From Terasakiella sp. SH-1 (GTDB taxonomy: Bacteria; Pseudomonadota; Alphaproteobacteria; Rhodospirillales; Terasakiellaceae): a DNA stretch of 64,000 bases. Position 1 is the first letter of the stretch. Each line of letters begins with the position of its first letter. The position numbers were made by a program, and so were the translations under genes. The notes beneath the pieces are model-generated. The model ran no database searches. It was given only the letters and a program-made list of their open reading frames with translations, and was not told the DNA's origin. The stretch is from positions 3,211,501 to 3,275,500 of the forward strand of contig NZ_CP038255.1 of the NCBI RefSeq assembly GCF_004564135.1, written 5' to 3'. Below, piece after piece: positions 1 to 64,000 of the stretch.

Positions 1-610
1 ATACGATCCCGGCAGTGACAGACCCGCCCAGACCGAACGGATTCCCGATAGCAACAACCCAGTCACCCACACGGATTTTATCAGAATTACCCAGACGGAC
101 TTCTTTCAGCTTCACGCCTTTTTTGATGGTTACTTTCAACAAGGCAATATCGGTTTTGGGGTCTTTGCCCAGAAGTTCTGCATCAAGAGAGGTGTTATCC
201 TGCAAGATAACTTTGATTTCTTCGGCATCCTGAATGACATGGTTGTTTGTCACCACCAGACCTTTTACCGCATCAATCACAAAGCCGGAGCCCAAAGAGG
301 TCGCTTGACGAGAACGTGGCTGTGGCACCTGCCCCCCGCGACGTTCAAAAAATTCACGAAAAAAATCCGGCACACCTTGGGGCAATTGACCATGGGCAGA
401 ATTCACCGTCTGGGTCGTGGAAATATTCACCACCGCAGGCAGAAGTTCTTCGGCCAAATCCGCAAAACTATCGGGTGCTGAACGGGCCTGACTTTGTGCA
501 ATAAGCGCAATCATCAAGCCAAAAGCCATGAGGGCGAGGATCACCCATTGTGTGGAGTTGATCGCTTTTGTTTGTGTGTATGTTTGACGGTTTCTCGTGA
601 TCTTGTTCAT
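1..610 (-). CDS. degP: Do/DegP-family periplasmic serine protease, 5' part only
   Basis: Translation of the minus strand from the ATG at 610 gives 203 residues before the window edge. Residues about 21-42 form a hydrophobic signal or anchor. A trypsin-like protease domain follows, with catalytic His124 in TNNHV and Asp154 in KTDIALL; the GNSGG serine and the PDZ domains would lie beyond the window. Members degrade or refold damaged envelope proteins in the periplasm. It is the last seen gene of a minus-strand block with DUF2065 and hflKC, an association common in alphaproteobacteria. The family assignment is firm; whether it is DegP, DegQ or DegS-like cannot be decided from the N-terminus. 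Confidence 0.9.
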   Translation of the reverse strand, partial: MNKITRNRQTYTQTKAINSTQWVILALMAFGLMIALIAQSQARSAPDSFADLAEELLPAVVNISTTQTVNSAHGQLPQGVPDFFREFFERRGGQVPQPRSRQATSLGSGFVIDAVKGLVVTNNHVIQDAEEIKVILQDNTSLDAELLGKDPKTDIALLKVTIKKGVKLKEVRLGNSDKIRVGDWVVAIGNPFGLGGSVTAGIV

Positions 611-756
611 TTTTCTGTCATCACCTCTTTTAGGTCTGTCTATTGCCATTAATGTATCTTCTTGCGAGGATTTCGCAAGTTTCCCATAACGTTAACCATC
701 ATTCGCGATAAATATGCCGCGAGAATGGCAAAATTGTAACCAACTGTTACCCCCTG

Positions 757-948
757 TTACAGGGCGCCGCGCACCAACCAGACCAGTACCACCCCGATCA
801 TGGCCGCTGTTAATCCAGCGGTGCGTACAGATTGGGTCGGCATCGCCAAAATCTGCATCATCATTTTTTTCATACCATCGGGAAACAGGGCATAAAGCAT
901 CCCTTCAATAGCAATAGCGAGACCGATTGCGACAAAAAAATCTGACAT
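757..948 (-). CDS. DUF2065 small membrane protein
   Basis: A 63-residue protein with two hydrophobic helices (about residues 3-20 and 43-61) joined by a short Met/Lys-rich loop. This matches the size and pattern of the DUF2065/YjeT family, which is typically found beside hflC. Function unknown; an inner-membrane location is inferred. I chose the ATG at 948. A GTG five codons upstream (963) is possible, but it starts inside a dispersed palindromic repeat. It lies between the hflC terminator and degP on the same strand, so it may have its own promoter or depend on read-through. Confidence 0.75.
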   Translation of the reverse strand: MSDFFVAIGLAIAIEGMLYALFPDGMKKMMMQILAMPTQSVRTAGLTAAMIGVVLVWLVRGAL

Positions 949-962
949 CTTTTTAATACTCA

Positions 963-1028
963 CGTCATTCCCAACTTGATTGGGAATCTCTATCCAATTG
1001 AAAAGACCCCCGCATAGGCGAGGGTGAC
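963..1028. repeat. dispersed palindromic repeat, two half-units
   Basis: Half-unit one (963-990) contains GTCATTCCCAACTTGATTGG and is itself a hairpin. Half-unit two (about 1005-1028) is the inverted CCCCGCATAGGCGAGGGTGA type. The same pair recurs at 4330, 11647, 12540, 20007, 22247 and 25889. Confidence 0.8.
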
Positions 1029-1034
1029 AAAAAG

Positions 1035-1070
1035 AAAAGCCCCATCACGAAAATCGCAACGGGGCTTTTA
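1035..1070 (-). terminator. rho-independent terminator after hflC
   Basis: On the minus strand, AAAAGCCCC pairs with GGGGCTTTT around a 17-nt loop and is followed by TTTTCTTTTT-type sequence, 12 bases after the hflC stop codon. Confidence 0.8.
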
Positions 1071-1081
1071 GACCTTACAGC

Positions 1082-1945
1082 TTACTTGCGTGTACCGAAG
1101 TAGCTGAAGAACTCGCTATCCGGGGACAGAACCATGGAGGTCCCTTCACCCAAAGCTTCGCGGTAGGCTTCCATGGAACGGTAGAAACGGAAGAATTCCG
1201 GGTCCTTGCCATAAGCGTCGCCCAAAACGTTATTTCGCTGGGCATCGCCTTCACCGCGCAGGATGTTGGACGAACGACGTGCTTCGGCGAGAATAACCGT
1301 CTTTTCACGTTCAGCTTCCGCTTCAATACGTTGTTTGATCTCATCACCTTCGGCGCGCAGACGGTTAGCCACCTGCACACGGTCGGTACGCATACGATCA
1401 AATACGTTGTTGGAAATCTGTGCCGGCAAATCGGCACGGCCGATACGTACATCCACAATCGTCACACCATAATCAGATTCGGCCTTGCGAACCGTGCCAA
1501 CGATCTCGTTCATGACTTCCACACGTTTGTCAGACAGCAGGTCACCCATGCCGACTTTCGCAATGGAGTTACGAACAGCAGTATTCAGGATACGACCAAA
1601 GGCATCGGCAAACTGACGCTCAGAGCCCTGAACCGCCTGGAAATATTTCAGCGGATCGGTAATGCGATAGCGTGCATAAGAATCCACGATGATACGCTTT
1701 TGGTCAGCCAACGGCAGTTCGGCAGGCTGCGGATCAAGGTTCAGGATACGTTTATCAAAATAACGCACTTCCTGAATGAAGGGGATTTTCCAGTTCAGAC
1801 CCGGTTCCTGGATCACACGACGCGGATCACCAAATTGGAAAACAATCGCCTGTACAGGTTCAGCTACCTTAAACAAAGTGCCAGAGGCCAGACCAGCGGC
1901 ACCGACGACCAACAAAATAAGAGCAATAAGTTTCTTCGGTATCAT
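1082..1945 (-). CDS. hflC: HflC, SPFH-domain modulator of FtsH protease
   Basis: A 287-residue protein with an N-terminal membrane segment (about residues 5-25) and a band 7/SPFH domain up to about residue 200, then a charged coiled-coil stretch rich in Glu, Arg and Ala (about 195-240). HflC pairs with HflK at the periplasmic face of the inner membrane and surrounds FtsH, limiting its access to membrane substrates. Its ATG overlaps the hflK stop codon (TAATG), so translation is probably coupled. A terminator follows directly. Length and architecture are normal for the family. Confidence 0.95.
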   Translation of the reverse strand: MIPKKLIALILLVVGAAGLASGTLFKVAEPVQAIVFQFGDPRRVIQEPGLNWKIPFIQEVRYFDKRILNLDPQPAELPLADQKRIIVDSYARYRITDPLKYFQAVQGSERQFADAFGRILNTAVRNSIAKVGMGDLLSDKRVEVMNEIVGTVRKAESDYGVTIVDVRIGRADLPAQISNNVFDRMRTDRVQVANRLRAEGDEIKQRIEAEAEREKTVILAEARRSSNILRGEGDAQRNNVLGDAYGKDPEFFRFYRSMEAYREALGEGTSMVLSPDSEFFSYFGTRK

Positions 1946-3057
1946 TAGTTTGCTCCTTTATTGCGTTTTTGCAGCTCAGGCAGGGGCAGGTACGGCACAA
2001 CGCCTGCACCTTTGTCATTATCAACGATGACTTTTTCAGAGCCTTTCAACACTTCCTGCATGGTCTCCAGATAGAGGCGCTCACGCGTTACATCTTTATT
2101 GGCGGCGTAAGATTCGTAAACAGAGTTAAAGCGTTTGGCCTCACCTTCGGCATCCTTGATCACACGCTCTTTATAGGCTTCGGCATCCTGGATCAGCTTT
2201 TGCGCCTCACCACGTGCGGTCGGAACGATCTTGTTACGATAGGCTTCGGCTTCGTTTTGCTTACGCTCTTTATCCTGACGGGCAGATTGCACGTCGTTAA
2301 AGGCTTCGATAACCGCTTGGGGTGGGTCGGCTTTCGCCAACTGCACACCTGTCACCCGAATGCCGGACTTATAATCATCCAGAATTTGCTGGATCAAATC
2401 TTGGGCACCTTGAGCAATTTGACCACGGCCTTCGGTGTTAATCTTTTCAAGGTTCATCTGACCGATCACTTCACGCATGGCCGATTGAGCTGCGGCAGAA
2501 ACGGTTGTTTCCGGATCGCGAATGTTAAACAGGAAGCTTGCCGCATCCTTTACATTCCAGAGAACAGCGAATTCAACATCGGCGATGTTCTGGTCACCCG
2601 TCAACATCAAGCTTTCACCTGTGCCACCACGTGTGCGCGTCGTTGTTGCACCGATATCAATTTTACGAACAGTGGTCACTTCCGGTGTCAGGACAGTCCC
2701 GATAGGTGCCGGAAAATTCCAATGCAGGCCCGGCCCTGTAGAAGAGACATATTTACCAAACATCAGCTGAACGCCTTGTTGGTTGGTTTGCACCTTATAA
2801 AAACCAGAGGCAATCCAGGCACCCACGAGCAGGATCAGGCCAAAGGCAAGCAACTTGCCGCCGCCCATACCGCCGGGTGCGAACTTTTTCAAATTCTCCT
2901 GGCTTTTGCGCAGCATTTCTTCCAGATCGGGAGGTGTGGGGCCACCGCCGCCGTTTCCACCGCCACCATTGGGTTTTTTCGGTCCTTGTCCCCAGGGGCC
3001 TTGGTTATTTCCACCACCACTGCCCCACGGGCCACCGCCCTGATTGTTCCATGACAT
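1945..3057 (-). CDS. hflK: HflK, SPFH-domain modulator of FtsH protease
   Basis: A 370-residue protein. Residues 1-45 are a Gly/Asn/Pro/Trp-rich low-complexity leader typical of HflK, followed by a membrane helix near residues 68-90 and an SPFH domain. The C-terminal third is Glu/Lys/Arg-rich coiled coil. It forms the HflKC complex with the product of the overlapping downstream gene. The ATG at 3057 is preceded by AAAGGGA at moderate distance. The gene is divergent from mrp, with both promoters in 3058-3211. Confidence 0.95.
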   Translation of the reverse strand: MSWNNQGGGPWGSGGGNNQGPWGQGPKKPNGGGGNGGGGPTPPDLEEMLRKSQENLKKFAPGGMGGGKLLAFGLILLVGAWIASGFYKVQTNQQGVQLMFGKYVSSTGPGLHWNFPAPIGTVLTPEVTTVRKIDIGATTTRTRGGTGESLMLTGDQNIADVEFAVLWNVKDAASFLFNIRDPETTVSAAAQSAMREVIGQMNLEKINTEGRGQIAQGAQDLIQQILDDYKSGIRVTGVQLAKADPPQAVIEAFNDVQSARQDKERKQNEAEAYRNKIVPTARGEAQKLIQDAEAYKERVIKDAEGEAKRFNSVYESYAANKDVTRERLYLETMQEVLKGSEKVIVDNDKGAGVVPYLPLPELQKRNKGAN

Positions 3058-3211
3058 ATTGGGTTTTTCCCTTTAAGAGTCGAGTAAGTCAAAGGTCTAA
3101 GATACTTGCACTTGGCAAACGTCGTGTAACAGTCTTATATGACACAAACAGCTTTTGCAACGTGCGAGCCATTAAAGATTACATTTATCCGATGTGAAGG
3201 AGATTTCAAGG

Positions 3212-4315
3212 ATGTCCGCCCAATTAGAACAAAAAGTTCTCGACACGCTTAAAACCATTAAAGACCCGGCTAAAGATGTGGACATTGTCACTGCTGGCAT
3301 GGTCATTGGCCTGCAATCCAAAGACGGCCATATTGCCTTCACCATTGATATCGCAGATCCGGCGCGTGCCAAAGAATTTGAACCCATCCGCAAGGCCGCA
3401 GAAGATGCTGTTCACGCCATGGACGGTGTACTCAGTGTCACTGCTGTCCTCACCGCAGAACGCCCAGCCCAACCGCAACAACAAGCCCCCGGCGTTGCCC
3501 CGCAAGACCAAGCTTTGATGCCCGGTGTGAAATCCATCGTGGCAGTTTCTTCTGGTAAAGGGGGGGTGGGGAAATCCACCACCTCTGTGAACCTCGCCTT
3601 GGCCTTAGCCGCAAAAGGGCTGTCCGTCGGTTTGCTGGATGCTGATATTTATGGCCCGTCCATTCCGCGTATGCTCGGCATTACAGGTCAACCTGTCAGC
3701 CATGATGGCAAAACACTGGAACCCATGGAAAATCATGGCATTAAATGTATGTCCATCGGCTTTTTGGTTGAAGAAGACACCGCTATGATCTGGCGCGGCC
3801 CCATGGTGATGGGGGCTCTTGAACAGTTGATGCGTGATGTCAATTGGGGTGAACTGGATGTACTGGTCGTTGATATGCCACCGGGCACAGGCGATGTGCA
3901 GCTGACCATGGCTCAAAAAGTGCCACTGACGGGTTCTGTCATTGTGTCCACCCCGCAAGATATTGCCCTTTTGGACACGCGCAAAGGTTTGAACATGTTC
4001 CGCAAGGTAGAAATTCCAGTCTTCGGTATTGTGGAAAACATGAGCTATTTCTCCTGCCCCCACTGTGGGGAACGCACCGATGTCTTTAGCCACGGCGGCG
4101 CACGCGAAACCGCAGAAGCTCAAGGCGCAGATTTCCTTGGCGAAATTCCGCTGGATATTAAAATCCGTGAAACATCTGATGGGGGCCATCCGATTGTTAC
4201 CTCTCATCCTGATAGCGAACATGCCAAAGCCTATGCAGGTATCGCTGACAAGGTTTGGGCCAAGGTGGAAGATCAACTGGGTGACTCTCAAGGGCCAAAG
4301 ATTGTGTTTGATTAA
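3212..4315 (+). CDS. mrp: Mrp/ApbC iron-sulfur cluster carrier ATPase
   Basis: A 367-residue cytosolic P-loop protein. Residues 1-80 form a MIP18/DUF59 domain. The deviant Walker A motif GKGGVGKS lies at 115-122, DADIYGPS follows, and a CPHC motif near residues 281-284 is the expected site for the bridging 4Fe-4S cluster. Members load Fe-S clusters onto apoproteins. The start is the ATG at 3212 because AAGGAG at 3197-3202 sits at ideal distance; an in-frame GTG at 3194 has no such site. It stands alone between hflK (divergent) and the transporter gene, separated by repeats. Confidence 0.95.
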   Translation: MSAQLEQKVLDTLKTIKDPAKDVDIVTAGMVIGLQSKDGHIAFTIDIADPARAKEFEPIRKAAEDAVHAMDGVLSVTAVLTAERPAQPQQQAPGVAPQDQALMPGVKSIVAVSSGKGGVGKSTTSVNLALALAAKGLSVGLLDADIYGPSIPRMLGITGQPVSHDGKTLEPMENHGIKCMSIGFLVEEDTAMIWRGPMVMGALEQLMRDVNWGELDVLVVDMPPGTGDVQLTMAQKVPLTGSVIVSTPQDIALLDTRKGLNMFRKVEIPVFGIVENMSYFSCPHCGERTDVFSHGGARETAEAQGADFLGEIPLDIKIRETSDGGHPIVTSHPDSEHAKAYAGIADKVWAKVEDQLGDSQGPKIVFD

Positions 4316-4329
4316 CAGAACTGTTACTA

Positions 4330-4434
4330 GATTCCCGATCAAGTCGGGAATGACGCCACCTTTATCGTCATCCCCAACTTGATTGGGAATCTCTTTTCCG
4401 TTTCATGAGAGTCCTAGTTTTAAGGGGATGACAA
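4330..4434. repeat. three half-units of the dispersed palindromic repeat
   Basis: Three related half-units follow one another: 4330-4355 (ATTCCCGATCAAGTCGGGAA), 4366-4393 (inverted, CATCCCCAACTTGATTGGGA) and a decayed copy near 4407-4434 ending in GGGGATGACAA. They fill almost the whole gap between mrp and the transporter gene. Confidence 0.75.
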
Positions 4435-4444
4435 TAGAGGCAAC

Positions 4445-5710
4445 ATGCCAGCCACACGTTTTCAGCAAACTTCCTGGGCCTTGTTTGACTTTGCGAATTC
4501 CGCTTTTCCCACAGTCATCACCACCTTTGTCTTTGCCGCCTATTTTTCAAAAGGCATTGCACCGGATGAAGTGAGCGGGACCTCGCTGTGGGGCTATACG
4601 ACGGGAATAGCGGCTTTTTTCATTGCGCTGTGTGCCCCTGTTTTTGGGGCCATTGCCGATCACAGCGGGGCGCGAAAACCGTGGATTTTCCTGTTTTCCT
4701 TTCTGTGTATCACAGGCTCAGCCTTGTTATGGTTTGCCACACCGGAAGAAAGTTCCATCATCTGGGCCCTTGTATGCGTGGGGGTGGCGACCTTTGGCTT
4801 TGAAATGGCAATGGTATTTTACAATGCCATGTTGCCCGGTCTTGCCACACCTGGAAAAGAGGGACTGCTCTCTGGGCTTTCCTGGGGGCTGGGATATCTT
4901 GGGGGCCTGTTGGGGTTGGCCCTTGTGCTGGTTCTTTTTGTCCAGACCGACACCCCGCTTTTCGGGCTAAATAAAGAACTCGCAGAACATGTGCGTATTT
5001 CCGGTCCCTTTGTAGCCGTTTGGTATAGTGTCTTTGCCTTGTTTTTGTTCCTGTTTGTCCCAGACCATCAACCAAAGAAATCCATCCTACAGGCCGCACA
5101 CCACGGTCTTTCAAGCTTGAAAAATACTGTGGCAAACTGGCGCAAGCAGCCGGACATTTTCTCTTACCTGCTGACCCGCATGATTTATACCGATGGGCTT
5201 AATACGCTGTTTGCCTTTGGGGGTATTTATGCTGCGGGCACTTTTGGCATGAGCTTTTCTGAGCTGATTATCTTCGGCATCGGCATCAATGTGACCGCAG
5301 GGCTTGGGGCGGCTCTCTTTGGCTGGCTGGATGATCGCTGGGGGCCAAAGCGTGTCATTATGATCGCGTTGATCTGTCTGCTTGGGTTTGGCAGTGCAAC
5401 CCTACTGGTTGATGACAAGACCCACTTCTTGATCCTCGGGCTGTGTCTTGGTTTGTTTATGGGACCGACCCAAGCGGCAAGTCGAACCTATATGGCCCAT
5501 ATTTCCCCCAAAGACAGCCGAACAGAACTGTTCGGACTTTATGCGTTATCAGGCAAAGCCACAGCATTTCTTGGTCCTTTGCTGGTTGCTTTTGTGACAG
5601 ACCTGTTCCTTTCCCAACGTGCAGGCATGGCGACCATTTTGCTGTTTCTTGTGATCGGACTTGCATGTATGGCGCGCTTGCCCGATATAAGAGGGCAAGA
5701 ACAGACATAA
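4445..5710 (+). CDS. MFS transporter of the UMF1/Atg22-like family
   Basis: A 421-residue integral membrane protein with about 11-12 hydrophobic helices. The N-terminal SWALFDFANSAFPTVI stretch is the hallmark of the UMF1 group of major facilitator transporters, related to the yeast vacuolar effluxer Atg22. The usual cytoplasmic Lys/Gln-rich loop lies near residues 203-235, and a second half-motif (GWLDDRWGPKR) marks the repeated MFS loop. Substrate unknown; Atg22 exports amino acids, but that should not be transferred. The next gene begins 20 bases later, so the two may be cotranscribed. Confidence 0.85.
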   Translation: MPATRFQQTSWALFDFANSAFPTVITTFVFAAYFSKGIAPDEVSGTSLWGYTTGIAAFFIALCAPVFGAIADHSGARKPWIFLFSFLCITGSALLWFATPEESSIIWALVCVGVATFGFEMAMVFYNAMLPGLATPGKEGLLSGLSWGLGYLGGLLGLALVLVLFVQTDTPLFGLNKELAEHVRISGPFVAVWYSVFALFLFLFVPDHQPKKSILQAAHHGLSSLKNTVANWRKQPDIFSYLLTRMIYTDGLNTLFAFGGIYAAGTFGMSFSELIIFGIGINVTAGLGAALFGWLDDRWGPKRVIMIALICLLGFGSATLLVDDKTHFLILGLCLGLFMGPTQAASRTYMAHISPKDSRTELFGLYALSGKATAFLGPLLVAFVTDLFLSQRAGMATILLFLVIGLACMARLPDIRGQEQT

Positions 5711-5730
5711 AATACAAAGGCCCGTGCGAT

Positions 5731-6930
5731 ATGGTGAATTCATCCCTTTCTCTTTTAAGTGATTATCCGTTTCAGCGTTTGCGTGACCTGCTGGATCACC
5801 ACGCAACCCCACAAGGTTTGCAAACACTCGCCATGTCCATTGGGGAACCACAGCATCAACCGCCGAAATTGTTGCAAGATGCCATCACTGAAAATGCCCA
5901 TCTGTGGAATAAATATCCCCCCATTGCGGGAACACCGGACTTACGAGCCTCGATCAAGGGCTTTCTGGATCGCCGTTATGGTTTGAAAGACGATTTCCTC
6001 AGCACCGATCATGTCCTTCCGGTCTGTGGCACACGCGAAGCCCTGTTTATGGTTGGTAATCTGCTGATTGAACGCGTTGCCAAGGATGAAGAAAAGCCGC
6101 TCGTCCTCGTACCCAATCCGTTTTATCAGGTCTATGTGGGGGCGGCTGTCATGAACGAAGCCACACCTGTTTATCTGCCTGCTGGTCCTGACAATGGTTT
6201 CATGCCGGATTTGAATGCTGTCAGTCACGACATGTGGGATAAAACGGCCCTGCTTTTCCTCTGTTCACCGGGTAATCCACAAGGCATGGTCGCTGATCTG
6301 GACTATCTGAAAAAAGCACTGGAACTGGCACGACGCCATGACTTCATCTTGTTAATGGATGAATGTTACGCGGAACTTTATGACGATGAAAAACCCCACG
6401 GGGCCTTGGAAGTCGCCCAAGACAGTGGGGCGCTGAAAAACCTGCTGGTGTTTCATTCCCTGTCCAAGCGCTCCAGTGCAGCCGGTTTGCGTTCCGGCTT
6501 TGTCGCAGGCGATATGGACCTGATCAAAGCTTTCACGGGCTTGCGCAATTATGGCGGGGCTTCCATGCCCTTGCCCCTGCAAGCCGCCAGTGTGGCCCTG
6601 TGGGATGATGATGATCATGTGGCTGAAAACCGCCGCCTTTATAAGATGAAAATTGATGCGGCCGAACGTCACTTGGGCGACCGTCTCGGATTTTATCGCC
6701 CCGCAGGCGGATTCTTCCTGTGGCTGGATGTGTCTGAACGTTGGGAAAATGGCGAAGCCGCTGCCCTTGAGATTTGGCAAAAATGCGCGGTGCGCGTCAT
6801 CCCCGGTGAATATCTTGCCAAAACAGATGACACAGGGGAAAACCCCGGCCAGAAATACATCCGCTTGGCCTTGGTGCATGAACAAAGCATCATCGAAGAA
6901 GCCATGGAACGCATTGCCGCCATTTTATAA
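5731..6930 (+). CDS. dapC: N-succinyldiaminopimelate aminotransferase, DapC type
   Basis: A 399-residue fold-type I PLP enzyme. The opening YPFQRLRDLLDH, the GEPQHQPP segment and SLSKRSSAAGLRSGF, with PLP-binding Lys near residue 246, match the proteobacterial DapC group rather than generic aspartate aminotransferases. The reaction exchanges an amino group with glutamate in the succinylase branch of lysine/diaminopimelate synthesis. The reading frame is open far upstream into the transporter gene; the ATG at 5731 is the start that gives a normal family length. dapB, asd and dapF occur elsewhere in the window. It touches the DUF1848 gene with no gap. Confidence 0.85.
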   Translation: MVNSSLSLLSDYPFQRLRDLLDHHATPQGLQTLAMSIGEPQHQPPKLLQDAITENAHLWNKYPPIAGTPDLRASIKGFLDRRYGLKDDFLSTDHVLPVCGTREALFMVGNLLIERVAKDEEKPLVLVPNPFYQVYVGAAVMNEATPVYLPAGPDNGFMPDLNAVSHDMWDKTALLFLCSPGNPQGMVADLDYLKKALELARRHDFILLMDECYAELYDDEKPHGALEVAQDSGALKNLLVFHSLSKRSSAAGLRSGFVAGDMDLIKAFTGLRNYGGASMPLPLQAASVALWDDDDHVAENRRLYKMKIDAAERHLGDRLGFYRPAGGFFLWLDVSERWENGEAAALEIWQKCAVRVIPGEYLAKTDDTGENPGQKYIRLALVHEQSIIEEAMERIAAIL

Positions 6931-7812
6931 ATGATCATCAGCGCGTCCAGACGAACCGATATCCCGGCCTTTTATAGTAACTGGTTTATGAACCGGATAC
7001 GGGCCGGGTTTGTGAAAACGCGCAACCCCTTTAATGCCAAACGAGTCCGGACCATCTCGCTTTCCCCGCTAGATGTGGATGTGATTGTCTTTTGGACACG
7101 TAATCCTTCTGCACTGATGAAACATCTAACTGAACTGGATAAACGCGGTTTTCGCTATTATTTTCACTATACCATCACAGGTTATCCCCGGATTTTAGAA
7201 AGAAAAACACCCGATCTAAACACCGCTATCCAAACCTTTCAGGCTCTTTCTGATCAGCTTGGGCCACATCGGGTCATCTGGCGCTATGATCCGGTTTTTC
7301 TATCCAGTCACAGCCCTCTTGAACATCATATCCAGACCTTTTCAACCATCGCCCAATCCTTGGAAGGATACACCAATCGCGTGGTAATCAGTCTGATTGA
7401 TCTTTATGCCAAAACCACCCGAAATCTTGATAAAATTGAACAGCTTAGTTTTACGGACTTAAAGGTGTATAATCAGATTCGTGATGACCTGTTACATCCT
7501 TTAAAAGAGATTGCTCATACCCATCAGATCAACATGCAGTCCTGTGCAGAAGAAACCAATTTAAGCTCACTTTCAATTCCAGCGGGTAAGTGCATTGATG
7601 ATGATCTCATTTTCCAAGACTTCAACATAAGGCTTTGTAACAAAAAAGATAAAGGGCAAAGAAAAGCCTGTAGATGTATTCCTTCAGTGGATATCGGAGT
7701 CTATAACAGTTGCTTGCATGGCTGTGAATATTGTTATGCGACCTCTAATGCGAATCGGGCACAACATAATTACCAAAAGCATGACCCAAACGGACCCTTT
7801 CTGATTGAATAA
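6931..7812 (+). CDS. DUF1848 protein with C-terminal radical-SAM-like cysteine motif
   Basis: A 293-residue protein of the DUF1848 family: SASRRTDIPAFY at the start, VFWTRNP near residue 50, VIWRYDPV near 110, and a cysteine-rich C-terminus. The latter contains C-x3-C-x2-C (Cys261, Cys265, Cys268 in NSCLHGCEYCYA), the spacing that binds a 4Fe-4S cluster in radical SAM enzymes, but at the wrong end of the protein. Further cysteines precede it (SCAEE, GKCID, ACRC). No substrate is known. The ATG directly follows the dapC stop codon, so it is translated from the same mRNA; a link to lysine synthesis is not otherwise supported. Confidence 0.85.
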   Translation: MIISASRRTDIPAFYSNWFMNRIRAGFVKTRNPFNAKRVRTISLSPLDVDVIVFWTRNPSALMKHLTELDKRGFRYYFHYTITGYPRILERKTPDLNTAIQTFQALSDQLGPHRVIWRYDPVFLSSHSPLEHHIQTFSTIAQSLEGYTNRVVISLIDLYAKTTRNLDKIEQLSFTDLKVYNQIRDDLLHPLKEIAHTHQINMQSCAEETNLSSLSIPAGKCIDDDLIFQDFNIRLCNKKDKGQRKACRCIPSVDIGVYNSCLHGCEYCYATSNANRAQHNYQKHDPNGPFLIE

Positions 7813-7972
7813 GGGAAATACAATCCATTGGATGCAGAAAGGTAAATACTTCTTAACTTACAATCATCACGGACGGGATTTTTTCGATTCTTCCCCCTCA
7901 TTTGGGTGACGCAACACAACCAAAAATTACTTATAATTTTATAAAAAATAAAATTATATCTAGGAGAGACTA

Positions 7973-8338
7973 ATGGCCAAGATTTTGATTGCCGAAGATG
8001 TCGATGAAATCCGTTTTGCCTATGAAGCCATTTTATCATCAGAAGGTCATGACATCACATGTGCCCATAATGGTCGCGAAGCCACCGACCTGATCAATTC
8101 ATCACAGTTTGATCTGGTCCTTACAGACATGATGATGCCCGAAGGTGATGGTCTATGCGTTGCCAGTGCAGCTCATAAACTGGAAAACCGCCCCAAACTT
8201 CTGGTGATCACAGGCGGCGGTGAGCGTATTTCCCCTTATGAAGCCCTGAAAATGGGGGAATTCCTGTTTGATGTGTCCATGGTCAAACCTGTTAATGCGC
8301 AGGATTTATTAAAGACCGTGCGTAAAATGATCAACTGA
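7973..8338 (+). CDS. stand-alone CheY-like response regulator
   Basis: A 121-residue single receiver domain with no output domain. Acidic residues at 8-9 and 11, phosphoacceptor Asp52 in LVLTDMMMPEGDG, the switch Thr in VITGGG and the conserved Lys in MVKPV are all present, so it should be phosphorylatable. TAGGAGAG at 7962-7969 is a good ribosome binding site. No kinase gene adjoins; the partner must be elsewhere. The 160-base gap before it is AT-rich towards the start and holds nothing else I can name. Confidence 0.9.
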   Translation: MAKILIAEDVDEIRFAYEAILSSEGHDITCAHNGREATDLINSSQFDLVLTDMMMPEGDGLCVASAAHKLENRPKLLVITGGGERISPYEALKMGEFLFDVSMVKPVNAQDLLKTVRKMIN

Positions 8339-8439
8339 TCACGCCTGCACACCATTGAAATAAAGTTTCAACATTACCAGCGATAAAATGCCTTTTATTG
8401 CGCTGCAAAAGATGTTAAAAAACGTCCAAATCGACACAT

Positions 8440-8475
8440 CATTAAACCAATTCCTTTTGACCAATTGGTTTAATG
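8440..8475. promoter_or_regulatory. perfect 13-bp inverted repeat
   Basis: CATTAAACCAATT (8440-8452) and its exact complement (8463-8475) are separated by 10 bases. It lies about 100 bases after the receiver gene and 95 before mch. There is no clean T-run after it, so an operator is as likely as a weak terminator. Confidence 0.45.
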
Positions 8476-8570
8476 ATAATTCTGTGATTTTACGCAAATA
8501 CGTCGTCGTAATTTTTAATCAAAATTACTCGGGATTTGCTATGAACCAGTCATTAAAGGACGTTTAAGTT

Positions 8571-9626
8571 ATGACAAAAACAAATCCGGGCAACTTCTTT
8601 GAAGACTTCTCCCTCGGTCAGGAAATCGTTCATGCCACACCACGCACGGTGACAGAAGGCGATGTGTCCATGTACACGTCTCTTTATGGTTTCCGTCACA
8701 TGCCGCATTCTTCTGAACCCAATGCACGTGAACTTGGTTTTGAAGCCATGCCGCTGGATGACCTGCTGGCTTTCCACATGGTCTTTGGCAAGACGGTACC
8801 GGATGTATCCTTGAACGCCGTTGCCAACCTTGGTTATGCAGAAGGACGTTTTGGTGCCCCGGTTTATCCCGGTGATACCGTTCGCACGACTTCCACTGTG
8901 ATTGGCTTGAAAGAAAACTCAAACGGCAAAACCGGCGTTGTTTATGTCAATTCTGTTGGTGTCAACCAGGATGATGAAGTCGTTCTGGATTATGTTCGCT
9001 GGGTGATGGTGAAAAAGAAAAATCTTGATGCCCCGACACCAGAAGCCAAAATCCCGGATCTGGCTAAAGTTGTAGCCGTTGATGATCTGGTCATCCCAGC
9101 TGGTTTGGATTTCTCCAACTATGATACAGACCTTGCGGGCTCCCCCCACCTGTGGGAAGACTACGAAGTGGGTGAAAAAATCGACCATATCGACGGCATG
9201 ACCATTGAAGAAGCCGAACACCAGATGGCGACACGCCTGTATCAAAATACAGCGAAGGTTCACTTTGATCAGTTTGCCGCCAAAGACAATCGTTTTGGCA
9301 AGCGCTTGATCTATGGCGGTCACATTATTTCCCTGGCACGCGGCCTGTCATTTAACGGTTTGGGCAACGCGTTTAAAGTGGCTGCGATCAACGCGGGTGC
9401 ACATGCCAACCCGACGTTCTCCGGCAACACAATCTTTGCCTGGTCAGAAGTGCTGGATAAACAGGAAATCAAAGGCCGCACAGACATGGGGGCTCTGCGC
9501 CTGCGTCTGGTTGCAACCAAAGACCACCCGGCTGACGACTTCCCCTATAAAGGCGAAGATGGCAAATATAACCTGGATGTGGTTCTGGATCTGGATTACT
9601 GGGTCTTGATGCCGCGCCGTGGCTAA
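8571..9626 (+). CDS. mch: mesaconyl-CoA hydratase (MaoC family)
   Basis: A 351-residue double hotdog (MaoC-like) protein whose opening NFFEDFSLGQEIVHATPRT and full length match mesaconyl-C1-CoA hydratase, also called beta-methylmalyl-CoA dehydratase. It interconverts mesaconyl-C1-CoA and beta-methylmalyl-CoA in the ethylmalonyl-CoA pathway. The hydratase motif region (LYQNTAKVHFDQFAAKDNRFGKR, split here only for description, near residues 223-245) and a second hotdog are intact. The start ATG follows TAAAGGA. It is 13 kb from ecm/ccr/mcd, which catalyse the preceding steps. A strong terminator follows. Confidence 0.9.
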   Translation: MTKTNPGNFFEDFSLGQEIVHATPRTVTEGDVSMYTSLYGFRHMPHSSEPNARELGFEAMPLDDLLAFHMVFGKTVPDVSLNAVANLGYAEGRFGAPVYPGDTVRTTSTVIGLKENSNGKTGVVYVNSVGVNQDDEVVLDYVRWVMVKKKNLDAPTPEAKIPDLAKVVAVDDLVIPAGLDFSNYDTDLAGSPHLWEDYEVGEKIDHIDGMTIEEAEHQMATRLYQNTAKVHFDQFAAKDNRFGKRLIYGGHIISLARGLSFNGLGNAFKVAAINAGAHANPTFSGNTIFAWSEVLDKQEIKGRTDMGALRLRLVATKDHPADDFPYKGEDGKYNLDVVLDLDYWVLMPRRG

Positions 9627-9648
9627 CCCTCTTTTCACATTGTGTGAT

Positions 9649-9688
9649 AAAAAAGCCATCATGGGGCAACCTGTGATGGCTTTTTTTT
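9649..9688 (+). terminator. rho-independent terminator after mch
   Basis: AAAAGCCATCA pairs with TGTGATGGCTTTT across a GGGGCAACC loop and is followed by eight T residues. Confidence 0.9.
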
Positions 9689-9761
9689 GATTTCTTCCTT
9701 TGCATTCAAGCTTATTGACCGTACTGTGAAAAAGACGCAGGGATGGAAATGAGCAAAACGA

Positions 9762-10760
9762 ATGAGCGCGATAATCGCTGTCATGAATCACAAGGGCGGG
9801 GTGGGTAAGACCACAACGACTCTTAATCTTGCCAGTGCCCTGGCTGCTGGGGGCAAATCCGTGTTGATTATCGACATGGACCCGCAAAGCAATGCGGCCA
9901 CAGGGTTGGGTCTGGACCTTAAGTCCATTTCAAAGGGCAGTTATGAATTGGTCCTGAGCGATCATGCCACCCATGAACTTGCCTTGAAAACAGACCTGCC
10001 CCATGTATCCATCATCCCGGCGACCTTCCATCTCGCCGCCCTGAGCACTGTCTCCCCGGAAACCGAAGACCCGGAATTTTGGTTACGTGAAAGCCTGCAA
10101 AATGAAACGCTGGGCTATGACTATATTCTGATTGATTGCCCGCCCTCTTTCGGGATGCTGAGCCTTAACGCTCTGGTGGCTGCCCAAAAAGTCATTATCC
10201 CGGTTCAAAGCGAAAGCTTCGCCATTGCAGGGCTGCAACAGATGGAAAAGTCGATCAGCGATATTCGACAAGAAGCCGAACATGAACTGGATTTTCGCAT
10301 CTTGTTGACCCTGACAGATGCCTCACAAAAATTACACCAGCTGGTTGATCAGGAAGTCCGCGCCCATTTTGACAATCAAGTCTTTCTCAGCGCCATTCCA
10401 GTGGAACCCAAAATTGCTGAAAGTGCGTTTTTAGGACGCCCGGTCGTTGTCCATTCCCCCAATGCACGTGGGGCCAAGGCGTATGTGCGAGCCTGTGCGG
10501 AATGTATCCAATGGATTGAAGGCGGGGAGCAACGCACTCATCAAGAGATCATCGTAAACGGGCTAAAAGAGTGGTTGAATGATGATTCTATTACCGCTGC
10601 CAATGAACCTATGCATCTTGATACACCACAAAATACAGCCCCTCATCCCCTTCCTATGGAACATGATGACCCCAATGCCTTTCGCATCAGTATTCGAAAC
10701 GGCGTTATCCTCGCCCTTGCCTTAACAGCAGGCATGGCACTGGCATTTCTAGGATTATAA
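9762..10760 (+). CDS. ParA/Soj-like ATPase with C-terminal membrane anchor
   Basis: A 332-residue protein with the ParA deviant Walker A motif KGGVGKT (Lys11 signature, Lys16), DMDPQSNAATGLG and DCPPSFG. The ATPase core ends near residue 255. A roughly 70-residue extension follows, with a hydrophilic linker and a single hydrophobic helix at the extreme C-terminus (about 312-331). No parB or parS is visible and the next gene is a periplasmic protein 4 bases on, so plasmid or chromosome partition is doubtful; an orphan ParA positioning something at the membrane is one inference. The start at 9762 has only a weak ribosome site. Confidence 0.8.
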   Translation: MSAIIAVMNHKGGVGKTTTTLNLASALAAGGKSVLIIDMDPQSNAATGLGLDLKSISKGSYELVLSDHATHELALKTDLPHVSIIPATFHLAALSTVSPETEDPEFWLRESLQNETLGYDYILIDCPPSFGMLSLNALVAAQKVIIPVQSESFAIAGLQQMEKSISDIRQEAEHELDFRILLTLTDASQKLHQLVDQEVRAHFDNQVFLSAIPVEPKIAESAFLGRPVVVHSPNARGAKAYVRACAECIQWIEGGEQRTHQEIIVNGLKEWLNDDSITAANEPMHLDTPQNTAPHPLPMEHDDPNAFRISIRNGVILALALTAGMALAFLGL

Positions 10761-10764
10761 ACAG

Positions 10765-11637
10765 ATGCCTTTTCTTGCCCTTGTCTTTGCCCTTTTGCTG
10801 TTGCCCGCCAGCCTACAGGCCAAAGAACGGCTGATCTGGTTTATCTGGGACCTGCCACCTGAATTTGTTAAATCAGGCCCCTGGGCAAACCAAGGTTATG
10901 GCGATAAATTTCTCAAATATTTTATCGACCATATGCCACAATATGATCACAAGGTGCAACGGGTCAACATCCCCCGCTGGAGCAGTGAGGCCCTGCGCCC
11001 CAATCGGTGTTCCGCCCACATTTGGGGTGGCTTTTTCCCCGACCAATTAATTGAATCAAAACCTTATTCGTTCACCCCACCCCATGTCTTAATCGCGCCC
11101 AAACGCCATCAGGAACGCTTAGGCCCACCGGGAAGCACGGTGTCTTTAGGCCAAATTCTGGCCAAAGGGGAAATGCGACTGATTGCACAAAAAGTTAATT
11201 TCAACGAAAGCGCAAAACAAAGCCGCTACCCAGTCCTTTTCCCGTTTCTCAAACCTTATATGGGCAAAAAAAATCTGGTCGAACTCAGCGGTGGGCGCAA
11301 TGATGTGGATTTACGATTATTAGAACATGGTCGTGGTGACATCACCATCGGCTATCCCACCACCATCACGACCCAACAACGGGTTTTTAACCTTGGGGAC
11401 AACTTCGTCAGCTATAATCTGCGCGAACATTATTTCTATAAAAAGGTCTATGTCGCCTGCAACAACACACCCTTTGGACAAAAGGTTATTGCCCAGATTA
11501 ACCAGCTGTTGACCCCACAAACCCTAAAAACCTTCCTCGCTTATCACGAAGAATGGAATGATGGGGCACCTCATTTTCGCAAAACCTATCTGGATTATTT
11601 CATTCACGGCAAAGAATTGGGCCGGGTGATTGATTAA
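10765..11637 (+). CDS. periplasmic solute-binding-like protein (TIGR02285-like)
   Basis: A 290-residue secreted protein with a cleavable signal peptide (residues 1-18, ending LQA-KE). The mature part has the layout of a short family-3 solute-binding fold: LIWFIWDLPPEF, then GPWANQGYGDKF, HMPQYDHK and a single domain to the end. It resembles the uncharacterised TIGR02285 group and a second copy at 20759. Ligand unknown. It is 4 bases from the ParA-like gene and therefore in one operon with it. Confidence 0.65.
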   Translation: MPFLALVFALLLLPASLQAKERLIWFIWDLPPEFVKSGPWANQGYGDKFLKYFIDHMPQYDHKVQRVNIPRWSSEALRPNRCSAHIWGGFFPDQLIESKPYSFTPPHVLIAPKRHQERLGPPGSTVSLGQILAKGEMRLIAQKVNFNESAKQSRYPVLFPFLKPYMGKKNLVELSGGRNDVDLRLLEHGRGDITIGYPTTITTQQRVFNLGDNFVSYNLREHYFYKKVYVACNNTPFGQKVIAQINQLLTPQTLKTFLAYHEEWNDGAPHFRKTYLDYFIHGKELGRVID

Positions 11638-11646
11638 TCCCTGTTT

Positions 11647-11710
11647 GTCGTCCTCGCGCAGGCGGGGACCTCTAAAAGTTAAAGAGATCCCCAGTCAAGC
11701 TGAGGATGAC
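11647..11710. repeat. dispersed palindromic repeat
   Basis: Begins GTCGTCCTCGCGCAGGCGGGG, followed by the inverted half-unit ending CAAGCTGAGGATGAC, in the gap between convergent genes; it may also fold as a terminator for either. (First 20 bases: TCGTCCTCGCGCAGGCGGGG.). Confidence 0.75.
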
Positions 11711-11726
11711 GAATACAAATGACTGA

Positions 11727-12518
11727 TTAAACAGCCAATTCCACCAAAACAGGGGCATGATCGCTGGGCTTTTCCAAACCACGCAAATCCAGCAAGACCT
11801 CACAACTTTTTACCATATCCTGTAAAGCAGGTGTCACCCACACATGGTCAAGACGACGCCCCTTGTTGGACGCCCGCCAGTCACGCGCACGATAGCTCCA
11901 CCAGGTAAAGCATTTCTCTTCGGGCAGGATATGCATGCGCATGGCATCTACCCAATGGCCTGCTGCCTGTAATTTATCCAGACGATCAATTTCCGTTTGC
12001 GTATGGGTGATGATGTTTTTCAGCTTCTTATGATCCCACACATCAGTTTCCAGCGGGGCGATATTGAAATCTCCCACCATGATACGTTTTTTGCCATCAT
12101 CCACGCGCCCTGCACACCAAGCAGTCATTTCATCAAGGAACTGTAATTTATGGGCAAACTTCGGATTTGTTTCTGCATTTGGCTCATCCCCCCCTGCCGG
12201 AATATAGAAATTGTGCAGTTCAATACCGCCTTCCAGTTCCAGACTGACATGACGCTTGTCTTCGCGTTCGCACCAGGACAGGGCTTGCTCATTGCTAAAG
12301 GGGGTTTTGGACAGAATCGCCACACCATTATAGCTTTTTTCCCCGGAAAAATGGATATGAGGGAAGCCCATGGCTTGTAAATCAATCAGGGGAAACAGTT
12401 CATCACGGACCTTGGTTTCCTGAAAACAAATCACATCCGGATTATATTTTTCAACCAGCTCTTGGACATGGTGCAAACGAATGCGAACAGAATTAATATT
12501 CCAGGTGACAAGTTTCAT
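11727..12518 (-). CDS. xth: exodeoxyribonuclease III
   Basis: A 263-residue endonuclease/exonuclease/phosphatase-fold protein: KLVTWNINSVR at the start, CFQETKV with the metal-binding Glu, MVGDFNIAP, and the terminal catalytic SDHAPV. It acts as AP endonuclease and 3'-5' exonuclease in base excision repair. The frame stays open upstream through a dispersed repeat; the ATG at 12518 gives the family's normal N-terminus. Convergent with the binding-protein gene. Confidence 0.93.
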   Translation of the reverse strand: MKLVTWNINSVRIRLHHVQELVEKYNPDVICFQETKVRDELFPLIDLQAMGFPHIHFSGEKSYNGVAILSKTPFSNEQALSWCEREDKRHVSLELEGGIELHNFYIPAGGDEPNAETNPKFAHKLQFLDEMTAWCAGRVDDGKKRIMVGDFNIAPLETDVWDHKKLKNIITHTQTEIDRLDKLQAAGHWVDAMRMHILPEEKCFTWWSYRARDWRASNKGRRLDHVWVTPALQDMVKSCEVLLDLRGLEKPSDHAPVLVELAV

Positions 12519-12539
12519 CAGACGACCCTTTAAACGATT

Positions 12540-12603
12540 GTCATCCTCGCGCATGCGGGGATCTTTATGGAAAAAGAGATCCCGCATCAAGTGCGGGATG
12601 ACG
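12540..12603. repeat. dispersed palindromic repeat
   Basis: GTCATCCTCGCGCATGCGGG followed after a short spacer by the inverted CCCGCATCAAGTGCGGGATG unit, directly upstream of xth. Confidence 0.8.
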
Positions 12604-12619
12604 TTTTTTTACTCTATAG

Positions 12620-12755
12620 CAGAAAAGAAATGCGCCCGGCTAGGGGGTGCCGGGCGCAAAAGGCTGTCTCTCATGGCTGAGAGTGTCATTGGTGGCAGGG
12701 GAACCACCATTGATCAGCGGCAAATAATATAGGGTAGGACTGCCGCTGCCTATTA
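12620..12755 (-). ncRNA. candidate multi-hairpin small RNA with C-rich loops
   Basis: No gene fits here, but four hairpins stand in a row. Read on the minus strand: CAGCGGCA/TGCCGCTG (12748-12715) with loop containing TCCTACCC; GGTGG/CCACC (12708-12691) with loop TTCCCCTG; CTCTCA/TGAGAG (12683-12668); and a 9-bp GC stem GCGCCCGGC/GCCGGGCGC (12657-12632) with loop containing CCCCC, followed by TTTCTTTTCT. The last looks like a terminator, which sets the strand. C-rich loops able to pair with ribosome binding sites are usual in alphaproteobacterial sRNAs. It lies 90 bases after lolA and might be processed from its 3' end. No convincing promoter seen. Confidence 0.5.
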
Positions 12756-12842
12756 AATGGGGATTGAACGGTAAAATAGTTAATGCAATTTATACAATGC
12801 AGCTATGCGTTTATTGCATATTTTTTAATCACTTGAATCTAC

Positions 12843-13460
12843 TTAATTATTGCCCTGATCATATTGCGGGTCAATAAATTCAAAATGCTTTGGATTGATT
12901 TTTTGCCCCAGCACCGGGTTTAAAAGGGACACTTGGGTCATGCCCCCTTGGGCATCTACAACTACCCATTTTCGCAATTCCAGCGGGGCCTCGCTAAAAA
13001 CCAACGTCACCGTTCCCATACCGGGGTCTTCACGATCCACCAGTGTCAATTCTATCACCCCGGCAAACCGCGCAATATCAATAATCTTGACGTCTTTTTC
13101 AAACGAGAATTCTTCCTGTAACAACACAGCCAAGGGGGTTGAGGCCAACGGATAATAATTTACCTGTTTAAATTCTTTATCGTGATAAATGATCGTCTCG
13201 TTACGCACCACCAGTTCTGTCTGGCTCGGCGGGTTATAGATCAGACGCATTTTACCGGGGCGAGAGAGGTAAACCTTGCCATCAGAATAAGCCCCATCGG
13301 AACTGACCTGAGCAAATCCGCCACTCAATGTTTTCATTTCATTGAGATACCCACGCAGTTTCACTGCCAGTGCCTGTTTTTCCGGTGAAAGTTGCCCCGT
13401 TTCCGCCAATAGCGGCGTTGCAACAAGGATCAAGGCAAGAAAAGCAATCAGGCGCAGCAT
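12843..13460 (-). CDS. lolA: LolA-family outer-membrane lipoprotein carrier
   Basis: A 205-residue periplasmic protein with a signal peptide (MLRLIAFLALILVATPLLA, then ETG) and a LolA-like beta-sheet domain: LSGGFAQVSSDG, GKVYLSRPGKMRL and YHDKEFKQVNYYPL are characteristic. It would ferry lipoproteins from LolCDE to the outer membrane. I chose the ATG at 13460, where the signal peptide starts; an upstream TTG extension is not needed. The remaining 3' gap down to the xth region holds a candidate sRNA and a repeat. Confidence 0.88.
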   Translation of the reverse strand: MLRLIAFLALILVATPLLAETGQLSPEKQALAVKLRGYLNEMKTLSGGFAQVSSDGAYSDGKVYLSRPGKMRLIYNPPSQTELVVRNETIIYHDKEFKQVNYYPLASTPLAVLLQEEFSFEKDVKIIDIARFAGVIELTLVDREDPGMGTVTLVFSEAPLELRKWVVVDAQGGMTQVSLLNPVLGQKINPKHFEFIDPQYDQGNN

Positions 13461-13528
13461 AAAGGAATATCCTATCAATCTATCACTGTGACACAATGTA
13501 GCGTGTTAGAAATCAAAAGCAATGGTTC

Positions 13529-14302
13529 TTACATTTCACGCAAAACACGAAAAGAGATATTATAGCTAAAGACCTGCACATGGTTTTTATAGCGATAGGC
13601 CGATCGCGACAGTTTTGGGAAATAATACCATGATCCGCCCCGTGTCACCGGCTGTTTACAGTCCCCATCCATACGCGCCCTGCCATCTGTCGGGGCCAGG
13701 GCGTAATGCGGGCTCCAACAATCAGCCACCCATTCCCAAGCATTGCCATTCATATCGTGAAAGCCCCAAGGGTTTGGTTTGAATGACCCAACAGGGGCCG
13801 ATCCCAATCCCGACCATTTAGAGCCACATTTACGGCAATTGGCATTATTCTTTCCCGGTTTATCCCCCCACCAATAGGCCGATGTGGTCCCTGCACGTGC
13901 AGCATATTCCCATTCCGCTTCACTAGGCAGGCGATAGGTTTGCCCGGTTTTTTTCGACAACCAACCAAGGTAATCACCAATATCTTTATAGGTCACATTG
14001 ATGATGGGATAACGCCCCTTGCCCCAGCCATGATCATCAGGGGCCGGCTTACACCCCAGTTCCTGCGCACAGGCTTCCCATTCATCAAACGTGATTTCAT
14101 ACTGACCCAAAGCATAAGGGTAATTGATCTGCACTTCATGGGCCGGACGTTCATATTTATAGCCATGATCATCGCCCATGATAAAACTACCCGGCTGCAC
14201 TGTCACCATACGCGGACACACGTCACAGTCCTGAAACGTAACGGGCTCGGCCTCTACAGAAGAGATCATAAAAAAAGAAAGCAGTACGAAAAATATATAC
14301 AT
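13529..14302 (-). CDS. secreted SUMF1/FGE-domain protein without catalytic cysteines
   Basis: A 257-residue protein with a signal peptide (about residues 1-18) and one SUMF1 (formylglycine-generating enzyme-like) domain: GSFIMGDDHGYKYERPAHEV, RLPSEAEWEYAARAG, GNAWEWVADCW and TRGGSWYY. In true FGE the stretch after RGGSW carries the copper-binding cysteine pair; here it reads YYFPKLSRSAYRYK with none. It is therefore more likely a structural or ligand-binding SUMF1 protein of the periplasm. Extra cysteines (QDCDVC, CRKC) may form disulfides. Start at ATG 14302; a GTG one codon before is possible. Confidence 0.8.
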   Translation of the reverse strand: MYIFFVLLSFFMISSVEAEPVTFQDCDVCPRMVTVQPGSFIMGDDHGYKYERPAHEVQINYPYALGQYEITFDEWEACAQELGCKPAPDDHGWGKGRYPIINVTYKDIGDYLGWLSKKTGQTYRLPSEAEWEYAARAGTTSAYWWGDKPGKNNANCRKCGSKWSGLGSAPVGSFKPNPWGFHDMNGNAWEWVADCWSPHYALAPTDGRARMDGDCKQPVTRGGSWYYFPKLSRSAYRYKNHVQVFSYNISFRVLREM

Positions 14303-14319
14303 CACACCCTGAGCTTACT

Positions 14320-14345
14320 GGATTCCCGCTTTTGCGGGAATGACG
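14320..14345. repeat. single half-unit of the dispersed palindromic repeat
   Basis: GATTCCCGCTTTTGCGGGAA followed by TGACG; a lone hairpin half-unit between argG and the SUMF1 gene. Confidence 0.7.
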
Positions 14346-14353
14346 AATTCATA

Positions 14354-14382
14354 AAAAAAGGGAACCCAAGGGCTCCCTTTCT
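14354..14382 (-). terminator. terminator after argG
   Basis: AAAGGGA-CCC and GGG-TCCCTTT form a 10-bp stem with one mismatch; on the minus strand it ends in seven T residues, 20 bases past the argG stop codon. Confidence 0.85.
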
Positions 14383-14403
14383 TCAATCATTTTACACTGT
14401 GGA

Positions 14404-15624
14404 TTAACCAACATGCCCCATGTCCGGCTTAACAGCGGCCATGCGCAAACGCAGGGCGTTGAGCTTGATAAAGCCTTCTGCATCACGTTGATCATAAACT
14501 TCATCTTCTTCAAACGTGACATGTTCTTCGGAATACAAAGACACATCAGACTTACGACCGACAACGATGACATTGCCTTTATAGAGTTTCAGGCGAACCA
14601 CACCGGAAACATTTTCCTGTGTCTGGTCAATCAGGGCTTGCAGGGCTGCACGTTCCGGGGACCACCAGAAACCGTTATAGATCAGTTCAGCATAACGCGG
14701 CATCAGCTCATCTTTCAGGTGGCCTGCGTTACGGTCCAGCGTGATGGATTCCATCGCACGGTGGGCTGTCAGCATGATGGTGCCACCCGGTGTTTCATAA
14801 ACACCACGAGATTTCATACCAACGAAACGGTTTTCAACCAGATCCAAACGACCAATACCGTTCTTACCTGCCAACTCATTCAATTTCGTCAACATGGTTG
14901 CCGGGGACAGTTTTTCACCGTTCAGCTTAACCGGATCACCTTTTTCATATTCGATCTCGATATATGTCGGGGTGTCTGGTGCGGCTTCCGGGGAAACTGT
15001 GCGCAAGAACATATCTTCAGAATATTCCGCCCATGGGTCTTCCAGTGCCTTGCCTTCATAAGAAATATGCAGCAGGTTCGCATCCATGGAATAAGGCGCT
15101 TCACCGAATTTATCTTTTGGTACCGGAATTTGGTGGTGCTGTGCATATTCAATCAGCTTGGTACGGGAGTTCAAATCCCACTCACGCCACGGGGCAATGA
15201 CCTTGATGTCTGGTTGCAGGCCATAATAACCCAGTTCGAAACGAACCTGATCGTTACCTTTACCTGTGGCCCCATGGGAAACCGCATCTGCGCCAACTTC
15301 ACGGGCAATTTCGATTTGACGCTTGGCAATCAATGGGCGGGCAATAGATGTGCCTAACAGGTAAACCCCTTCATACACCGCATTGGCGCGAAACATCGGA
15401 AAGACATAATCGCGCACAAATTCTTCACGCAGATCATCAATGAAGATTTCCTTGATGCCCAGCATTTCAGCTTTCTTGCGAGCCGGTTCCACTTCTTCGC
15501 CCTGACCGAGGTCAGCGGTAAAAGTCACCACTTCACAGTTATAGGTATCTTGCAGCCATTTCAGAATAATGGATGTATCCAGACCACCGGAGTAGGCCAA
15601 TACTACTTTTTTAATGTCACTCAT
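14404..15624 (-). CDS. argG: argininosuccinate synthase
   Basis: A 406-residue enzyme joining citrulline and aspartate with ATP in arginine synthesis. The N-terminal [16 protein letters not shown] is the PP-loop that binds ATP, followed by [19 protein letters not shown] and the C-terminal helix are normal. The ATG at 15624 is the canonical family start; the frame continues upstream without a supporting site. It is monocistronic, divergent from the EAL-hemerythrin gene, with a terminator behind it. Confidence 0.97.
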
Positions 15625-15787
15625 GATTAAACCCGCCTTGAAAAATGCGTCGTCAAAATTTGCGCCGAAAATAGGGCAAATGCTTCCCAAGAGCAAGATT
15701 TATTGAATCGTACTTATGCGTATCGCTTTCGTGACAATGATGGGGTAGAGTGAATAAACGCCATCGAAGCCGAGGAACTAAAGAAAC

Positions 15788-17875
15788 ATGGAAGAAAACT
15801 TCTTATACGATGCAGCCCCAGCCATTCTGGAAGCCAGCAGCGAAGCCATCATCACCATTGATTATGACGGTAAAATCAAAGGCTGTAATAATCAGTTCCT
15901 ATTTCTATTGGGAATCAAAACGGAAAACGACTTGCCCCAAAACATTGACGGGCTGTTTCCAGACTTTGATTTTGAAAACCTCAAACCCAACAGCGCCGAT
16001 GTCTTTGAACCCACAAAACTGACCAAACCGAGCGGCACAAATTCGCTGGTCCTGATGAAGGTCATCCCAATCGGGCTTCATACCAACAGCTTTAAAACCA
16101 TCCTGATCCAAGACCCGGAAACCATTCGTCGCATTATTGATCATCTTGATTATATTGACAGTTTTGATGTGGCGTCCGGTCTGCTCAACCGAAACAAAGC
16201 CACCCTTGAATTTGAACAATTGCAAGCCAGTAACCTGTCGGGTGGGTGTTTCCTGATCAAAACGTCAATCGGTGGGGAACTGGATAACGAAGATCAACGT
16301 TATGGTGAAATCCTCAAACAGGTTTCTGTTCACCTCAAACCCCTATCCAGCCAAAGCGTTATTTGTCGCTATTCTCTTGATGAACTTCTTTTCGTCAGCG
16401 TCAATGAAAAACCACTAGACACAACGGCCCTGCAAACTGCCATTGAAGCCATTAAAAATGACCCCTATCTGACCCCTGATATTCATTTTTCCCTGTCTTA
16501 TCAAGAATGGTCTGGTACCAAGGAACCTGTTGGCTCGTTGCTCAGTGCCTTGCGTCAGCGTCTTGATGACATCAACGCCACAGACCTTTTTGATGCGGTG
16601 GCCCATAAATCCACCAAGGGGTCGCGCAGTGCCTTTCTCCATAAGCTTGAAAAAGCCCTTGAAAATGACGAACTGCACTTTTTCATCCAGCCACAACTCA
16701 GTTCTGAAAACCGCCATGTGGCAGGTGGGGAACTGTTGATCCGCTGGATGCCCTCAGACAATGAAGTCATCCCGCCCTCACAGTTTGTCGACTATCTCGA
16801 ACATGGGGAATTTGGCAAAACATTCCTCAATTGGTCAATCAAGCGTTCTGCGGAAATCCTCACCTATCTCAAAAAAGAGCTGGGGACCTATGTACCGATT
16901 TCCCTGAATGTGGCCTCCAATTATTTTTCAGAAGAAACATTGGTTCAGCCTCTGGAACAATGCATGACGCAATATGGCATTCCGTTTGAAAACCTGGAAA
17001 TCGAAATTACCGAACGGGTTTTGGCGGAAAATCCCAAGGAAGTCATGAAAACCCTGTCAAACTTGCGTGAAAAAGGCTTCCCCGCCGCCATTGACGATTT
17101 TGGCACGGGCTATTCCAGCCTGTCCTATTTGCGCAAGTTCCCGCTGGATCGCCTGAAGATTGATCGGGTGTTTGTCACCAACCTGCAAGAAAATGAGGAA
17201 GACCGCCTGATTGCTGTGGCGATTGCCTCTTTAGCCCATGTGTTAGGGCTGGAAATCGTTGCCGAAGGGGTCGAAACCAATACACAAGCGGCTTTCCTGA
17301 AAAATATCGGCTGTGAATATTTCCAGGGCTACCTGACTGGCAAGCCCATGAGCGTGAAGGATTTTGTCGAATTCTACCGCGAAAACGAAAAACAACTGGA
17401 TGAAGACAGCTGGTCAACAGACTATATTGCCGATACAAAAGTCGGCACCAAACACCGCAAAGTCACCTGGAAGAAAAGCTTCTCAACCGATGTGGTGTCC
17501 ATTGATAATGAACATCGCGACTTGATTGAACTTCTCAATAAAGCGGCTGAAACCTACAATGAAGACCCCGAAGCCCTTGATCTGGGCGAAACCTTTGACC
17601 TGATCGGGGCGGAAACCTTGCGCCATTTTGATCACGAAGAAAATGTCATGCGCAACATGGGCTACCCCCGTTATGAAATGCATAAGGATAAGCATAAATG
17701 GCTGATTGCCGATCTGGCCAAACGTAAGGCGGAAATCCTCAATAACCCGGAAAGCACCAACTTTGAAGAAGTCTTGCACTATCTGAAATACTGGCTGTTG
17801 CGCCATTTAATCAGTGAAGACACTCATATTTTGCGCTACCTCAACAAATCCAATACGGAACGCCGCTTGCCATAA
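15788..17875 (+). CDS. c-di-GMP phosphodiesterase with C-terminal bacteriohemerythrin domain
   Basis: A 695-residue soluble protein. Residues 1-110 are PAS-like; 120-270 are a degenerate GGDEF domain in which YSLDELL replaces the signature, so no cyclase activity is expected. The EAL domain (about 283-530) keeps its catalytic set: Glu315 (ELL for EAL), Asn374, Glu406, Asp436-Asp437 in DDFGTGYSS, Lys457, Glu493 and Gln513, so c-di-GMP hydrolysis is likely. Residues 558-690 form a bacteriohemerythrin with all expected di-iron ligands: His576, His613, Glu617, His632, His636, His673 and Asp678. Oxygen or redox control of c-di-GMP breakdown is the natural inference. Confidence 0.9.
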   Translation: MEENFLYDAAPAILEASSEAIITIDYDGKIKGCNNQFLFLLGIKTENDLPQNIDGLFPDFDFENLKPNSADVFEPTKLTKPSGTNSLVLMKVIPIGLHTNSFKTILIQDPETIRRIIDHLDYIDSFDVASGLLNRNKATLEFEQLQASNLSGGCFLIKTSIGGELDNEDQRYGEILKQVSVHLKPLSSQSVICRYSLDELLFVSVNEKPLDTTALQTAIEAIKNDPYLTPDIHFSLSYQEWSGTKEPVGSLLSALRQRLDDINATDLFDAVAHKSTKGSRSAFLHKLEKALENDELHFFIQPQLSSENRHVAGGELLIRWMPSDNEVIPPSQFVDYLEHGEFGKTFLNWSIKRSAEILTYLKKELGTYVPISLNVASNYFSEETLVQPLEQCMTQYGIPFENLEIEITERVLAENPKEVMKTLSNLREKGFPAAIDDFGTGYSSLSYLRKFPLDRLKIDRVFVTNLQENEEDRLIAVAIASLAHVLGLEIVAEGVETNTQAAFLKNIGCEYFQGYLTGKPMSVKDFVEFYRENEKQLDEDSWSTDYIADTKVGTKHRKVTWKKSFSTDVVSIDNEHRDLIELLNKAAETYNEDPEALDLGETFDLIGAETLRHFDHEENVMRNMGYPRYEMHKDKHKWLIADLAKRKAEILNNPESTNFEEVLHYLKYWLLRHLISEDTHILRYLNKSNTERRLP

Positions 17876-17907
17876 AGAATATTACGCCCAAAAGTTTTAT
17901 CTGGACC

Positions 17908-17951
17908 ATAAATACAATTATTGATAATTTTATATCAATGATTGTATTTAT
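17908..17951. promoter_or_regulatory. AT-rich 18-bp inverted repeat before DUF6765 gene
   Basis: Arms 17908-17925 and 17934-17951 match at 17 of 18 positions (ATAAATACAAT-n-ATTGAT and complement) around an 8-base loop. The right arm ends one base before the GAGGTG ribosome site, so it could be an operator or an mRNA hairpin controlling translation. Confidence 0.5.
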
Positions 17952-17962
17952 GAGGTGAAATC

Positions 17963-19084
17963 GTGCAAATTGATATGCATTACTATGGCACTTATGCTAT
18001 GGCACGGGCAGCTGGATTAACAGAAAAAGCCGCCCAGCTCATCGCACAATGTTCCCAATTCGTTGATGATGCGGCAGAAGAAGAAGCCCTGCATTTTGAA
18101 GATGGCGGGGCTGTCTATGCTGAACCAACAGCCCACCATAACGGGCAGGTTCTCATCCAATATGCCACACAAAAAGTCTCCGGTAATGATCTCACACAAC
18201 GCCAGATTTGGGTGCCTTATCATTTCCTGCCGGGCAATCAGGGGACAAGTTTTAGTGAACGGCTGAAATGTCAACAAAACAGCCTGATTGCACAGAAAAT
18301 GGTTGCCCATAACCTGAAAATGGCTACAGAAGAATTTGCCTTGCCCCTCATCGGCATTACGGCACATGTTTATGCCGATACTTTTTCCCATTATGGGTTT
18401 TCAGGGGTCAGTTCCCGCAATAACCGTGTTAAGGGGGACAGCTTTCGCTTTCACAATGCCAATCCCGACACCATCACCTATCTGGAAAGCAAGAAAAAAA
18501 GTTTCCTTGAAAAATCAGAAGAGTGGGTCAAAGACAATTTCCGCTCCTGGATTTCTGATGGTGTTGCAGATGTCACAGGCGCGCTTGGTCATGGGGCTGT
18601 CATGACCTATCCAGACCTACCTTATCTGGAATGGGAATTCAGCTATGCCGATTCAGACAGAAAAATCCAGCGCAATAATCCAGAAACATTTCTGGACGCC
18701 TGTGAACAGTTGCACGGCATGTTCAGAACGTTTGCCGCACGTTGCAACCCGGTATTCCAGGACCCTGACGCTTTGGTTTCTTTTGAAAAAATGCGTCCAA
18801 CCATCCAGGCTATTCTGGCTGTGATGCATGGTAAAAAACAACGGATTGCCGCCTGGAAAGATGCCTTGCAAACTGGCACGCTTTATGGCCGTGCAGAAGA
18901 CCTGCCGGATTATACAGGTGAGGCATGGATTGACGAATTAGACCAGTTAAAAGCAGGTCGACAAACCTTCCCTTCTTCTGAAATGCGTGACAAAGATGTC
19001 TTCCATTATTTTCAGGCCGCACGCCATCACCGTTCCTTCATTCTCAGGGAACTGCTTCCTGATCATGGGCTGATTGTTGCCTAA
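17963..19084 (+). CDS. DUF6765 family protein
   Basis: A 373-residue protein with no signal peptide. The opening QIDMHYYGTYAMARAAGL and the central GITAHVYADTFSHYGFSG match the DUF6765 family; the clustered His and Asp residues resemble zinc-dependent phospholipase C-like folds, which is inference only. Function unknown. I chose the GTG at 17963 because GAGGTG lies 5 bases upstream; an ATG four codons on is the alternative. It is monocistronic, with a palindrome before it and a terminator after it. Confidence 0.7.
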   Translation: MQIDMHYYGTYAMARAAGLTEKAAQLIAQCSQFVDDAAEEEALHFEDGGAVYAEPTAHHNGQVLIQYATQKVSGNDLTQRQIWVPYHFLPGNQGTSFSERLKCQQNSLIAQKMVAHNLKMATEEFALPLIGITAHVYADTFSHYGFSGVSSRNNRVKGDSFRFHNANPDTITYLESKKKSFLEKSEEWVKDNFRSWISDGVADVTGALGHGAVMTYPDLPYLEWEFSYADSDRKIQRNNPETFLDACEQLHGMFRTFAARCNPVFQDPDALVSFEKMRPTIQAILAVMHGKKQRIAAWKDALQTGTLYGRAEDLPDYTGEAWIDELDQLKAGRQTFPSSEMRDKDVFHYFQAARHHRSFILRELLPDHGLIVA

Positions 19085-19103
19085 GATGTCAACTTTAGGA
19101 AAG

Positions 19104-19131
19104 AAGGGGGCCGTTGGCCTCCTTTTTCTTT
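19104..19131 (+). terminator. terminator after DUF6765 gene
   Basis: AAGGGGGCC and GGCCTCCTT form a 9-bp stem (one G-T pair) with a tight GTT loop, followed by TTTCTTTT. Confidence 0.8.
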
Positions 19132-19192
19132 TCTCCTGTTTCCTCTCTGTGCTAGGTTCGCCAAAATTCTTTCTTCCTTATCGGAGCATAAA

Positions 19193-19996
19193 ATGAAAAT
19201 TGGTATTGTCGGCTGTGCAGGCCGTATGGGTCGTATGTTGGTGCAAGCTGTGGTCAATCAGGATGGGGCTGAACTGGCCGGGGGAACGGAAACCTCTTCC
19301 TCCCCCTTTATCGGTCATGACCCGGCTGTTGTCGCTGGCGAAATACCCAGCGGTGTAGAAATTACTGCCGATGCCGACAAGCTGTTTGCCGATTCTGATG
19401 CTGTCATTGATTTCACCATCCCTGCAGCCACAGTCGAACATGCCAAACTGGCCGCCAAGCACAATACCAACCTGATTATCGGTACAACCGGTTTAAGCGC
19501 AGAAGATCAGGCCATCATTGCTGAAGCCGCCAAATCTGTCACCATCATTCAGGCCCCGAACATGAGCTTGGGTGTCAATCTGGCCTTTGCCATCACTGAA
19601 AAAGTCGCCTCTATGCTCAATGACGACTGGGATATCGAAATTGTGGAAATGCACCACAAACATAAAGTCGATGCTCCCTCCGGTACGGCCTTGGGCCTGG
19701 GCCGTGCAGCGGCAGCTGGTCGCAAGGTTGATCTGGATAACGTTGCCGATAAAGTACGCAACGGCCATACAGGTGAGCGTAAAAAAGGCGACATCGGTTT
19801 TGCCACACTGCGCGGTGGTGATGTGGTTGGCGATCACACCGTTGTTTTCGCCATTGAAGGTGAACGTTTTGAAATCACCCATAAGGCATCCAGCCGTGTC
19901 ATTTTTGCCCGTGGTGCTGTCACCGGGGCCTTGTGGACAGGTACAGCCAATGCCGGTCTTTATGACATGCAGGATGTGCTGGGCCTGAAAGAGTAA
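19193..19996 (+). CDS. dapB: 4-hydroxy-tetrahydrodipicolinate reductase
   Basis: A 267-residue enzyme of lysine/diaminopimelate synthesis that reduces the DapA product with NAD(P)H. It has the Rossmann motif GIVGCAGRMGRM at residues 3-14, GTTGLS, the active-site EMHHKHKVDAPSGTA region with the paired His and the Lys, and a normal length. ATG start close to the family N-terminus. A dispersed repeat follows, then nth. Confidence 0.96.
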   Translation: MKIGIVGCAGRMGRMLVQAVVNQDGAELAGGTETSSSPFIGHDPAVVAGEIPSGVEITADADKLFADSDAVIDFTIPAATVEHAKLAAKHNTNLIIGTTGLSAEDQAIIAEAAKSVTIIQAPNMSLGVNLAFAITEKVASMLNDDWDIEIVEMHHKHKVDAPSGTALGLGRAAAAGRKVDLDNVADKVRNGHTGERKKGDIGFATLRGGDVVGDHTVVFAIEGERFEITHKASSRVIFARGAVTGALWTGTANAGLYDMQDVLGLKE

Positions 19997-20006
19997 AAAA
20001 AAAGGG

Positions 20007-20072
20007 CGTCATCCTCGCGCAGGCGGGGATCTCTTTAACCTTAAGAGATTCCCAATCAAGTTGGGAATGACG
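20007..20072. repeat. dispersed palindromic repeat
   Basis: CGTCATCCTCGCGCAGGCGG and the inverted CCCAATCAAGTTGGGAATGA unit around a short spacer. It ends 12 bases before the nth ATG, so the nth 5' leader contains it. Confidence 0.85.
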
Positions 20073-20083
20073 ATGATGTGAAC

Positions 20084-20716
20084 ATGAAAAAAGCTGATCG
20101 TGAAGAATTTTTCCGCCGTTTGGAAGAAGATAACCCTGAACCGGAAGGCGAGCTGAATTACACCAACCCTTATACATTATTGGTGGCCGTGGCCTTGTCT
20201 GCCCAAGCCACAGATGTTGGTGTCAATAAGGCTACAGAGAAGCTTTTTCAAATCGTCTCCACCCCGCAAGATATTCTGGATTTGGGTGAGGCAAAGCTTA
20301 AGGATCATATCAAGACCATCGGGCTTTATAATTCCAAGGCCAAGAACGTGATGAAAGCGGCTCAAATGCTGGTCGACCTTCACGATGGCGAAGTGCCCAA
20401 TGATCAAAAAGCCCTGGAAGCCCTGCCCGGTGTCGGGCGCAAAACCGCCAATGTAGTGCGCAACATCGCTTGGGGGGAACATACCATGGCGGTGGATACC
20501 CACATTTTCCGCCTTGGCAATCGCACAGGTCTTGCCAAGGGCAAAACAGTTTTGGAAGTTGAAAAAAAGCTGATGAAAGCCGTGCCTAAACATTACATGT
20601 TGCACGCTCATCACTGGCTGATTTTACATGGACGCTATATCTGCAAGGCACGCAAACCCGATTGTGCCAAATGTAAAGTCTACGACCTCTGTTCCTATAA
20701 GGCCAAGACCGTTTAA
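20084..20716 (+). CDS. nth: endonuclease III
   Basis: A 210-residue helix-hairpin-helix DNA glycosylase/AP lyase for oxidised pyrimidines. LPGVGRKTANVV holds the catalytic Lys, VDTHIFR the catalytic Asp, and the C-terminus has C-x6-C-x2-C-x5-C for the 4Fe-4S cluster. Start at ATG 20084; a GTG two codons upstream (20078) is equally possible, as neither has a clear ribosome site because a palindromic repeat occupies the leader. Confidence 0.95.
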   Translation: MKKADREEFFRRLEEDNPEPEGELNYTNPYTLLVAVALSAQATDVGVNKATEKLFQIVSTPQDILDLGEAKLKDHIKTIGLYNSKAKNVMKAAQMLVDLHDGEVPNDQKALEALPGVGRKTANVVRNIAWGEHTMAVDTHIFRLGNRTGLAKGKTVLEVEKKLMKAVPKHYMLHAHHWLILHGRYICKARKPDCAKCKVYDLCSYKAKTV

Positions 20717-20758
20717 GAAAGTCTTTTCAGACCTATCTGTTTGTGTAAAAATACTTAA

Positions 20759-21610
20759 ATGGATTATGTGCTGAAATCACTGATAAAGGCTGGCGTTGCC
20801 CTTTGTATATTGGCGACAAGCTCCTTTAATCTATCTGCCAAAGAAACAATCCTTTGGACATTAAACGATTTCATTCCCTTTTATATTCAGGAAGGCCCCT
20901 ACAAAGGACAAGGGATTTCGGACAAGCTGACGGCATTTTTTATCAAGCATCTGCCGCACTATCAGCACAAACAATCAAAAATGAATTTCCCACGTTTTTT
21001 TGCCTTGGCCAAACGCGGGGACCTTGTTTGTAACCCTTTATTGCTCAAAACGACTGAGCGCGAAAAAATCCTCGCTTATTCCCAACCTTTCAAGCCAGCC
21101 TATGCCCATATCATGGTCAGCACCCATCCGGTCAATAATGGAAACGGACCCATCTCGTTGCGAGATTTTTTAAAAACGGACCCCCATGCCATGATCGTTC
21201 AAACCAAACGCTCTTATGGACCTGTTTTGGACGAAGTTATCAAGGAAGCAGTTGAGGCAGGCCGGGTTAAAGTGGAAAGTTTTCCAACACGGCAGCTTCT
21301 CATCATGCTGGAAAACAATCGGATTGAGCATTTTATTGATATTGAAAATACCACCAGCTATTACAATACCCTGCATCGTGGGACCAGAAAGCTTTATAAA
21401 ATCGCCCTGAAAGAAGACCGCCTTGATCGTTTTGGCTATGCCGTCTGTTCCAAAACCCCAGCGGGGCAAAAGCTGATTTCTGAGATCAATGACATTCTGA
21501 AACGTAAAGGGGCCTCCCAAGAATTTCGTGATATTCTGGAAAGTTGGATGGCGACGGAAAACCTGATGCGCTTTCGCGAATTCTACTATCGGGAAATCCT
21601 GAAAAAATAG
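20759..21610 (+). CDS. periplasmic solute-binding-like protein (TIGR02285-like), second copy
   Basis: A 283-residue secreted protein with a signal peptide (about residues 1-27, ending SA-KE). The mature part reads ILWTLNDFIPFYI, GPYKGQGISDKL and LPHYQHKQ, the same order as in the protein at 10765 and in the TIGR02285 family; RGDLVCNPLLLKTTERE is closer to the family norm here. Ligand and role unknown. It stands alone between nth and a YbaK-type gene. No transporter genes adjoin, which argues against an ordinary ABC uptake system. Confidence 0.7.
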   Translation: MDYVLKSLIKAGVALCILATSSFNLSAKETILWTLNDFIPFYIQEGPYKGQGISDKLTAFFIKHLPHYQHKQSKMNFPRFFALAKRGDLVCNPLLLKTTEREKILAYSQPFKPAYAHIMVSTHPVNNGNGPISLRDFLKTDPHAMIVQTKRSYGPVLDEVIKEAVEAGRVKVESFPTRQLLIMLENNRIEHFIDIENTTSYYNTLHRGTRKLYKIALKEDRLDRFGYAVCSKTPAGQKLISEINDILKRKGASQEFRDILESWMATENLMRFREFYYREILKK

Positions 21611-21670
21611 GCAATCTGTGCTATAATAGCTCTGTAGAGACATCACCTGACAAATATAGGGAGGTGTATT

Positions 21671-22183
21671 ATGGCCATTGCAATCACCATAGAACAGTTC
21701 CTGCATGATCATCATGTCACTTATGACACTTTGACCCACAGGATCACAGCAACTTCTTCGGAAACAGCTGAAATCGCCCATATTCCGGGCGCCCGTCTGA
21801 TTAAGGCGGTGGTGCTGAAATCCGAAGGCCGCTACATGATGGCTTTGTTACCCGCATCCCATCACTTAAGCCTGCTTATGCTCAAAGACCTTCTTCTCAA
21901 AGATGTTGCCCTGGCAACAGAAGAAGAACTCAGCCCCTTCTTCACTGATTGTGAACTAGGCGCGGTTCCAGCCCTTGGCATGGCTTATGATATGGATGTG
22001 ATTGTTGATCGTTCATTAGCAGATGTCGGTGATGTCCTTTTTGAAGGGGGCGATCATCAAACCTTGGTACGCATGCAAGCTGAAGACTTTGAAGGTCTTG
22101 TCAGCGATGCCATGCACGCCAGCTTTAGCCATTGGGACAAACATCCTGAAAAACGCGGCGGTTTTCGTTTCTCCCACTACTAA
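21671..22183 (+). CDS. YbaK/ProX-type aminoacyl-tRNA deacylase-like protein
   Basis: A 170-residue single-domain protein of the YbaK/EbsC superfamily: HRITATSSETAEIAHIPG, then IKAVVLKSEGRYMMALLPA with the conserved Lys, and GAVPALGMAYDMDVIVD. Relatives clear mischarged aminoacyl-tRNAs in trans; which tRNA this one edits cannot be told. GGGAGGTG upstream of the ATG is a strong ribosome site. A strong terminator follows directly. Confidence 0.8.
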   Translation: MAIAITIEQFLHDHHVTYDTLTHRITATSSETAEIAHIPGARLIKAVVLKSEGRYMMALLPASHHLSLLMLKDLLLKDVALATEEELSPFFTDCELGAVPALGMAYDMDVIVDRSLADVGDVLFEGGDHQTLVRMQAEDFEGLVSDAMHASFSHWDKHPEKRGGFRFSHY

Positions 22184-22200
22184 CGAAACCAGACCCAAGA

Positions 22201-22240
22201 AAAAACGCCCTGCACAAATACTGTGTAGGGCGTTTTTATA
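22201..22240 (+). terminator. rho-independent terminator
   Basis: AACGCCCTGCACA and TGTGTAGGGCGTT form a near-perfect stem around AATAC, followed by TTTTAT. AAAAAA on the left also gives a T-run on the minus strand, so it may serve both directions. Confidence 0.85.
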
Positions 22241-22246
22241 TTCTTG

Positions 22247-22311
22247 TCATCCGCGCGAATGCGGGGATCTCCCTGATCTTAAGAGATTCCCGATCAAGTC
22301 GGGAATGACGT
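22247..22311. repeat. dispersed palindromic repeat
   Basis: GTCATCCGCGCGAATGCGGG and the inverted CCCGATCAAGTCGGGAATGA unit, between the end of ecm and the YbaK-type gene terminator. Confidence 0.85.
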
Positions 22312-22318
22312 TATGGCT

Positions 22319-24286
22319 TTATGCTGCTTCAGCAACCAAGGACGTGATATCAGCCATAATAGTGTTGATCTCATAATCCTTCGGTGTGTAGACGCGAGAA
22401 ACACCAGCCTTGAGCAGTTCTTCTTCGTCTTCCGGCGGAATGATGCCACCAACAACCAACGGAATTTCCGTGATCTCAGCTTCTTTCATGCGATCCAGAA
22501 CTTCTGTCACCAGCGGAATGTGAGAGCCAGACAGGATAGACAGGCCAATCACATGCACACCTTCTTCCAAGGCTGCGTTTACGATTTGCGCAGGTGTCAG
22601 GCGGATGCCTTCGTATACCACTTCCATACCGGCATCACGCGCACGCACGGCAATTTGTTCTGCACCGTTGGAGTGACCATCAAGACCCGGCTTACCCACC
22701 AACATCTTCACACGACGACCCATTTTGTCAGACAGTTCGTCTACTTTCGTGCGAACTTCTGCCAATTGATCCCCATGTTTAGCACTAGATGCGCCCCCAA
22801 CACCTGTCGGTGCACGGTATTCACCAAATACTTCACGCAGCGCTGTACCCCATTCACCTGTTGTGACACCAGCATGAGCCGCCGCGATGGATGGTTCCAT
22901 GATGTTGCGACCTTCTTTCGCCGCAGACTTCAATTCTTCAATCGCTGCTTCTGCCTTGGCCGAATCGCGTTGATCACGCCATGCTTTCAAACGTTCAATC
23001 TGTTCAGCTTCTGCTGCTGGATCAACCGTCAGGATGGAGCCATCGCCAGATGTCAGCGGACTGTCTTCACCTTCGGCAAATTTGTTTACGCCGACAACAA
23101 CCTGCTCACCAGCCTCAATCGCGGCCAAACGTGTGGCGTTGGATTCAACCAGCTTTTGCTTCATGTAACCTGTTTCAACAGCCGGGATCGAACCGCCCAT
23201 TTCATCAATGCGCGCCAGCTCATCACGGGCACCAGCTTTCAGCTCTTCCACCTTGCGGGTGACTTCGCCAGACCCGTCAAACAAATCGCCATATTCCAGC
23301 AAGTCTGTTTCATAGGCCATGATCTGTTGCAGACGCAGCGACCATTGCTGATCCCACGGACGCGGCAGGCCAAGGGCTTCGTTCCAGGCCGGAAGCTGTA
23401 CGGCACGCGCACGGGCATTTTTGGACAATGTCACCGCCAGCATTTCCAGCAGGATACGGTAAACGTTATTTTCCGGTTGTTGTTCAGTCAGACCCAGTGA
23501 GTTCACCTGAACGCCATAACGGAAACGACGGTATTTTTCTTCTTCAACGCCGTAACGCTCACGACAGATTTCGTCCCACAGTTCAGTAAAGGCACGCATC
23601 TTACAGATTTCTGTGACAAAACGGATACCTGCGTTCACGAAGAAGGAAATACGACCCACCACTTTCGGGAAATCTTCATCCGGCACCTGACCAGATGCTT
23701 TTACAGAATCAAGAACCGCGATCCCTGTTGCCAGTGCATAGGCCAGTTCCTGTTCCGGTGTCGCACCCGCTTCTTGCAGGTGATAAGAACACACGTTCAT
23801 CGGGTTCCATTTCGGGATTTCACGATATGTGAAGGCCGCGATGTCCGTAATAAGTTTCAGGCTAGGCTCCGGCGGGAAGATATATGTGCCGCGAGACAGA
23901 TATTCTTTAATGATATCGTTCTGCGTTGTCCCGGCCAGCTCATTACGCGCTGCGCCCTGACGTTCAGCCGTCGCAATATAAAGCGCCAACTGCCACGCTG
24001 CCGGAGCGTTGATTGTCATGGACGTGTTCATCTTGTTCAAAGGAATTTCATTGAACAGTGTTTCCATATCGCCCAGATGTGAAATCGGCACACCTACTTT
24101 ACCCACTTCACCGCGAGACAGCACATGGTCAGAGTCATACCCTGTCTGTGTCGGCAAATCGAAGGCAACGGACAGACCTGTCTGGCCACGGCCTAGGTTG
24201 GTGCGAAACAGCTTGTTAGTTTCAACGGCAGAGCTGTGACCGGAATAGGTCCGAAACAGCCAGGGACGATCTTTTTGAACAGTCAT
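22319..24286 (-). CDS. ecm: ethylmalonyl-CoA mutase (B12-dependent)
   Basis: A 655-residue single-chain mutase. Residues 1-510 are the CoA-binding barrel (RPWLFRTYSGHSSA, GLSVAFDLPTQTGYDSDH); the C-terminal 140 residues are the cobalamin domain with the D-x-H-x2-G motif in GLDGHSNGAEQ and later SGSHIPLV and GGIIP. Length and divergent ccr neighbour favour ethylmalonyl-CoA mutase over methylmalonyl-CoA mutase, which is about 60 residues longer. It converts ethylmalonyl-CoA to methylsuccinyl-CoA. Start at ATG 24286 with TAGGAG before it; the frame is open 19 codons further up. Confidence 0.9.
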   Translation of the reverse strand: MTVQKDRPWLFRTYSGHSSAVETNKLFRTNLGRGQTGLSVAFDLPTQTGYDSDHVLSRGEVGKVGVPISHLGDMETLFNEIPLNKMNTSMTINAPAAWQLALYIATAERQGAARNELAGTTQNDIIKEYLSRGTYIFPPEPSLKLITDIAAFTYREIPKWNPMNVCSYHLQEAGATPEQELAYALATGIAVLDSVKASGQVPDEDFPKVVGRISFFVNAGIRFVTEICKMRAFTELWDEICRERYGVEEEKYRRFRYGVQVNSLGLTEQQPENNVYRILLEMLAVTLSKNARARAVQLPAWNEALGLPRPWDQQWSLRLQQIMAYETDLLEYGDLFDGSGEVTRKVEELKAGARDELARIDEMGGSIPAVETGYMKQKLVESNATRLAAIEAGEQVVVGVNKFAEGEDSPLTSGDGSILTVDPAAEAEQIERLKAWRDQRDSAKAEAAIEELKSAAKEGRNIMEPSIAAAHAGVTTGEWGTALREVFGEYRAPTGVGGASSAKHGDQLAEVRTKVDELSDKMGRRVKMLVGKPGLDGHSNGAEQIAVRARDAGMEVVYEGIRLTPAQIVNAALEEGVHVIGLSILSGSHIPLVTEVLDRMKEAEITEIPLVVGGIIPPEDEEELLKAGVSRVYTPKDYEINTIMADITSLVAEAA

Positions 24287-24322
24287 TTCAAACGCTCCTA
24301 AAGCGGTAATAAAATTACGTGT

Positions 24323-24482
24323 AATGATTCGCAGAAAATACAATATTTCACAAATGAATCATTAATTGCCGACAATCTACCACTATGTGCATCGCAAAAA
24401 AAGTCCAAAATCATATAAAAACTAGGATCTTTCCAAAATAAGTTACATATGCAACCATTTTTTTGTGCGCAGTCGCAAAAAA
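24323..24482. promoter_or_regulatory. ecm-ccr divergent control region with repeated TCGCAAAAAA motif
   Basis: The 299-base gap contains TCGCARAAAA three times in one direction: 24329-24338, 24392-24401 and 24473-24482. The second and third are preceded by TGTGC (TGTGCAT-CGCAAAAAA and TGTGCGCAGT-CGCAAAAAA). The third is part of an imperfect palindrome TTTTTTGTGCG-CAGT-CGCAAAAAA. Similar sequences precede etfB and pduO. Regulators of the short-chain acyl-CoA (ScfR/PccR/RamB) type bind TTTGC-GCAAA-like sites; the link is inference. Confidence 0.45.
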
Positions 24483-24585
24483 GACTTGTCAACGGCCCAA
24501 AAAAATGTAGGACTGATGTCAAATTAATCGTCGATTTTTGATCGGCAGTTGGAAACGTAATTCATAAACCAAGGGAGTATCCCGC

Positions 24586-25857
24586 ATGAGCTATCTCGCT
24601 GAAGTTCTTCAAGACCAGCCGAAAAAAGACCTGTATGAAATTGGTGAAATGCCGCCACTGGGTCACGTACCTGCACAAATGTACGCCTGGGCGATTCGTC
24701 GCGAACGCCACGGTGATCCAGATACAGCAATGCAGCTGGAAGTCGTTGACACACCTGCACTGGACAGCCACGACGCCCTCGTCTACGTGATGGCCGCTGG
24801 TGTAAACTACAACGGCGTATGGGCTTCTCTGGGTAAGCCGATTTCTGTATTCGACGTACATGACGAAGAATACCACATCTGTGGTTCTGACGCGTCCGGT
24901 ATCGTTTGGGCTGTAGGTGACAAGGTTAAAAACTGGAAAGTGGGTGACGAAGTTGTCATTCACTGTAACCAGGATGACGGTGACGACGAAGAATGTAACG
25001 GTGGTGATCCGATGTTCTCCCCGACACAACGTATCTGGGGTTATGAAACGCCGGACGGTTCTTTCGCACAATTCTGTCGCGTTCAAGCCCGTCAGCTGAT
25101 GGAACGTCCTAAACACCTGACTTGGGAAGAAGCAGCGTGTTACACACTGACGCTGGCAACTGCTTATCGTATGCTGTTTGGCCACCGTCCGCACATCCTG
25201 CGTCCGGGCCACAACGTTCTGGTTTGGGGTGCTTCTGGCGGCCTGGGTTCTTACGCTGTTCAGCTTTGTGCGGTTGCAGGTGCAAACGCCATCGGTATCA
25301 TCTCTGACGAATCCAAACGTGACTTCGTTATGGGCCTGGGTGCAAAAGCTGTTCTCAACCGTAATGATTTCGATTGCTGGGGTCAGCTGCCGACAGTAAA
25401 CGGCGAAGGCTTCAACGATTACATGAAAGAAACACGTAAATTCGGTAAGGCCATCTGGGAAATCACTGGTAAGGGCAATGACGTTGACATGGTCTTCGAA
25501 CACCCGGGTGAAATGACTTTCCCTGTTTCCTGTAACGTTGTTAAGCGTGGCGGTATGGTTGTATTCTGTGCGGGTACAACAGGCTTCAACCTGACAATGG
25601 ATGCTCGTTTCGTATGGATGCGTCAAAAGCGTATTCAGGGTTCTCACTTCGCCAACCTGAAACAAGCGGCTCAAGCGAACAAACTGATGGTAGAGCGTCG
25701 TCTTGACCCATGTATGTCTGAGTGTTTCCCATGGGATCAAATCCCTGAATCTCACATGAAGATGATGAAAAACCAACACCTTCCGGGCAACATGGCTGTT
25801 CTGGTTAACGCCAAAACAACTGGCCTGAAAACAGTTGAAGAAAACCTCGAAGCATAA
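24586..25857 (+). CDS. ccr: crotonyl-CoA carboxylase/reductase
   Basis: A 423-residue member of the zinc-less MDR superfamily and key enzyme of the ethylmalonyl-CoA pathway: NADPH-dependent reductive carboxylation of crotonyl-CoA to ethylmalonyl-CoA. Hallmarks are MYAWAIRRERHGDP, GVNYNGVWASLG, the nucleotide loop GASGGLGSYAVQL, and GSHFANLKQA near the C-terminus, whose His is part of the CO2 pocket in characterised enzymes. AAGGGAG precedes the ATG. Codon choice is strongly skewed (Arg mostly CGT, Leu mostly CTG), as expected for a very abundant protein. Divergent from ecm. Confidence 0.96.
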   Translation: MSYLAEVLQDQPKKDLYEIGEMPPLGHVPAQMYAWAIRRERHGDPDTAMQLEVVDTPALDSHDALVYVMAAGVNYNGVWASLGKPISVFDVHDEEYHICGSDASGIVWAVGDKVKNWKVGDEVVIHCNQDDGDDEECNGGDPMFSPTQRIWGYETPDGSFAQFCRVQARQLMERPKHLTWEEAACYTLTLATAYRMLFGHRPHILRPGHNVLVWGASGGLGSYAVQLCAVAGANAIGIISDESKRDFVMGLGAKAVLNRNDFDCWGQLPTVNGEGFNDYMKETRKFGKAIWEITGKGNDVDMVFEHPGEMTFPVSCNVVKRGGMVVFCAGTTGFNLTMDARFVWMRQKRIQGSHFANLKQAAQANKLMVERRLDPCMSECFPWDQIPESHMKMMKNQHLPGNMAVLVNAKTTGLKTVEENLEA

Positions 25858-25882
25858 GTTTCACGTTTTCTAAAATGAAATG

Positions 25883-25962
25883 AACGCCCGTCATCCTCGC
25901 GAATGCGGGGATCTCGACAAGCAGATCTCCGGTTCATATTCCGAAGATGACGGGCGTTTTTA
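25883..25962 (+). terminator. terminator after ccr with a dispersed repeat in its loop
   Basis: AACGCCCGTCATC (25883-25895) and its exact complement (25946-25958) form a 13-bp stem followed by TTTTAT. The enclosed 50 bases are a dispersed palindromic repeat (CCTCGCGAATGCGGGGATCT and a decayed partner). Confidence 0.8.
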
Positions 25963-26005
25963 TATCGCTTCGCTACACTTTAAAAAAAATTGAAAGGAAT
26001 GATCC

Positions 26006-27667
26006 ATGAGCGATCTAATCCTGTCTGATCTTCTGGCTTCTGCTGGTCGCGCTGTTGAAGCTGCTGACGCACTGCTGGAAAAAGCCAAAGACGCTGTTTC
26101 TGAAAAAGTTATGGTCGATGGCCGCGTCAATTCTGCCAAACTGGAAGAAGAACAAACCGCTGCTCACGGCCTGTCCTGGATGGCAACTTATGTTGAATCC
26201 CTGCGTCAAATGCACAAATGGGGTGAAAAGCTGACTGAAGAAGGCTCCTTCGGTGAATTTGAACAGCTGATCCTGCAATGCGCGTTCGGTGAATATTGCA
26301 CACAGCTGACACACGGCATTGCCATTTCCCAAGTTGAAATCATCCGTCCACACGATCTCGGCCTAACATCTGCTGATTGCCACGCTTACATGAAAGACGA
26401 TGTGAAGCGCTTCAAATATGAAGGCAACACACCAGCTGTTCGTCGCAAGATCGCTGAATATGCCAAAGACGGTCTGGAAACAGGTTCTTTCGGTACAACG
26501 GGTCTGGACGAAGAGCTGGAAATGATCCGTGATCAGTTCCGCCGCTTTGTTGACGAACAAGTGATTGAAGAAGCCCACAAATGGCACGAAAAAGACGAAC
26601 TGATCCCGCTGGAGATCATCGAACAAGTTGCTGAAATGGGTGTCTTCGGCCTGACAATTCCTGAGGAATACGGCGGGCTTGGCATGGGTAAAACAGCCAT
26701 GTGCGTGGTGACAGAAGAACTGTCACGCGGCTACATCGGTGTGGGTTCGCTCGGTACCCGTAACGAGATCGCAGGTGAGCTGATCCGCCTGGGTGGTACA
26801 GAAGAACAAAAAGAAAAATACCTGCCGCTGATCTCAAGTGGTGAAATTCTGCCGACAGCTGTTTTCACTGAACCAAACACAGGGTCTGACCTGGGTTCCT
26901 TGAAAACACGTGCGGTTCTGGAAGACGGCAAGTGGAAAGTTACAGGCAACAAGACATGGATCACACATGCCTCTCGTTCTGACCTGATGACATTGCTGGT
27001 TCGCACCAACCCGGACGAAAAAGGCTATAAAGGTCTGTCTATGCTGTTGGCTGAAAAACCACGTGGCACAGAAGACAACCCGTTCCCGGCTGAAGGCATG
27101 GACGGCGGCGAAATCGAGGTTCTCGGTTATCGCGGCATGAAAGAATATGAATTGGCATTTGACGACTTTGAAGTTGAAGAAGGTCAATTACTCGGTGGTG
27201 AAGAAGGCCAGGGCTTTAAACAGTTGATGGAAACATTTGAATCAGCCCGTATTCAAACCGCGGCACGTGCTTCTGGTGTGGCCACATCTGCCTTGGAACT
27301 GGGCCTGCGTTATGCAACAGAACGCGTTCAATTCGGCAAGCCGATCTTTGAATTCCCGCGTGTTCACTCCAAAATCGCCTGGATGGTTGTTGAAACCATG
27401 ATCGCCCGTCAGATCACCTATTTCTCTGGCTGGGAGAAAGATCACGATGTGCGTTGTGATATCGAGGCAGGCATGGCGAAACTGCTGGCTGCCCGTGTAG
27501 CTTGGTCTAACGCCGATAACGCGCTTCAAATCCACGGTGGTAACGGTTATGCGACCGAATATCCGATCTCTCGCGTTCTGTGTGACAGTCGTATCCTCAA
27601 TGTCTTTGAAGGTGCCGCTGAAATTCAGGCAGGCGTTATTGCACGTGGTCTTTTGACCCGTCGATAA
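26006..27667 (+). CDS. mcd: (2S)-methylsuccinyl-CoA dehydrogenase
   Basis: A 553-residue acyl-CoA dehydrogenase with an N-terminal extension of about 160 residues, the size and shape specific to Mcd. The core has GVFGLTIPEEYGGLG, FTEPNTGSDLGS, KTWITHASRSD and, near the end, IHGGNGYATEYPISR and VFEGAAEIQ with the likely catalytic Glu. It oxidises methylsuccinyl-CoA to mesaconyl-C1-CoA, passing electrons to ETF; etfBA lie 1.1 kb downstream. AAAGGAATGATCC precedes the ATG. Independent transcription is likely, since ccr ends in a terminator. Confidence 0.93.
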   Translation: MSDLILSDLLASAGRAVEAADALLEKAKDAVSEKVMVDGRVNSAKLEEEQTAAHGLSWMATYVESLRQMHKWGEKLTEEGSFGEFEQLILQCAFGEYCTQLTHGIAISQVEIIRPHDLGLTSADCHAYMKDDVKRFKYEGNTPAVRRKIAEYAKDGLETGSFGTTGLDEELEMIRDQFRRFVDEQVIEEAHKWHEKDELIPLEIIEQVAEMGVFGLTIPEEYGGLGMGKTAMCVVTEELSRGYIGVGSLGTRNEIAGELIRLGGTEEQKEKYLPLISSGEILPTAVFTEPNTGSDLGSLKTRAVLEDGKWKVTGNKTWITHASRSDLMTLLVRTNPDEKGYKGLSMLLAEKPRGTEDNPFPAEGMDGGEIEVLGYRGMKEYELAFDDFEVEEGQLLGGEEGQGFKQLMETFESARIQTAARASGVATSALELGLRYATERVQFGKPIFEFPRVHSKIAWMVVETMIARQITYFSGWEKDHDVRCDIEAGMAKLLAARVAWSNADNALQIHGGNGYATEYPISRVLCDSRILNVFEGAAEIQAGVIARGLLTRR

Positions 27668-27668
27668 G

Positions 27669-27869
27669 ATTATCACCACGGGCCTTTGTTCTTCCCTCTC
27701 CTTTTTTAGGGCAAAGGTCCAATCGGTGGTCCGGCGTGAGATAAGCACCTTAAAAGATTCTGCCATCTGCTTATCAACAACCACGCCTTCCATTGGGGCT
27801 CCCCTATGGAAAAGGCAGACAGCGAAGCCGACTTGACCCCCTTTCCTTTTTTAGGGAAGGGGATTTTTT
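27669..27869 (+). ncRNA. candidate structured RNA or structured mcd 3' UTR
   Basis: The 335-base gap between mcd and pduO has no credible gene but four strong stems in order: ACCAC-GGGCCTTTG with CAAAGGTCC-n5-GTGGT (27674-27730); GGCGTG-GATAAGCA with TGCTTATC-n6-CACGCC (27733-27786); TTCCAT-GGGG with CCCC-ATGGAA (27789-27812); and a terminator CCCCTTTCC/GGGAAGGGG then ATTTTTT (27837-27868). The T-run fixes the plus strand. It does not match RNase P, tmRNA, SRP RNA or a cobalamin riboswitch as far as I can see. Either a free RNA or an elaborate 3' end of the mcd mRNA. Confidence 0.5.
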
Positions 27870-27970
27870 AAAGGGGCGGCTTGCATGTTTGAATTGTTAG
27901 CCCTCTTAACAATTCTTTACCTCTTTGAGCTTGACGAATATGTCAAAAAGCCCATGATTTGCCCTTGCAC

Positions 27971-27986
27971 TTTTGCATGCGAAAAT
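27971..27986. promoter_or_regulatory. TTTTGCATGCGAAAA motif before pduO
   Basis: TTTTGCATGCGAAAAT, nearly palindromic, ends 16 bases before the pduO ATG. It resembles the TGTGCATTGCGAAAAA before etfB and TGTGCATCGCAAAAAA between ecm and ccr. Confidence 0.4.
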
Positions 27987-28002
27987 AAGGTTTGATTGAT
28001 CT

Positions 28003-28566
28003 ATGGTCACATTGACAAAAATCTACACCCGTGGCGGTGATAAAGGCGAAACCTCCCTTGGAGATGGTAGCCGCATTGCCAAACATGACTTGCGCGTGGA
28101 TGCCTATGGCTGTGTGGATGAAACCAATGCGACCATCGGACTGGCCCGCCTTCACACCGAAGGCGAGATGGATGTCATGCTGGAACGTATCCAAAATGAC
28201 CTGTTCGATTTGGGCGCTGACCTGTGTACCCCACAGGATGGCCGCAAAAACGAAGGGGCCTTGCGGATTGTTGCAGAACAAGTCACCCGTCTCGAATCGG
28301 AAATTGACCGAATGAATGACGAGCTGGAAGCTCTCACTTCTTTCGTCTTGCCCGGTGGCAGCCCGGCGGCTTCTTATCTGCATCTGTGTCGTACGGTTTG
28401 TCGTCGCGCAGAACGTCTGTGCAGTGAACTGGCAAGCCGTGAAACAATCAACCCTTTGTGTGTGCAATACCTCAATCGCTTATCTGATCATGCTTTTGTC
28501 ATGGCCCGTTATCTAAATGGCAAAGGCAAATCGGATGTTTTGTGGAAACCGGGTGCACATCGTTAG
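28003..28566 (+). CDS. pduO: PduO-type cob(I)alamin adenosyltransferase
   Basis: A 187-residue ATP:cob(I)alamin adenosyltransferase of the PduO family: KIYTRGGDKGETSLGDGSR binds ATP, VDETNATIGLAR and SFVLPGGSPAASYLHLCRTVCRRAER are the conserved trimer-interface and active-site stretches. It makes adenosylcobalamin, the cofactor of the Ecm mutase encoded nearby. Placed between mcd and etfBA, it probably serves the same pathway. No B12 riboswitch is visible upstream. Confidence 0.93.
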   Translation: MVTLTKIYTRGGDKGETSLGDGSRIAKHDLRVDAYGCVDETNATIGLARLHTEGEMDVMLERIQNDLFDLGADLCTPQDGRKNEGALRIVAEQVTRLESEIDRMNDELEALTSFVLPGGSPAASYLHLCRTVCRRAERLCSELASRETINPLCVQYLNRLSDHAFVMARYLNGKGKSDVLWKPGAHR

Positions 28567-28646
28567 GTCTTAAGGAGGTTTTTCGGCTGAGGCACAGCAG
28601 GTACAATTGGGCGCATGAAGTTGACATTCAACGTTGCAACCCGTAT

Positions 28647-28662
28647 TGTGCATTGCGAAAAA
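28647..28662. promoter_or_regulatory. TGTGCATTGCGAAAAA motif before etfB
   Basis: Lies 83 bases before the etfB ATG and matches the ecm-ccr copy at 24386-24401 at 14 of 16 positions. Confidence 0.4.
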
Positions 28663-28744
28663 TTGATTGGTGGAAGAGGGCTTCCTCTGAACCGCATAAC
28701 AAGCCTCAGGCGTTATTTGAAACGACTTCTGAGAAAGGAATTCC

Positions 28745-29494
28745 ATGAAGGTTCTCGTCGCAGTAAAGCGCGTAATTGATTACAACGTGAAAATCCGCGT
28801 AAAGTCGGACAACACGGGTGTTGAAACAGCAAACGTCAAAATGTCTATGAACCCATTTGACGAAATTGCCGTTGAAGAAGCTATCCGCCTTAAAGAAGCA
28901 GGCACAGTTGAAGAAGTTGTGATTGTTTCCATGGGTGAGAAAAAATGTCAGGAAACCATCCGTACCGCCCTCGCCATGGGTGCTGATCGCGGTATTTTGG
29001 TTGAAACAGGCGAAGAGCTTCAGCCGCTGGCCGTTGCCAAGCTGCTTAAAGGCATCGTTGAAAAAGAAAACCCGGATATGATCATCCTGGGTAAACAGGC
29101 AATTGACGACGACAATGGCCAAACAGGTCAGATGCTCGGCGCGTTGCTGGATTGGCCGCAAGGCACATTCGCTTCCAAGGTTGTTGTTGCTGACGGTTCT
29201 GTTGATGTCACACGTGAAGTTGACGGTGGTCTGCAAACGGTGAAACTTGCATTGCCGGCAATCGTTTCAACTGACCTGCGTTTGAACGAGCCGCGTTACG
29301 CAGCACTGCCAAACATCATGAAAGCCAAGAAAAAGCCGCTGGAAACAGTTTCTCCGGCTGACTTCGGTGTTGATGTGGCGCCGCGCCTGAAAACGTTGAA
29401 AGTTGAAGAACCTGCTGCACGCTCTGCCGGGATCAAGGTGGAAACAGTGACTGAACTGGTTGATAAACTGAAAAACGAAGCGAAGGTGATCTAA
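28745..29494 (+). CDS. etfB: electron transfer flavoprotein beta subunit
   Basis: A 249-residue ETF beta chain: [20 protein letters not shown] at the start, [17 protein letters not shown], and [20 protein letters not shown]. With EtfA it accepts electrons from acyl-CoA dehydrogenases and passes them to ETF:quinone oxidoreductase. AGAAAGGAATTCC precedes the ATG. One base separates it from etfA. Likely partner for Mcd. Codon bias like that of ccr suggests strong expression. Confidence 0.96.
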
Positions 29495-29495
29495 G

Positions 29496-30425
29496 ATGAG
29501 CGTTCTTGTTATTGCTGAACACGACAATGCGTCCATCAAAGACGCAACGTTGAACACAGTTACAGCTGCTAAAGAGCTGGGTGATGTAACTGTTCTGGTT
29601 GCTGGTAACGGTTGCGGCGCTGCGGGTGACGCAGCGGCAAAAATCGACGGTGTTGCCAAAGTATTGGTTGCTGATGATGCAGCATATGACCACCAGCTGG
29701 CTGAAAACATGTCCAAACTGGTTGTGTCCCTGGCTGATGATTACAGCCACATTCTGGCCCCTGCAACAACAACGGGCAAAAACTTCATGCCACGCGTTGC
29801 AGCGCTTCTGGATGTTGCCCAAATCTCTGACATCACAAAAGTTGAATCTGCTGATACATTCGTTCGCCCGATCTATGCGGGTAACGCCATGGCGACAGTT
29901 CAGTCTTCTGATGAAAAGAAAGTCATCACCGTTCGTGGGACAGCTTTTGATGCAGCTTCTGCTGAAGGTGGTTCTGCGGCTGTTGAAGCTGTGGCATCCC
30001 AAGGTGACTCCGGCAAATCTTCCTTCGTTGGTGAAGAACTGTCTGTGTCTGAACGTCCAGAACTGACATCTGCCAAAGTGATCATCTCTGGTGGTCGCGG
30101 TATGGCAAATGGCGAAAACTTCGCCCTGCTGGAAAAAGTTGCTGACAAACTGGGTGCAGCCATTGGTGCGTCCCGTGCAGCTGTTGATGCGGGCTTTGTA
30201 CCGAACGACATGCAGGTTGGTCAAACAGGTAAGATCGTTGCGCCTGAACTGTATATCGCAGTTGGTATCTCCGGTGCGATCCAGCACTTGGCAGGTATGA
30301 AAGACTCCAAAGTGATTGTTGCAATCAACAAAGACGAAGAAGCCCCGATCTTCCAGGTGGCGGACTACGGTCTGGTTGCAGATCTCTTCGATGCGGTACC
30401 TGAACTGGAAAAAGAGCTGGGTTAA
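29496..30425 (+). CDS. etfA: electron transfer flavoprotein alpha subunit
   Basis: A 309-residue ETF alpha chain with the N-terminal adenosine-fold half and the C-terminal FAD domain: [51 protein letters not shown] and the closing [13 protein letters not shown]. It forms the FAD-binding part of the EtfAB dimer. Starts one base after etfB, in the same operon; hbd follows 61 bases later and is probably cotranscribed. Confidence 0.97.
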
Positions 30426-30486
30426 TCCCGGCTCTTTGCCTATGATGTCTCGTACTTTACCTTAACAGACGGAAAAAAGAGGGACC

Positions 30487-31368
30487 ATGTCTGTAGAAAT
30501 TAAAACAATCGGTGTTATTGGTGCCGGTCAAATGGGTAACGGTATTGCACATGTTGCAGCCGCTGCTGATTACAAAGTCATACTGGTCGACGTCAATGCT
30601 GATGCATTGGAAAAGGCCGTTGCCACCATCACCAAAAACCTGGACCGCCAGGTTAAGAAAGAGAAGATCACACAGGATGCACGCGATTCGGCCTTGGCCA
30701 ATATCGACACATCCACTGAAATGTCTGCTCTATCTTCTGCAGATTTGGTTATTGAAGCCGCCACAGAGAATGAAGAGATCAAAAAAGCGATCTTTGAACA
30801 AGTTTGTGCGGTTGTGCCGGAACATACGATCCTGGCATCTAACACCTCTTCTATCTCCATCACACGTCTGGCGGCCTCTACAGACCGCCCAGAACGTTTC
30901 ATCGGTATGCACTTCATGAACCCGGTTCCGGTCATGAAACTGGTTGAACTTATCCGTGGTATCGCCACAGATGAAGACACCTTCCAGTGCATCAAGGAAA
31001 TGACAGCGCGTCTTGGCAAAACATCTGTTTCTGCCGAAGATTTCCCGGCCTTCATCGTAAACCGTATCCTGATCCCCATGATCAACGAAGCGGTCTACAC
31101 ATTGTATGAAGGTGTGGGTAACGTTAAATCCATCGACAACGCCATGCGTCTGGGTGCCAACCACCCGATGGGCCCGCTGCAACTGGGCGACTTCATCGGT
31201 CTGGACACTTGCTTGGCAATCATGAACGTTCTACACGAAGGTTTGGCCGATACCAAATATCGTCCTTGCCCGCTGCTGGTTAAATATGTGGAAGCTGGCT
31301 GGCTCGGTCGCAAGACGGGTCGTGGTTTCTACGACTACAGCGGTGACGAGCCGGTACCGACTCGTTAA
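30487..31368 (+). CDS. hbd: 3-hydroxybutyryl-CoA dehydrogenase
   Basis: A 293-residue NAD(P)-dependent 3-hydroxyacyl-CoA dehydrogenase: GVIGAGQMGNGIAHV is the Rossmann loop at residues 8-22, IGMHFMNPVPVMKLVE holds the catalytic His, and NHPMGPLQLGDFIGLD is characteristic of the short Hbd/PaaH type. It interconverts acetoacetyl-CoA and (S)-3-hydroxybutyryl-CoA, feeding C4 units towards crotonyl-CoA and Ccr. Last gene of the etfBA-hbd unit; its terminator tail is interrupted by an insertion sequence. Confidence 0.92.
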   Translation: MSVEIKTIGVIGAGQMGNGIAHVAAAADYKVILVDVNADALEKAVATITKNLDRQVKKEKITQDARDSALANIDTSTEMSALSSADLVIEAATENEEIKKAIFEQVCAVVPEHTILASNTSSISITRLAASTDRPERFIGMHFMNPVPVMKLVELIRGIATDEDTFQCIKEMTARLGKTSVSAEDFPAFIVNRILIPMINEAVYTLYEGVGNVKSIDNAMRLGANHPMGPLQLGDFIGLDTCLAIMNVLHEGLADTKYRPCPLLVKYVEAGWLGRKTGRGFYDYSGDEPVPTR

Positions 31369-31390
31369 GGTCATTAAAGACTTTCAAGAA

Positions 31391-31427
31391 AAGCCCTGCC
31401 TGAGAAATCCGGCAGGGTTTTATTTTT
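31391..31427 (+). terminator. hbd terminator, tail interrupted by the IS
   Basis: GCCCTGCC and GGCAGGG pair around TGAGAAATCC, followed by TTTTATTTTT. The IS begins directly after; the last eight bases (TTATTTTT) are its target duplication. Confidence 0.85.
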
Positions 31428-32147
31428 GGGGCTGAAGTAGCTAAGGACTGAAAGAGGTTCTATAATGGCTACGATGTACATCCGAAAAAGTCGTCTGACT
31501 TTACGTCAGCAAAGCAAGTTGATTGAGCATTTTGTCGCAGGCAGCACGGCTCGTGCGACTGCTGAAATTGTAGGTATCCAAGCGAACACATCGATCCGCT
31601 TCTTCATGCGGCTTCGCCAATTGATTGCCAGCAAGTTGCCGAGCTATCGTTTGCAAGGCGAGATTGAAGCTGATGAAAGTTATTTTGGCGGTGTCCGTAA
31701 AGGAAAACGAGGTCGTGGTGCTGGCGGCAAAGTGGCTGTGTTTGGCCTTTTAAAGCGGGGTGGCAAGGTCTATACGGCAATCATTCCCAATGCAAAGACA
31801 GAGACGCTGTTACCGATTATTCAGGAGAAGGTCGAGCCTGACAGTATCGTCTATACCGATACGTTTGGCGCTTACAACGCATTGGATGTTTCGGACTTTC
31901 ATCACCGCCGCATCAACCATTCCAAACTCTTTGCAGACAAACAAAATCACATCAATGGCATTGAGAACTTTTGGAATCAGGCAAAGCGTCATATGCGGAA
32001 ATTCAACGGTATCAAAACTGACCATTTCTACTGGTTTCTCAAGGAGTGTGAATGGCGTTTCAATGGAGGCAACCACGCAGACCTCCTAAAGCAGCTGAAA
32101 ATATGGTATAAACAGGCTAAACATTAACCCTTAGCTACTTCAGCCCC
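31428..32147 (+). mobile_element. intact IS1595-family insertion sequence, 720 bp
   Basis: Perfect 19-bp terminal inverted repeats, GGGGCTGAAGTAGCTAAGG at 31428-31446 and its complement at 32129-32147, flank a single transposase gene. Both sides carry the direct repeat TTATTTTT (31420-31427 and 32148-32155), the 8-bp target duplication typical of IS1595. Identical ends and an open reading frame indicate recent arrival and possible activity. Confidence 0.95.
31465..32127 (+). CDS. IS1595-family (ISXO2-like) transposase
   Basis: A 220-residue transposase. After a short helix-turn-helix-like N-terminus (LTLRQQSKLIEHFVAG), the DDE-type core starts with EADESYFGG, then VYTDTFGAYNAL, and NHINGIENFWNQAKRHM, which supply the catalytic acidic/Asn residues of the ISXO2 domain. 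It lacks the N-terminal zinc ribbon of longer IS1595 members, placing it near the IS1016-type short subgroup. Complete, with ribosome site GAGG before the ATG. Confidence 0.93.
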   Translation: MATMYIRKSRLTLRQQSKLIEHFVAGSTARATAEIVGIQANTSIRFFMRLRQLIASKLPSYRLQGEIEADESYFGGVRKGKRGRGAGGKVAVFGLLKRGGKVYTAIIPNAKTETLLPIIQEKVEPDSIVYTDTFGAYNALDVSDFHHRRINHSKLFADKQNHINGIENFWNQAKRHMRKFNGIKTDHFYWFLKECEWRFNGGNHADLLKQLKIWYKQAKH

Positions 32148-32170
32148 TTATTTTTTGCCTAAACCAATAA

Positions 32171-32204
32171 GAAAAACGCCCCTGAAGTTTCCCTCAGAGG
32201 CGCC
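32171..32204 (-). terminator. terminator after asd
   Basis: On the minus strand GGCGCCTCTGA and TCAGGGGCG pair and are followed by TTTTTCTT, 25 bases past the asd stop codon. Confidence 0.85.
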
Positions 32205-32228
32205 TTAAACTGCTTTAGAGAATAAAGC

Positions 32229-33254
32229 TTATTTCTTCAGATGGTCACGTACCAGCGCTTCGGCAATCTGAACAGTGTTCAGGGCTGCCCCTTTGCGCAG
32301 GTTGTCAGACACACACCAGAAAGACAGGCCGTTTTCAACCGTATCGTCTTTGCGGATACGAGATACATAAGTCGCATCTTCACCTGCACATTCGACCTGA
32401 GTGACGTAACCTTCATCAGCGCGATGGTCAACAATCACCAAACCGTCTTGCGCTTTCATCACTTCACGTGCGCGCTCTTCATCAATCGGCTTTTTCGTTT
32501 CAATGTTGATATATTCCGCATGACCGACAAAGGCTGGAACACGACAGCAGTTAGCGTGAACTTTGATGTTTTCGTCGAGAATCTTTGCCGTCTCAACCTT
32601 CATCTTCCATTCTTCTTTTGTCGCGCCATCATCCATGAACACATCAATATGCGGAATACAGTTAAAGGCAATCTGCTTTGTGAACTTCTGCTTGGTTTCA
32701 GATGCAGGCTTGTTCATGAAAATGCCTTTGGTCTGTTCAAACAGTTCGTCCATAGCTTCTTTACCGCCACCGGAAACAGACTGATATGTAGAAACGATCA
32801 CACGCTCAATCTCAAATTCTGCGTGCAGCGGCTTCAACGCAACCATCATCTGAATTGTGGAACAGTTCGGGTTCGCGATGATCCCTTTTTTCTTATAGTC
32901 CCCAATCGCTTCCGGGTTAACTTCCGGCACGATCAGTGGAATATCCGGGTCCATACGGAAATGGGATGTATTATCAATCACAACCGCACCCGCTTCAGCC
33001 GCACGCGGAGAATATTTCGCAGAAATCGCACCACCTGGTGAAGACAGTACAATGTCTGTCCCTGTGAAATCAAATGTATCCAGATCCTGTACTTTCAACA
33101 CCTGATCTTCCCCATAAGAGATTTCACGCCCGACAGAACGACGTGAAGCCAGTGCAACGACTTCATCTGCCGGGAAGTTGCGTTCTGCCATAATCTGGAG
33201 CATTTCACGGCCCACATTACCAGTGGCACCCATTACTGCGACTTTATAACCCAT
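32229..33254 (-). CDS. asd: aspartate-semialdehyde dehydrogenase
   Basis: A 341-residue enzyme reducing aspartyl phosphate to aspartate semialdehyde, the branch point to lysine/diaminopimelate, threonine, methionine and isoleucine. GATGNVGREML is the NADP loop at residues 9-19, NPNCSTIQM holds the catalytic Cys, and VSTYQSVSGGGKEAMDEL follows. AAAAGGATTTAAAA precedes the ATG. The 280-base leader contains a short Lys/Thr-rich reading frame and a terminator hairpin, strongly suggesting control by attenuation. Confidence 0.96.
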   Translation of the reverse strand: MGYKVAVMGATGNVGREMLQIMAERNFPADEVVALASRRSVGREISYGEDQVLKVQDLDTFDFTGTDIVLSSPGGAISAKYSPRAAEAGAVVIDNTSHFRMDPDIPLIVPEVNPEAIGDYKKKGIIANPNCSTIQMMVALKPLHAEFEIERVIVSTYQSVSGGGKEAMDELFEQTKGIFMNKPASETKQKFTKQIAFNCIPHIDVFMDDGATKEEWKMKVETAKILDENIKVHANCCRVPAFVGHAEYINIETKKPIDEERAREVMKAQDGLVIVDHRADEGYVTQVECAGEDATYVSRIRKDDTVENGLSFWCVSDNLRKGAALNTVQIAEALVRDHLKK

Positions 33255-33329
33255 TTTTAAATCCTTTTTAAGTTACGGTCCCGTTGGTTTTACCCGCCTG
33301 GCCCATTTCCCATCTAGATATTACATACG

Positions 33330-33406
33330 AAAAAAGGCCCGAAGCGGTATTCCCCGCGAGGGCCTGTTTTTCGAATATATAATCCGTTTACCTGGTTCCT
33401 CGCGAG
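33330..33406 (-). promoter_or_regulatory. attenuator: terminator and competing antiterminator before asd
   Basis: Terminator: AGGCCC (33365-33360) and GGGCCT (33340-33335) with an inner GCGG/CCGC stem, followed by six T residues at 33335-33330. Antiterminator: CTCGCGAGG (33406-33398), two bases after the leader stop codon, pairs over nine positions (one G-U) with CCTCGCGGG (33361-33353), which is part of the terminator's left arm. The two structures exclude each other. A ribosome resting at the leader stop would cover the first segment and favour termination; stalling upstream would favour read-through. Confidence 0.75.
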
Positions 33407-33408
33407 AC

Positions 33409-33534
33409 TTACGTCGTCTTTGTCAACGTTGTCTTGGTCGTTTTGGAGCCGATGAGAAGCGTGCACGCCACATCATCCGCAAAAATCTTTGCGGTTGTCT
33501 TTTTCACAGACATGATGTTCAGCGCATTTAGCAT
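33409..33534 (-). CDS. Lys/Thr-rich leader peptide of asd (41 residues)
   Basis: ATG at 33534, TAA at 33411-33409. The 41-residue product ends KTTKTTLTKTT; overall it has 11 Thr and 7 Lys. These are the two main end products drawn from aspartate semialdehyde, as expected if shortage of charged tRNA-Thr or tRNA-Lys stalls ribosomes here. GAGAG 11 bases before the ATG could be its ribosome site, rather distant. Too short and too biased for a normal protein; the position between a promoter and an attenuator gives it meaning. Confidence 0.75.
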   Translation of the reverse strand: MLNALNIMSVKKTTAKIFADDVACTLLIGSKTTKTTLTKTT

Positions 33535-33566
33535 AATAAAAAACACTCTCTTTAAAACGTGTTCTT

Positions 33567-33595
33567 TACATACTGAAAAGATTCACATTTGTCCA
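33567..33595 (-). promoter_or_regulatory. likely promoter of the asd leader
   Basis: TGGACA (33595-33590), 17-base spacer, TATGTA (33572-33567) on the minus strand; transcription would begin near 33560, about 26 bases before the leader ATG. Confidence 0.5.
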
Positions 33596-33602
33596 GTGAT
33601 GT

Positions 33603-34373
33603 TTATGGCCGTGTCCAGCTTTCCACAAGCCCGTCAACCAAAGGCACCTGTAAATTATTTTCATGTAACGTCACCGGGCCTTTAATCGCACTGGCAAAAC
33701 GTCGCTTTGCAATCACTTCTGCTTTTCCTGACACAAAACTGATCACGCGTAGCTCATGACGGGTCATATCAGGCACGATGATATCAACGGTTTTATCCCG
33801 ATTCCAGTCCACAATCTCATGAAGGTCCAGCTCTTGCGCCCCCATTTTATGGTTGGAAAAAAACTCAGTGGCTTTATCCGCAACAAGCTTTTTGCCCTGA
33901 CGTTCATAAAGTTGCAACTTGCCGCCAATATGGGGCGTAATCACCGCTGCGATTTCCAGTTTACGATCCCGATCAAAATCCCCAATCCCAATGGGGTTTT
34001 GCCAGCGAAAAGCTGTCCCGATTGCCGGGCTTTCTGCCGCAATCATCAATTGACCAGAACGCACATCCAACACCACAAGCGCCGCCCCCCGGTCTTGATA
34101 ACTGCGCACCACCAAAATCGCTTTACGCCCATTTAAGCCCATCGGCACAAGGCGTGGGGTGACATCTTCAAAAACAGAGCCTTCATCCAGACGAAAAGAC
34201 AAAATACGGCCATCATCCATAATTGCCTCAATCGCTTCATATTCAAGACAATCACCCAGCACACAATGGTCATAGCGGTCCGTCGGCAAGACAAAACGTG
34301 CAGAAACAATATCATCAGCCCAGACCATTTGGCTGATCACAGTGAAGAGCAAAGTAAGGATCAATCGGAACAT
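33603..34373 (-). CDS. secreted VCBS/FG-GAP-like repeat protein
   Basis: A 256-residue protein with a signal peptide (about residues 1-19, ending VWA-DD). Two stretches, GIGDFDRDRKLEIAAV and VDWNRDKTVDIIVPD, are the calcium-binding Asp-rich turns of VCBS/FG-GAP beta-propeller repeats. A possible disulfide pair is in HCVLGDCLEY. It is probably periplasmic or surface-exposed; role unknown. It is upstream of asd on the same strand, but asd appears to have its own promoter in between. Confidence 0.65.
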   Translation of the reverse strand: MFRLILTLLFTVISQMVWADDIVSARFVLPTDRYDHCVLGDCLEYEAIEAIMDDGRILSFRLDEGSVFEDVTPRLVPMGLNGRKAILVVRSYQDRGAALVVLDVRSGQLMIAAESPAIGTAFRWQNPIGIGDFDRDRKLEIAAVITPHIGGKLQLYERQGKKLVADKATEFFSNHKMGAQELDLHEIVDWNRDKTVDIIVPDMTRHELRVISFVSGKAEVIAKRRFASAIKGPVTLHENNLQVPLVDGLVESWTRP

Positions 34374-34449
34374 GATGCGACCTCTCTTTCTTATTGTTAT
34401 TTAAGAAAGACTATAGCCGATTGCCCTTAATAATCAGTAAAGCCTGATA

Positions 34450-34631
34450 TAGGGTCAGGACCTCTTAATTTATTGCGTTTGGCGGAGCTAAAAATAAAGG
34501 TGGATTAGGCATGACACTCGCCGCAGTGCCATCCACTGCAAAAGTTTTATAACGCTAGCCACCTTTATTTTTAGCCCGTCCCTTCGGGATTTGTAGAAAA
34601 TGACGCAATAAATTAAGAGGTCCTGACCTTA
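34450..34631. mobile_element. MITE-like element with nested inverted repeats
   Basis: The outer arms (34453-34478 and 34603-34628) are perfect 26-bp inverted repeats beginning GGTCAGGACCTC; counting one mismatch they extend to a TA on each side. A second perfect 17-bp pair, GCTAAAAATAAAGGTGG (34487-34503) and complement (34559-34575), lies inside. There is no reading frame. Size (about 180 bp) and flanking TA suggest a non-autonomous element moved by another copy's transposase. It abuts the 3' end of rmuC. Confidence 0.75.
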
Positions 34632-34632
34632 G

Positions 34633-35802
34633 CTATTTCAACTGTTTGGCTGGTGGGGTCAGTTCATCAGCAGGGCTATCTTCCCCCAGCTGGATTTCTT
34701 CAATCCGCTCGCCCCGCTTGGTGACTTTATCGGTGGAAATGCGGATTTTACGGATGTCTTCAATGGATTGATTGAAATGGCGTTCCAACCCGCCAACCCG
34801 GTCATCCAAACGCCCGACATCTTCCAGCAAGGTCATCACCTCTTTTTGAATACGCCCGGCTTCTTCACGCATACGGGCATCTTTTAAAACTGCACGCACC
34901 GTATTCAAGGTTGCCATCAAGGTCGTTGGGGACACGATCCAGACCTTCGCCTTATAGGACTTTTCCACCACATCGGTGAAATTGGCATGAAGTTCCGCAT
35001 AAATGGATTCTGAAGGCAAAAACATCAAGGCACTTTCAGCCGTTTCCCCCGCAATAATGTATTTTTCAGAAATATCCTTGATATGCTTCAATACGTCCGC
35101 CTTGAAGGTGCGAATAGCCAGCGTTTTTTCCTGCTCGCTATTAGCAGCTTGCAACGCCTGATAACTTTCCAGAGGGAACTTCGCATCAATACAGATGGAA
35201 CCCGGCGGGTTTGGCAAACGCAGCAAGCAGTCCACCCGTTTGGTGTTAGAAAGTGTTTCCTGAAAACTATAAGCCGACGGTGGCAACGCATTAGTCACCA
35301 GCATTTCCAGCTGCACCTCCCCAAAGGCCCCGCGTGATTGCTTGTTGGACAGGATATCCTGCAATCCCACCATCTGTTCCGACAGGTCCATAATATTTTT
35401 TTGTGCCGTATCAATCACGGCCAGCCGTTCTGCCAAATGAGACATATGCTTAGCCGTGGATTTGGTTTGTTCCAACAATCCTTCGCCCATACGGTGGCTC
35501 AGATTATTAAGGCGTTCATCCAGTGTTTTGGTAATCGCACGTTCTTGGGCCTGTAAACGCTCATTAACCGTCTGTTGAGAGCGGTTCTGCACTTCTGCCA
35601 TCTGGGCCATGCGCCCGGTTAGTTCCCCGTGGGCACGGCTCAGTTCCAAAAGCTGCTGGGCCAAGGCTTCGGATTGACCATCTGCGATGGGTGCCTCCTG
35701 ATTTTGGTTTTTGCGTACCGCCATTACAGCAATCACCAGACATAAAACCGAAAAACCGACCAGCACACTGATCAACACCGCACTATCTTGCAAAAAATCC
35801 AC
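34633..35802 (-). CDS. rmuC: RmuC-family DNA recombination protein
   Basis: A 389-residue protein: one membrane helix near residues 10-28, a long Gln/Glu/Leu-rich coiled coil (about 40-140), then the RmuC nuclease-like domain with QSRGAFGEVQLEMLV, CIDAKFPLESYQAL and FLPSESIYAEL. RmuC limits inversion at short inverted repeats. I chose the GTG at 35802, which has GGAGAGG at ideal spacing; ATGs at 35838 and 35892 lack ribosome sites. The stop codon lies 5 bases from the MITE-like element. Confidence 0.88.
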   Translation of the reverse strand: MDFLQDSAVLISVLVGFSVLCLVIAVMAVRKNQNQEAPIADGQSEALAQQLLELSRAHGELTGRMAQMAEVQNRSQQTVNERLQAQERAITKTLDERLNNLSHRMGEGLLEQTKSTAKHMSHLAERLAVIDTAQKNIMDLSEQMVGLQDILSNKQSRGAFGEVQLEMLVTNALPPSAYSFQETLSNTKRVDCLLRLPNPPGSICIDAKFPLESYQALQAANSEQEKTLAIRTFKADVLKHIKDISEKYIIAGETAESALMFLPSESIYAELHANFTDVVEKSYKAKVWIVSPTTLMATLNTVRAVLKDARMREEAGRIQKEVMTLLEDVGRLDDRVGGLERHFNQSIEDIRKIRISTDKVTKRGERIEEIQLGEDSPADELTPPAKQLK

Positions 35803-35925
35803 GCTCTCACCTCTCCATAAGCTTATGAATACATCCATAGCACGTTTTTTTTCAGACGCAAGCTTGCCCCACCGTTTTCCAGCAGGCAACATAAGACCAG
35901 CTGCATTTTTTCAAGGAGCCACCCA

Positions 35926-37335
35926 ATGTCCTGTCTCACCCCCTTAAGCTTTGGTCTGGCTGCTTGCCTGTTTGTCACAGCTGCACAGGCCGAAAGCCCC
36001 CTTGATCCCCCCCATCAAAAAGAGTTATCGCTCACCCTTTATCAAAATGGCCTGGGATTTGTACAGGACCGCCGTCAGGTTCGTTTAGGCACAGGTTCCC
36101 AAACATTGGCTTTTGCCAAGATCAGTCCGCAGCTCCTGCCTGACAGTTTACTAATCTTTGGCACAGGCTTTAACGTGATGGAACGCCGCTTTGCCTTTGA
36201 CCTGCTGACACCACAAGCTTTGCTGGAAAAATCTGTGGGCAAGACCGTTTCATTTCGCCGCTTTAACAGTGTCACGGGAAAAGATGACATCATCCGTGCC
36301 AAAATCCTTTCCGCACAGGGGCAGGTGATCCTTGAACGCGACGGCAAAATTGAAGTGGGCCTGCCCGGACAGCTGATGATTGACAAACTGCCCGAAGGAT
36401 TACGCCCCCACCCCACCTTGTTAGCCACGCTGAACAGCACAGAAAAACAACAGGCAGATTTAGCCCTTGCCTATCTTTCAAATGGGTTAAAATGGCATAC
36501 CTCTTATAGTGCCGTACTTGATCCCAAAAAAGACAAGCTCCAGCTCAACGCCTGGGCAAACCTGACCAACAACACAGCCGTTTCCTATGAAAAGGCCGAT
36601 ATCACCCTGGCCGCCGGACAAGTTAATAAACAATCTTTGCGCAAAGACGTGCCCATGATGGCACGCGCTGCCCAGCCCCAAGCCATGATGGCGATGGATA
36701 GTGTTATGGAAAGAACAGCCAAACCTGCACAGGCCCTTGGCGGGCTCCATCTCTTCAAACTGCCTGTCAAAACGACACTCCATTCACAAGAAACCAAACA
36801 AGTGCAGCTCCTGCCTGTTCAGAACTTTACCACACAACGTATTCTGACTCAGAAGTTTGGCCCCACCTATCGCGCCTTAGCAGGGAAAACCAAAGCCCAC
36901 CATCCTCACATTAAAATCCGTTTTCAAAATAACAGCGCCCATCCGCTTCCCAGCGGGATCGTTCGCCTTTATCGACAGGATACGGAAGGACAGCTCCACT
37001 TTATCGGGGAGGACCGCCTGGGCGATACACCCAAGGGCACAAAAGCCGCTTTACACCCGTCTCAAAGCTTTGATGTGACATTAAAGCGTGCCCAAACCGA
37101 TTTTGAGCTACACGGTAAACACAGTTTTGAAGCGGCTTATAAAGTCACCATTAAAAATGCCAAGAATGTGAAAGAAACCGTGGAAATTACAGAATCCATC
37201 CCAGGGGAATGGTCTTTGGAAAACAGCAGCCACAAACCCAAATCACGGGAAAATAATCAAGCGGTCTGGGCCATTGACGTCCCTGCTCAATCAGAACAGG
37301 TTTTAACCTATCGCCTGAAAGTCAGGACACGTTGA
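35926..37335 (+). CDS. secreted DUF4139-domain protein
   Basis: A 469-residue protein with a signal peptide (about residues 1-22, ending AQA-ES). ELSLTLYQNGLGFVQDRRQV and the conserved WHTSYSAVLD, WANLTNNTAVSYEKADITLAAG region (split for reading; near residues 190-220) match the DUF4139 family, whose members are mostly uncharacterised beta-rich envelope proteins. The C-terminal half looks like immunoglobulin-type beta strands. The ribosome site AAGGAG precedes the ATG. Its stop codon directly meets that of the convergent DUF2336 gene, with no terminator between. Confidence 0.7.
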   Translation: MSCLTPLSFGLAACLFVTAAQAESPLDPPHQKELSLTLYQNGLGFVQDRRQVRLGTGSQTLAFAKISPQLLPDSLLIFGTGFNVMERRFAFDLLTPQALLEKSVGKTVSFRRFNSVTGKDDIIRAKILSAQGQVILERDGKIEVGLPGQLMIDKLPEGLRPHPTLLATLNSTEKQQADLALAYLSNGLKWHTSYSAVLDPKKDKLQLNAWANLTNNTAVSYEKADITLAAGQVNKQSLRKDVPMMARAAQPQAMMAMDSVMERTAKPAQALGGLHLFKLPVKTTLHSQETKQVQLLPVQNFTTQRILTQKFGPTYRALAGKTKAHHPHIKIRFQNNSAHPLPSGIVRLYRQDTEGQLHFIGEDRLGDTPKGTKAALHPSQSFDVTLKRAQTDFELHGKHSFEAAYKVTIKNAKNVKETVEITESIPGEWSLENSSHKPKSRENNQAVWAIDVPAQSEQVLTYRLKVRTR

Positions 37336-38643
37336 TTACATGGACATATTATTAAAGAAATCAACCTGCCACTGAAGTTCTTCTTCAGACAGGGCATATT
37401 TTCCCTTATGGGGGCGCACCACATCTTCTGCTGGAATATGACCAACACGGGTTTGAACTTCCACAGCCATGCGTGCACTCAAACCTGATTTCCAGCACAA
37501 GGCTGTAATCCCGCGTGCGCTACGCATGGCGATCATACGCTGGGCAATCGAAATATGCAGGTTTGCCTGTTCTGCAATACAGGCAACAACAAAATCATAT
37601 TCACCTTCTGCCAAAGCATTCACAATAACCTGAACATTCAAGCGGTTCATGCGTTTCAGGTTTTGGGCAATTTCTTGCGGGGGTTGCTGGAAAAGCCACT
37701 GATATTCCCGGCGTAGCTCTTTATTGCCACCTTTTTGGGCCTTAACTTCAACCACAGTCGTTTCGGGCGCTTCACTATGTTTTAAGCGCCGGTTCATTTC
37801 CTTGCGGATCACAGACAAGGTTGTTGGGGCAATATCTTCCCTGCCCTTAAGCGTATCAAGCAAATTGTCCGCAACAAATTCCGCCAAACGGCGCGATGCC
37901 TGATCACTTAAGACCGGGCGATGAACCAGTGGCCCCTGCCATTCCGTGACATTGCGGGATTCTTCAATCAATTGATCCAGCGTATCTTCACGAATTTGCG
38001 CACTGTCATTACACAACAAAGTGGTAATGGCTGAAACATCATTGGTGCCCACAATCGCATCAGAAACATCCGAGCTGACATGCGCCCGATTAGAAATAGC
38101 GCCTAAAGCCCCGGAAGAAATCCCACTGCTGATAATTTCCTGTAAATCCTCATCACTAAGCACCGGGGAATGTTCCAGCACCGGACAAGAAACCGCCAGT
38201 TCTGCATCCTTGGCCAGTTTTAAAATCACGTCTTCAGGAACATTAGCGACATCTTTTAACGTATCAGCCAGAACACTACGCACCTGTGTCAGCTGATCGC
38301 TCGCCAGAATTTCCAGTGCCTGAAAGGTGAAATTCTGCATTTTATCGACCTGGCTTGCCGATAAGGTCGGGGCAAGTTTGGCAATTTTTTCCGCCAGATT
38401 TGAACGAATATCATCATTGCTGTCACGGGCCAATTCCACATAAGCCTGTGCAGGTGTGGATTTATTCTCCGTAATGGCCCGGCGCACCTCAGAATCTTTA
38501 TCCCCAGCCAGATAAAACAAAATTTCCGGACGGATATCTTCGCGTTCAGCCAATGACTTTCGCACCGTCACATCCTGATGGCGGGCAAGTTCCCGAGCCT
38601 CTTCATAGGTCAAGGGGGCGTCATGTACCGGGTCTTTTGTCAT
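37336..38643 (-). CDS. DUF2336 HEAT-like repeat protein
   Basis: A 435-residue soluble alpha-helical protein with DUF2336 repeats; the pattern VRKSLAERED-IRPEILFYLAGD-DSEVRRAITEN shows degenerate HEAT-like helices in the first 200 residues. The family is largely confined to alphaproteobacteria and its function is unknown. The ATG overlaps the stop codon of the diguanylate cyclase gene upstream (ATGA at 38643-38640), so the two are translated together, suggesting a role in the same signalling unit. Confidence 0.8.
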   Translation of the reverse strand: MTKDPVHDAPLTYEEARELARHQDVTVRKSLAEREDIRPEILFYLAGDKDSEVRRAITENKSTPAQAYVELARDSNDDIRSNLAEKIAKLAPTLSASQVDKMQNFTFQALEILASDQLTQVRSVLADTLKDVANVPEDVILKLAKDAELAVSCPVLEHSPVLSDEDLQEIISSGISSGALGAISNRAHVSSDVSDAIVGTNDVSAITTLLCNDSAQIREDTLDQLIEESRNVTEWQGPLVHRPVLSDQASRRLAEFVADNLLDTLKGREDIAPTTLSVIRKEMNRRLKHSEAPETTVVEVKAQKGGNKELRREYQWLFQQPPQEIAQNLKRMNRLNVQVIVNALAEGEYDFVVACIAEQANLHISIAQRMIAMRSARGITALCWKSGLSARMAVEVQTRVGHIPAEDVVRPHKGKYALSEEELQWQVDFFNNMSM

Positions 38644-40286
38644 TTGACTTCTTCACCCTTGTAATCTTCGGCAACGCAAAACTGGCTTTTCCCGGAATGT
38701 TTGGCCTGATACATGGCCGCATCTGCACGCCCGACCAATTCTTCAACAGTTTCATGTGTCTGGGGATGATAAAGCGCCAAACCAAGGGACACCCCTAACG
38801 GCTTATCCTCCACCCCGGAATGCTCAATCAGAAAACGACTGCTTTCCATCATTTTCTCACACCGCTTATGAGCCGTTGTTTCTGTAATGTCATCCAGCCA
38901 CAAGGCAAACTCATCACCGCCCAAACGGGCAACGACATCACCGGGGCGCACTTGTTTAAGCAAATAATCACGCACCAACAATAAAACATCATCACCTTTT
39001 TGATGACCAAAGACATCATTGACCTGTTTGAAATTATCCAGATCCACATAAATCAAGGCCGCAGGCTTGTTGTTGAACTGCAAACGTTCAATATGACGAG
39101 GCAATTCATCTTCAAAAAAGGCACGACGGTTCAACAGGCCGGTCAAGGCATCTGTACGTGAGAGTTCAACAATGCGTTCATGCCCGGTAATTTGTTCATT
39201 TGCGATCCCAAGTTGGTTTGCCACATCAGTTGCCAGGATTTTGTCGTCATCACTCCACACCCCACGCACCTTTTCGCGCCACAAACAAATCGCGCCATTG
39301 ACATGACGGCGATAACGCGTGGCTGAATAAATCGCCACCCAGTCTTTGACCTCATAAAACCCGACTTCGTTTTCACCCAGATTTTCAAGCTTGGCAAACA
39401 AATCCGGAATTTCATCCGGCACATCCCCAAAAGAGGCATTCACGATCATGTCGCAATCAGGCTTGCTTCTGAAAATCTGGCATCCATTGGCGCTCAACGC
39501 CCGTGCTGTTGCATTAGCCGCAGCGCTCAACATATTGCCGGGTTCCACCTCATCACGGATGGTTTTGACAATATAGGCCAGAAGTTGATCACGGTGATAG
39601 GCCCGCGCCAGTGCAGCATCGCGTTCACGCTCTTCGGTAATGTCACGACAGACCCCGCGTGCACCGACCCAGTTGGCATCATCATCAAACAAAGGCACAC
39701 AGGAAACCGTCAAACAGGCCGGTTCCCCATCCGGGCGAACAACCCAAACCTCTTCACGTTCCAGTTTGGATTTGGATAAAAACGGATTGAGAGAATGTTT
39801 TTTATGGCGTTTGAGAACAATGTCATCGCAATGTTTGCGAATTAGCTCGTCCGGTTCATAGCCCACCGCCCCTTTTTGCGAGACGAAAATAAAATAACCA
39901 TCTGCCCCGACTTCCCAGGCAAAATCACTGGAAATATCAACCAAATCCTTAAAACGCTGGCGCGAATCCATCAAGGCAGCGCGCAGGTTATGTTCCAGAC
40001 TGGCATCTTTGGCAATCAGCAAAAAACCCTGTTCACTGGGACACAGGGTCAGGTCATAAAACAGAACACCTTTTTCCGTTTCCAAACCTGTGGTTTGCAT
40101 ATGGGCTGCATTTGTCTGAGACACTCTGGCAAATAAATCCACAATATTGGGCAAATGCAGGCTTTTAACCAGCAAATCGGCCGCACGGCTTTGGGATAAG
40201 ACGGTTTTATCCTTATCCATTAACACCGCTGGGAACGGCGCAGTCGTCACCCAATCAGCAGATGAGATCTCAGAAGTTTCAAACAT
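38640..40286 (-). CDS. PAS-GAF-GGDEF diguanylate cyclase
   Basis: A 548-residue soluble protein. Two PAS-like regions fill residues 1-215 (FAWEVGADGYFIFVS, GARGVCRDITEERE), a GAF-like domain about 225-370, and a GGDEF domain 380-545 with an intact RLGGDEFALW active site. RPGD lies five residues before it, a complete inhibitory I-site, so product inhibition is expected. It makes c-di-GMP in response to an unknown cytoplasmic signal. Overlaps the DUF2336 gene. The 285 bases upstream are AT-rich and hold only promoter sequence that I can see. Confidence 0.92.
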   Translation of the reverse strand: MFETSEISSADWVTTAPFPAVLMDKDKTVLSQSRAADLLVKSLHLPNIVDLFARVSQTNAAHMQTTGLETEKGVLFYDLTLCPSEQGFLLIAKDASLEHNLRAALMDSRQRFKDLVDISSDFAWEVGADGYFIFVSQKGAVGYEPDELIRKHCDDIVLKRHKKHSLNPFLSKSKLEREEVWVVRPDGEPACLTVSCVPLFDDDANWVGARGVCRDITEERERDAALARAYHRDQLLAYIVKTIRDEVEPGNMLSAAANATARALSANGCQIFRSKPDCDMIVNASFGDVPDEIPDLFAKLENLGENEVGFYEVKDWVAIYSATRYRRHVNGAICLWREKVRGVWSDDDKILATDVANQLGIANEQITGHERIVELSRTDALTGLLNRRAFFEDELPRHIERLQFNNKPAALIYVDLDNFKQVNDVFGHQKGDDVLLLVRDYLLKQVRPGDVVARLGGDEFALWLDDITETTAHKRCEKMMESSRFLIEHSGVEDKPLGVSLGLALYHPQTHETVEELVGRADAAMYQAKHSGKSQFCVAEDYKGEEVK

Positions 40287-40571
40287 CTTTATTCTTCTTC
40301 AACGTCGACGAACCTAAATATAGATAACATCTTATAAAAACTTCGAATTATCCTATTCGGGTTTGCCATGGAAATCAAACATTCATACCAGAAATCTACA
40401 CAGAAAAATGCTTATTAATTGCAATGGAAATTAAAGGCAAAAAAGAAAGATTTTTTAACGTTTTTTTAAGATGACTATATTCAACTGGTATTTTGCGTTC
40501 AAATCTGTACAATCCGCATCCATGATCCAGACATCACAGTTGATGAAAACGGTTATCCGTTGCCTCTGGGT

Positions 40572-41648
40572 ATGCGCGTAAAAATAGCCAGCCACATGCG
40601 GGCCGCGCTCTTGTTAACAACATTTGATTTTCACATGGCTGCGACACCGCAAAACAACCGCTTCCATCATATGCTTCTAGGTCTGGTGGGAACTTCCTTT
40701 TTTGTACTTTTAGGCATGCATGTGCTGAACCCCAGCAATACAGTCAGCAAAGCGCCAAAGGCTGTTCTCAAACCCGTAGAACATAAAAAACTCAGCAAAG
40801 CAGACATGGATGCCATTGCCGGGGAAAGTCCATCTTCCTTAAATGGTCGCCTGACAGTCAATGATCTCAATCAAACCTTTAATAAAATCGGCTACGAACT
40901 GGACCCGGTTCTAAAAGGAACCAGTGATGTTCCCCGTGTCTTTTTGACATCCTTGCCGATTGATCTGGCTAAAATCAAACAAAGCGAAGAACGCAAGTCC
41001 CTGTTTTTCAGAACGCTCTTGCCTTTGGTGCTGAAAATCAATGAAGAGCTACATGAAAAACGCGCTAAAGTCTGGCGTTTTCGCCATCGCCTGAATATCG
41101 GTCTGGACATTGCCGGGAAAGATCGGATTTGGCTGAGCGGCCTGTTTAAACGCTATCGTGTTGAACAAGGGAACTTTGACGCCCTGCTACAAAAAATGGA
41201 TGTGGTGCCGCCCTCTCTGGCCTTGGCACAAGCGGCTGAAGAAAGCGGTTGGGGAACCTCACGTTTTGCCCGTGAAGGCAATGCGCTGTTTGGTCAATGG
41301 ACCTTTAACCCCAAAGACAAAGGCATTGTGCCCCAAGGGCGCGATCAGGGGAAATCCCATCGCATCAAAGCTTTTGACAGTTTGGCAGACAGCCTGCGGG
41401 CCTACGTTCATAACCTGAACACCCATAAAGCCTATCTGGGTTTGCGCAAAAAACGCGCTGCCATGCGCACCTCTCATCAGGAATTAAGCGGTTATGATCT
41501 GGCACGTACGCTGGATAAATATTCAGAACGCGGTGAACATTATGTCACTTCGCTTCATTCCATTATGTCCCAAAACGAGCTGGGCCGCTTCGATCAAACC
41601 GCACTTGATGGCGGCGAAGCCACAATCCTTAAGGGGCCACTGATTTAG
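40572..41648 (+). CDS. Bax-like glucosaminidase-domain protein
   Basis: About 358 residues. A hydrophobic anchor (HHMLLGLVGTSFFVLLGMHV) near residues 32-51 is followed by a linker and a Bax/FlgJ-type glucosaminidase domain: PPSLALAQAAEESGWGTSRFA carries the catalytic Glu, then GNALFGQWTF and LADSLRAYVHNLNTH. It would cut peptidoglycan from the periplasmic face. The start is uncertain: ATGs at 40572, 40596 and 40635 share the frame and none has a clear ribosome site. Convergent with mutS. Confidence 0.8.
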   Translation: MRVKIASHMRAALLLTTFDFHMAATPQNNRFHHMLLGLVGTSFFVLLGMHVLNPSNTVSKAPKAVLKPVEHKKLSKADMDAIAGESPSSLNGRLTVNDLNQTFNKIGYELDPVLKGTSDVPRVFLTSLPIDLAKIKQSEERKSLFFRTLLPLVLKINEELHEKRAKVWRFRHRLNIGLDIAGKDRIWLSGLFKRYRVEQGNFDALLQKMDVVPPSLALAQAAEESGWGTSRFAREGNALFGQWTFNPKDKGIVPQGRDQGKSHRIKAFDSLADSLRAYVHNLNTHKAYLGLRKKRAAMRTSHQELSGYDLARTLDKYSERGEHYVTSLHSIMSQNELGRFDQTALDGGEATILKGPLI

Positions 41649-41657
41649 AGTGTAAAC

Positions 41658-44360
41658 TCAGGCCCCTCGCAAATCTTTTAATTTATAGAGTGCTTCCAAA
41701 GCTTCACGCGGGCTCATATCGTCGGGCTGGATATCATCAAGCGCGGTTTCAACTTCACTGGGGCCGCTTTCCACCACGATCGGGTCCGGCTCGTTGGCAA
41801 GAGCTGCAAAAAGGGGCAAGTCATCGGCCAGCTTGGTCACAGCACTGCTTTGTTCACCCTGTTCCAAGGTTTCCAATACCTGTTCTGCCCGCTTGATCAC
41901 GGCCTTGGGCAACCCAGCCAGACGGGCCACATGAATCCCGTAAGAACGATCCGCTGCGCCAGCCCCGACTTCATGGAGGAAAATCACCTCCCCTTTCCAT
42001 TCTTTGACCCGCATGGAATGACAGGAAAGATGACTAAGCTTGGATGTCAGGGCGGTTAATTCATGATAATGGGTGGCAAAAAGCGAACGGCATTTATTTA
42101 ATTCATGAAGGTGTTCCACCACCGCCCAGGCAATGGACAACCCGTCAAACGTCGCTGTCCCGCGCCCAATCTCATCCAGAATCACCAAGGAGCGATCACT
42201 GGACTGGTTCAAGATGGCAGCAGCTTCCACCATTTCCACCATAAAGGTTGAACGCCCACGGGCCAGATCATCTGCGGCCCCCACACGGGAAAACAGCCGA
42301 TCCACCACCCCGATATGGGCCTGATCAGCTGGCACAAAACCACCCATCTGCGCCATAATGGTAATTAAGGCATTTTGGCGTAGGAAAGTTGATTTACCTG
42401 CCATATTCGGACCGGTGATTAACCAGAGGCGCTGCTGTTCAGACAGGTCACAATCATTGGCAACAAAGGCCGATTCGTTTGCAGCAATCAGGGCGGCTTC
42501 CACCACCGGGTGACGCCCGCCTTTAATATCAAATTCATACCCGCCTGATAAAACCGGGCGATTAAAATCACGTTCCACCGCAATTTGGGCCAGCGCTGCC
42601 AACACATCCAAGCGGGCCAACGCATTAGCCGCACGGGCAATTTCATCTGCACGGGCCATGACATCGCCAATTAATTCCTCAAACAGGCGGGTTTCCAAGG
42701 CCAAAGCACGATCACCGGCAGAACTGATTTTCCCTTCCAGTTCGGACAATTCCACCGTGGTGTAACGAATGACATTTTTCATGGTCTGGCGATGAATAAA
42801 CACACCATCTGTCGGCATTTTTTCCGATTGTTTTGCTGTAACCTCAACAAAATAGCCCAGTACGTTATTGTGCTTCACCTTCAAGGTCGGGATATCGACC
42901 ATCTCGGCATAACGCGCCTGAAGGTTGGAAATTAACCGTTTGCTTTCTGAACGAAGCGAGCGCAATTCATCCAGCTCTGGGGCATAGCCTGTCGCAATAA
43001 AATCCCCATCTCGTGCCAAAAGCGGCAAGTCTTCGCTTAAGGCGCGGCGTAATTTATCCACCAGTTCGCCATGATTACCCAGATCCGTGGCACATTGCTC
43101 CAAAATCGGCGGCGGGGTCAGGGGCAGCAGCTTTTCACGCAACTCAAAACTCGCCGTCAACCCATCACGAATACCCGCCAAATCCCGTGGACCACCCCGG
43201 CCCAACGTAATGCGTGACAAGGCTCGTTCCATATCCGGACATTTTTTCAAGGCCGCACGGATATCTTCACGTGCTGCCAAATCTTCTGCAAAAAACTGTA
43301 CCCCGTCCAACCGGGTATCAATATCGTCCACATTTGTTAAAGGCGATGACAACCAGCCCGCAAGTAAACGGGCACCTGCGCCACTGACTGTGCGATCAAT
43401 CACCTCTAACAAACTGCCTTTGCGCTGCCCGCTTAAAGTAATGGTCAGTTCCAGATTGCGTCGGGTGGCCGCATCAATTTCCATACTGGCCCCCTGGGCC
43501 ATCTGGCGGGGAACTTCCAGACGGGGCAACTTGCCCTTTTGGGTCAGTTCCACATAATCGACCAAGGCCCCGGCAGCAGAGATTTCAACACGGGAAAAAC
43601 TGGCAAAAGATTCCAGCGTTTTGACCCCATAAAGCTTTTCCAGCCGCTTGGTTGCATTGGCACTGTCAAAGCGCGTACCTGGTTGCGGGGTTAAAATGGA
43701 TTTAAAGTCATTGAAGGTTTCAAAATGATCCGGGGTTTGCAGCAATTTATCACTGATAAGCAATTCACCGGGATTGAGTCGGGCCAAAACCGCAGGCAAT
43801 ACAGCAGGGCTACAAGCTTGTGTATAAAAGGCCCCGGTGGAAATATCCAGCCACGCCACACCAATGTCATTGCGTGTTTGGGTCACAGCCGCCAAATAGT
43901 TGTTTTGGCGTGAATCCAACAGCGTATCTTCGGTGATTGTGCCCGCCGTAAACAGGCGCACCACATCACGTTTGACCACCGCCTTGGAACCGCGTTTTTT
44001 GGCTTCTGCCGGATCTTCCATCTGTTCACACAGGGCTACCTTGAAACCTTTATCCACCAATTTTGGCAGATAACTTTCATAGGCTTTGACCGGCACCCCG
44101 CACATGGGAATATCATCACCTTTATGATGACCACGTTTGGTCAGGGTAATTTGTAAAGCATTGGCAGCCGCCACCGCATCTTCAAAAAACAGCTCGTAAA
44201 AATCCCCCATACGATAAAACAACAAATAGCCGGGATGACGATCCTTGATCGCCATAAACTGCGCCATCATCGGCGTTGCCCCGTCTTTCATGCGCGCTTC
44301 AATCTCTTCCTGCGTGACTTCGCCAGACAGGTGTTCTTTAACCAGTTCAAGGGTGCTCAT
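41658..44360 (-). CDS. mutS: DNA mismatch repair protein MutS
   Basis: A 900-residue mismatch-recognition ATPase. The mismatch-reading Phe lies in [11 protein letters not shown], the Walker A motif is [10 protein letters not shown], and [12 protein letters not shown] and ATHYHELT are the Walker B and H-loop. Domain order (mismatch, connector, core, clamp, ATPase) is complete and the length normal. It initiates methyl-directed repair with MutL. Divergent from the hydrolase gene at 44493. Confidence 0.98.
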
Positions 44361-44492
44361 GGGTGGTTTTCAATACTGCAATAAATGAAGAGCCACAGTG
44401 ATAGCACACCGCCTTGAACGGGTGAAGCCTTGCATGGCCGCTTTTGCACAACTATTGTAATGCCCGACCAATCAGCAAGGAAACAGCGCACC

Positions 44493-45632
44493 ATGATTTC
44501 ACGAATTTTTCAAAGTCTCGGTTACTTATGTCTGCTTGGTGCGCTTGTCAGTTTCTTCTATTACTGGGACCCAACACGTATCTTTTTCATGGGCCTGAAA
44601 AGCAAAAACAGTTTTGCCTTTGAAGAGCTACCTAAAGAGATTACCAAATACGATATAGAAAAAACGCTAACGCTGACCTCATCAAGTAATCTTGAAGATA
44701 AACGCGCCCAGTTAAGAAACTCTATTTTAGGCAAACAAAAGCTAGAAGACCTGCGCCCCTATCGGCAGATGCGGATTTATAAGCAGGAATTTGCAGAAAA
44801 ATACCCTGCACCGATCTGCCTGTTTGAACCTTCTGTCAGTACGCGTATGTATTGCCAGCTGGCAGCTTACAAGCAGTGGTCAAATCTCGATGCCATTTTT
44901 GAACTGTCTACAGACTTTGATCCAGCCTATATTGCCAAATCTTTTTTATTTACCCCATTAAAATCAAATGGGCATCTTGTGCTCTATCATCACGGTTATG
45001 CCGGAACATTTCACCAGCAAAAATATTTTCTGGAAAAACTGAATGAACAAGGCTTTACAGTCATTGCCTTCAATATGATCAGTTATGGCGATCACCCCAA
45101 TAATATACCGGACCCTTGGATGTATGCTGTGAATGGCAAATTGGATCAGGTCAAACACCCGCAAGAAGTTATTTTCAAACCTGTTTTTGCCTCCCTGAAC
45201 CATGCGTTGGATACGCAGAAGATTCAACATGTCCATATGATGGGCCTGTCGGCTGGTGGTTGGGTGACAGCTGTGAGTGCCGCGCTTGATCCCCGTATCG
45301 AAAAATCCTATCCCATTGCCGGGGTTCTTCCCATCGGATTGCGTCATGGTGATAAAGAACGAGCCTCGCCTCAATTTTATAAGCCCATGCTAGAGACTGC
45401 CTCTTATCTCGATATGTTTGCCTTGGCCGCAGATCGGCCAGGGCGTTCACAGATGCAAATCTTTAACCGCTATGACCGCTGTTGTTTTAACAATACACGC
45501 GGCAAGCTCTATGAAGATATTGTGCAAAATGTGACAGGCGGTGATTTCTCTGTCCTGATTGATGAAACCCATGCGCGTCATAAGATTTCATCTTGGGCAT
45601 TTGATAAAATTCTAAAGGACCTCGCCCAATGA
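44493..45632 (+). CDS. membrane-anchored alpha/beta hydrolase
   Basis: A 379-residue protein with an N-terminal hydrophobic anchor or signal (about residues 6-24) and an alpha/beta hydrolase fold. VLYHHGYAGTFHQQ provides the oxyanion region, MMGLSAGGW is the nucleophile elbow with the catalytic Ser, and a His in DETHARHKIS could complete the triad. Substrate unknown. The ATG at 44493 precedes the anchor; two earlier ATGs are in frame. Its stop codon overlaps the start of a small membrane-protein gene. Confidence 0.7.
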   Translation: MISRIFQSLGYLCLLGALVSFFYYWDPTRIFFMGLKSKNSFAFEELPKEITKYDIEKTLTLTSSSNLEDKRAQLRNSILGKQKLEDLRPYRQMRIYKQEFAEKYPAPICLFEPSVSTRMYCQLAAYKQWSNLDAIFELSTDFDPAYIAKSFLFTPLKSNGHLVLYHHGYAGTFHQQKYFLEKLNEQGFTVIAFNMISYGDHPNNIPDPWMYAVNGKLDQVKHPQEVIFKPVFASLNHALDTQKIQHVHMMGLSAGGWVTAVSAALDPRIEKSYPIAGVLPIGLRHGDKERASPQFYKPMLETASYLDMFALAADRPGRSQMQIFNRYDRCCFNNTRGKLYEDIVQNVTGGDFSVLIDETHARHKISSWAFDKILKDLAQ

Positions 45633-45808
45633 AAATCGCCTCTTTCCTCGCTTTCCTTTTAGCTGTCGCAGCTCTCACACTCTGGTATCAGGACGGGGCT
45701 TGGCAAAATGGTGACATGCCAACCAAAGGCATGATTAAAACCACCGCTCTTAGCGCCCTTGCCGTGTTGTGTTTCTATCTGGCAAAGAAATTTCGCAAAG
45801 CCTCATAA
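45629..45808 (+). CDS. small two-helix membrane protein (59 residues)
   Basis: ATG at 45629 overlaps the hydrolase stop codon (ATGA). The 59-residue product has hydrophobic helices at about residues 3-18 and 37-52 and a basic end (KKFRKAS). No family recognised. Translational coupling to the hydrolase supports its being real and suggests a shared role at the membrane. Confidence 0.65.
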   Translation: MKIASFLAFLLAVAALTLWYQDGAWQNGDMPTKGMIKTTALSALAVLCFYLAKKFRKAS

Positions 45809-45952
45809 GGTTTGCTGTACTGATTTGTGAAAATTGCATAGCACATGTTTCTTTTTTTGCGTTATGCTAAGGGATAATGGGACTCGCATTATGTCTTAAA
45901 ATAGGGCATGCTGCGCAATATAAATACTCAATTCACATACTGGTTAAAACAA

Positions 45953-46435
45953 ATGAACACAAACACATCAGTAACAGAAGTCGTTGGTCTTCTTGAAACC
46001 CGCGAGACTTTTGAAAAAACAGTCGAGGCATTACTCAACGCAGGATTTGAACGCACGGATTTAAGTGTGCTTAGTTCTCATGAATCCATTGAAGCTGCGG
46101 GCAAACCTGCCAAACCGATCAAAGATATTTTGACCGCCCTTGTGGGGGAAATTCGCTTTGAAGGTCCGATGGTCGCCAGTGGTGCTGTTTTCCTGGCTGG
46201 TGGTCCGGTGGGTGAATTGATTGGCGCTGTTGTGGGAGCAACAGTGGGCGGTACTGCAATTAAAGAAGTCCTCGATGAAGTCACCGCAACACCGCATACT
46301 GAAGATTTTGCCCGCGCTGTTGATGCCGGAAGCATTATCTTATGGGTGCGTGCCCTGGGTGAAGACAAGCAAACCAAAGCCACAGAAGTTTTGGAAAATC
46401 TGGGTGCGCAAAACGTCCATCTTCATACCAAATAA
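45953..46435 (+). CDS. YflT-like stress-type protein with glycine zipper
   Basis: A 160-residue protein. Residues 8-45 (VVGLLETRETFEKTVEALLNAG, then LSVLS) resemble the general stress protein 17M/YflT domain. A glycine-zipper stretch, GGPVGELIGAVVGATVGGTA, fills the middle and could insert in a membrane, and the end returns to an alpha/beta pattern. Role unknown. I chose the ATG at 45953 where the domain begins; an ATG at 45908 adds 15 residues. Neither has a good ribosome site. Confidence 0.6.
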   Translation: MNTNTSVTEVVGLLETRETFEKTVEALLNAGFERTDLSVLSSHESIEAAGKPAKPIKDILTALVGEIRFEGPMVASGAVFLAGGPVGELIGAVVGATVGGTAIKEVLDEVTATPHTEDFARAVDAGSIILWVRALGEDKQTKATEVLENLGAQNVHLHTK

Positions 46436-46495
46436 ACCAGTGTCAATCTGGTCTTATCAAAATACCTAAATACTACTAACAGAGATCTATACATC

Positions 46496-48769
46496 ATGGA
46501 CGATCAATCAATTCGGGTGACAGAGCGCGAAGCTCTGTTGATGCATGCCTCGGGCCGACCGGGGAAATTTGAAATTCACCCCACAAAACCGCTGACAACA
46601 CAGCGTGACCTGTCACTGGCCTATTCCCCCGGTGTGGCGGCCCCTTGTGAACAAATCGCACGCGATCCTAATCTGGCTTATGACTATACGGCCAAGGGTA
46701 ACGTGGTTGCGGTTATTTCCAACGGGACAGCCGTTTTGGGTCTTGGTAATCTTGGCGCACTGGCCTCAAAGCCCGTGATGGAAGGTAAGGCCGTTCTCTT
46801 TAAACGCTTTGCCGATGTGGATGGTATTGACCTGCTGGTCGATACCGAAGATGAAGATGAATTTATCAATTGTGTGAAATATCTTGGCAAGACATTTGGC
46901 GGTATCAACCTTGAAGATATCAAGGCCCCGGAATGTTTCACCATTGAAACCAAGCTGCGCGAAATCATGGATATCCCGGTTTTCCATGATGACCAGCATG
47001 GCACGGCGATTATTTCTGCGGCGGGTCTGATCAATGCCTGTGACCTAACCGGCCGTAAGATGGAAGATGTGAAGCTGGTGGTCAATGGCGCAGGCGCTGC
47101 CGCCATTGCCTGTTGTGAGCTGGTGAAAGCCTTGGGTGTTAAGCATGACAATGTGATCATGTGTGATTCCAAAGGTGTGATTTACAAGGGTCGCAAAGAA
47201 GGCATGAACCAGTGGAAATCCGCCCATGCCTCTGACACCGATGCCCGTACATTGGCCGAAGCCATGGAAGGGGCAGACGCGTTCTTTGGCCTGTCTGTTA
47301 AAGGGGCAGTAACCCAGGATATGGTTGAAAAAATGGCGCCCAAGCCGATCATTTTCGCCATGGCGAACCCGGACCCGGAAATTACCCCGGAAGATGTCAA
47401 GGCCGTGCGTGCCGATGCGATCACCGCCACAGGGCGTTCTGATTACCCTAACCAGATCAACAATGTATTGGGTTTCCCTTATATCTTCCGTGGTGCACTG
47501 GACGTGCGTGCCAGCACCATTAACGAAGATATGAAAGTGGCTTGTGCCCAAGCTTTGGCTGATTTGGCAAAAGAAGACGTACCCGATGAAGTGGCTGCGG
47601 CCTATTCCGGGCGTCGCCTGCGCTATGGCCCAGATTACATCATCCCCGCCCCGTTTGATCCACGCTTGATTTTCTCTATCCCCCCTGCGGTGGCCGAAGC
47701 GGCCATGGCCTCTGGTGTGGCGCGTCGCCCGATCATTGATATGGATGATTATCGCAATGAACTGCAGGGTCGATTGGATCCGACAGCCTCCAGCCTGCAA
47801 GTCATCTGTGACAAGGTACGTGGCAACCCACGCCGTATTGTCTTTGCCGAAGGCGAAGAAGAAAAAACAATCCGCGCCGCTTATGCGTTTTTGAATGCAG
47901 GATATGGCACACCGATTCTGGTTGGGCGTGAAGAAAAAATTCAGGAAACCATGTCTCACCTCGGTCTGGCTGATGCCTCCGGGATTGAGATTAACAACTC
48001 CCTCATTGGTCCACGCACCAAGGAATATGCGGAATATCTTTATCGCCGCGTACAGCGCAAAGGGGCCTTGCTGCGTGACTGTAACCGCTGGGTCAACCAG
48101 AACCGCAATATTTTTGCCGCCACCATGGTGGCATGTGGCGATGCCGATGGTATGGTCACAGGGCTGACCCGCAGTTTCTATTCTTCTTATGATGATGTGG
48201 CGCGTGTTCTGGACCCTCACAAAGATCAAATCCCCATGGGCGTGTCCATTGTAGTCAGCGGTGGTCACAACACAGTCTTTTTGGCTGATACCCGTATTCA
48301 TGAAACACCGACTGCGGAACAAATGGCGGATATTGCCGTTTCCGCTGTAGCAAAAGCACGCAAGCTTGGTCATGAACCCCGTGTGGCTTTCCTGTCTTAT
48401 TCTTCTTTCTCCGGTCGCGCAGGCGGTCGTACAGCAGAAGTACGCAAAGCCGTAGAAATCCTTGAAGGGCGCAATGTAGACTTTGAATTTGATGGAGAAG
48501 TCACCGTCAATACCGCCCTTGATCAGGAATTACTCAACGATTATCCATTCAGCCGCTTGTCCGGTCCGGCCAATGTCCTGGTCATGCCGGGCCTGCATAC
48601 CGCAGATATTTCATCCAAGCTGCTGCAAAAGCTGGGCGGTGGGACGGTCATTGGTCCAATCCTGCTCGGTCTGGAAAAGCCGGTACAGATTGTACCGCGT
48701 GATACAACTGTGTCAGAGATGGTCAATATGGCAATTTTGGCGGCCCATGACGCAATTGTTGGTCGTTAA
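46496..48769 (+). CDS. maeB: NADP-dependent malic enzyme (malic enzyme-phosphotransacetylase fusion)
   Basis: A 757-residue MaeB-type protein. Residues 1-430 are malic enzyme: LAYSPGVAAPC, HDDQHGTAIISAAG and NGAGAAAIACCEL (NADP loop). From about 440 a phosphotransacetylase-like domain follows, usually inactive and regulatory by acetyl-CoA. The enzyme decarboxylates malate to pyruvate with NADPH. In an organism using the ethylmalonyl-CoA pathway it drains malate for gluconeogenesis or NADPH. Monocistronic, ending in a terminator. Confidence 0.96.
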   Translation: MDDQSIRVTEREALLMHASGRPGKFEIHPTKPLTTQRDLSLAYSPGVAAPCEQIARDPNLAYDYTAKGNVVAVISNGTAVLGLGNLGALASKPVMEGKAVLFKRFADVDGIDLLVDTEDEDEFINCVKYLGKTFGGINLEDIKAPECFTIETKLREIMDIPVFHDDQHGTAIISAAGLINACDLTGRKMEDVKLVVNGAGAAAIACCELVKALGVKHDNVIMCDSKGVIYKGRKEGMNQWKSAHASDTDARTLAEAMEGADAFFGLSVKGAVTQDMVEKMAPKPIIFAMANPDPEITPEDVKAVRADAITATGRSDYPNQINNVLGFPYIFRGALDVRASTINEDMKVACAQALADLAKEDVPDEVAAAYSGRRLRYGPDYIIPAPFDPRLIFSIPPAVAEAAMASGVARRPIIDMDDYRNELQGRLDPTASSLQVICDKVRGNPRRIVFAEGEEEKTIRAAYAFLNAGYGTPILVGREEKIQETMSHLGLADASGIEINNSLIGPRTKEYAEYLYRRVQRKGALLRDCNRWVNQNRNIFAATMVACGDADGMVTGLTRSFYSSYDDVARVLDPHKDQIPMGVSIVVSGGHNTVFLADTRIHETPTAEQMADIAVSAVAKARKLGHEPRVAFLSYSSFSGRAGGRTAEVRKAVEILEGRNVDFEFDGEVTVNTALDQELLNDYPFSRLSGPANVLVMPGLHTADISSKLLQKLGGGTVIGPILLGLEKPVQIVPRDTTVSEMVNMAILAAHDAIVGR

Positions 48770-48789
48770 GATACATCCAGAACCAAAGA

Positions 48790-48821
48790 AAAAGGCGGGT
48801 CATCTGATCCGCCTTTTTTTG
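48790..48821. terminator. bidirectional terminator between maeB and ATPase gene
   Basis: AAAGGCGG and CCGCCTTT pair around GTCATCTGAT. T-runs exist on both sides, so it can end maeB on the plus strand and the ATPase gene on the minus strand. Confidence 0.85.
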
Positions 48822-51449
48822 TTAGCGCCGTACCCACTTATAAATTTCCATCACGATGATCAGCCCCAATGCCAAAGGCAAAAGGGTCAACCATTGTTCC
48901 AGCGTCACCGGCTGAATATGCAATGTTGTGTTCAACCCTGGAATATAGGCGGCTGCAATATGTAGTGTCTGGGTTAGAATAACCATCACCACCAAGATCG
49001 GGTTTTTAAACAAAGACATGCGCAACAGGGATTTCCGTTCTGAGCGGCAGTTAAACACATGGGTATTTTCAAACAGAACCATGAGCAAGAGTAAGGCACT
49101 GCGCGCTGCGGCCTCATCCATCCCGCTATCCAGCGCATGTTGGAAAAAGATATAGGCCACAATCCCAATAAACAGGCCGGAAATCACCACTTCTTCAATC
49201 ATGCGCCTGTTAAACAAGGGGGTAGAAGGATCACGTGGTGGATGATGGAGTTCATCACCTTCCGCCTTTTCCAAAGACAAGCCCACATGCTGCACCCCAT
49301 TGGTCACAAGATTCAGCCATAAAAGTTGCACGGCAAACAATGGCAAGGGCATACCACTAATGAGACACAGGAAAAATAGTACAATTTCAGATGCACCGGT
49401 ACTGACCAGCAGATAAATCACCTTGCGCACATTGGCATAGGCAATGCGGCCTTCTTCCACCCCATTAACGATGGAAGCAAAATTATCATCGGTGATAATC
49501 AAATCCGCCGCCCCACGTGCCACATCGGTGCCTTCCTTGCCCATCGCCACACCAATATTGGCCGAACGTAGCGCAGGAGCATCATTGACCCCATCACCAG
49601 TCACCGCAACAAAATGGTTATTTTCCTGCAAGGACTGAACGATATTAAGCTTCTGCACAGGTTCCACACGGGCAAAGACACGCGCATTATGAATGGTCTC
49701 ACTGAGGTTAATCGGATCATCTTGCAGGTCTTTGAGTTCTGCCCCTGTGACCACATCATTTTTTTCTTCAGCAATCCCCAGTTCCTTGGCAATGGCCAGG
49801 GCCGTTGCCGGGTGGTCCCCTGTGACCATCCGCACGCCTACTCCGGCATTTGTGCATTTTTCAATGGCTGTGAAAGCTTCGGGACGTAATGGGTCAATTA
49901 AGCCTGCCAGCCCCAGAAATTCCATATCCTGATGTTCGCCCAAACGATCAAGATCATCATCATCTGCCCATGCTCCTTGGGCAAGGGCCAAAACACGATA
50001 GCCCTGCGCCGCCATTTCATCAGCAGTTTTCAAAACAGCCTCAACCGCCACATTGCCACACAGTGGCACAATGACTTCTGCTGCCCCTTTCAGGCTGACC
50101 TTTGCCCCCTTTTCAAAACTATTGATACTAGCACTGAATTTCCGTTCTGATTCAAACGGCAAAAAACCATGTTCGGGGTGACGTTCTAACAGAAGTTCAC
50201 GGTCCAAACCGCCTTTTGCCGCCATCACCAGAAAGGCCACGTCAACCGCATCCCCAAAATGATGATAGCCTTCTTTTTCAAGGCGAAAAGTTGCTTCGTT
50301 ACACAGGCTGGCAGCCACGGCCAAACGTCCGGCTTTGAAATCAAGGGTACCTTTCGGGCTATAGCCTTCCCCGGCAATGTCATATTCGTCCCCACCGGGA
50401 AGCCATAAGCGACGCACCGTTAACTCATTCACCGTCAACGTCCCTGTTTTATCACTGGCAATGACCGTACAGGCCCCCAGTCCTTCCACCGCAGGCAAGG
50501 CACGCACAATCACATTGCGCCGTGACATATGAAACGAGCTGATCGACAAAGCCACCGTGATCGCTACAGGCAAACCTTCGGGAATGGCAGAAACGGACAA
50601 GGCCACAGCAAGGAAGAACACTTCCTTCACACTGACCCCCTGCCAGATCATGGTGGTCCCCAAAATCACCACGGCCCCAATCACCAACAAGCCGACTGTC
50701 CGGGTAAAGCGGTCCAGACGCTGCACCAAAGGCGGATCGGCATTTTCAGTGGTTTGCAGGGCCTGGGCAATGCGACCCAGTTCAGTGTGCAAAGCGGTTT
50801 GTGTCACCAGTCCTTCACAGCGCCCTTGCGATAAAGTTGTGCCTGCATGCAACATATTGCGCCGATCCCCCACGGCGCATTCATCACTTAATTGGACTGT
50901 GGCGGTTTTATCCACTGTAACCGATTCCCCTGTCAGTAAGGATTCATCAGATCGCGCCTCTAATGCTTTGACAAGACGAATATCAGCCGGGATTAAAGCT
51001 CCACTTTCCAAAAAGACATAATCACCGGGAACAAGTTCTGAACTATCAATCTCAATGCGCTTTTGATCACGCATGACAATGACCCGGTTTTTCACCATAG
51101 CATTCAGGCTTTCCGCACTTTTCTGCGCTTTCCATTCCTGAATGGTTCCGATGATCGCATTGATTTGCAAAACGGCAAAAATAAACAACGCATCGGTGCC
51201 TTCCCCAATCAAGACAGACACAAAAGCCGCAGCAGCCAACAGATAAATCAACGGGCTGATGAATTGATGGAGATAAACCGATAAGACAGATTTGCGTTGG
51301 GCCTTGGGCAACACATTTGCCCCAAAAGCCTCTTGGCGACGGGCCACTTCCTCTGTGCTTAACCCTGTCTCAGAACTATCCAACAGCCCCCAGAGGTCCT
51401 GCACATCAGTCGCATGCCATAAGGTATGTACCAGACGATCACGATCCAT
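48822..51449 (-). CDS. P2-type cation-transporting ATPase
   Basis: An 875-residue inner-membrane pump. The N-terminus GLSTEEVARRQEAFGANVLP is the P-type cation N-domain; TGES, DKTGTLT (phosphorylated Asp) and TGDGVNDAPAL are intact. Helix 4 reads SAIPEGLP, as in calcium pumps. Helix 6 reads LWLNLVTNG, where calcium pumps have LVTDG: the ion-binding Asp is Asn. The ion is therefore uncertain; Ca2+ is not assured. AGGAGG precedes the ATG. Monocistronic. Confidence 0.88.
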   Translation of the reverse strand: MDRDRLVHTLWHATDVQDLWGLLDSSETGLSTEEVARRQEAFGANVLPKAQRKSVLSVYLHQFISPLIYLLAAAAFVSVLIGEGTDALFIFAVLQINAIIGTIQEWKAQKSAESLNAMVKNRVIVMRDQKRIEIDSSELVPGDYVFLESGALIPADIRLVKALEARSDESLLTGESVTVDKTATVQLSDECAVGDRRNMLHAGTTLSQGRCEGLVTQTALHTELGRIAQALQTTENADPPLVQRLDRFTRTVGLLVIGAVVILGTTMIWQGVSVKEVFFLAVALSVSAIPEGLPVAITVALSISSFHMSRRNVIVRALPAVEGLGACTVIASDKTGTLTVNELTVRRLWLPGGDEYDIAGEGYSPKGTLDFKAGRLAVAASLCNEATFRLEKEGYHHFGDAVDVAFLVMAAKGGLDRELLLERHPEHGFLPFESERKFSASINSFEKGAKVSLKGAAEVIVPLCGNVAVEAVLKTADEMAAQGYRVLALAQGAWADDDDLDRLGEHQDMEFLGLAGLIDPLRPEAFTAIEKCTNAGVGVRMVTGDHPATALAIAKELGIAEEKNDVVTGAELKDLQDDPINLSETIHNARVFARVEPVQKLNIVQSLQENNHFVAVTGDGVNDAPALRSANIGVAMGKEGTDVARGAADLIITDDNFASIVNGVEEGRIAYANVRKVIYLLVSTGASEIVLFFLCLISGMPLPLFAVQLLWLNLVTNGVQHVGLSLEKAEGDELHHPPRDPSTPLFNRRMIEEVVISGLFIGIVAYIFFQHALDSGMDEAAARSALLLLMVLFENTHVFNCRSERKSLLRMSLFKNPILVVMVILTQTLHIAAAYIPGLNTTLHIQPVTLEQWLTLLPLALGLIIVMEIYKWVRR

Positions 51450-51547
51450 AACCGCCTCCTATCATTTGAGAGGATCAGTATAACAAGGATCACAAAGCCT
51501 GTGATAGGCGTAGGTCAAAAATAATGGAAAAAGGTCCTGAGACTAAA

Positions 51548-52486
51548 TTACGCGTCTTCTTCCAGACCCACCAGCGCATTGGCAAAAGCACGCGCTTCAA
51601 AGGGGCGCAAGTCTTCGGCCTTTTCCCCCACCCCAATGGCATAGATCGGTTTCTGGAACTTTTCAGCCAGCGAAACGGCCACACCGCCCTTGGCCGTACC
51701 GTCCAACTTGGTCAAAATCAGGCCCGTGAGATCAGTGATTTTATCAAACAGTTCGACCTGAGAATGGGCGTTTTGGCCTACACCGGCATCAAGCACCAAA
51801 ATCGTATCATGGGGCGCACGTGGATCGACTTTTTTAATCACCCGCACCATTTTTTCCAGCTCGTCCATCAAATGGGATTTGTTCTGCAAACGTCCAGCCG
51901 TATCAATAATGAGTACGTCCATTTCCTGCTTTTTAGCTTCCTGAATCGCATCAAAGGCCAAAGCAGGCGCATCAGCCCCGGTTTCTTTCGCAATCACCGG
52001 AACACCTGCGCGCTCCCCCCAGACTTTCAGCTGTTCAACAGCGGCTGCACGGAAAGTATCACCTGCCGCCAACATGACCTTTAAATCCTGCTGTTTAAAC
52101 AGCCCTGCGATTTTACCGATGCTGGTGGTTTTACCCGACCCATTCACCCCACAGACCAACACCACATGAGGCTTTTTATCCACATCAATTTCCCAGTCTT
52201 CCGTCACCGGGATCAGCTCATGTGTGACCGCATCGGCTAAAACCTGCTTGAGCTCTTGAGAGGTAATATCCTTGCCATAGCGGGTTTCGCGAATATGTTC
52301 GACGATCTTTTGGGCGGTTTCCACCCCCATGTCAGACATGATCAGCGTATCTTCAAGCTCTTCCAATGCCTCGTCATCAAGCTTGCGTTTGGTAAAGGCC
52401 CCGCCGATACCATCACTTAATTTAGAGGAAGATTTGCTCAAACCTGCACGCAGGCGGGATATCCAGCCTTTTTTCTCGTCCGTCAT
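51548..52486 (-). CDS. ftsY: signal recognition particle receptor FtsY
   Basis: A 312-residue SRP GTPase. A short basic N-terminus precedes the N domain; the G domain has GVNGSGKTTSIGK, DTAGR, and TKLDGTAKGG. It docks ribosome-SRP complexes at the membrane. The acidic A domain of E. coli FtsY is nearly absent, as in other alphaproteobacteria. Last gene of a dapF-mtaB-ftsY unit with gaps of only 5-6 bases. Confidence 0.97.
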   Translation of the reverse strand: MTDEKKGWISRLRAGLSKSSSKLSDGIGGAFTKRKLDDEALEELEDTLIMSDMGVETAQKIVEHIRETRYGKDITSQELKQVLADAVTHELIPVTEDWEIDVDKKPHVVLVCGVNGSGKTTSIGKIAGLFKQQDLKVMLAAGDTFRAAAVEQLKVWGERAGVPVIAKETGADAPALAFDAIQEAKKQEMDVLIIDTAGRLQNKSHLMDELEKMVRVIKKVDPRAPHDTILVLDAGVGQNAHSQVELFDKITDLTGLILTKLDGTAKGGVAVSLAEKFQKPIYAIGVGEKAEDLRPFEARAFANALVGLEEDA

Positions 52487-52491
52487 GGGTC

Positions 52492-53736
52492 TTAGATCAC
52501 TTTCGCTATTAAGGAACCGTCTTGAATTTTCTCAACTTTTGCGCTGACGATTTGGCCTGCTTCGACCTCACTTGTCAACTGCACAGGACAATAATGTTCA
52601 CAATGTCCCGCATTATTTTTTTCCACCAAAACTGAAACCGTCTTGCCAACACGACCGCTTAAGAACTCATCCAGCGCCGCCTCGCCCAAAGCGCGGATTT
52701 TCGCCGCCCGTTTCTTGCGGATATCGCCGGGAACTTGCGGCATCCGCGCTGCTGGCGTGCCTTCACGTGAAGAATAAGGAAACACATGGGCAAAGGTGAT
52801 TTGGCAACGATCCAATGTTTCCATGGTGGTGGCGAACATAGCGTCATCTTCGGTGGGGAAACCCGCAATCAGATCAGCCCCAAAGACCGCATCAGGGCGA
52901 AGCCCACGAATTTTATCACAAAGTGCGATGGCATCTGCCACCGTATGGCGACGCTTCATGCGTTTAAGCACCATATCTTCGCCTGCCTGCAAAGACAGAT
53001 GGAAATGTGGCATGAGACGCGGCTCCGTGGCAATCACGTCAAACAAATCATCATCAATGGCCGCTGGATCAAGGGAGCTGAGGCGCAGGCGCGGCAAGTC
53101 CGGCACGTTATTCAGCACCCGGCGCACCATCTGACCAAAAGTCGGCTGTCCCGGCAAGTCCGGCCCATAAGAGGTCACATCCACGCCCGTCAGCACCACT
53201 TCACGATAGCCGCGTTCCACCAGATTCTTCACCCGGTCCACAATCTCGCCTATGGGGACTGAACGGTTTGGCCCACGCCCAAAAGGAATGATGCAGAAGG
53301 TACAGCGATGATCACAACCCTGTTGAACCTCAATAAAGGCACGAGTATGACCGTCAAACCCATCAATCAAGTGATTGGCGGTTTCGCGCACATCCATAAT
53401 ATCGGTGACTTCGATCAGTTCTGTGCGTTCAGGCAGGAAGCTTTCAACTTCCAGCTTTTCCTTATTGCCGATCACCCGGTCGACTTCATCCATTTCCGCA
53501 AAGCTTTCCGGGTCAATCTGAGCCGCACAGCCTGTCACGATAATTTTGGCATCCGGATCGTTCTTACGCATTTTACGAATGGTTTGACGAGCTTGGCGCA
53601 CGGCCTCACCAGTCACCGCGCAGGTATTCACAATCACCGCATTGTCCAATCCGGCTTCCTGTGCGTTTTTACGCATGACTTCTGATTCGTAAGTATTGAG
53701 CCGACACCCCAATGTAACGACTTTGGCCTCAGACAC
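52492..53736 (-). CDS. mtaB: tRNA t6A37 methylthiotransferase MtaB
   Basis: A 414-residue radical SAM methylthiotransferase: an N-terminal UPF0004 domain with three cysteines (TLGCRLN, NTCAVT, GCAAQ), the radical SAM motif in GCDHRCTFCIIP, and a C-terminal TRAM-like region. It converts t6A to ms2t6A at position 37 of ANN-reading tRNAs. The start is GTG at 53736, six bases after the dapF stop codon. Part of dapF-mtaB-ftsY. Confidence 0.94.
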   Translation of the reverse strand: MSEAKVVTLGCRLNTYESEVMRKNAQEAGLDNAVIVNTCAVTGEAVRQARQTIRKMRKNDPDAKIIVTGCAAQIDPESFAEMDEVDRVIGNKEKLEVESFLPERTELIEVTDIMDVRETANHLIDGFDGHTRAFIEVQQGCDHRCTFCIIPFGRGPNRSVPIGEIVDRVKNLVERGYREVVLTGVDVTSYGPDLPGQPTFGQMVRRVLNNVPDLPRLRLSSLDPAAIDDDLFDVIATEPRLMPHFHLSLQAGEDMVLKRMKRRHTVADAIALCDKIRGLRPDAVFGADLIAGFPTEDDAMFATTMETLDRCQITFAHVFPYSSREGTPAARMPQVPGDIRKKRAAKIRALGEAALDEFLSGRVGKTVSVLVEKNNAGHCEHYCPVQLTSEVEAGQIVSAKVEKIQDGSLIAKVI

Positions 53737-53742
53737 GGTTGT

Positions 53743-54585
53743 TCAGGCCCCCGGATAGACGCTTGCGTGGAAATTCCCACCAAAGGCATAAGAGGCTGGA
53801 CCCGTCATCAAAATATCGCCATTTTCCAACCATTCAATGGTCAATGTGCCACCATCTAAAACCACGTCAGCCTTGCGCCCGTCAATGACACCACGACGAA
53901 CCGCAGCCACGACTGTTGCGCACGCCCCGGTCCCACAGGCTTGTGTAATGCCAACACCGCGTTCCCACACACGCATACGCAAAGAGCCATCTTCCATTTT
54001 AGAGACGACTTCCACATTGATGCGTTCCGGGAAAAACGGATGGGTTTCCACATGGGGGCCTGCGGCCTCTAAATCCACTGTTTCAGCATCTTTAACAAAA
54101 TAAACAGCATGGGGATTGCCCACATTGACCCCAACCGGGCCTTCCAACGGGCCAACAGTAACGGGCATATTCAAGGTATCGCAATCTTCAGCTATCGGGA
54201 TTTGATCCCAGTTCAAACGGGCAGGCCCCATATTGACACAAACCGTCCCATCCACCCCTTCACTGGCATGAAGAAGGCCAACGACAGTTTCAACCACCAC
54301 CTTGGATTTACCTGTTTCATCCATCATGATACGGGCAATACAGCGTGTGGCATTGCCGCAGGCTTCGACCTCATTCCCATCGGCATTGCGAATACGCATA
54401 AATACATCTGCCGTGCTGTGCCGGGCAGGTTCCATCACGATAAATTGGTCACATCCGGCCCCTGTACGACGGTCGGCCATCGCCTGCACCTGCGCTACAG
54501 TCAGCTCAATCGGATTTTCACGCCCGTCCAAGACAACAAAATCATTGCCCAGACCATGCATTTTGATAAAAGGTAATCCACTCAT
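53743..54585 (-). CDS. dapF: diaminopimelate epimerase
   Basis: A 280-residue PLP-independent epimerase converting LL- to meso-diaminopimelate. The two catalytic cysteines are in EACGNATRC and QACGTGAC; MHGLGNDFVV is the family opening. First gene of dapF-mtaB-ftsY, divergent from a small unknown gene. Confidence 0.97.
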   Translation of the reverse strand: MSGLPFIKMHGLGNDFVVLDGRENPIELTVAQVQAMADRRTGAGCDQFIVMEPARHSTADVFMRIRNADGNEVEACGNATRCIARIMMDETGKSKVVVETVVGLLHASEGVDGTVCVNMGPARLNWDQIPIAEDCDTLNMPVTVGPLEGPVGVNVGNPHAVYFVKDAETVDLEAAGPHVETHPFFPERINVEVVSKMEDGSLRMRVWERGVGITQACGTGACATVVAAVRRGVIDGRKADVVLDGGTLTIEWLENGDILMTGPASYAFGGNFHASVYPGA

Positions 54586-54661
54586 AGCCTGCTTTATATG
54601 TGCTTTTTCAGGCGCAGAGTCTATAGTTAATACTGCTTTTTTTTGTTATAATGAACCTGTT

Positions 54662-55006
54662 ATGAGCTTTATTGATGCCACCCTTGGATTGTTGAGTTAT
54701 TCCCCCTTTATTGGCGGAGCATCCCCTTTGCGCTCAACGCCGGGGACCGGCCATGTCCCTGTGGGCCGACAGGCTGAAATCATTGATGGGCAATATTACC
54801 CGGACCGCCCCTTGCCGCAAAATTATCGTTTGCTGGAAAACCCTTATGCCTCTTCGGTCCCGATCTTTGAAGATTTACAACAAAACCACAGCCCAACACG
54901 GGGCACCTTTGGCGCTGTTGCCGCCCTTTATGCCAATCAAAGCAAATTCACCGCTGCCATGGTCGCCGGACGGGATGCAGAAAGCGGTATTGATATCCGG
55001 GTTTAA
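54662..55006 (+). CDS. hypothetical protein, 114 residues
   Basis: The frame is open for a long way upstream through dapF, but the ATG at 54662 lies just past the dapF promoter area and starts a plausible 114-residue protein. It is Pro/Gly/Ser-rich without membrane segments. I recognise no family. The end (VAALYANQSKFTAAMVAGRDAES, described near residues 82-104) could be a short amphipathic helix. Its stop overlaps the end of the convergent ferredoxin-like gene by 4 bases. Confidence 0.5.
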   Translation: MSFIDATLGLLSYSPFIGGASPLRSTPGTGHVPVGRQAEIIDGQYYPDRPLPQNYRLLENPYASSVPIFEDLQQNHSPTRGTFGAVAALYANQSKFTAAMVAGRDAESGIDIRV

Positions 55007-55662
55007 TCTTTTTCTTCTTTTGTCTGTGACGTTCTAAACCGATCCAGATGGAAAAAGGCATGTTCGCGTTCATAAGCATATTCCTTGCCCACCGGGCAGG
55101 CTTGACGGGCCAAACAGCCGTATTTCATACAAGAGCCTTCCAGGTTTTGATTGAGGTGATCAATACAGTCCAGAAAAGCAAATTCCTGATCTTCACCAAA
55201 CGCATCCACAGGACAGCTGGTCAGACAGGGTTTGCTAAAACATTTCTCACAAGGGGAGATGACATCGGGAATAGAGGGGATATCCTCCACAGGTTCACTA
55301 AAAATCAATACTGCGCGATAGGCATGCCACAGGCCATATATCGGATGGATCAATGGCCCGATTGGTGATGGGAATACACTGTCGGCCTTTGCCGCCCAAA
55401 ACTGGAAAGGGGCATAATTCGGACCGTCAAAAGGATAGATAACATTGGCCCCCAGCCGGGCACCAAAGGCATCCATCTTTTTGCGAATCCAGTTATCCAT
55501 CGGGTCCGGTTCAATCCAGTCTTCATATTGAAGACCAAACTGTTCCCACATTTTTGACCCGACATTGCCCACAAGGAGGTAGGTTTCATTTTCAACAAAG
55601 CCGCCCCTAAGGCACAGGCCAAGGGGCTCCAACTGCTTGTCGATATCGAGATAAGAAACCAT
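55003..55662 (-). CDS. 4Fe-4S ferredoxin-like (QueG-related) protein
   Basis: A 219-residue protein whose C-terminal part has clustered cysteines: CEKCFSKPCLTSCPVDAF, CIDHL, CMKYGCLARQACPVG, enough for two 4Fe-4S clusters. The N-terminal half lacks a recognisable cobalamin domain, so it is not full epoxyqueuosine reductase although the cluster region resembles QueG and reductive dehalogenases. Role unknown, probably electron transfer in the cytosol. Followed upstream by a small membrane-protein gene on the same strand 22 bases away. Confidence 0.7.
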   Translation of the reverse strand: MVSYLDIDKQLEPLGLCLRGGFVENETYLLVGNVGSKMWEQFGLQYEDWIEPDPMDNWIRKKMDAFGARLGANVIYPFDGPNYAPFQFWAAKADSVFPSPIGPLIHPIYGLWHAYRAVLIFSEPVEDIPSIPDVISPCEKCFSKPCLTSCPVDAFGEDQEFAFLDCIDHLNQNLEGSCMKYGCLARQACPVGKEYAYEREHAFFHLDRFRTSQTKEEKD

Positions 55663-55684
55663 GCCTTACCCTTGTGCTTTGACC

Positions 55685-55975
55685 CTAAGAGCGTGCCCAC
55701 CCTTGGTGCTGAAAGAAAACAACCACAACAACAGGCAGGACCAGAAAGGCAAAATCGCTTATCGCACGAATGGGGGCCTGCGCCAAAAACATGACATCCG
55801 CAATTTCAATGGCAACCGCCAGAAAAACAATCGGAGCTACACAGATCATTCGCGTCATCGGTAAACGAAAAACCAATCCGCCCAACAGCCATAACAACAA
55901 CCCAATAACAATCAAAGTTGCATCATAACTGAATGGGAATACGCCGAATATTTGAGATTTGATATCGCCATACAT
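55685..55975 (-). CDS. small integral membrane protein (96 residues)
   Basis: A 96-residue hydrophobic protein with three helices (about 19-37, 42-63, 72-90). No family recognised. It precedes the ferredoxin-like gene on the same strand with a 22-base gap, so they may form a unit; membrane attachment of an electron carrier is speculation. Confidence 0.5.
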   Translation of the reverse strand: MYGDIKSQIFGVFPFSYDATLIVIGLLLWLLGGLVFRLPMTRMICVAPIVFLAVAIEIADVMFLAQAPIRAISDFAFLVLPVVVVVFFQHQGWARS

Positions 55976-56145
55976 GATTTTCCACCTTTATTTCAAACAG
56001 GTTAGAAAATCATCTTAAAAGATAATGTTTAAAAAAGTGTTTCGACCACAACGGTGGAAATATATCGAAATATTATCAACCTTGCGGTTCTACGTATATA
56101 TACAGTATATTAGGAAATTAGAATTATTATAAATAAGGTAATCCA

Positions 56146-56220
56146 ATGACCTGGGCGATTGTCGGATTTATGGGAATGATCATCGTTGGGACAGCCTGCA
56201 TCTATACGCAGATCAAATAA
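56146..56220 (+). CDS. possible 24-residue single-helix membrane peptide
   Basis: ATG at 56146 with AAGG 8 bases before it. The peptide MTWAIVGFMGMIIVGTACIY plus TQIK is one hydrophobic helix with a short polar end, similar in size to small oxidase or transporter subunits. The upstream 120 bases are very AT-rich with TATATACAGTATAT-type sequence. It lies beside the panBC/cco cluster on the other strand. Unproven. Confidence 0.4.
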   Translation: MTWAIVGFMGMIIVGTACIYTQIK

Positions 56221-56228
56221 GGCTTTCT

Positions 56229-57071
56229 TTACCCAACGTTATCAATAAGGCGGGCTTTCCCTAGAAAAGCTGCTGCCAGAACGCGGATGGGCTCATCCTT
56301 AACCCCGTCAAGCGCAATATCATCTGCACGGCGAATGACAATATAATCAACCTTCTGAAACCCTGCATCCAACAATTGCTGGCCCGCCCATTTGGACAAA
56401 GCTTCGGCTTTCCCCCCCATTTTGAAACGTTCAGAAACCTCAGCCAACGTGCGATAAAGCACAGGTGCGATTTCGCGTTCCTCACGGGTCAAATACTGGT
56501 TGCGCGATGACATTGCCAATCCATCATTTTCACGCACAGTGGGGACACCACAGACCTCAACCGGAATGTTCAAATCCGCAACAAACCGCTTAATGACATT
56601 CAGCTGTTGATAATCTTTCTCACCAAAGAAAGCCTGATCCGGCAAGGCTTGCAGCAAGAGTTTCGTCACCACTGTTGCAACCCCATCAAAAAAACCGGGG
56701 CGACATTCACCTTCCAAAATATCACCAAGACCGGCAACAGAAACCTTTGTCACCCCGCCATCTTGCCCATACATTTCTTCAACATGAGGCGCAAACAACA
56801 GATGCCCCCCGACAGAATCCAGCTTTGCAGCATCTTCTTTTTCTGTACGTGGATAGGTGTCTAAATCTTCATTCGGGCCAAATTGCTTGGGGTTGACAAA
56901 AATGGTCGCCACCACCCGATCACAAGTTTCAAGCGCGGTTTTCACCAAGGTCAAATGCCCTTCATGCAAAGCCCCCATGGTTGGCACCAATCCAACCTTC
57001 AACCCTTCACTGCGCCAGCTTGAAACTTGTGCACGTAAATCAGCAACTGTGCGAACCGTTTGAAGCGCCAT
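56229..57071 (-). CDS. panC: pantothenate synthetase
   Basis: A 280-residue enzyme condensing pantoate and beta-alanine with ATP. VPTMGALHEGHLTLV holds the HIGH-type motif; FGEKDYQQL and MSSRNQYL are the later active-site stretches. The ATG at 57071 is the normal family start; an upstream extension overlaps panB and is rejected. Starts one base after panB. Confidence 0.96.
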   Translation of the reverse strand: MALQTVRTVADLRAQVSSWRSEGLKVGLVPTMGALHEGHLTLVKTALETCDRVVATIFVNPKQFGPNEDLDTYPRTEKEDAAKLDSVGGHLLFAPHVEEMYGQDGGVTKVSVAGLGDILEGECRPGFFDGVATVVTKLLLQALPDQAFFGEKDYQQLNVIKRFVADLNIPVEVCGVPTVRENDGLAMSSRNQYLTREEREIAPVLYRTLAEVSERFKMGGKAEALSKWAGQQLLDAGFQKVDYIVIRRADDIALDGVKDEPIRVLAAAFLGKARLIDNVG

Positions 57072-57072
57072 G

Positions 57073-57900
57073 TTATTTATCCCCTTTATAACCGAAACAA
57101 TGTTCCGGTGCCGGGAAAGTGCGGGCACGCACTTCATCACGATAGCCTGCAACGGCTTCGGTAATCATTTCATCCATCTGGGCATAGCGTTTAACAAACT
57201 TTGGCTTGAATTCAGCAAACAGGCCGATCAAATCTTCTGTCACCAGAATCTGACCATCACATTCAGGCGACGCCCCAATGCCAATGGTGGGAATATCCAC
57301 TTCCTTGGTAATGCGAACTCCCAATGGTTCCATCACCCCTTCCACCACAACGGCTGACGCCCCGGCCGCAGCCACGGCCTTGGCATCTTCAACAATACGT
57401 TCTGCGGCCTCATCCGTGCGCCCTTGTGATTTAAACCCGCCAAAGGCATGAACTGATTGCGGTGTCAGACCCACATGAGCCACCACCGGAATACCGCGCT
57501 TCACCAAAAATTCAATGGTATCGGCCATTTCAACGCCGCCTTCCAGCTTCACACCGGAACAACGGGTTTCTGCCATCACGCGTGAACAATTGCGAAAGGC
57601 TACTTCACGAGATTCTTCATATGACCCAAAAGGCATATCTACAATCACACAGGCTTTTTCAGACCCCCGCATGACGCCTTTACCATGGGCGATCATCATA
57701 TCAACCGTCACCCCCAGCGTGCTGTCCATGCCATAAAGCACCATGCCCAGACTATCACCGACCAAAATAAAATCCACATGATCATCAATCAGGCGGGAAA
57801 TAGAGGTGGTATAGGCGGTCAGGCAAACAATCGGATCTTTGCCTTTGCGTTGTACCAGATCGCTCAGCGTGATGCGTTTTGTATTGGTTGCTTTACTCAT
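57073..57900 (-). CDS. panB: ketopantoate hydroxymethyltransferase
   Basis: A 275-residue enzyme adding a hydroxymethyl group to 2-ketoisovalerate. [31 protein letters not shown] (metal-binding Asp), VDMPFGSYE and the catalytic Glu in VVEGVMEPL are present. Its ATG lies inside the last codons of ccoS (overlap of 8 bases), so translation is probably coupled to the cbb3 assembly genes. Confidence 0.96.
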
Positions 57901-58069
57901 TGTTTTTTTCCTCTGGTGGCAAGGGCGCTTCATCATCATCAAACAAAATCCGCGATGCGTTGCCTTCCATATCGTCATATTGACCCGATTTCAAAGCCCA
58001 TAAAAAGCCAGCCAGCCCAAGGCCGCCTAAAAACAGCATGGCCGGAATTAGATATAACAAGCTTTTCAC
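57893..58069 (-). CDS. ccoS: cbb3 oxidase maturation protein CcoS
   Basis: A 58-residue protein with one membrane helix ([20 protein letters not shown]) followed by [19 protein letters not shown], the signature of CcoS/FixS. It is needed to insert heme b and copper into CcoN. Starts with GTG overlapping the ccoI stop codon (GTGA), and ends within the start of panB. Confidence 0.93.
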
Positions 58070-60396
58070 GACAGTTTTCCTCTGCTTAATCGAAGGGCGT
58101 TCGCTATCACTACCAAAGAAGAGGTGGACATGGCAACCGCTGCAATCAAGGGCGTGACATATCCCGCCATCGCCAGTGGGATGGTAATGGCATTATAGGC
58201 AAAAGCGAGACCAAAATTCTGCTTCACCAGAATATCAGCCTTGCGCGCCACACCCAGGACTTCCAACACCGGGCGCAACTTATCCCCCTGAAAGACTGCA
58301 TCAGCCGTTGTTTGCGACACATCAATAGCCGTTGAGGGGGATAAGGACACATGGGCTGCGGCCAATGCGGGCGCATCATTCAACCCATCGCCCACCATCA
58401 GGCTGTGATCCATCTTTTCAAGGGCGTCACATTTATCGCGTGGGCTACATCCAGCTTGCCAGTTTTCAATGGACAGATCATTGGCGACTTTTTGTGCCGG
58501 TTCCACACGGTCCCCAGACAGCAAATGAATGCCGTATCCACGGGATTTCAGTTTCTCAATCACATCTTTGGCATCACTGCGCAGATGATCAGCAAATTTC
58601 AAACATTTGGCCTCTTTGCCTTCAACCGCCAACCAAAGTTCAGGCCCTTCAGACAAAGGCGCATCCACATTGCCACACCAAGCCCGACTCCCCAAACGCA
58701 CGCCATCTGCTTCCAGCCCACAGCCAGGTACTTCCTGAACAGAAGACCGAATAGCGATATGAGGAACGGCGCGACAAAGTGCGCGTGATAATGGGTGTTT
58801 ACTTGCGCCTGCCAAAGAGGCCGCTAATTCCAACTCTTCTTGGGAAAATTCATCCTGGTTAATCAGTTCTGCACGGCCCAAGGTCAGGGTCCCGGTTTTA
58901 TCAAACACCACATTGCTGACATGGGATAAGCGTTCAAGGGCCGTCCCGGTTTTCACCAAAATACCTTGGCGCATCAATCGGCCAGAGGCAATAACCTGTA
59001 CCACCGGAACGGCCAAGGCCAAGGCACAAGGACAGGTGATAATCAGAACCGCAATGGCATTGAGCAGCGCTTCATTCCACACAATCCCACCGGGGATCAG
59101 CCAATAAAAGAAAGTCACCAGGGCCAGCACATGCACCACAGGCGCATAATAACGCGCCACACGATCCGCCAAAGCCACATAATTAGCCCGACCTGCTTCG
59201 GCCTCTTCCATCAAGCGGACGATTTCGGCCAAAAGTGTGCCTTCCCCTGTTGCCGTAACGCGAATCTTAATTGGGCCGGACAGGTTGGTCGTTCCGGCAA
59301 AGACCTGATCTTCGCACCTCACCATGACAGGGACAGACTCCCCGGAAATCAGGCTGGTATCAATATCGGACTGACCGTCAATGATCACCCCATCCACAGC
59401 AACCCGTTCCCCGGCCGCACAGAGAACCGTCATGTCCTCATGGACCTGATCCGGCGGTAACAGGGATTTGGTGCCATCCTCGTTAATCACCGTCACCGCA
59501 ACGGCATTCAAACCCAACAGGTGTTCAGCCGCCCCACGCGCACGACCACGCGCACGACGATCCAGATACCGCCCAACCAGCAGGAAAAACAACAGGCTGA
59601 TGGATGAATCAAAATAAGCATGTTCTGCGCCATTGATCACCTGAAACAGGCTCATACCCGCAGCCAGTAACACGGCCAGCGAAATCGGCACATCCATATT
59701 CAAACGGCCCAGACGCAGGGCTGTTAAGGCCGAACGGTAAAAGGGGCGACCCGAATAGGCCACCGCAGGCAAGGCCACAAGGGCAGAAAGCCAATGCATC
59801 AAATCACGTGTACTGTCCTGCATTCCTTGGGAATAACCCGCCCAGACCGACACACTGAATAACATCACATTGGCCGCCGCAAAACCTGCCACCGCCATCG
59901 CTTTTAAAAGCTCTCTTTCCCCTTTTTCATTTTCGGAATTCAGCAGACACGGGTCATAAGGCACCAGACGATAGCCCAGCCCGGTGATGATGGCGACCAC
60001 CTGATTAGGATCAAGCCCCTCATTTTGCCATTTCAAGACAAGGCGACGTGTGGACATATTCACACGGGCTTGTTGCACACCATCTTGGCGACCCAAGGCG
60101 GTTTCAATCAACCAAACACAAGCCGCACAATGAATGCCTTCAACCATCAGATAAAGGGTGTTTGTGCCCCCATCTTCTTCAATAATGTGAGCGCGATAAT
60201 CAATGACCGCGCCTTCTTCATCGGGGCGCAGGGCCTTGGCTTCCGGGTCAAGGACACGGCGATCATAATAGCTTTTCAGCCCCAACCCATTAATGAGTTC
60301 ATAGGCACCGCGACAGCCCTTACAACAAAAGCCCTCCCCCCCATCGGAATGGGCCAAAATAGGATCACCACAATGCTGGCATGTTGCTGTCGTCAT
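58066..60396 (-). CDS. ccoI: copper-transporting P1B-ATPase CcoI (FixI)
   Basis: A 776-residue pump supplying copper for cbb3 oxidase. The N-terminus has a cysteine-rich motif (CQHCG, CCKGC) and a heavy-metal domain with GIHCAACVW. Helix 6 has the CPC motif in ITCPCALALAV; DKTGTLT and MVGDGLNDAPAL follow. I chose the ATG at 60396 with AGGTAGAG before it; a GTG nine codons upstream is possible. A half-unit of the dispersed repeat lies in the 125-base gap after ccoH. Confidence 0.95.
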   Translation of the reverse strand: MTTATCQHCGDPILAHSDGGEGFCCKGCRGAYELINGLGLKSYYDRRVLDPEAKALRPDEEGAVIDYRAHIIEEDGGTNTLYLMVEGIHCAACVWLIETALGRQDGVQQARVNMSTRRLVLKWQNEGLDPNQVVAIITGLGYRLVPYDPCLLNSENEKGERELLKAMAVAGFAAANVMLFSVSVWAGYSQGMQDSTRDLMHWLSALVALPAVAYSGRPFYRSALTALRLGRLNMDVPISLAVLLAAGMSLFQVINGAEHAYFDSSISLLFFLLVGRYLDRRARGRARGAAEHLLGLNAVAVTVINEDGTKSLLPPDQVHEDMTVLCAAGERVAVDGVIIDGQSDIDTSLISGESVPVMVRCEDQVFAGTTNLSGPIKIRVTATGEGTLLAEIVRLMEEAEAGRANYVALADRVARYYAPVVHVLALVTFFYWLIPGGIVWNEALLNAIAVLIITCPCALALAVPVVQVIASGRLMRQGILVKTGTALERLSHVSNVVFDKTGTLTLGRAELINQDEFSQEELELAASLAGASKHPLSRALCRAVPHIAIRSSVQEVPGCGLEADGVRLGSRAWCGNVDAPLSEGPELWLAVEGKEAKCLKFADHLRSDAKDVIEKLKSRGYGIHLLSGDRVEPAQKVANDLSIENWQAGCSPRDKCDALEKMDHSLMVGDGLNDAPALAAAHVSLSPSTAIDVSQTTADAVFQGDKLRPVLEVLGVARKADILVKQNFGLAFAYNAITIPLAMAGYVTPLIAAVAMSTSSLVVIANALRLSRGKLS

Positions 60397-60465
60397 ATCT
60401 CTACCTGAGCTGTCATCACACACCTGTTGTGTGATCGTCCCTTTATGCAGAGTTCTACATCAAAA

Positions 60466-60494
60466 GATAACCCCGCAACAAGTGCGGGGTGACA
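60466..60494. repeat. half-unit of the dispersed palindromic repeat
   Basis: ATAACCCCGCAACAAGTGCG followed by GGGTGACA, a single hairpin in the ccoH-ccoI gap; it might weaken read-through into ccoI. Confidence 0.65.
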
Positions 60495-60521
60495 ATCTTT
60501 TTTGCATATTTGTCGATGCGA

Positions 60522-61016
60522 TTATTTAATCACAACACGTTCCACATGCTGATACTGACGCCCCATGCTTTCCACATGGATACGTGCATCCCATTGCCCC
60601 GGAACAGACAGAACCAACTCGCCACTGATTTGACCATCGGAAACCTGGTCAGCTGTTTCATCTACATCCAAACCTTCACTTGTCGGACGGACGAAAAAGA
60701 CATGAGCCTTCAAGGCAGAAACGGGCTTCTGATCATGATCAAGGAAGCTGGCCTTATAGGCGACTTTGCGCTGAAGATCGACAGTTTCAAGCACATCTAC
60801 ATCCAGCTTCACCGTCCAACCCAGTGCTTTTTGCGCACGCGAGGCTTCGACGTTGCGGTCATACGCCAGACCTTTCAGATAATGGTCTTTGGTCTCCAAG
60901 CCTGTCCAGCTGTCAAAGGCAAAGAACATCATGATGCCGTTTACAGTGATGATCACGGCAAAAAAGGCGACGAAAATCCAGGGATACCACCACCCCGGTG
61001 CGCGTTGCTTACTCAT
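60522..61016 (-). CDS. ccoH: cbb3 oxidase assembly protein CcoH (FixH)
   Basis: A 164-residue protein with one N-terminal helix (about residues 11-33) and a periplasmic beta domain. GWWYPWIFVAFFAVIITVNG and YLKGLAYDRNVEASRAQ are typical of FixH. It associates with the assembling oxidase. Its ATG overlaps the ccoG stop codon (TAATG). Confidence 0.93.
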   Translation of the reverse strand: MSKQRAPGWWYPWIFVAFFAVIITVNGIMMFFAFDSWTGLETKDHYLKGLAYDRNVEASRAQKALGWTVKLDVDVLETVDLQRKVAYKASFLDHDQKPVSALKAHVFFVRPTSEGLDVDETADQVSDGQISGELVLSVPGQWDARIHVESMGRQYQHVERVVIK

Positions 61017-62473
61017 TATTTATTAGGTCCACGGAATACTGTTGAATGACTGACAATTTCGCCAGTCTCCTTATCCTTGAGCACAAAGTCAATATCCGTT
61101 GACTTGCCATCCAATTTTCCAGGCCGTGCTTTCAAGAAAATCTTGAAAGCACCAATACGGTCTGCCTTGACGCCAAGGTCTAAAGACTTAAGGTCTTTTT
61201 TATCATGACCAATCATGGTCATGGTCACACCTTCCAGCCCAGCGACACTGAGTTCATATTGTTTGGCTGACGATTCCATATTCAGAATCTTATAGGTATA
61301 ACCGTTGCGAATCGTCCCATCGGACAATGTGACAAACAGCGGCGCACGGTCACGGATGATGTTGACTTCCAAACGATCACGAAAAGACAGGCTGGTCAGG
61401 ATAGCAGCCGCCACAAGCGACAAAATCACCGCATAATAAATGGTACGCGGGCGAATAATATGAACCTGTTTGCCCAAGCCCTGCTCACGCGCAATCATGT
61501 TTTTGTAACTGTCATAAGAAATCAGGTTACGCGGCAGCTTGAGATTATCCATCATGGTATTACAGGCGTCGATACACAGACCGCAGCCAATACATTCCAT
61601 TTGGGACCCATCGCGAATATCAATCCCCATCGGGCAAGCCTGAACACACAGGCCGCAATCCACACAATGACCGCGATCTGGCGAATCCAGATTCTTCGCC
61701 CCCTTCATCCGGGGCTCGCCGCGCCACTCTTCATAAGTGACCAACAAGGATTCTTCATCGGTCATCACAGACTGGAAACGACCATAGGGGCACATATAGA
61801 AACACACCTGTTCACGGGCGAAACCCGCCATCAAATAGGTCATACCTGTCAGGATACCCAGCGTAATCAAAACCCAGCCGCCCAGCTCACCCGAAAAGAG
61901 TTCTGCTGTTACCGTCGGAGCATCGTTGAAATACCAGACAAAAGACAAAGCCATGAAGAAGGAAATCAGCAACCAGATCACATGTTTTGTCAGGCGCTTA
62001 ACAATTTTGTTAAAAGAGATCGGTGCGTTATCAAGCTTGATACGCTTGTTGCGATCGCCTTCAACAAATTCTTCAACCTTCATGAACAGGTCGGTCCAGA
62101 CGGTTTGGAAACAGGCAAAGCCACACCAGACCCGCCCGGCAATGGCCGAAGCCGCAAACAGACCAACAGCGGCCAAAATCAACAGGCCCGTCAGGTAATA
62201 AACTTCCTGCGGCCAAATTTCGATCCAGAAGATGTACGCACGGCGCCCCGGTAAATCAAACAGGACGGCCTGATCGGGTACACCCGGCCCACGGTCCCAG
62301 CGAACCCAGGCAAAACAGTGATACAACGCCAGAAAAAACCACAACAGACGCGTTTTCCACAAACGAAAAGGGCCTTTGAAAATGCGGGGATGAACTTTGA
62401 TACGTTCTGCGTAAAGGGGGCCATCACCATTTTCATTTGGCTTGATGACACCGACTGCTTCAGTTTTCGCCAT
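61016..62473 (-). CDS. ccoG: cbb3 oxidase accessory ferredoxin CcoG (FixG/RdxA)
   Basis: A 485-residue membrane protein with about five helices and two 4Fe-4S motifs, CVDCGLCVQACPMG and CIGCGLCIDAC, then an Ig-like C-terminal domain. CcoG reduces copper during oxidase assembly. It is first in ccoGHIS and has an FNR/FixK-like box about 75 bases before its ATG. Confidence 0.96.
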   Translation of the reverse strand: MAKTEAVGVIKPNENGDGPLYAERIKVHPRIFKGPFRLWKTRLLWFFLALYHCFAWVRWDRGPGVPDQAVLFDLPGRRAYIFWIEIWPQEVYYLTGLLILAAVGLFAASAIAGRVWCGFACFQTVWTDLFMKVEEFVEGDRNKRIKLDNAPISFNKIVKRLTKHVIWLLISFFMALSFVWYFNDAPTVTAELFSGELGGWVLITLGILTGMTYLMAGFAREQVCFYMCPYGRFQSVMTDEESLLVTYEEWRGEPRMKGAKNLDSPDRGHCVDCGLCVQACPMGIDIRDGSQMECIGCGLCIDACNTMMDNLKLPRNLISYDSYKNMIAREQGLGKQVHIIRPRTIYYAVILSLVAAAILTSLSFRDRLEVNIIRDRAPLFVTLSDGTIRNGYTYKILNMESSAKQYELSVAGLEGVTMTMIGHDKKDLKSLDLGVKADRIGAFKIFLKARPGKLDGKSTDIDFVLKDKETGEIVSHSTVFRGPNK

Positions 62474-62540
62474 GGCTCTTACTCGATCTCAGGGTCAAAA
62501 AAGGTTGTGGTTTTGTATACTTCTTCCCACCGATTAGCAA

Positions 62541-62554
62541 TTGATAACCGTCAA
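62541..62554. promoter_or_regulatory. FNR/FixK-like box before ccoG
   Basis: TTGATAACCGTCAA differs from the TTGAT-N4-ATCAA consensus at one base. The rest of the 293-base gap between ccoG and ccoP contains only the ccoP terminator and AT-rich promoter sequence. Confidence 0.6.
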
Positions 62555-62702
62555 TTTCACGAAATAAAGCCACCTGACTCAACTTCCTGAAAGCCATTCT
62601 GATCTCATTGCGAACCTATTGGTTTATCGGGCAAAGAAGAATATCAAGATATGCTAACGTAAATCTTTTGTAACTGCGATTTCGCAATTTTACAAACAGG
62701 TC

Positions 62703-62741
62703 AAAAAAAACGGCTGTCGGAACATTCCAACAGCCGTTTTT
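62703..62741 (-). terminator. terminator after ccoNOQP
   Basis: AAAACGGCTGT and ACAGCCGTTTT form an 11-bp stem; on the minus strand eight T residues follow. Confidence 0.92.
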
Positions 62742-62766
62742 AATCGGATCAATCAAACGATTGTTC

Positions 62767-63621
62767 TTACTGACCGCCACCCAAAGAGTGAACGTAGATA
62801 GAAACCTGTTTGATTTCTGTATCTGACAGACGACCAACCCAAGCTGGCATTACACCATGCTGTGGTTTATTGATCTGTGCCAGAACGCCTTCACGACCAG
62901 CTTTGAAGAGCCAGATGCCGTCGTTCAAACGAGGCGCACCCAGGTCCATCATGCCAGCGCCGTCTTCAGCGTGACAAGAAGCACAGTTCTCTTCATACAA
63001 AGTCTGACCAGCGTCAGAACCACCCTGACCGCCAAGCTTCATTACGTAATCCGCAATTTGCTCAGCATCAGCAGCAGTGATTGTTTCGTCAGCAACCAGT
63101 GCCGGCATGTCAGAAACGCGTTCTTCATCATGACCGGAACGAATGCCGTATTGTACAGTTGTCTGGATCTCTTCCAGCGTACCGCCCCACAGCCAATCAT
63201 CATCAGCCAGAACCGGGAAGTTTTTCGCACCAGAACCCGCAGAACCGTGACATGGCTGACAGTTGTCGGCGAAAATCACGCGACCACCTGCCATAGCGTA
63301 GTTCAACAGTTCAGAGTCTTTAGCAACTTCACCGATCTCTTTCCCTTCAAACTTGGTTGTCCAAGCTTCGCGGGATTTCGCAACAGCTGCCATTTCTTCA
63401 GCATGTGCGAGACGGTTTGTTGTACCGAATGCACCTTTGGCGTAATCGGTCAGTGTCGGCCAGGACGGGTAAACTACCCAGTAGCCGACTGCCCAAATGA
63501 TACAAGCATAAAAAGTCAGCAGCCACCACTTTGGAAGCGGTGTATCCAGCTCTTTAATGCCGTCCCATTCATGGCCTGTGGTATTTGTGCCCGTTACTGG
63601 GTCCTTTTCCACGTTTGCCAT
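62767..63621 (-). CDS. ccoP: cbb3 oxidase diheme subunit CcoP
   Basis: A 284-residue membrane-anchored diheme cytochrome c. EWDGIKELDTPLPKWWL opens it, one helix follows (about 33-55), then two heme c sites, CQPCH and CASCH, each with a downstream Met ligand candidate. It passes electrons to CcoO/CcoN. Start at ATG 63621 with AAGGAG before it; this ribosome site overlaps the ccoQ stop region. Confidence 0.96.
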   Translation of the reverse strand: MANVEKDPVTGTNTTGHEWDGIKELDTPLPKWWLLTFYACIIWAVGYWVVYPSWPTLTDYAKGAFGTTNRLAHAEEMAAVAKSREAWTTKFEGKEIGEVAKDSELLNYAMAGGRVIFADNCQPCHGSAGSGAKNFPVLADDDWLWGGTLEEIQTTVQYGIRSGHDEERVSDMPALVADETITAADAEQIADYVMKLGGQGGSDAGQTLYEENCASCHAEDGAGMMDLGAPRLNDGIWLFKAGREGVLAQINKPQHGVMPAWVGRLSDTEIKQVSIYVHSLGGGQ

Positions 63622-63631
63622 CTTAATCTCC

Positions 63632-63784
63632 TTAATCATCGTCCTGTAAGGGGATCTGAGAAGCTTCGTCGAACTTCTTCTGATTCTTCGGCCGAAGCGC
63701 GAAGAAAATGATCCCCACGAACAGGAACATCAGCCACACGACCCATAACTGTCGTGCGAGTGAGACTATGTCGTCCAAGCTCAC
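63632..63784 (-). CDS. ccoQ: cbb3 oxidase small subunit CcoQ
   Basis: A 50-residue protein starting at GTG 63784 with one helix (LWVVWLMFLFVGIIFFAL) and the typical RPKNQKKFDEAS tail. It stabilises the cbb3 complex. Position between ccoO and ccoP and the sequence pattern make the call safe despite its size. Confidence 0.92.
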   Translation of the reverse strand: MSLDDIVSLARQLWVVWLMFLFVGIIFFALRPKNQKKFDEASQIPLQDDD

Positions 63785-63793
63785 GCTTGCACC

Positions 63794-64000
63794 CTATCGA
63801 GCCATTTCGCCTTCAGGCTTGTACGTCGTGAAATCCACGAGTGTACCAAGCATCTGAAGATAGGCGACAATTGCATCCAGCTCAGTGATTTTAGACGGAT
63901 CACCGTCGAAATCACCCAGAACGGCTTTCGGATAACGAGCTTGCAGCTCTTCCGTATCGCCTTCACCTTCGTCACCCATTGCCTGAGTGATGAAGTCTTC
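63794..64000 (-). CDS. ccoO: cbb3 oxidase monoheme subunit CcoO, 3' end
   Basis: The last 68 codons of ccoO run in from the window edge: ITELDAIVAYLQMLGTLVDF is the conserved C-terminus of CcoO. The heme site and membrane anchor lie outside. TAG stop at 63796-63794, nine bases before ccoQ. Confidence 0.92.
   Translation of the reverse strand, partial: EDFITQAMGDEGEGDTEELQARYPKAVLGDFDGDPSKITELDAIVAYLQMLGTLVDFTTYKPEGEMAR

Follow-up and report, generated by a model that had tools for sequence, protein, structure and literature searches.

We asked whether expression of asd in Terasakiella sp. SH-1 could be set by ribosomes translating the short open reading frame (ORF), rich in Lys and Thr codons, that lies upstream of the gene. 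Through asd the cell obtains one common precursor for lysine, threonine, methionine, isoleucine and the diaminopimelate of the cell wall, which places Lys and Thr among the end products of the asd pathway. Ribosome-mediated attenuation is an old mechanism class, and the original prediction, made from this DNA alone, had interpreted the asd leader as an attenuator of this kind. That interpretation was largely supported by the analyses reported here, which started from the 64,000-nt stretch of Terasakiella sp. SH-1 DNA carrying the locus (the window) and were then extended to other alphaproteobacteria.

All leader elements are on the minus strand of the window. The promoter-like pair announced by the original prediction, TGGACA (33595-33590) and TATGTA (33572-33567) separated by 17 nt, was found in place (33567-33595) and recurs in the genus, although a consensus promoter scan of the window called none at the asd leader (1.2 expected in shuffles). 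In the genus alignment, the pair is present with its 17-nt spacing in 5/5 sequences that reach the -35 position (of six aligned), the relatives' version being TTGACA or TAGACA with TATGAA. The leader ORF has 41 codons (33409-33534; ATG at 33534, TAA at 33411-33409) and a comparable ORF occurs in six Terasakiella genomes; the program's ORF list begins it at an upstream GTG, and a Pfam search with the ORF returned no match. It ends, as predicted, in the putative regulatory codons KTTKTTLTKTT (33412-33444), a run supported by the sequence, the relatives and the residue-pair counts described below. Leader folding and genus comparison also revealed a hairpin within the ORF (33470-33518; ACATCAT/ATGATGT around CCGCAAA/TTTGCGG), which may be a pause site keeping ribosome and polymerase in step. 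Two bases 3' of the stop codon lies segment 2, CTCGCGAGG (33406-33398), the candidate antiterminator strand, which can form nine paired positions, one of them G-U, with segment 3, CCTCGCGGG (33361-33353). Segment 3 belongs to the left arm of an intrinsic terminator (33330-33365) and its partner would be either segment 2 or the right arm. This terminator, recognized by sequence, folding and genus alignment, consists of AGGCCC (33365-33360) and GGGCCT (33340-33335) with a T run to 33330, and the terminator-like match of the consensus scan is its inner stem (33356-33340). Downstream are AAGGA (33262-33266), probably the asd ribosome binding site and outside the terminator, and asd itself (32229-33254; ATG at 33254), whose assignment as aspartate-semialdehyde dehydrogenase is supported by Pfam (PF01118 and PF02774) and by its relatives. 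Two other features of the neighbourhood were noted. An IS1595-type transposase gene (31465-32127; PF12762) is directly downstream of asd on the opposite strand. A 182-bp stretch (34450-34631), flanked by an rmuC-like gene on one side and by the gene that precedes the asd leader on the other, looks like a small non-autonomous mobile element: it ends in inverted repeats of 29 nt (97% complementary), and a second inverted repeat, of 17 nt, lies inside it.

The original prediction had been staked beforehand on conservation in relatives, and both the codons and the pairing segments proved to be kept in six Terasakiella genomes and in members of other families. The window asd is 95% identical to that of T. 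brassicae. All six genomes examined from its family (the window's included, all under the one genus label Terasakiella) have a Lys/Thr-rich ORF, ending 119-157 nt from asd, and in their alignment tract, post-stop segment, terminator and T run are all retained. Pairing between segments 2 and 3, chosen by hand, extends over 9-10 positions in 6/6, with several G-C/G-U exchanges. Among these genomes the tract itself has gained and lost codons and shows synonymous changes. In the remainder of the ORF the peptide is not preserved: of 22 codons in one block, 3 show synonymous changes only and 10 show residue changes, and such drift outside the tract is expected if reading of the ORF matters and its product does not. 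The outer stem of the ORF hairpin is kept in 5/6 genomes with compatible changes, for instance from T-A to C-G in T_pusilla, while HF_Din02 has lost 2/7 outer-stem pairs.

To place the leader in a wider context, asd upstream regions were collected from other genomes. Eighty named contigs supplied one set. A second came from the same order, with 31 genomes taken as loci and 60 more hand-picked from among the same-order genomes; asd was present in 192/199 same-order genomes searched. A class sample, in which asd was present in 173/190 genomes, added 28 further loci and 40 hand-picked ones. From the resulting 240 loci we removed L234 (asd start not locatable), L014 and L072 (too little upstream sequence), L001 (which repeats the window) and five identical copies, leaving 231. 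Short ORFs in the last 320 nt before asd were then scored for Lys/Thr residues per 11 codons, and the score was compared over 190 residue pairs. Lys/Thr ranked first of the 190 at 7, 8 and 9 of 11 (50, 40 and 21 of 231 regions, respectively), the second-ranked pair at 8 of 11 being Ala/Thr with 14/231. Controls gave 0 on the reverse strand and, among 1155 shuffled regions, 0 at 8 of 11 and 1 at 7. Fifty-six candidates reached at least 6 of 11 Lys/Thr and 51 were kept as leaders; L026, L033, L049, L066 and L096 were dropped by eye as not leader-like.

Leaders were found in 42/91 same-order genomes and, by family label, in 11/28 families, including Terasakiella (6/6), f21 (11/11), f11 (4/4), f22 (5/6), f6 (4/5) and f27 (6/10). 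They were absent from 17 same-order families sampled, among them f18 (0/13) and f31 (0/7). In other orders, 7/68 genomes and 6/60 families carried one. Since the hand-picks favoured family diversity and the loci were best matches, these rates are not those of a random sample. The arrangement of a Lys/Thr leader before asd nonetheless recurs in many alphaproteobacteria.

These counts bear on the simplest competing explanation, namely that the terminator belongs to the upstream gene (33603-34373), whose transcript it simply closes, and that the Lys/Thr frame is either due to chance or an A/C-rich spacer. The upstream gene does share the strand, ending about 240 nt before the terminator, and A/C-rich RNA is unstructured, as a spacer of this kind would be. 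Yet the promoter-like pair separates the gene from the leader, and the two do not travel together: the gene was found in L082, L083 and L004 of six Terasakiella loci searched, and the leader stays, even in L004 where the gene is more than 1 kb from asd (its absence from L087 says little because that sequence is short). As for base composition, few of the 231 regions score for other residue pairs whose codons are just as rich in A/C. At the 8-of-11 level, where Lys/Thr leads all pairs, Lys/Asn, Gln/Thr and Lys/Gln gave 0, Asn/Thr and His/Thr 1 each, Lys/Pro 2 and Pro/Thr 4, and on these counts the spacer was rejected. Tract composition also disagrees with a spacer, though these figures come from 51 tracts selected for Lys/Thr and are therefore descriptive, the residue-pair counts and the longer-locus counts given below being free of that selection. 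Thr makes up 52.2% and Lys 23.5% of tract residues; all four Thr codons (ACC 177, ACG 53, ACT 35, ACA 28) and both Lys codons (AAA 81, AAG 51) are used. Both residues occur in 51/51 tracts, at least two Lys in 47, and the last Lys/Thr codon is 0-2 codons ahead of the stop in 45/51. Taken as a whole, we judge the explanation by an upstream terminator and an incidental frame to be highly improbable. In some families, Ile codons were seen inside the tract (TIKATIKTATT; L100, L107, L115, L130, L135), as though the leader sensed a third amino acid made by the pathway; over all tracts, Ile was not enriched (2.9% vs 4.5% in the rest of the ORFs).

The Lys/Thr frames are also specific for asd. Counting both strands of 131 loci longer than 2 kb, we found 17 Lys/Thr-rich short ORFs within 320 nt upstream of asd (41,920 nt in total) vs 2 in the other 1,249,804 strand-nt. 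By eye, these two outliers (L010 and L012) are asd leaders too, followed by terminator-like sequence, so that 19/19 precede asd. Both loci (about 2114-2501) contain a small open frame between the leader with its terminator-like sequence and asd, so an attenuator there would control two genes. A genome-wide search of the window's genome for the Lys/Thr codon pattern gave 5 matches at 3 places (9 matches for the backward control pattern); two places are inside open frames (one of 616 codons, the other of at least 230) and the third is the asd leader. A wider regulon was also considered and rejected for the three genes checked in this genome: upstream of aspartokinase, homoserine dehydrogenase and dapA no such leader was detected, the best short ORF having 3-4 of 11 Lys/Thr. 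asd would thus be a separate control point in this genome.

We then examined the switch itself. A hairpin with a T-rich tail follows 47/56 candidates and 44/51 kept leaders, the U-tail test finding no terminator for 7/51 kept leaders. How well the left arm of the terminator pairs with the post-stop segment was assessed in two versions. In the first, the segment began near the stop codon, and the pairing was better than that of its own shuffles (p<=0.05) in 32/47 loci; L003 and L004 failed, their stop being further downstream. In the second, the segment ran from the end of the tract and a different hairpin finder was used, leaving 34/51 loci usable (for the other 17 the finder absorbed the U run or chose another hairpin). 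Here 22/34 beat their shuffles at p<=0.05, with a median z of -2.5, and in 27/34 the post-stop segment paired more strongly than a segment of the same length upstream of the tract. Segments and arms are moreover matched within each genome. Over 44 loci, pairing of a segment with its own arm averaged -19.7 kcal/mol vs -17.1 and -17.2 across families; when arms were dealt among genomes, 0/20000 permutations were as good as the true combination and, with one genome per family (15 families), 11/5000 permuted draws were. The pairing starts -19 to +7 nt from the end of the stop codon in 34/34 loci and -9 to 0 nt in 30/34, a range that corresponds to where a terminating ribosome sits. The antiterminator duplex was at least as strong as the terminator in only 6/34 loci, and in the window it is the weaker (-19.9 vs -24.5 kcal/mol); because this holds for most loci, antitermination must be kinetic.

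The effect of ribosome position was modelled by masking the ribosome footprint and folding the RNA up to the terminator loop, with the first tract codon as the stall site. For the window, modelled capture of the left arm was 0.17 with the ribosome at the stop and 0.78 with the ribosome stalled; the means over 44 loci were 0.49 and 0.74. On stalling, predicted capture rose by more than 0.2 in 22/44 loci and fell by as much in none, the other 22/44 moving by 0.2 or less. There was no sign of a protector (1:2) hairpin in the model, mean capture over the 44 loci being 0.74 without a ribosome, as in the stalled state. On this model, the leader lacks the protector of trp-type attenuators, which the broad class of leader-peptide attenuators does not require. 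With no pairing to shield segment 2 when the ribosome is absent, an untranslated leader would be expected to read through.

Taken together, the locus combines a short ORF containing a run of codons for asd end products, an intrinsic terminator between this ORF and asd (in the window and in Terasakiella) and a mutually exclusive antiterminator whose upstream strand would lie under a ribosome that has reached the stop codon. We conclude that transcription of asd is very probably attenuated by way of a ribosome that reads charged tRNA-Lys and tRNA-Thr as it translates the leader. When Lys and Thr are ample, the ribosome would reach the leader stop and cover the adjacent segment 2; the terminator would then fold and the transcript would end near 33330. 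Scarcity of either Lys-tRNA or Thr-tRNA would stall the ribosome within the tract and leave segment 2 free to pair with the left arm before the right arm is made, and with this antiterminator formed RNA polymerase would continue into asd. For Terasakiella, we infer translation of the leader, stalling and the change in asd transcription from this arrangement.

The possibility that the leader is a riboswitch or another ligand-binding RNA, such as a lysine riboswitch, a T-box or the asd motif of Lactobacillales, was considered in the light of its folding. The folding check proposed with the original prediction gave a divided answer: the entire leader folds better than its shuffles (z -2.6) and contains the hairpin inside the ORF, as might be expected of a structured RNA, but the last 91 nt do not (z -1.0). 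Rfam searches of the window at gathering thresholds returned no match, and so neither the lysine riboswitch, the T-box nor the asd motif was recognized; a relaxed search of 33230-33650 yielded a single unrelated match (E 0.53) on the other strand. A ligand-binding RNA would in addition leave the Lys/Thr codon signal unexplained, and we consider this explanation extremely improbable.

According to the original prediction, combined Lys/Thr attenuation of asd was not known to have been described in alphaproteobacteria. This has to be qualified, as in 2023 the small ORF SEP5 of Sinorhizobium meliloti was suggested to encode a Thr/Lys leader peptide before an 'aspartate dehydrogenase' gene, with translation backed by Ribo-seq and Western blotting (PMC10117765); among the leaders considered here, published evidence of translation was found for this one alone. 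Apart from this suggestion, a literature search, outside which most subscription journals fell, found no description of asd attenuation in this class among the portions of text it covered. In the accessible part of its report, SEP5 is described as conserved in Sinorhizobium only, and its account resembles the Terasakiella leader in the Lys/Thr codons and the asd-type gene that follows but comes without a terminator or antiterminator (PMC10117765). To compare the two directly, 8 of 76 records from an asd tblastn search of a plasmid collection were taken, and a Lys/Thr leader is present in 4/8, those from S. meliloti Ak57 and Sinorhizobium sp. K101 (ending ...ARKTTAKTTTKTV, with exactly six Thr and three Lys), Shinella (ending ...KTTAKTTTKTV) and Rhizobium NLR16a (ending ...AKTKAKTTTKTV). 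The leader of L257, upstream of an annotated aspartate-semialdehyde dehydrogenase, has six Thr and three Lys codons and fits SEP5 exactly. In the other 4/8 records, from Methylobacterium bullatum, Ruegeria, Tritonibacter and Sphingomonas parapaucimobilis, no Lys/Thr leader was found before asd. The Shinella and Rhizobium leaders show that the Lys/Thr leader is not confined to Sinorhizobium. One of the records used, CP090106.1 (S. meliloti Ak57 'pSymB', 3.7 Mb), is chromosome-sized and holds asd, and is probably mislabelled.

The region after the stop codon in these four Rhizobiaceae loci (L257, L258, L259, L262) differs from that of Terasakiella in that no U-rich terminator was seen between leader and asd. 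The stretch between the two (about 790-900) is partly conserved and includes an invariant GCTCTCTC complementary to AGAGAGC just before the asd start. The modelled probability of this pairing dropped in 4/4 loci, from 0.81-0.88 with the ribosome at the stop to 0.22-0.41 and 0.02-0.13 for stalls 4 and 8 codons earlier, respectively. These values suggest translational attenuation, in which stalling alters access to the asd ribosome binding site, and make a translational output a fair possibility for the Rhizobiaceae leaders. Against it, the region around the asd start became no more unpaired on average when stalling was modelled, in any of the four (in S. meliloti mean unpairedness went from 0.54 to 0.45 and 0.41), and the four leaders are close relatives. 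Plausible as it is there, translational attenuation is less so in Terasakiella, where a U-tailed terminator lies ~75 nt ahead of asd and AAGGA is outside it; as an account of the Terasakiella leader, we regard it as very unlikely. It is conceivable, if on balance somewhat doubtful, that all these leaders descend from an old and widespread alphaproteobacterial sensor of two amino acids, in which the codons and the post-stop strand were kept and the output changed, so that stalling would act on transcription termination in Terasakiella and its relatives and would free the start site for asd translation in Rhizobiaceae.

With its anatomy, conservation, codon specificity and matched pairing segments shown here, the asd Lys/Thr leader can be placed with good support in a mechanism class already known. 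What is new is its breadth, the anatomy of the switch, the codon specificity and the similar leaders in Shinella and Rhizobium; the principle itself is known. If transcription attenuation by this leader is correct, many alphaproteobacteria would set the flow into the aspartate branch point through two charged tRNAs read on a single short ORF. What had been suggested for one genus would then extend to a family of leaders, with an anatomy that can be tested and obvious sites to mutate.

Among known systems, the enterobacterial thrL leader is likewise a two-amino-acid leader peptide with a terminator and an antiterminator, in aspartate-family biosynthesis; thrL reads Thr/Ile and controls thrABC, whereas the asd leader would read Lys/Thr. 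Within the alphaproteobacteria, the uORFC-8-2 motif, as far as its published description could be consulted, is a leader ORF with Cys codons upstream of cysS in Rhodobacterales, for which stalling and read-through are predicted as they are here (PMC8632094). It differs from the asd leader in reading a single amino acid (Cys), in preceding a tRNA synthetase gene and in belonging to a different order. The asd RNA motif of Lactobacillales (RF01732), whose cis-regulatory status is listed as uncertain in the accessible part of its description (PMC2864571), is also named after asd, but it comes from another phylum and has no match in the window.
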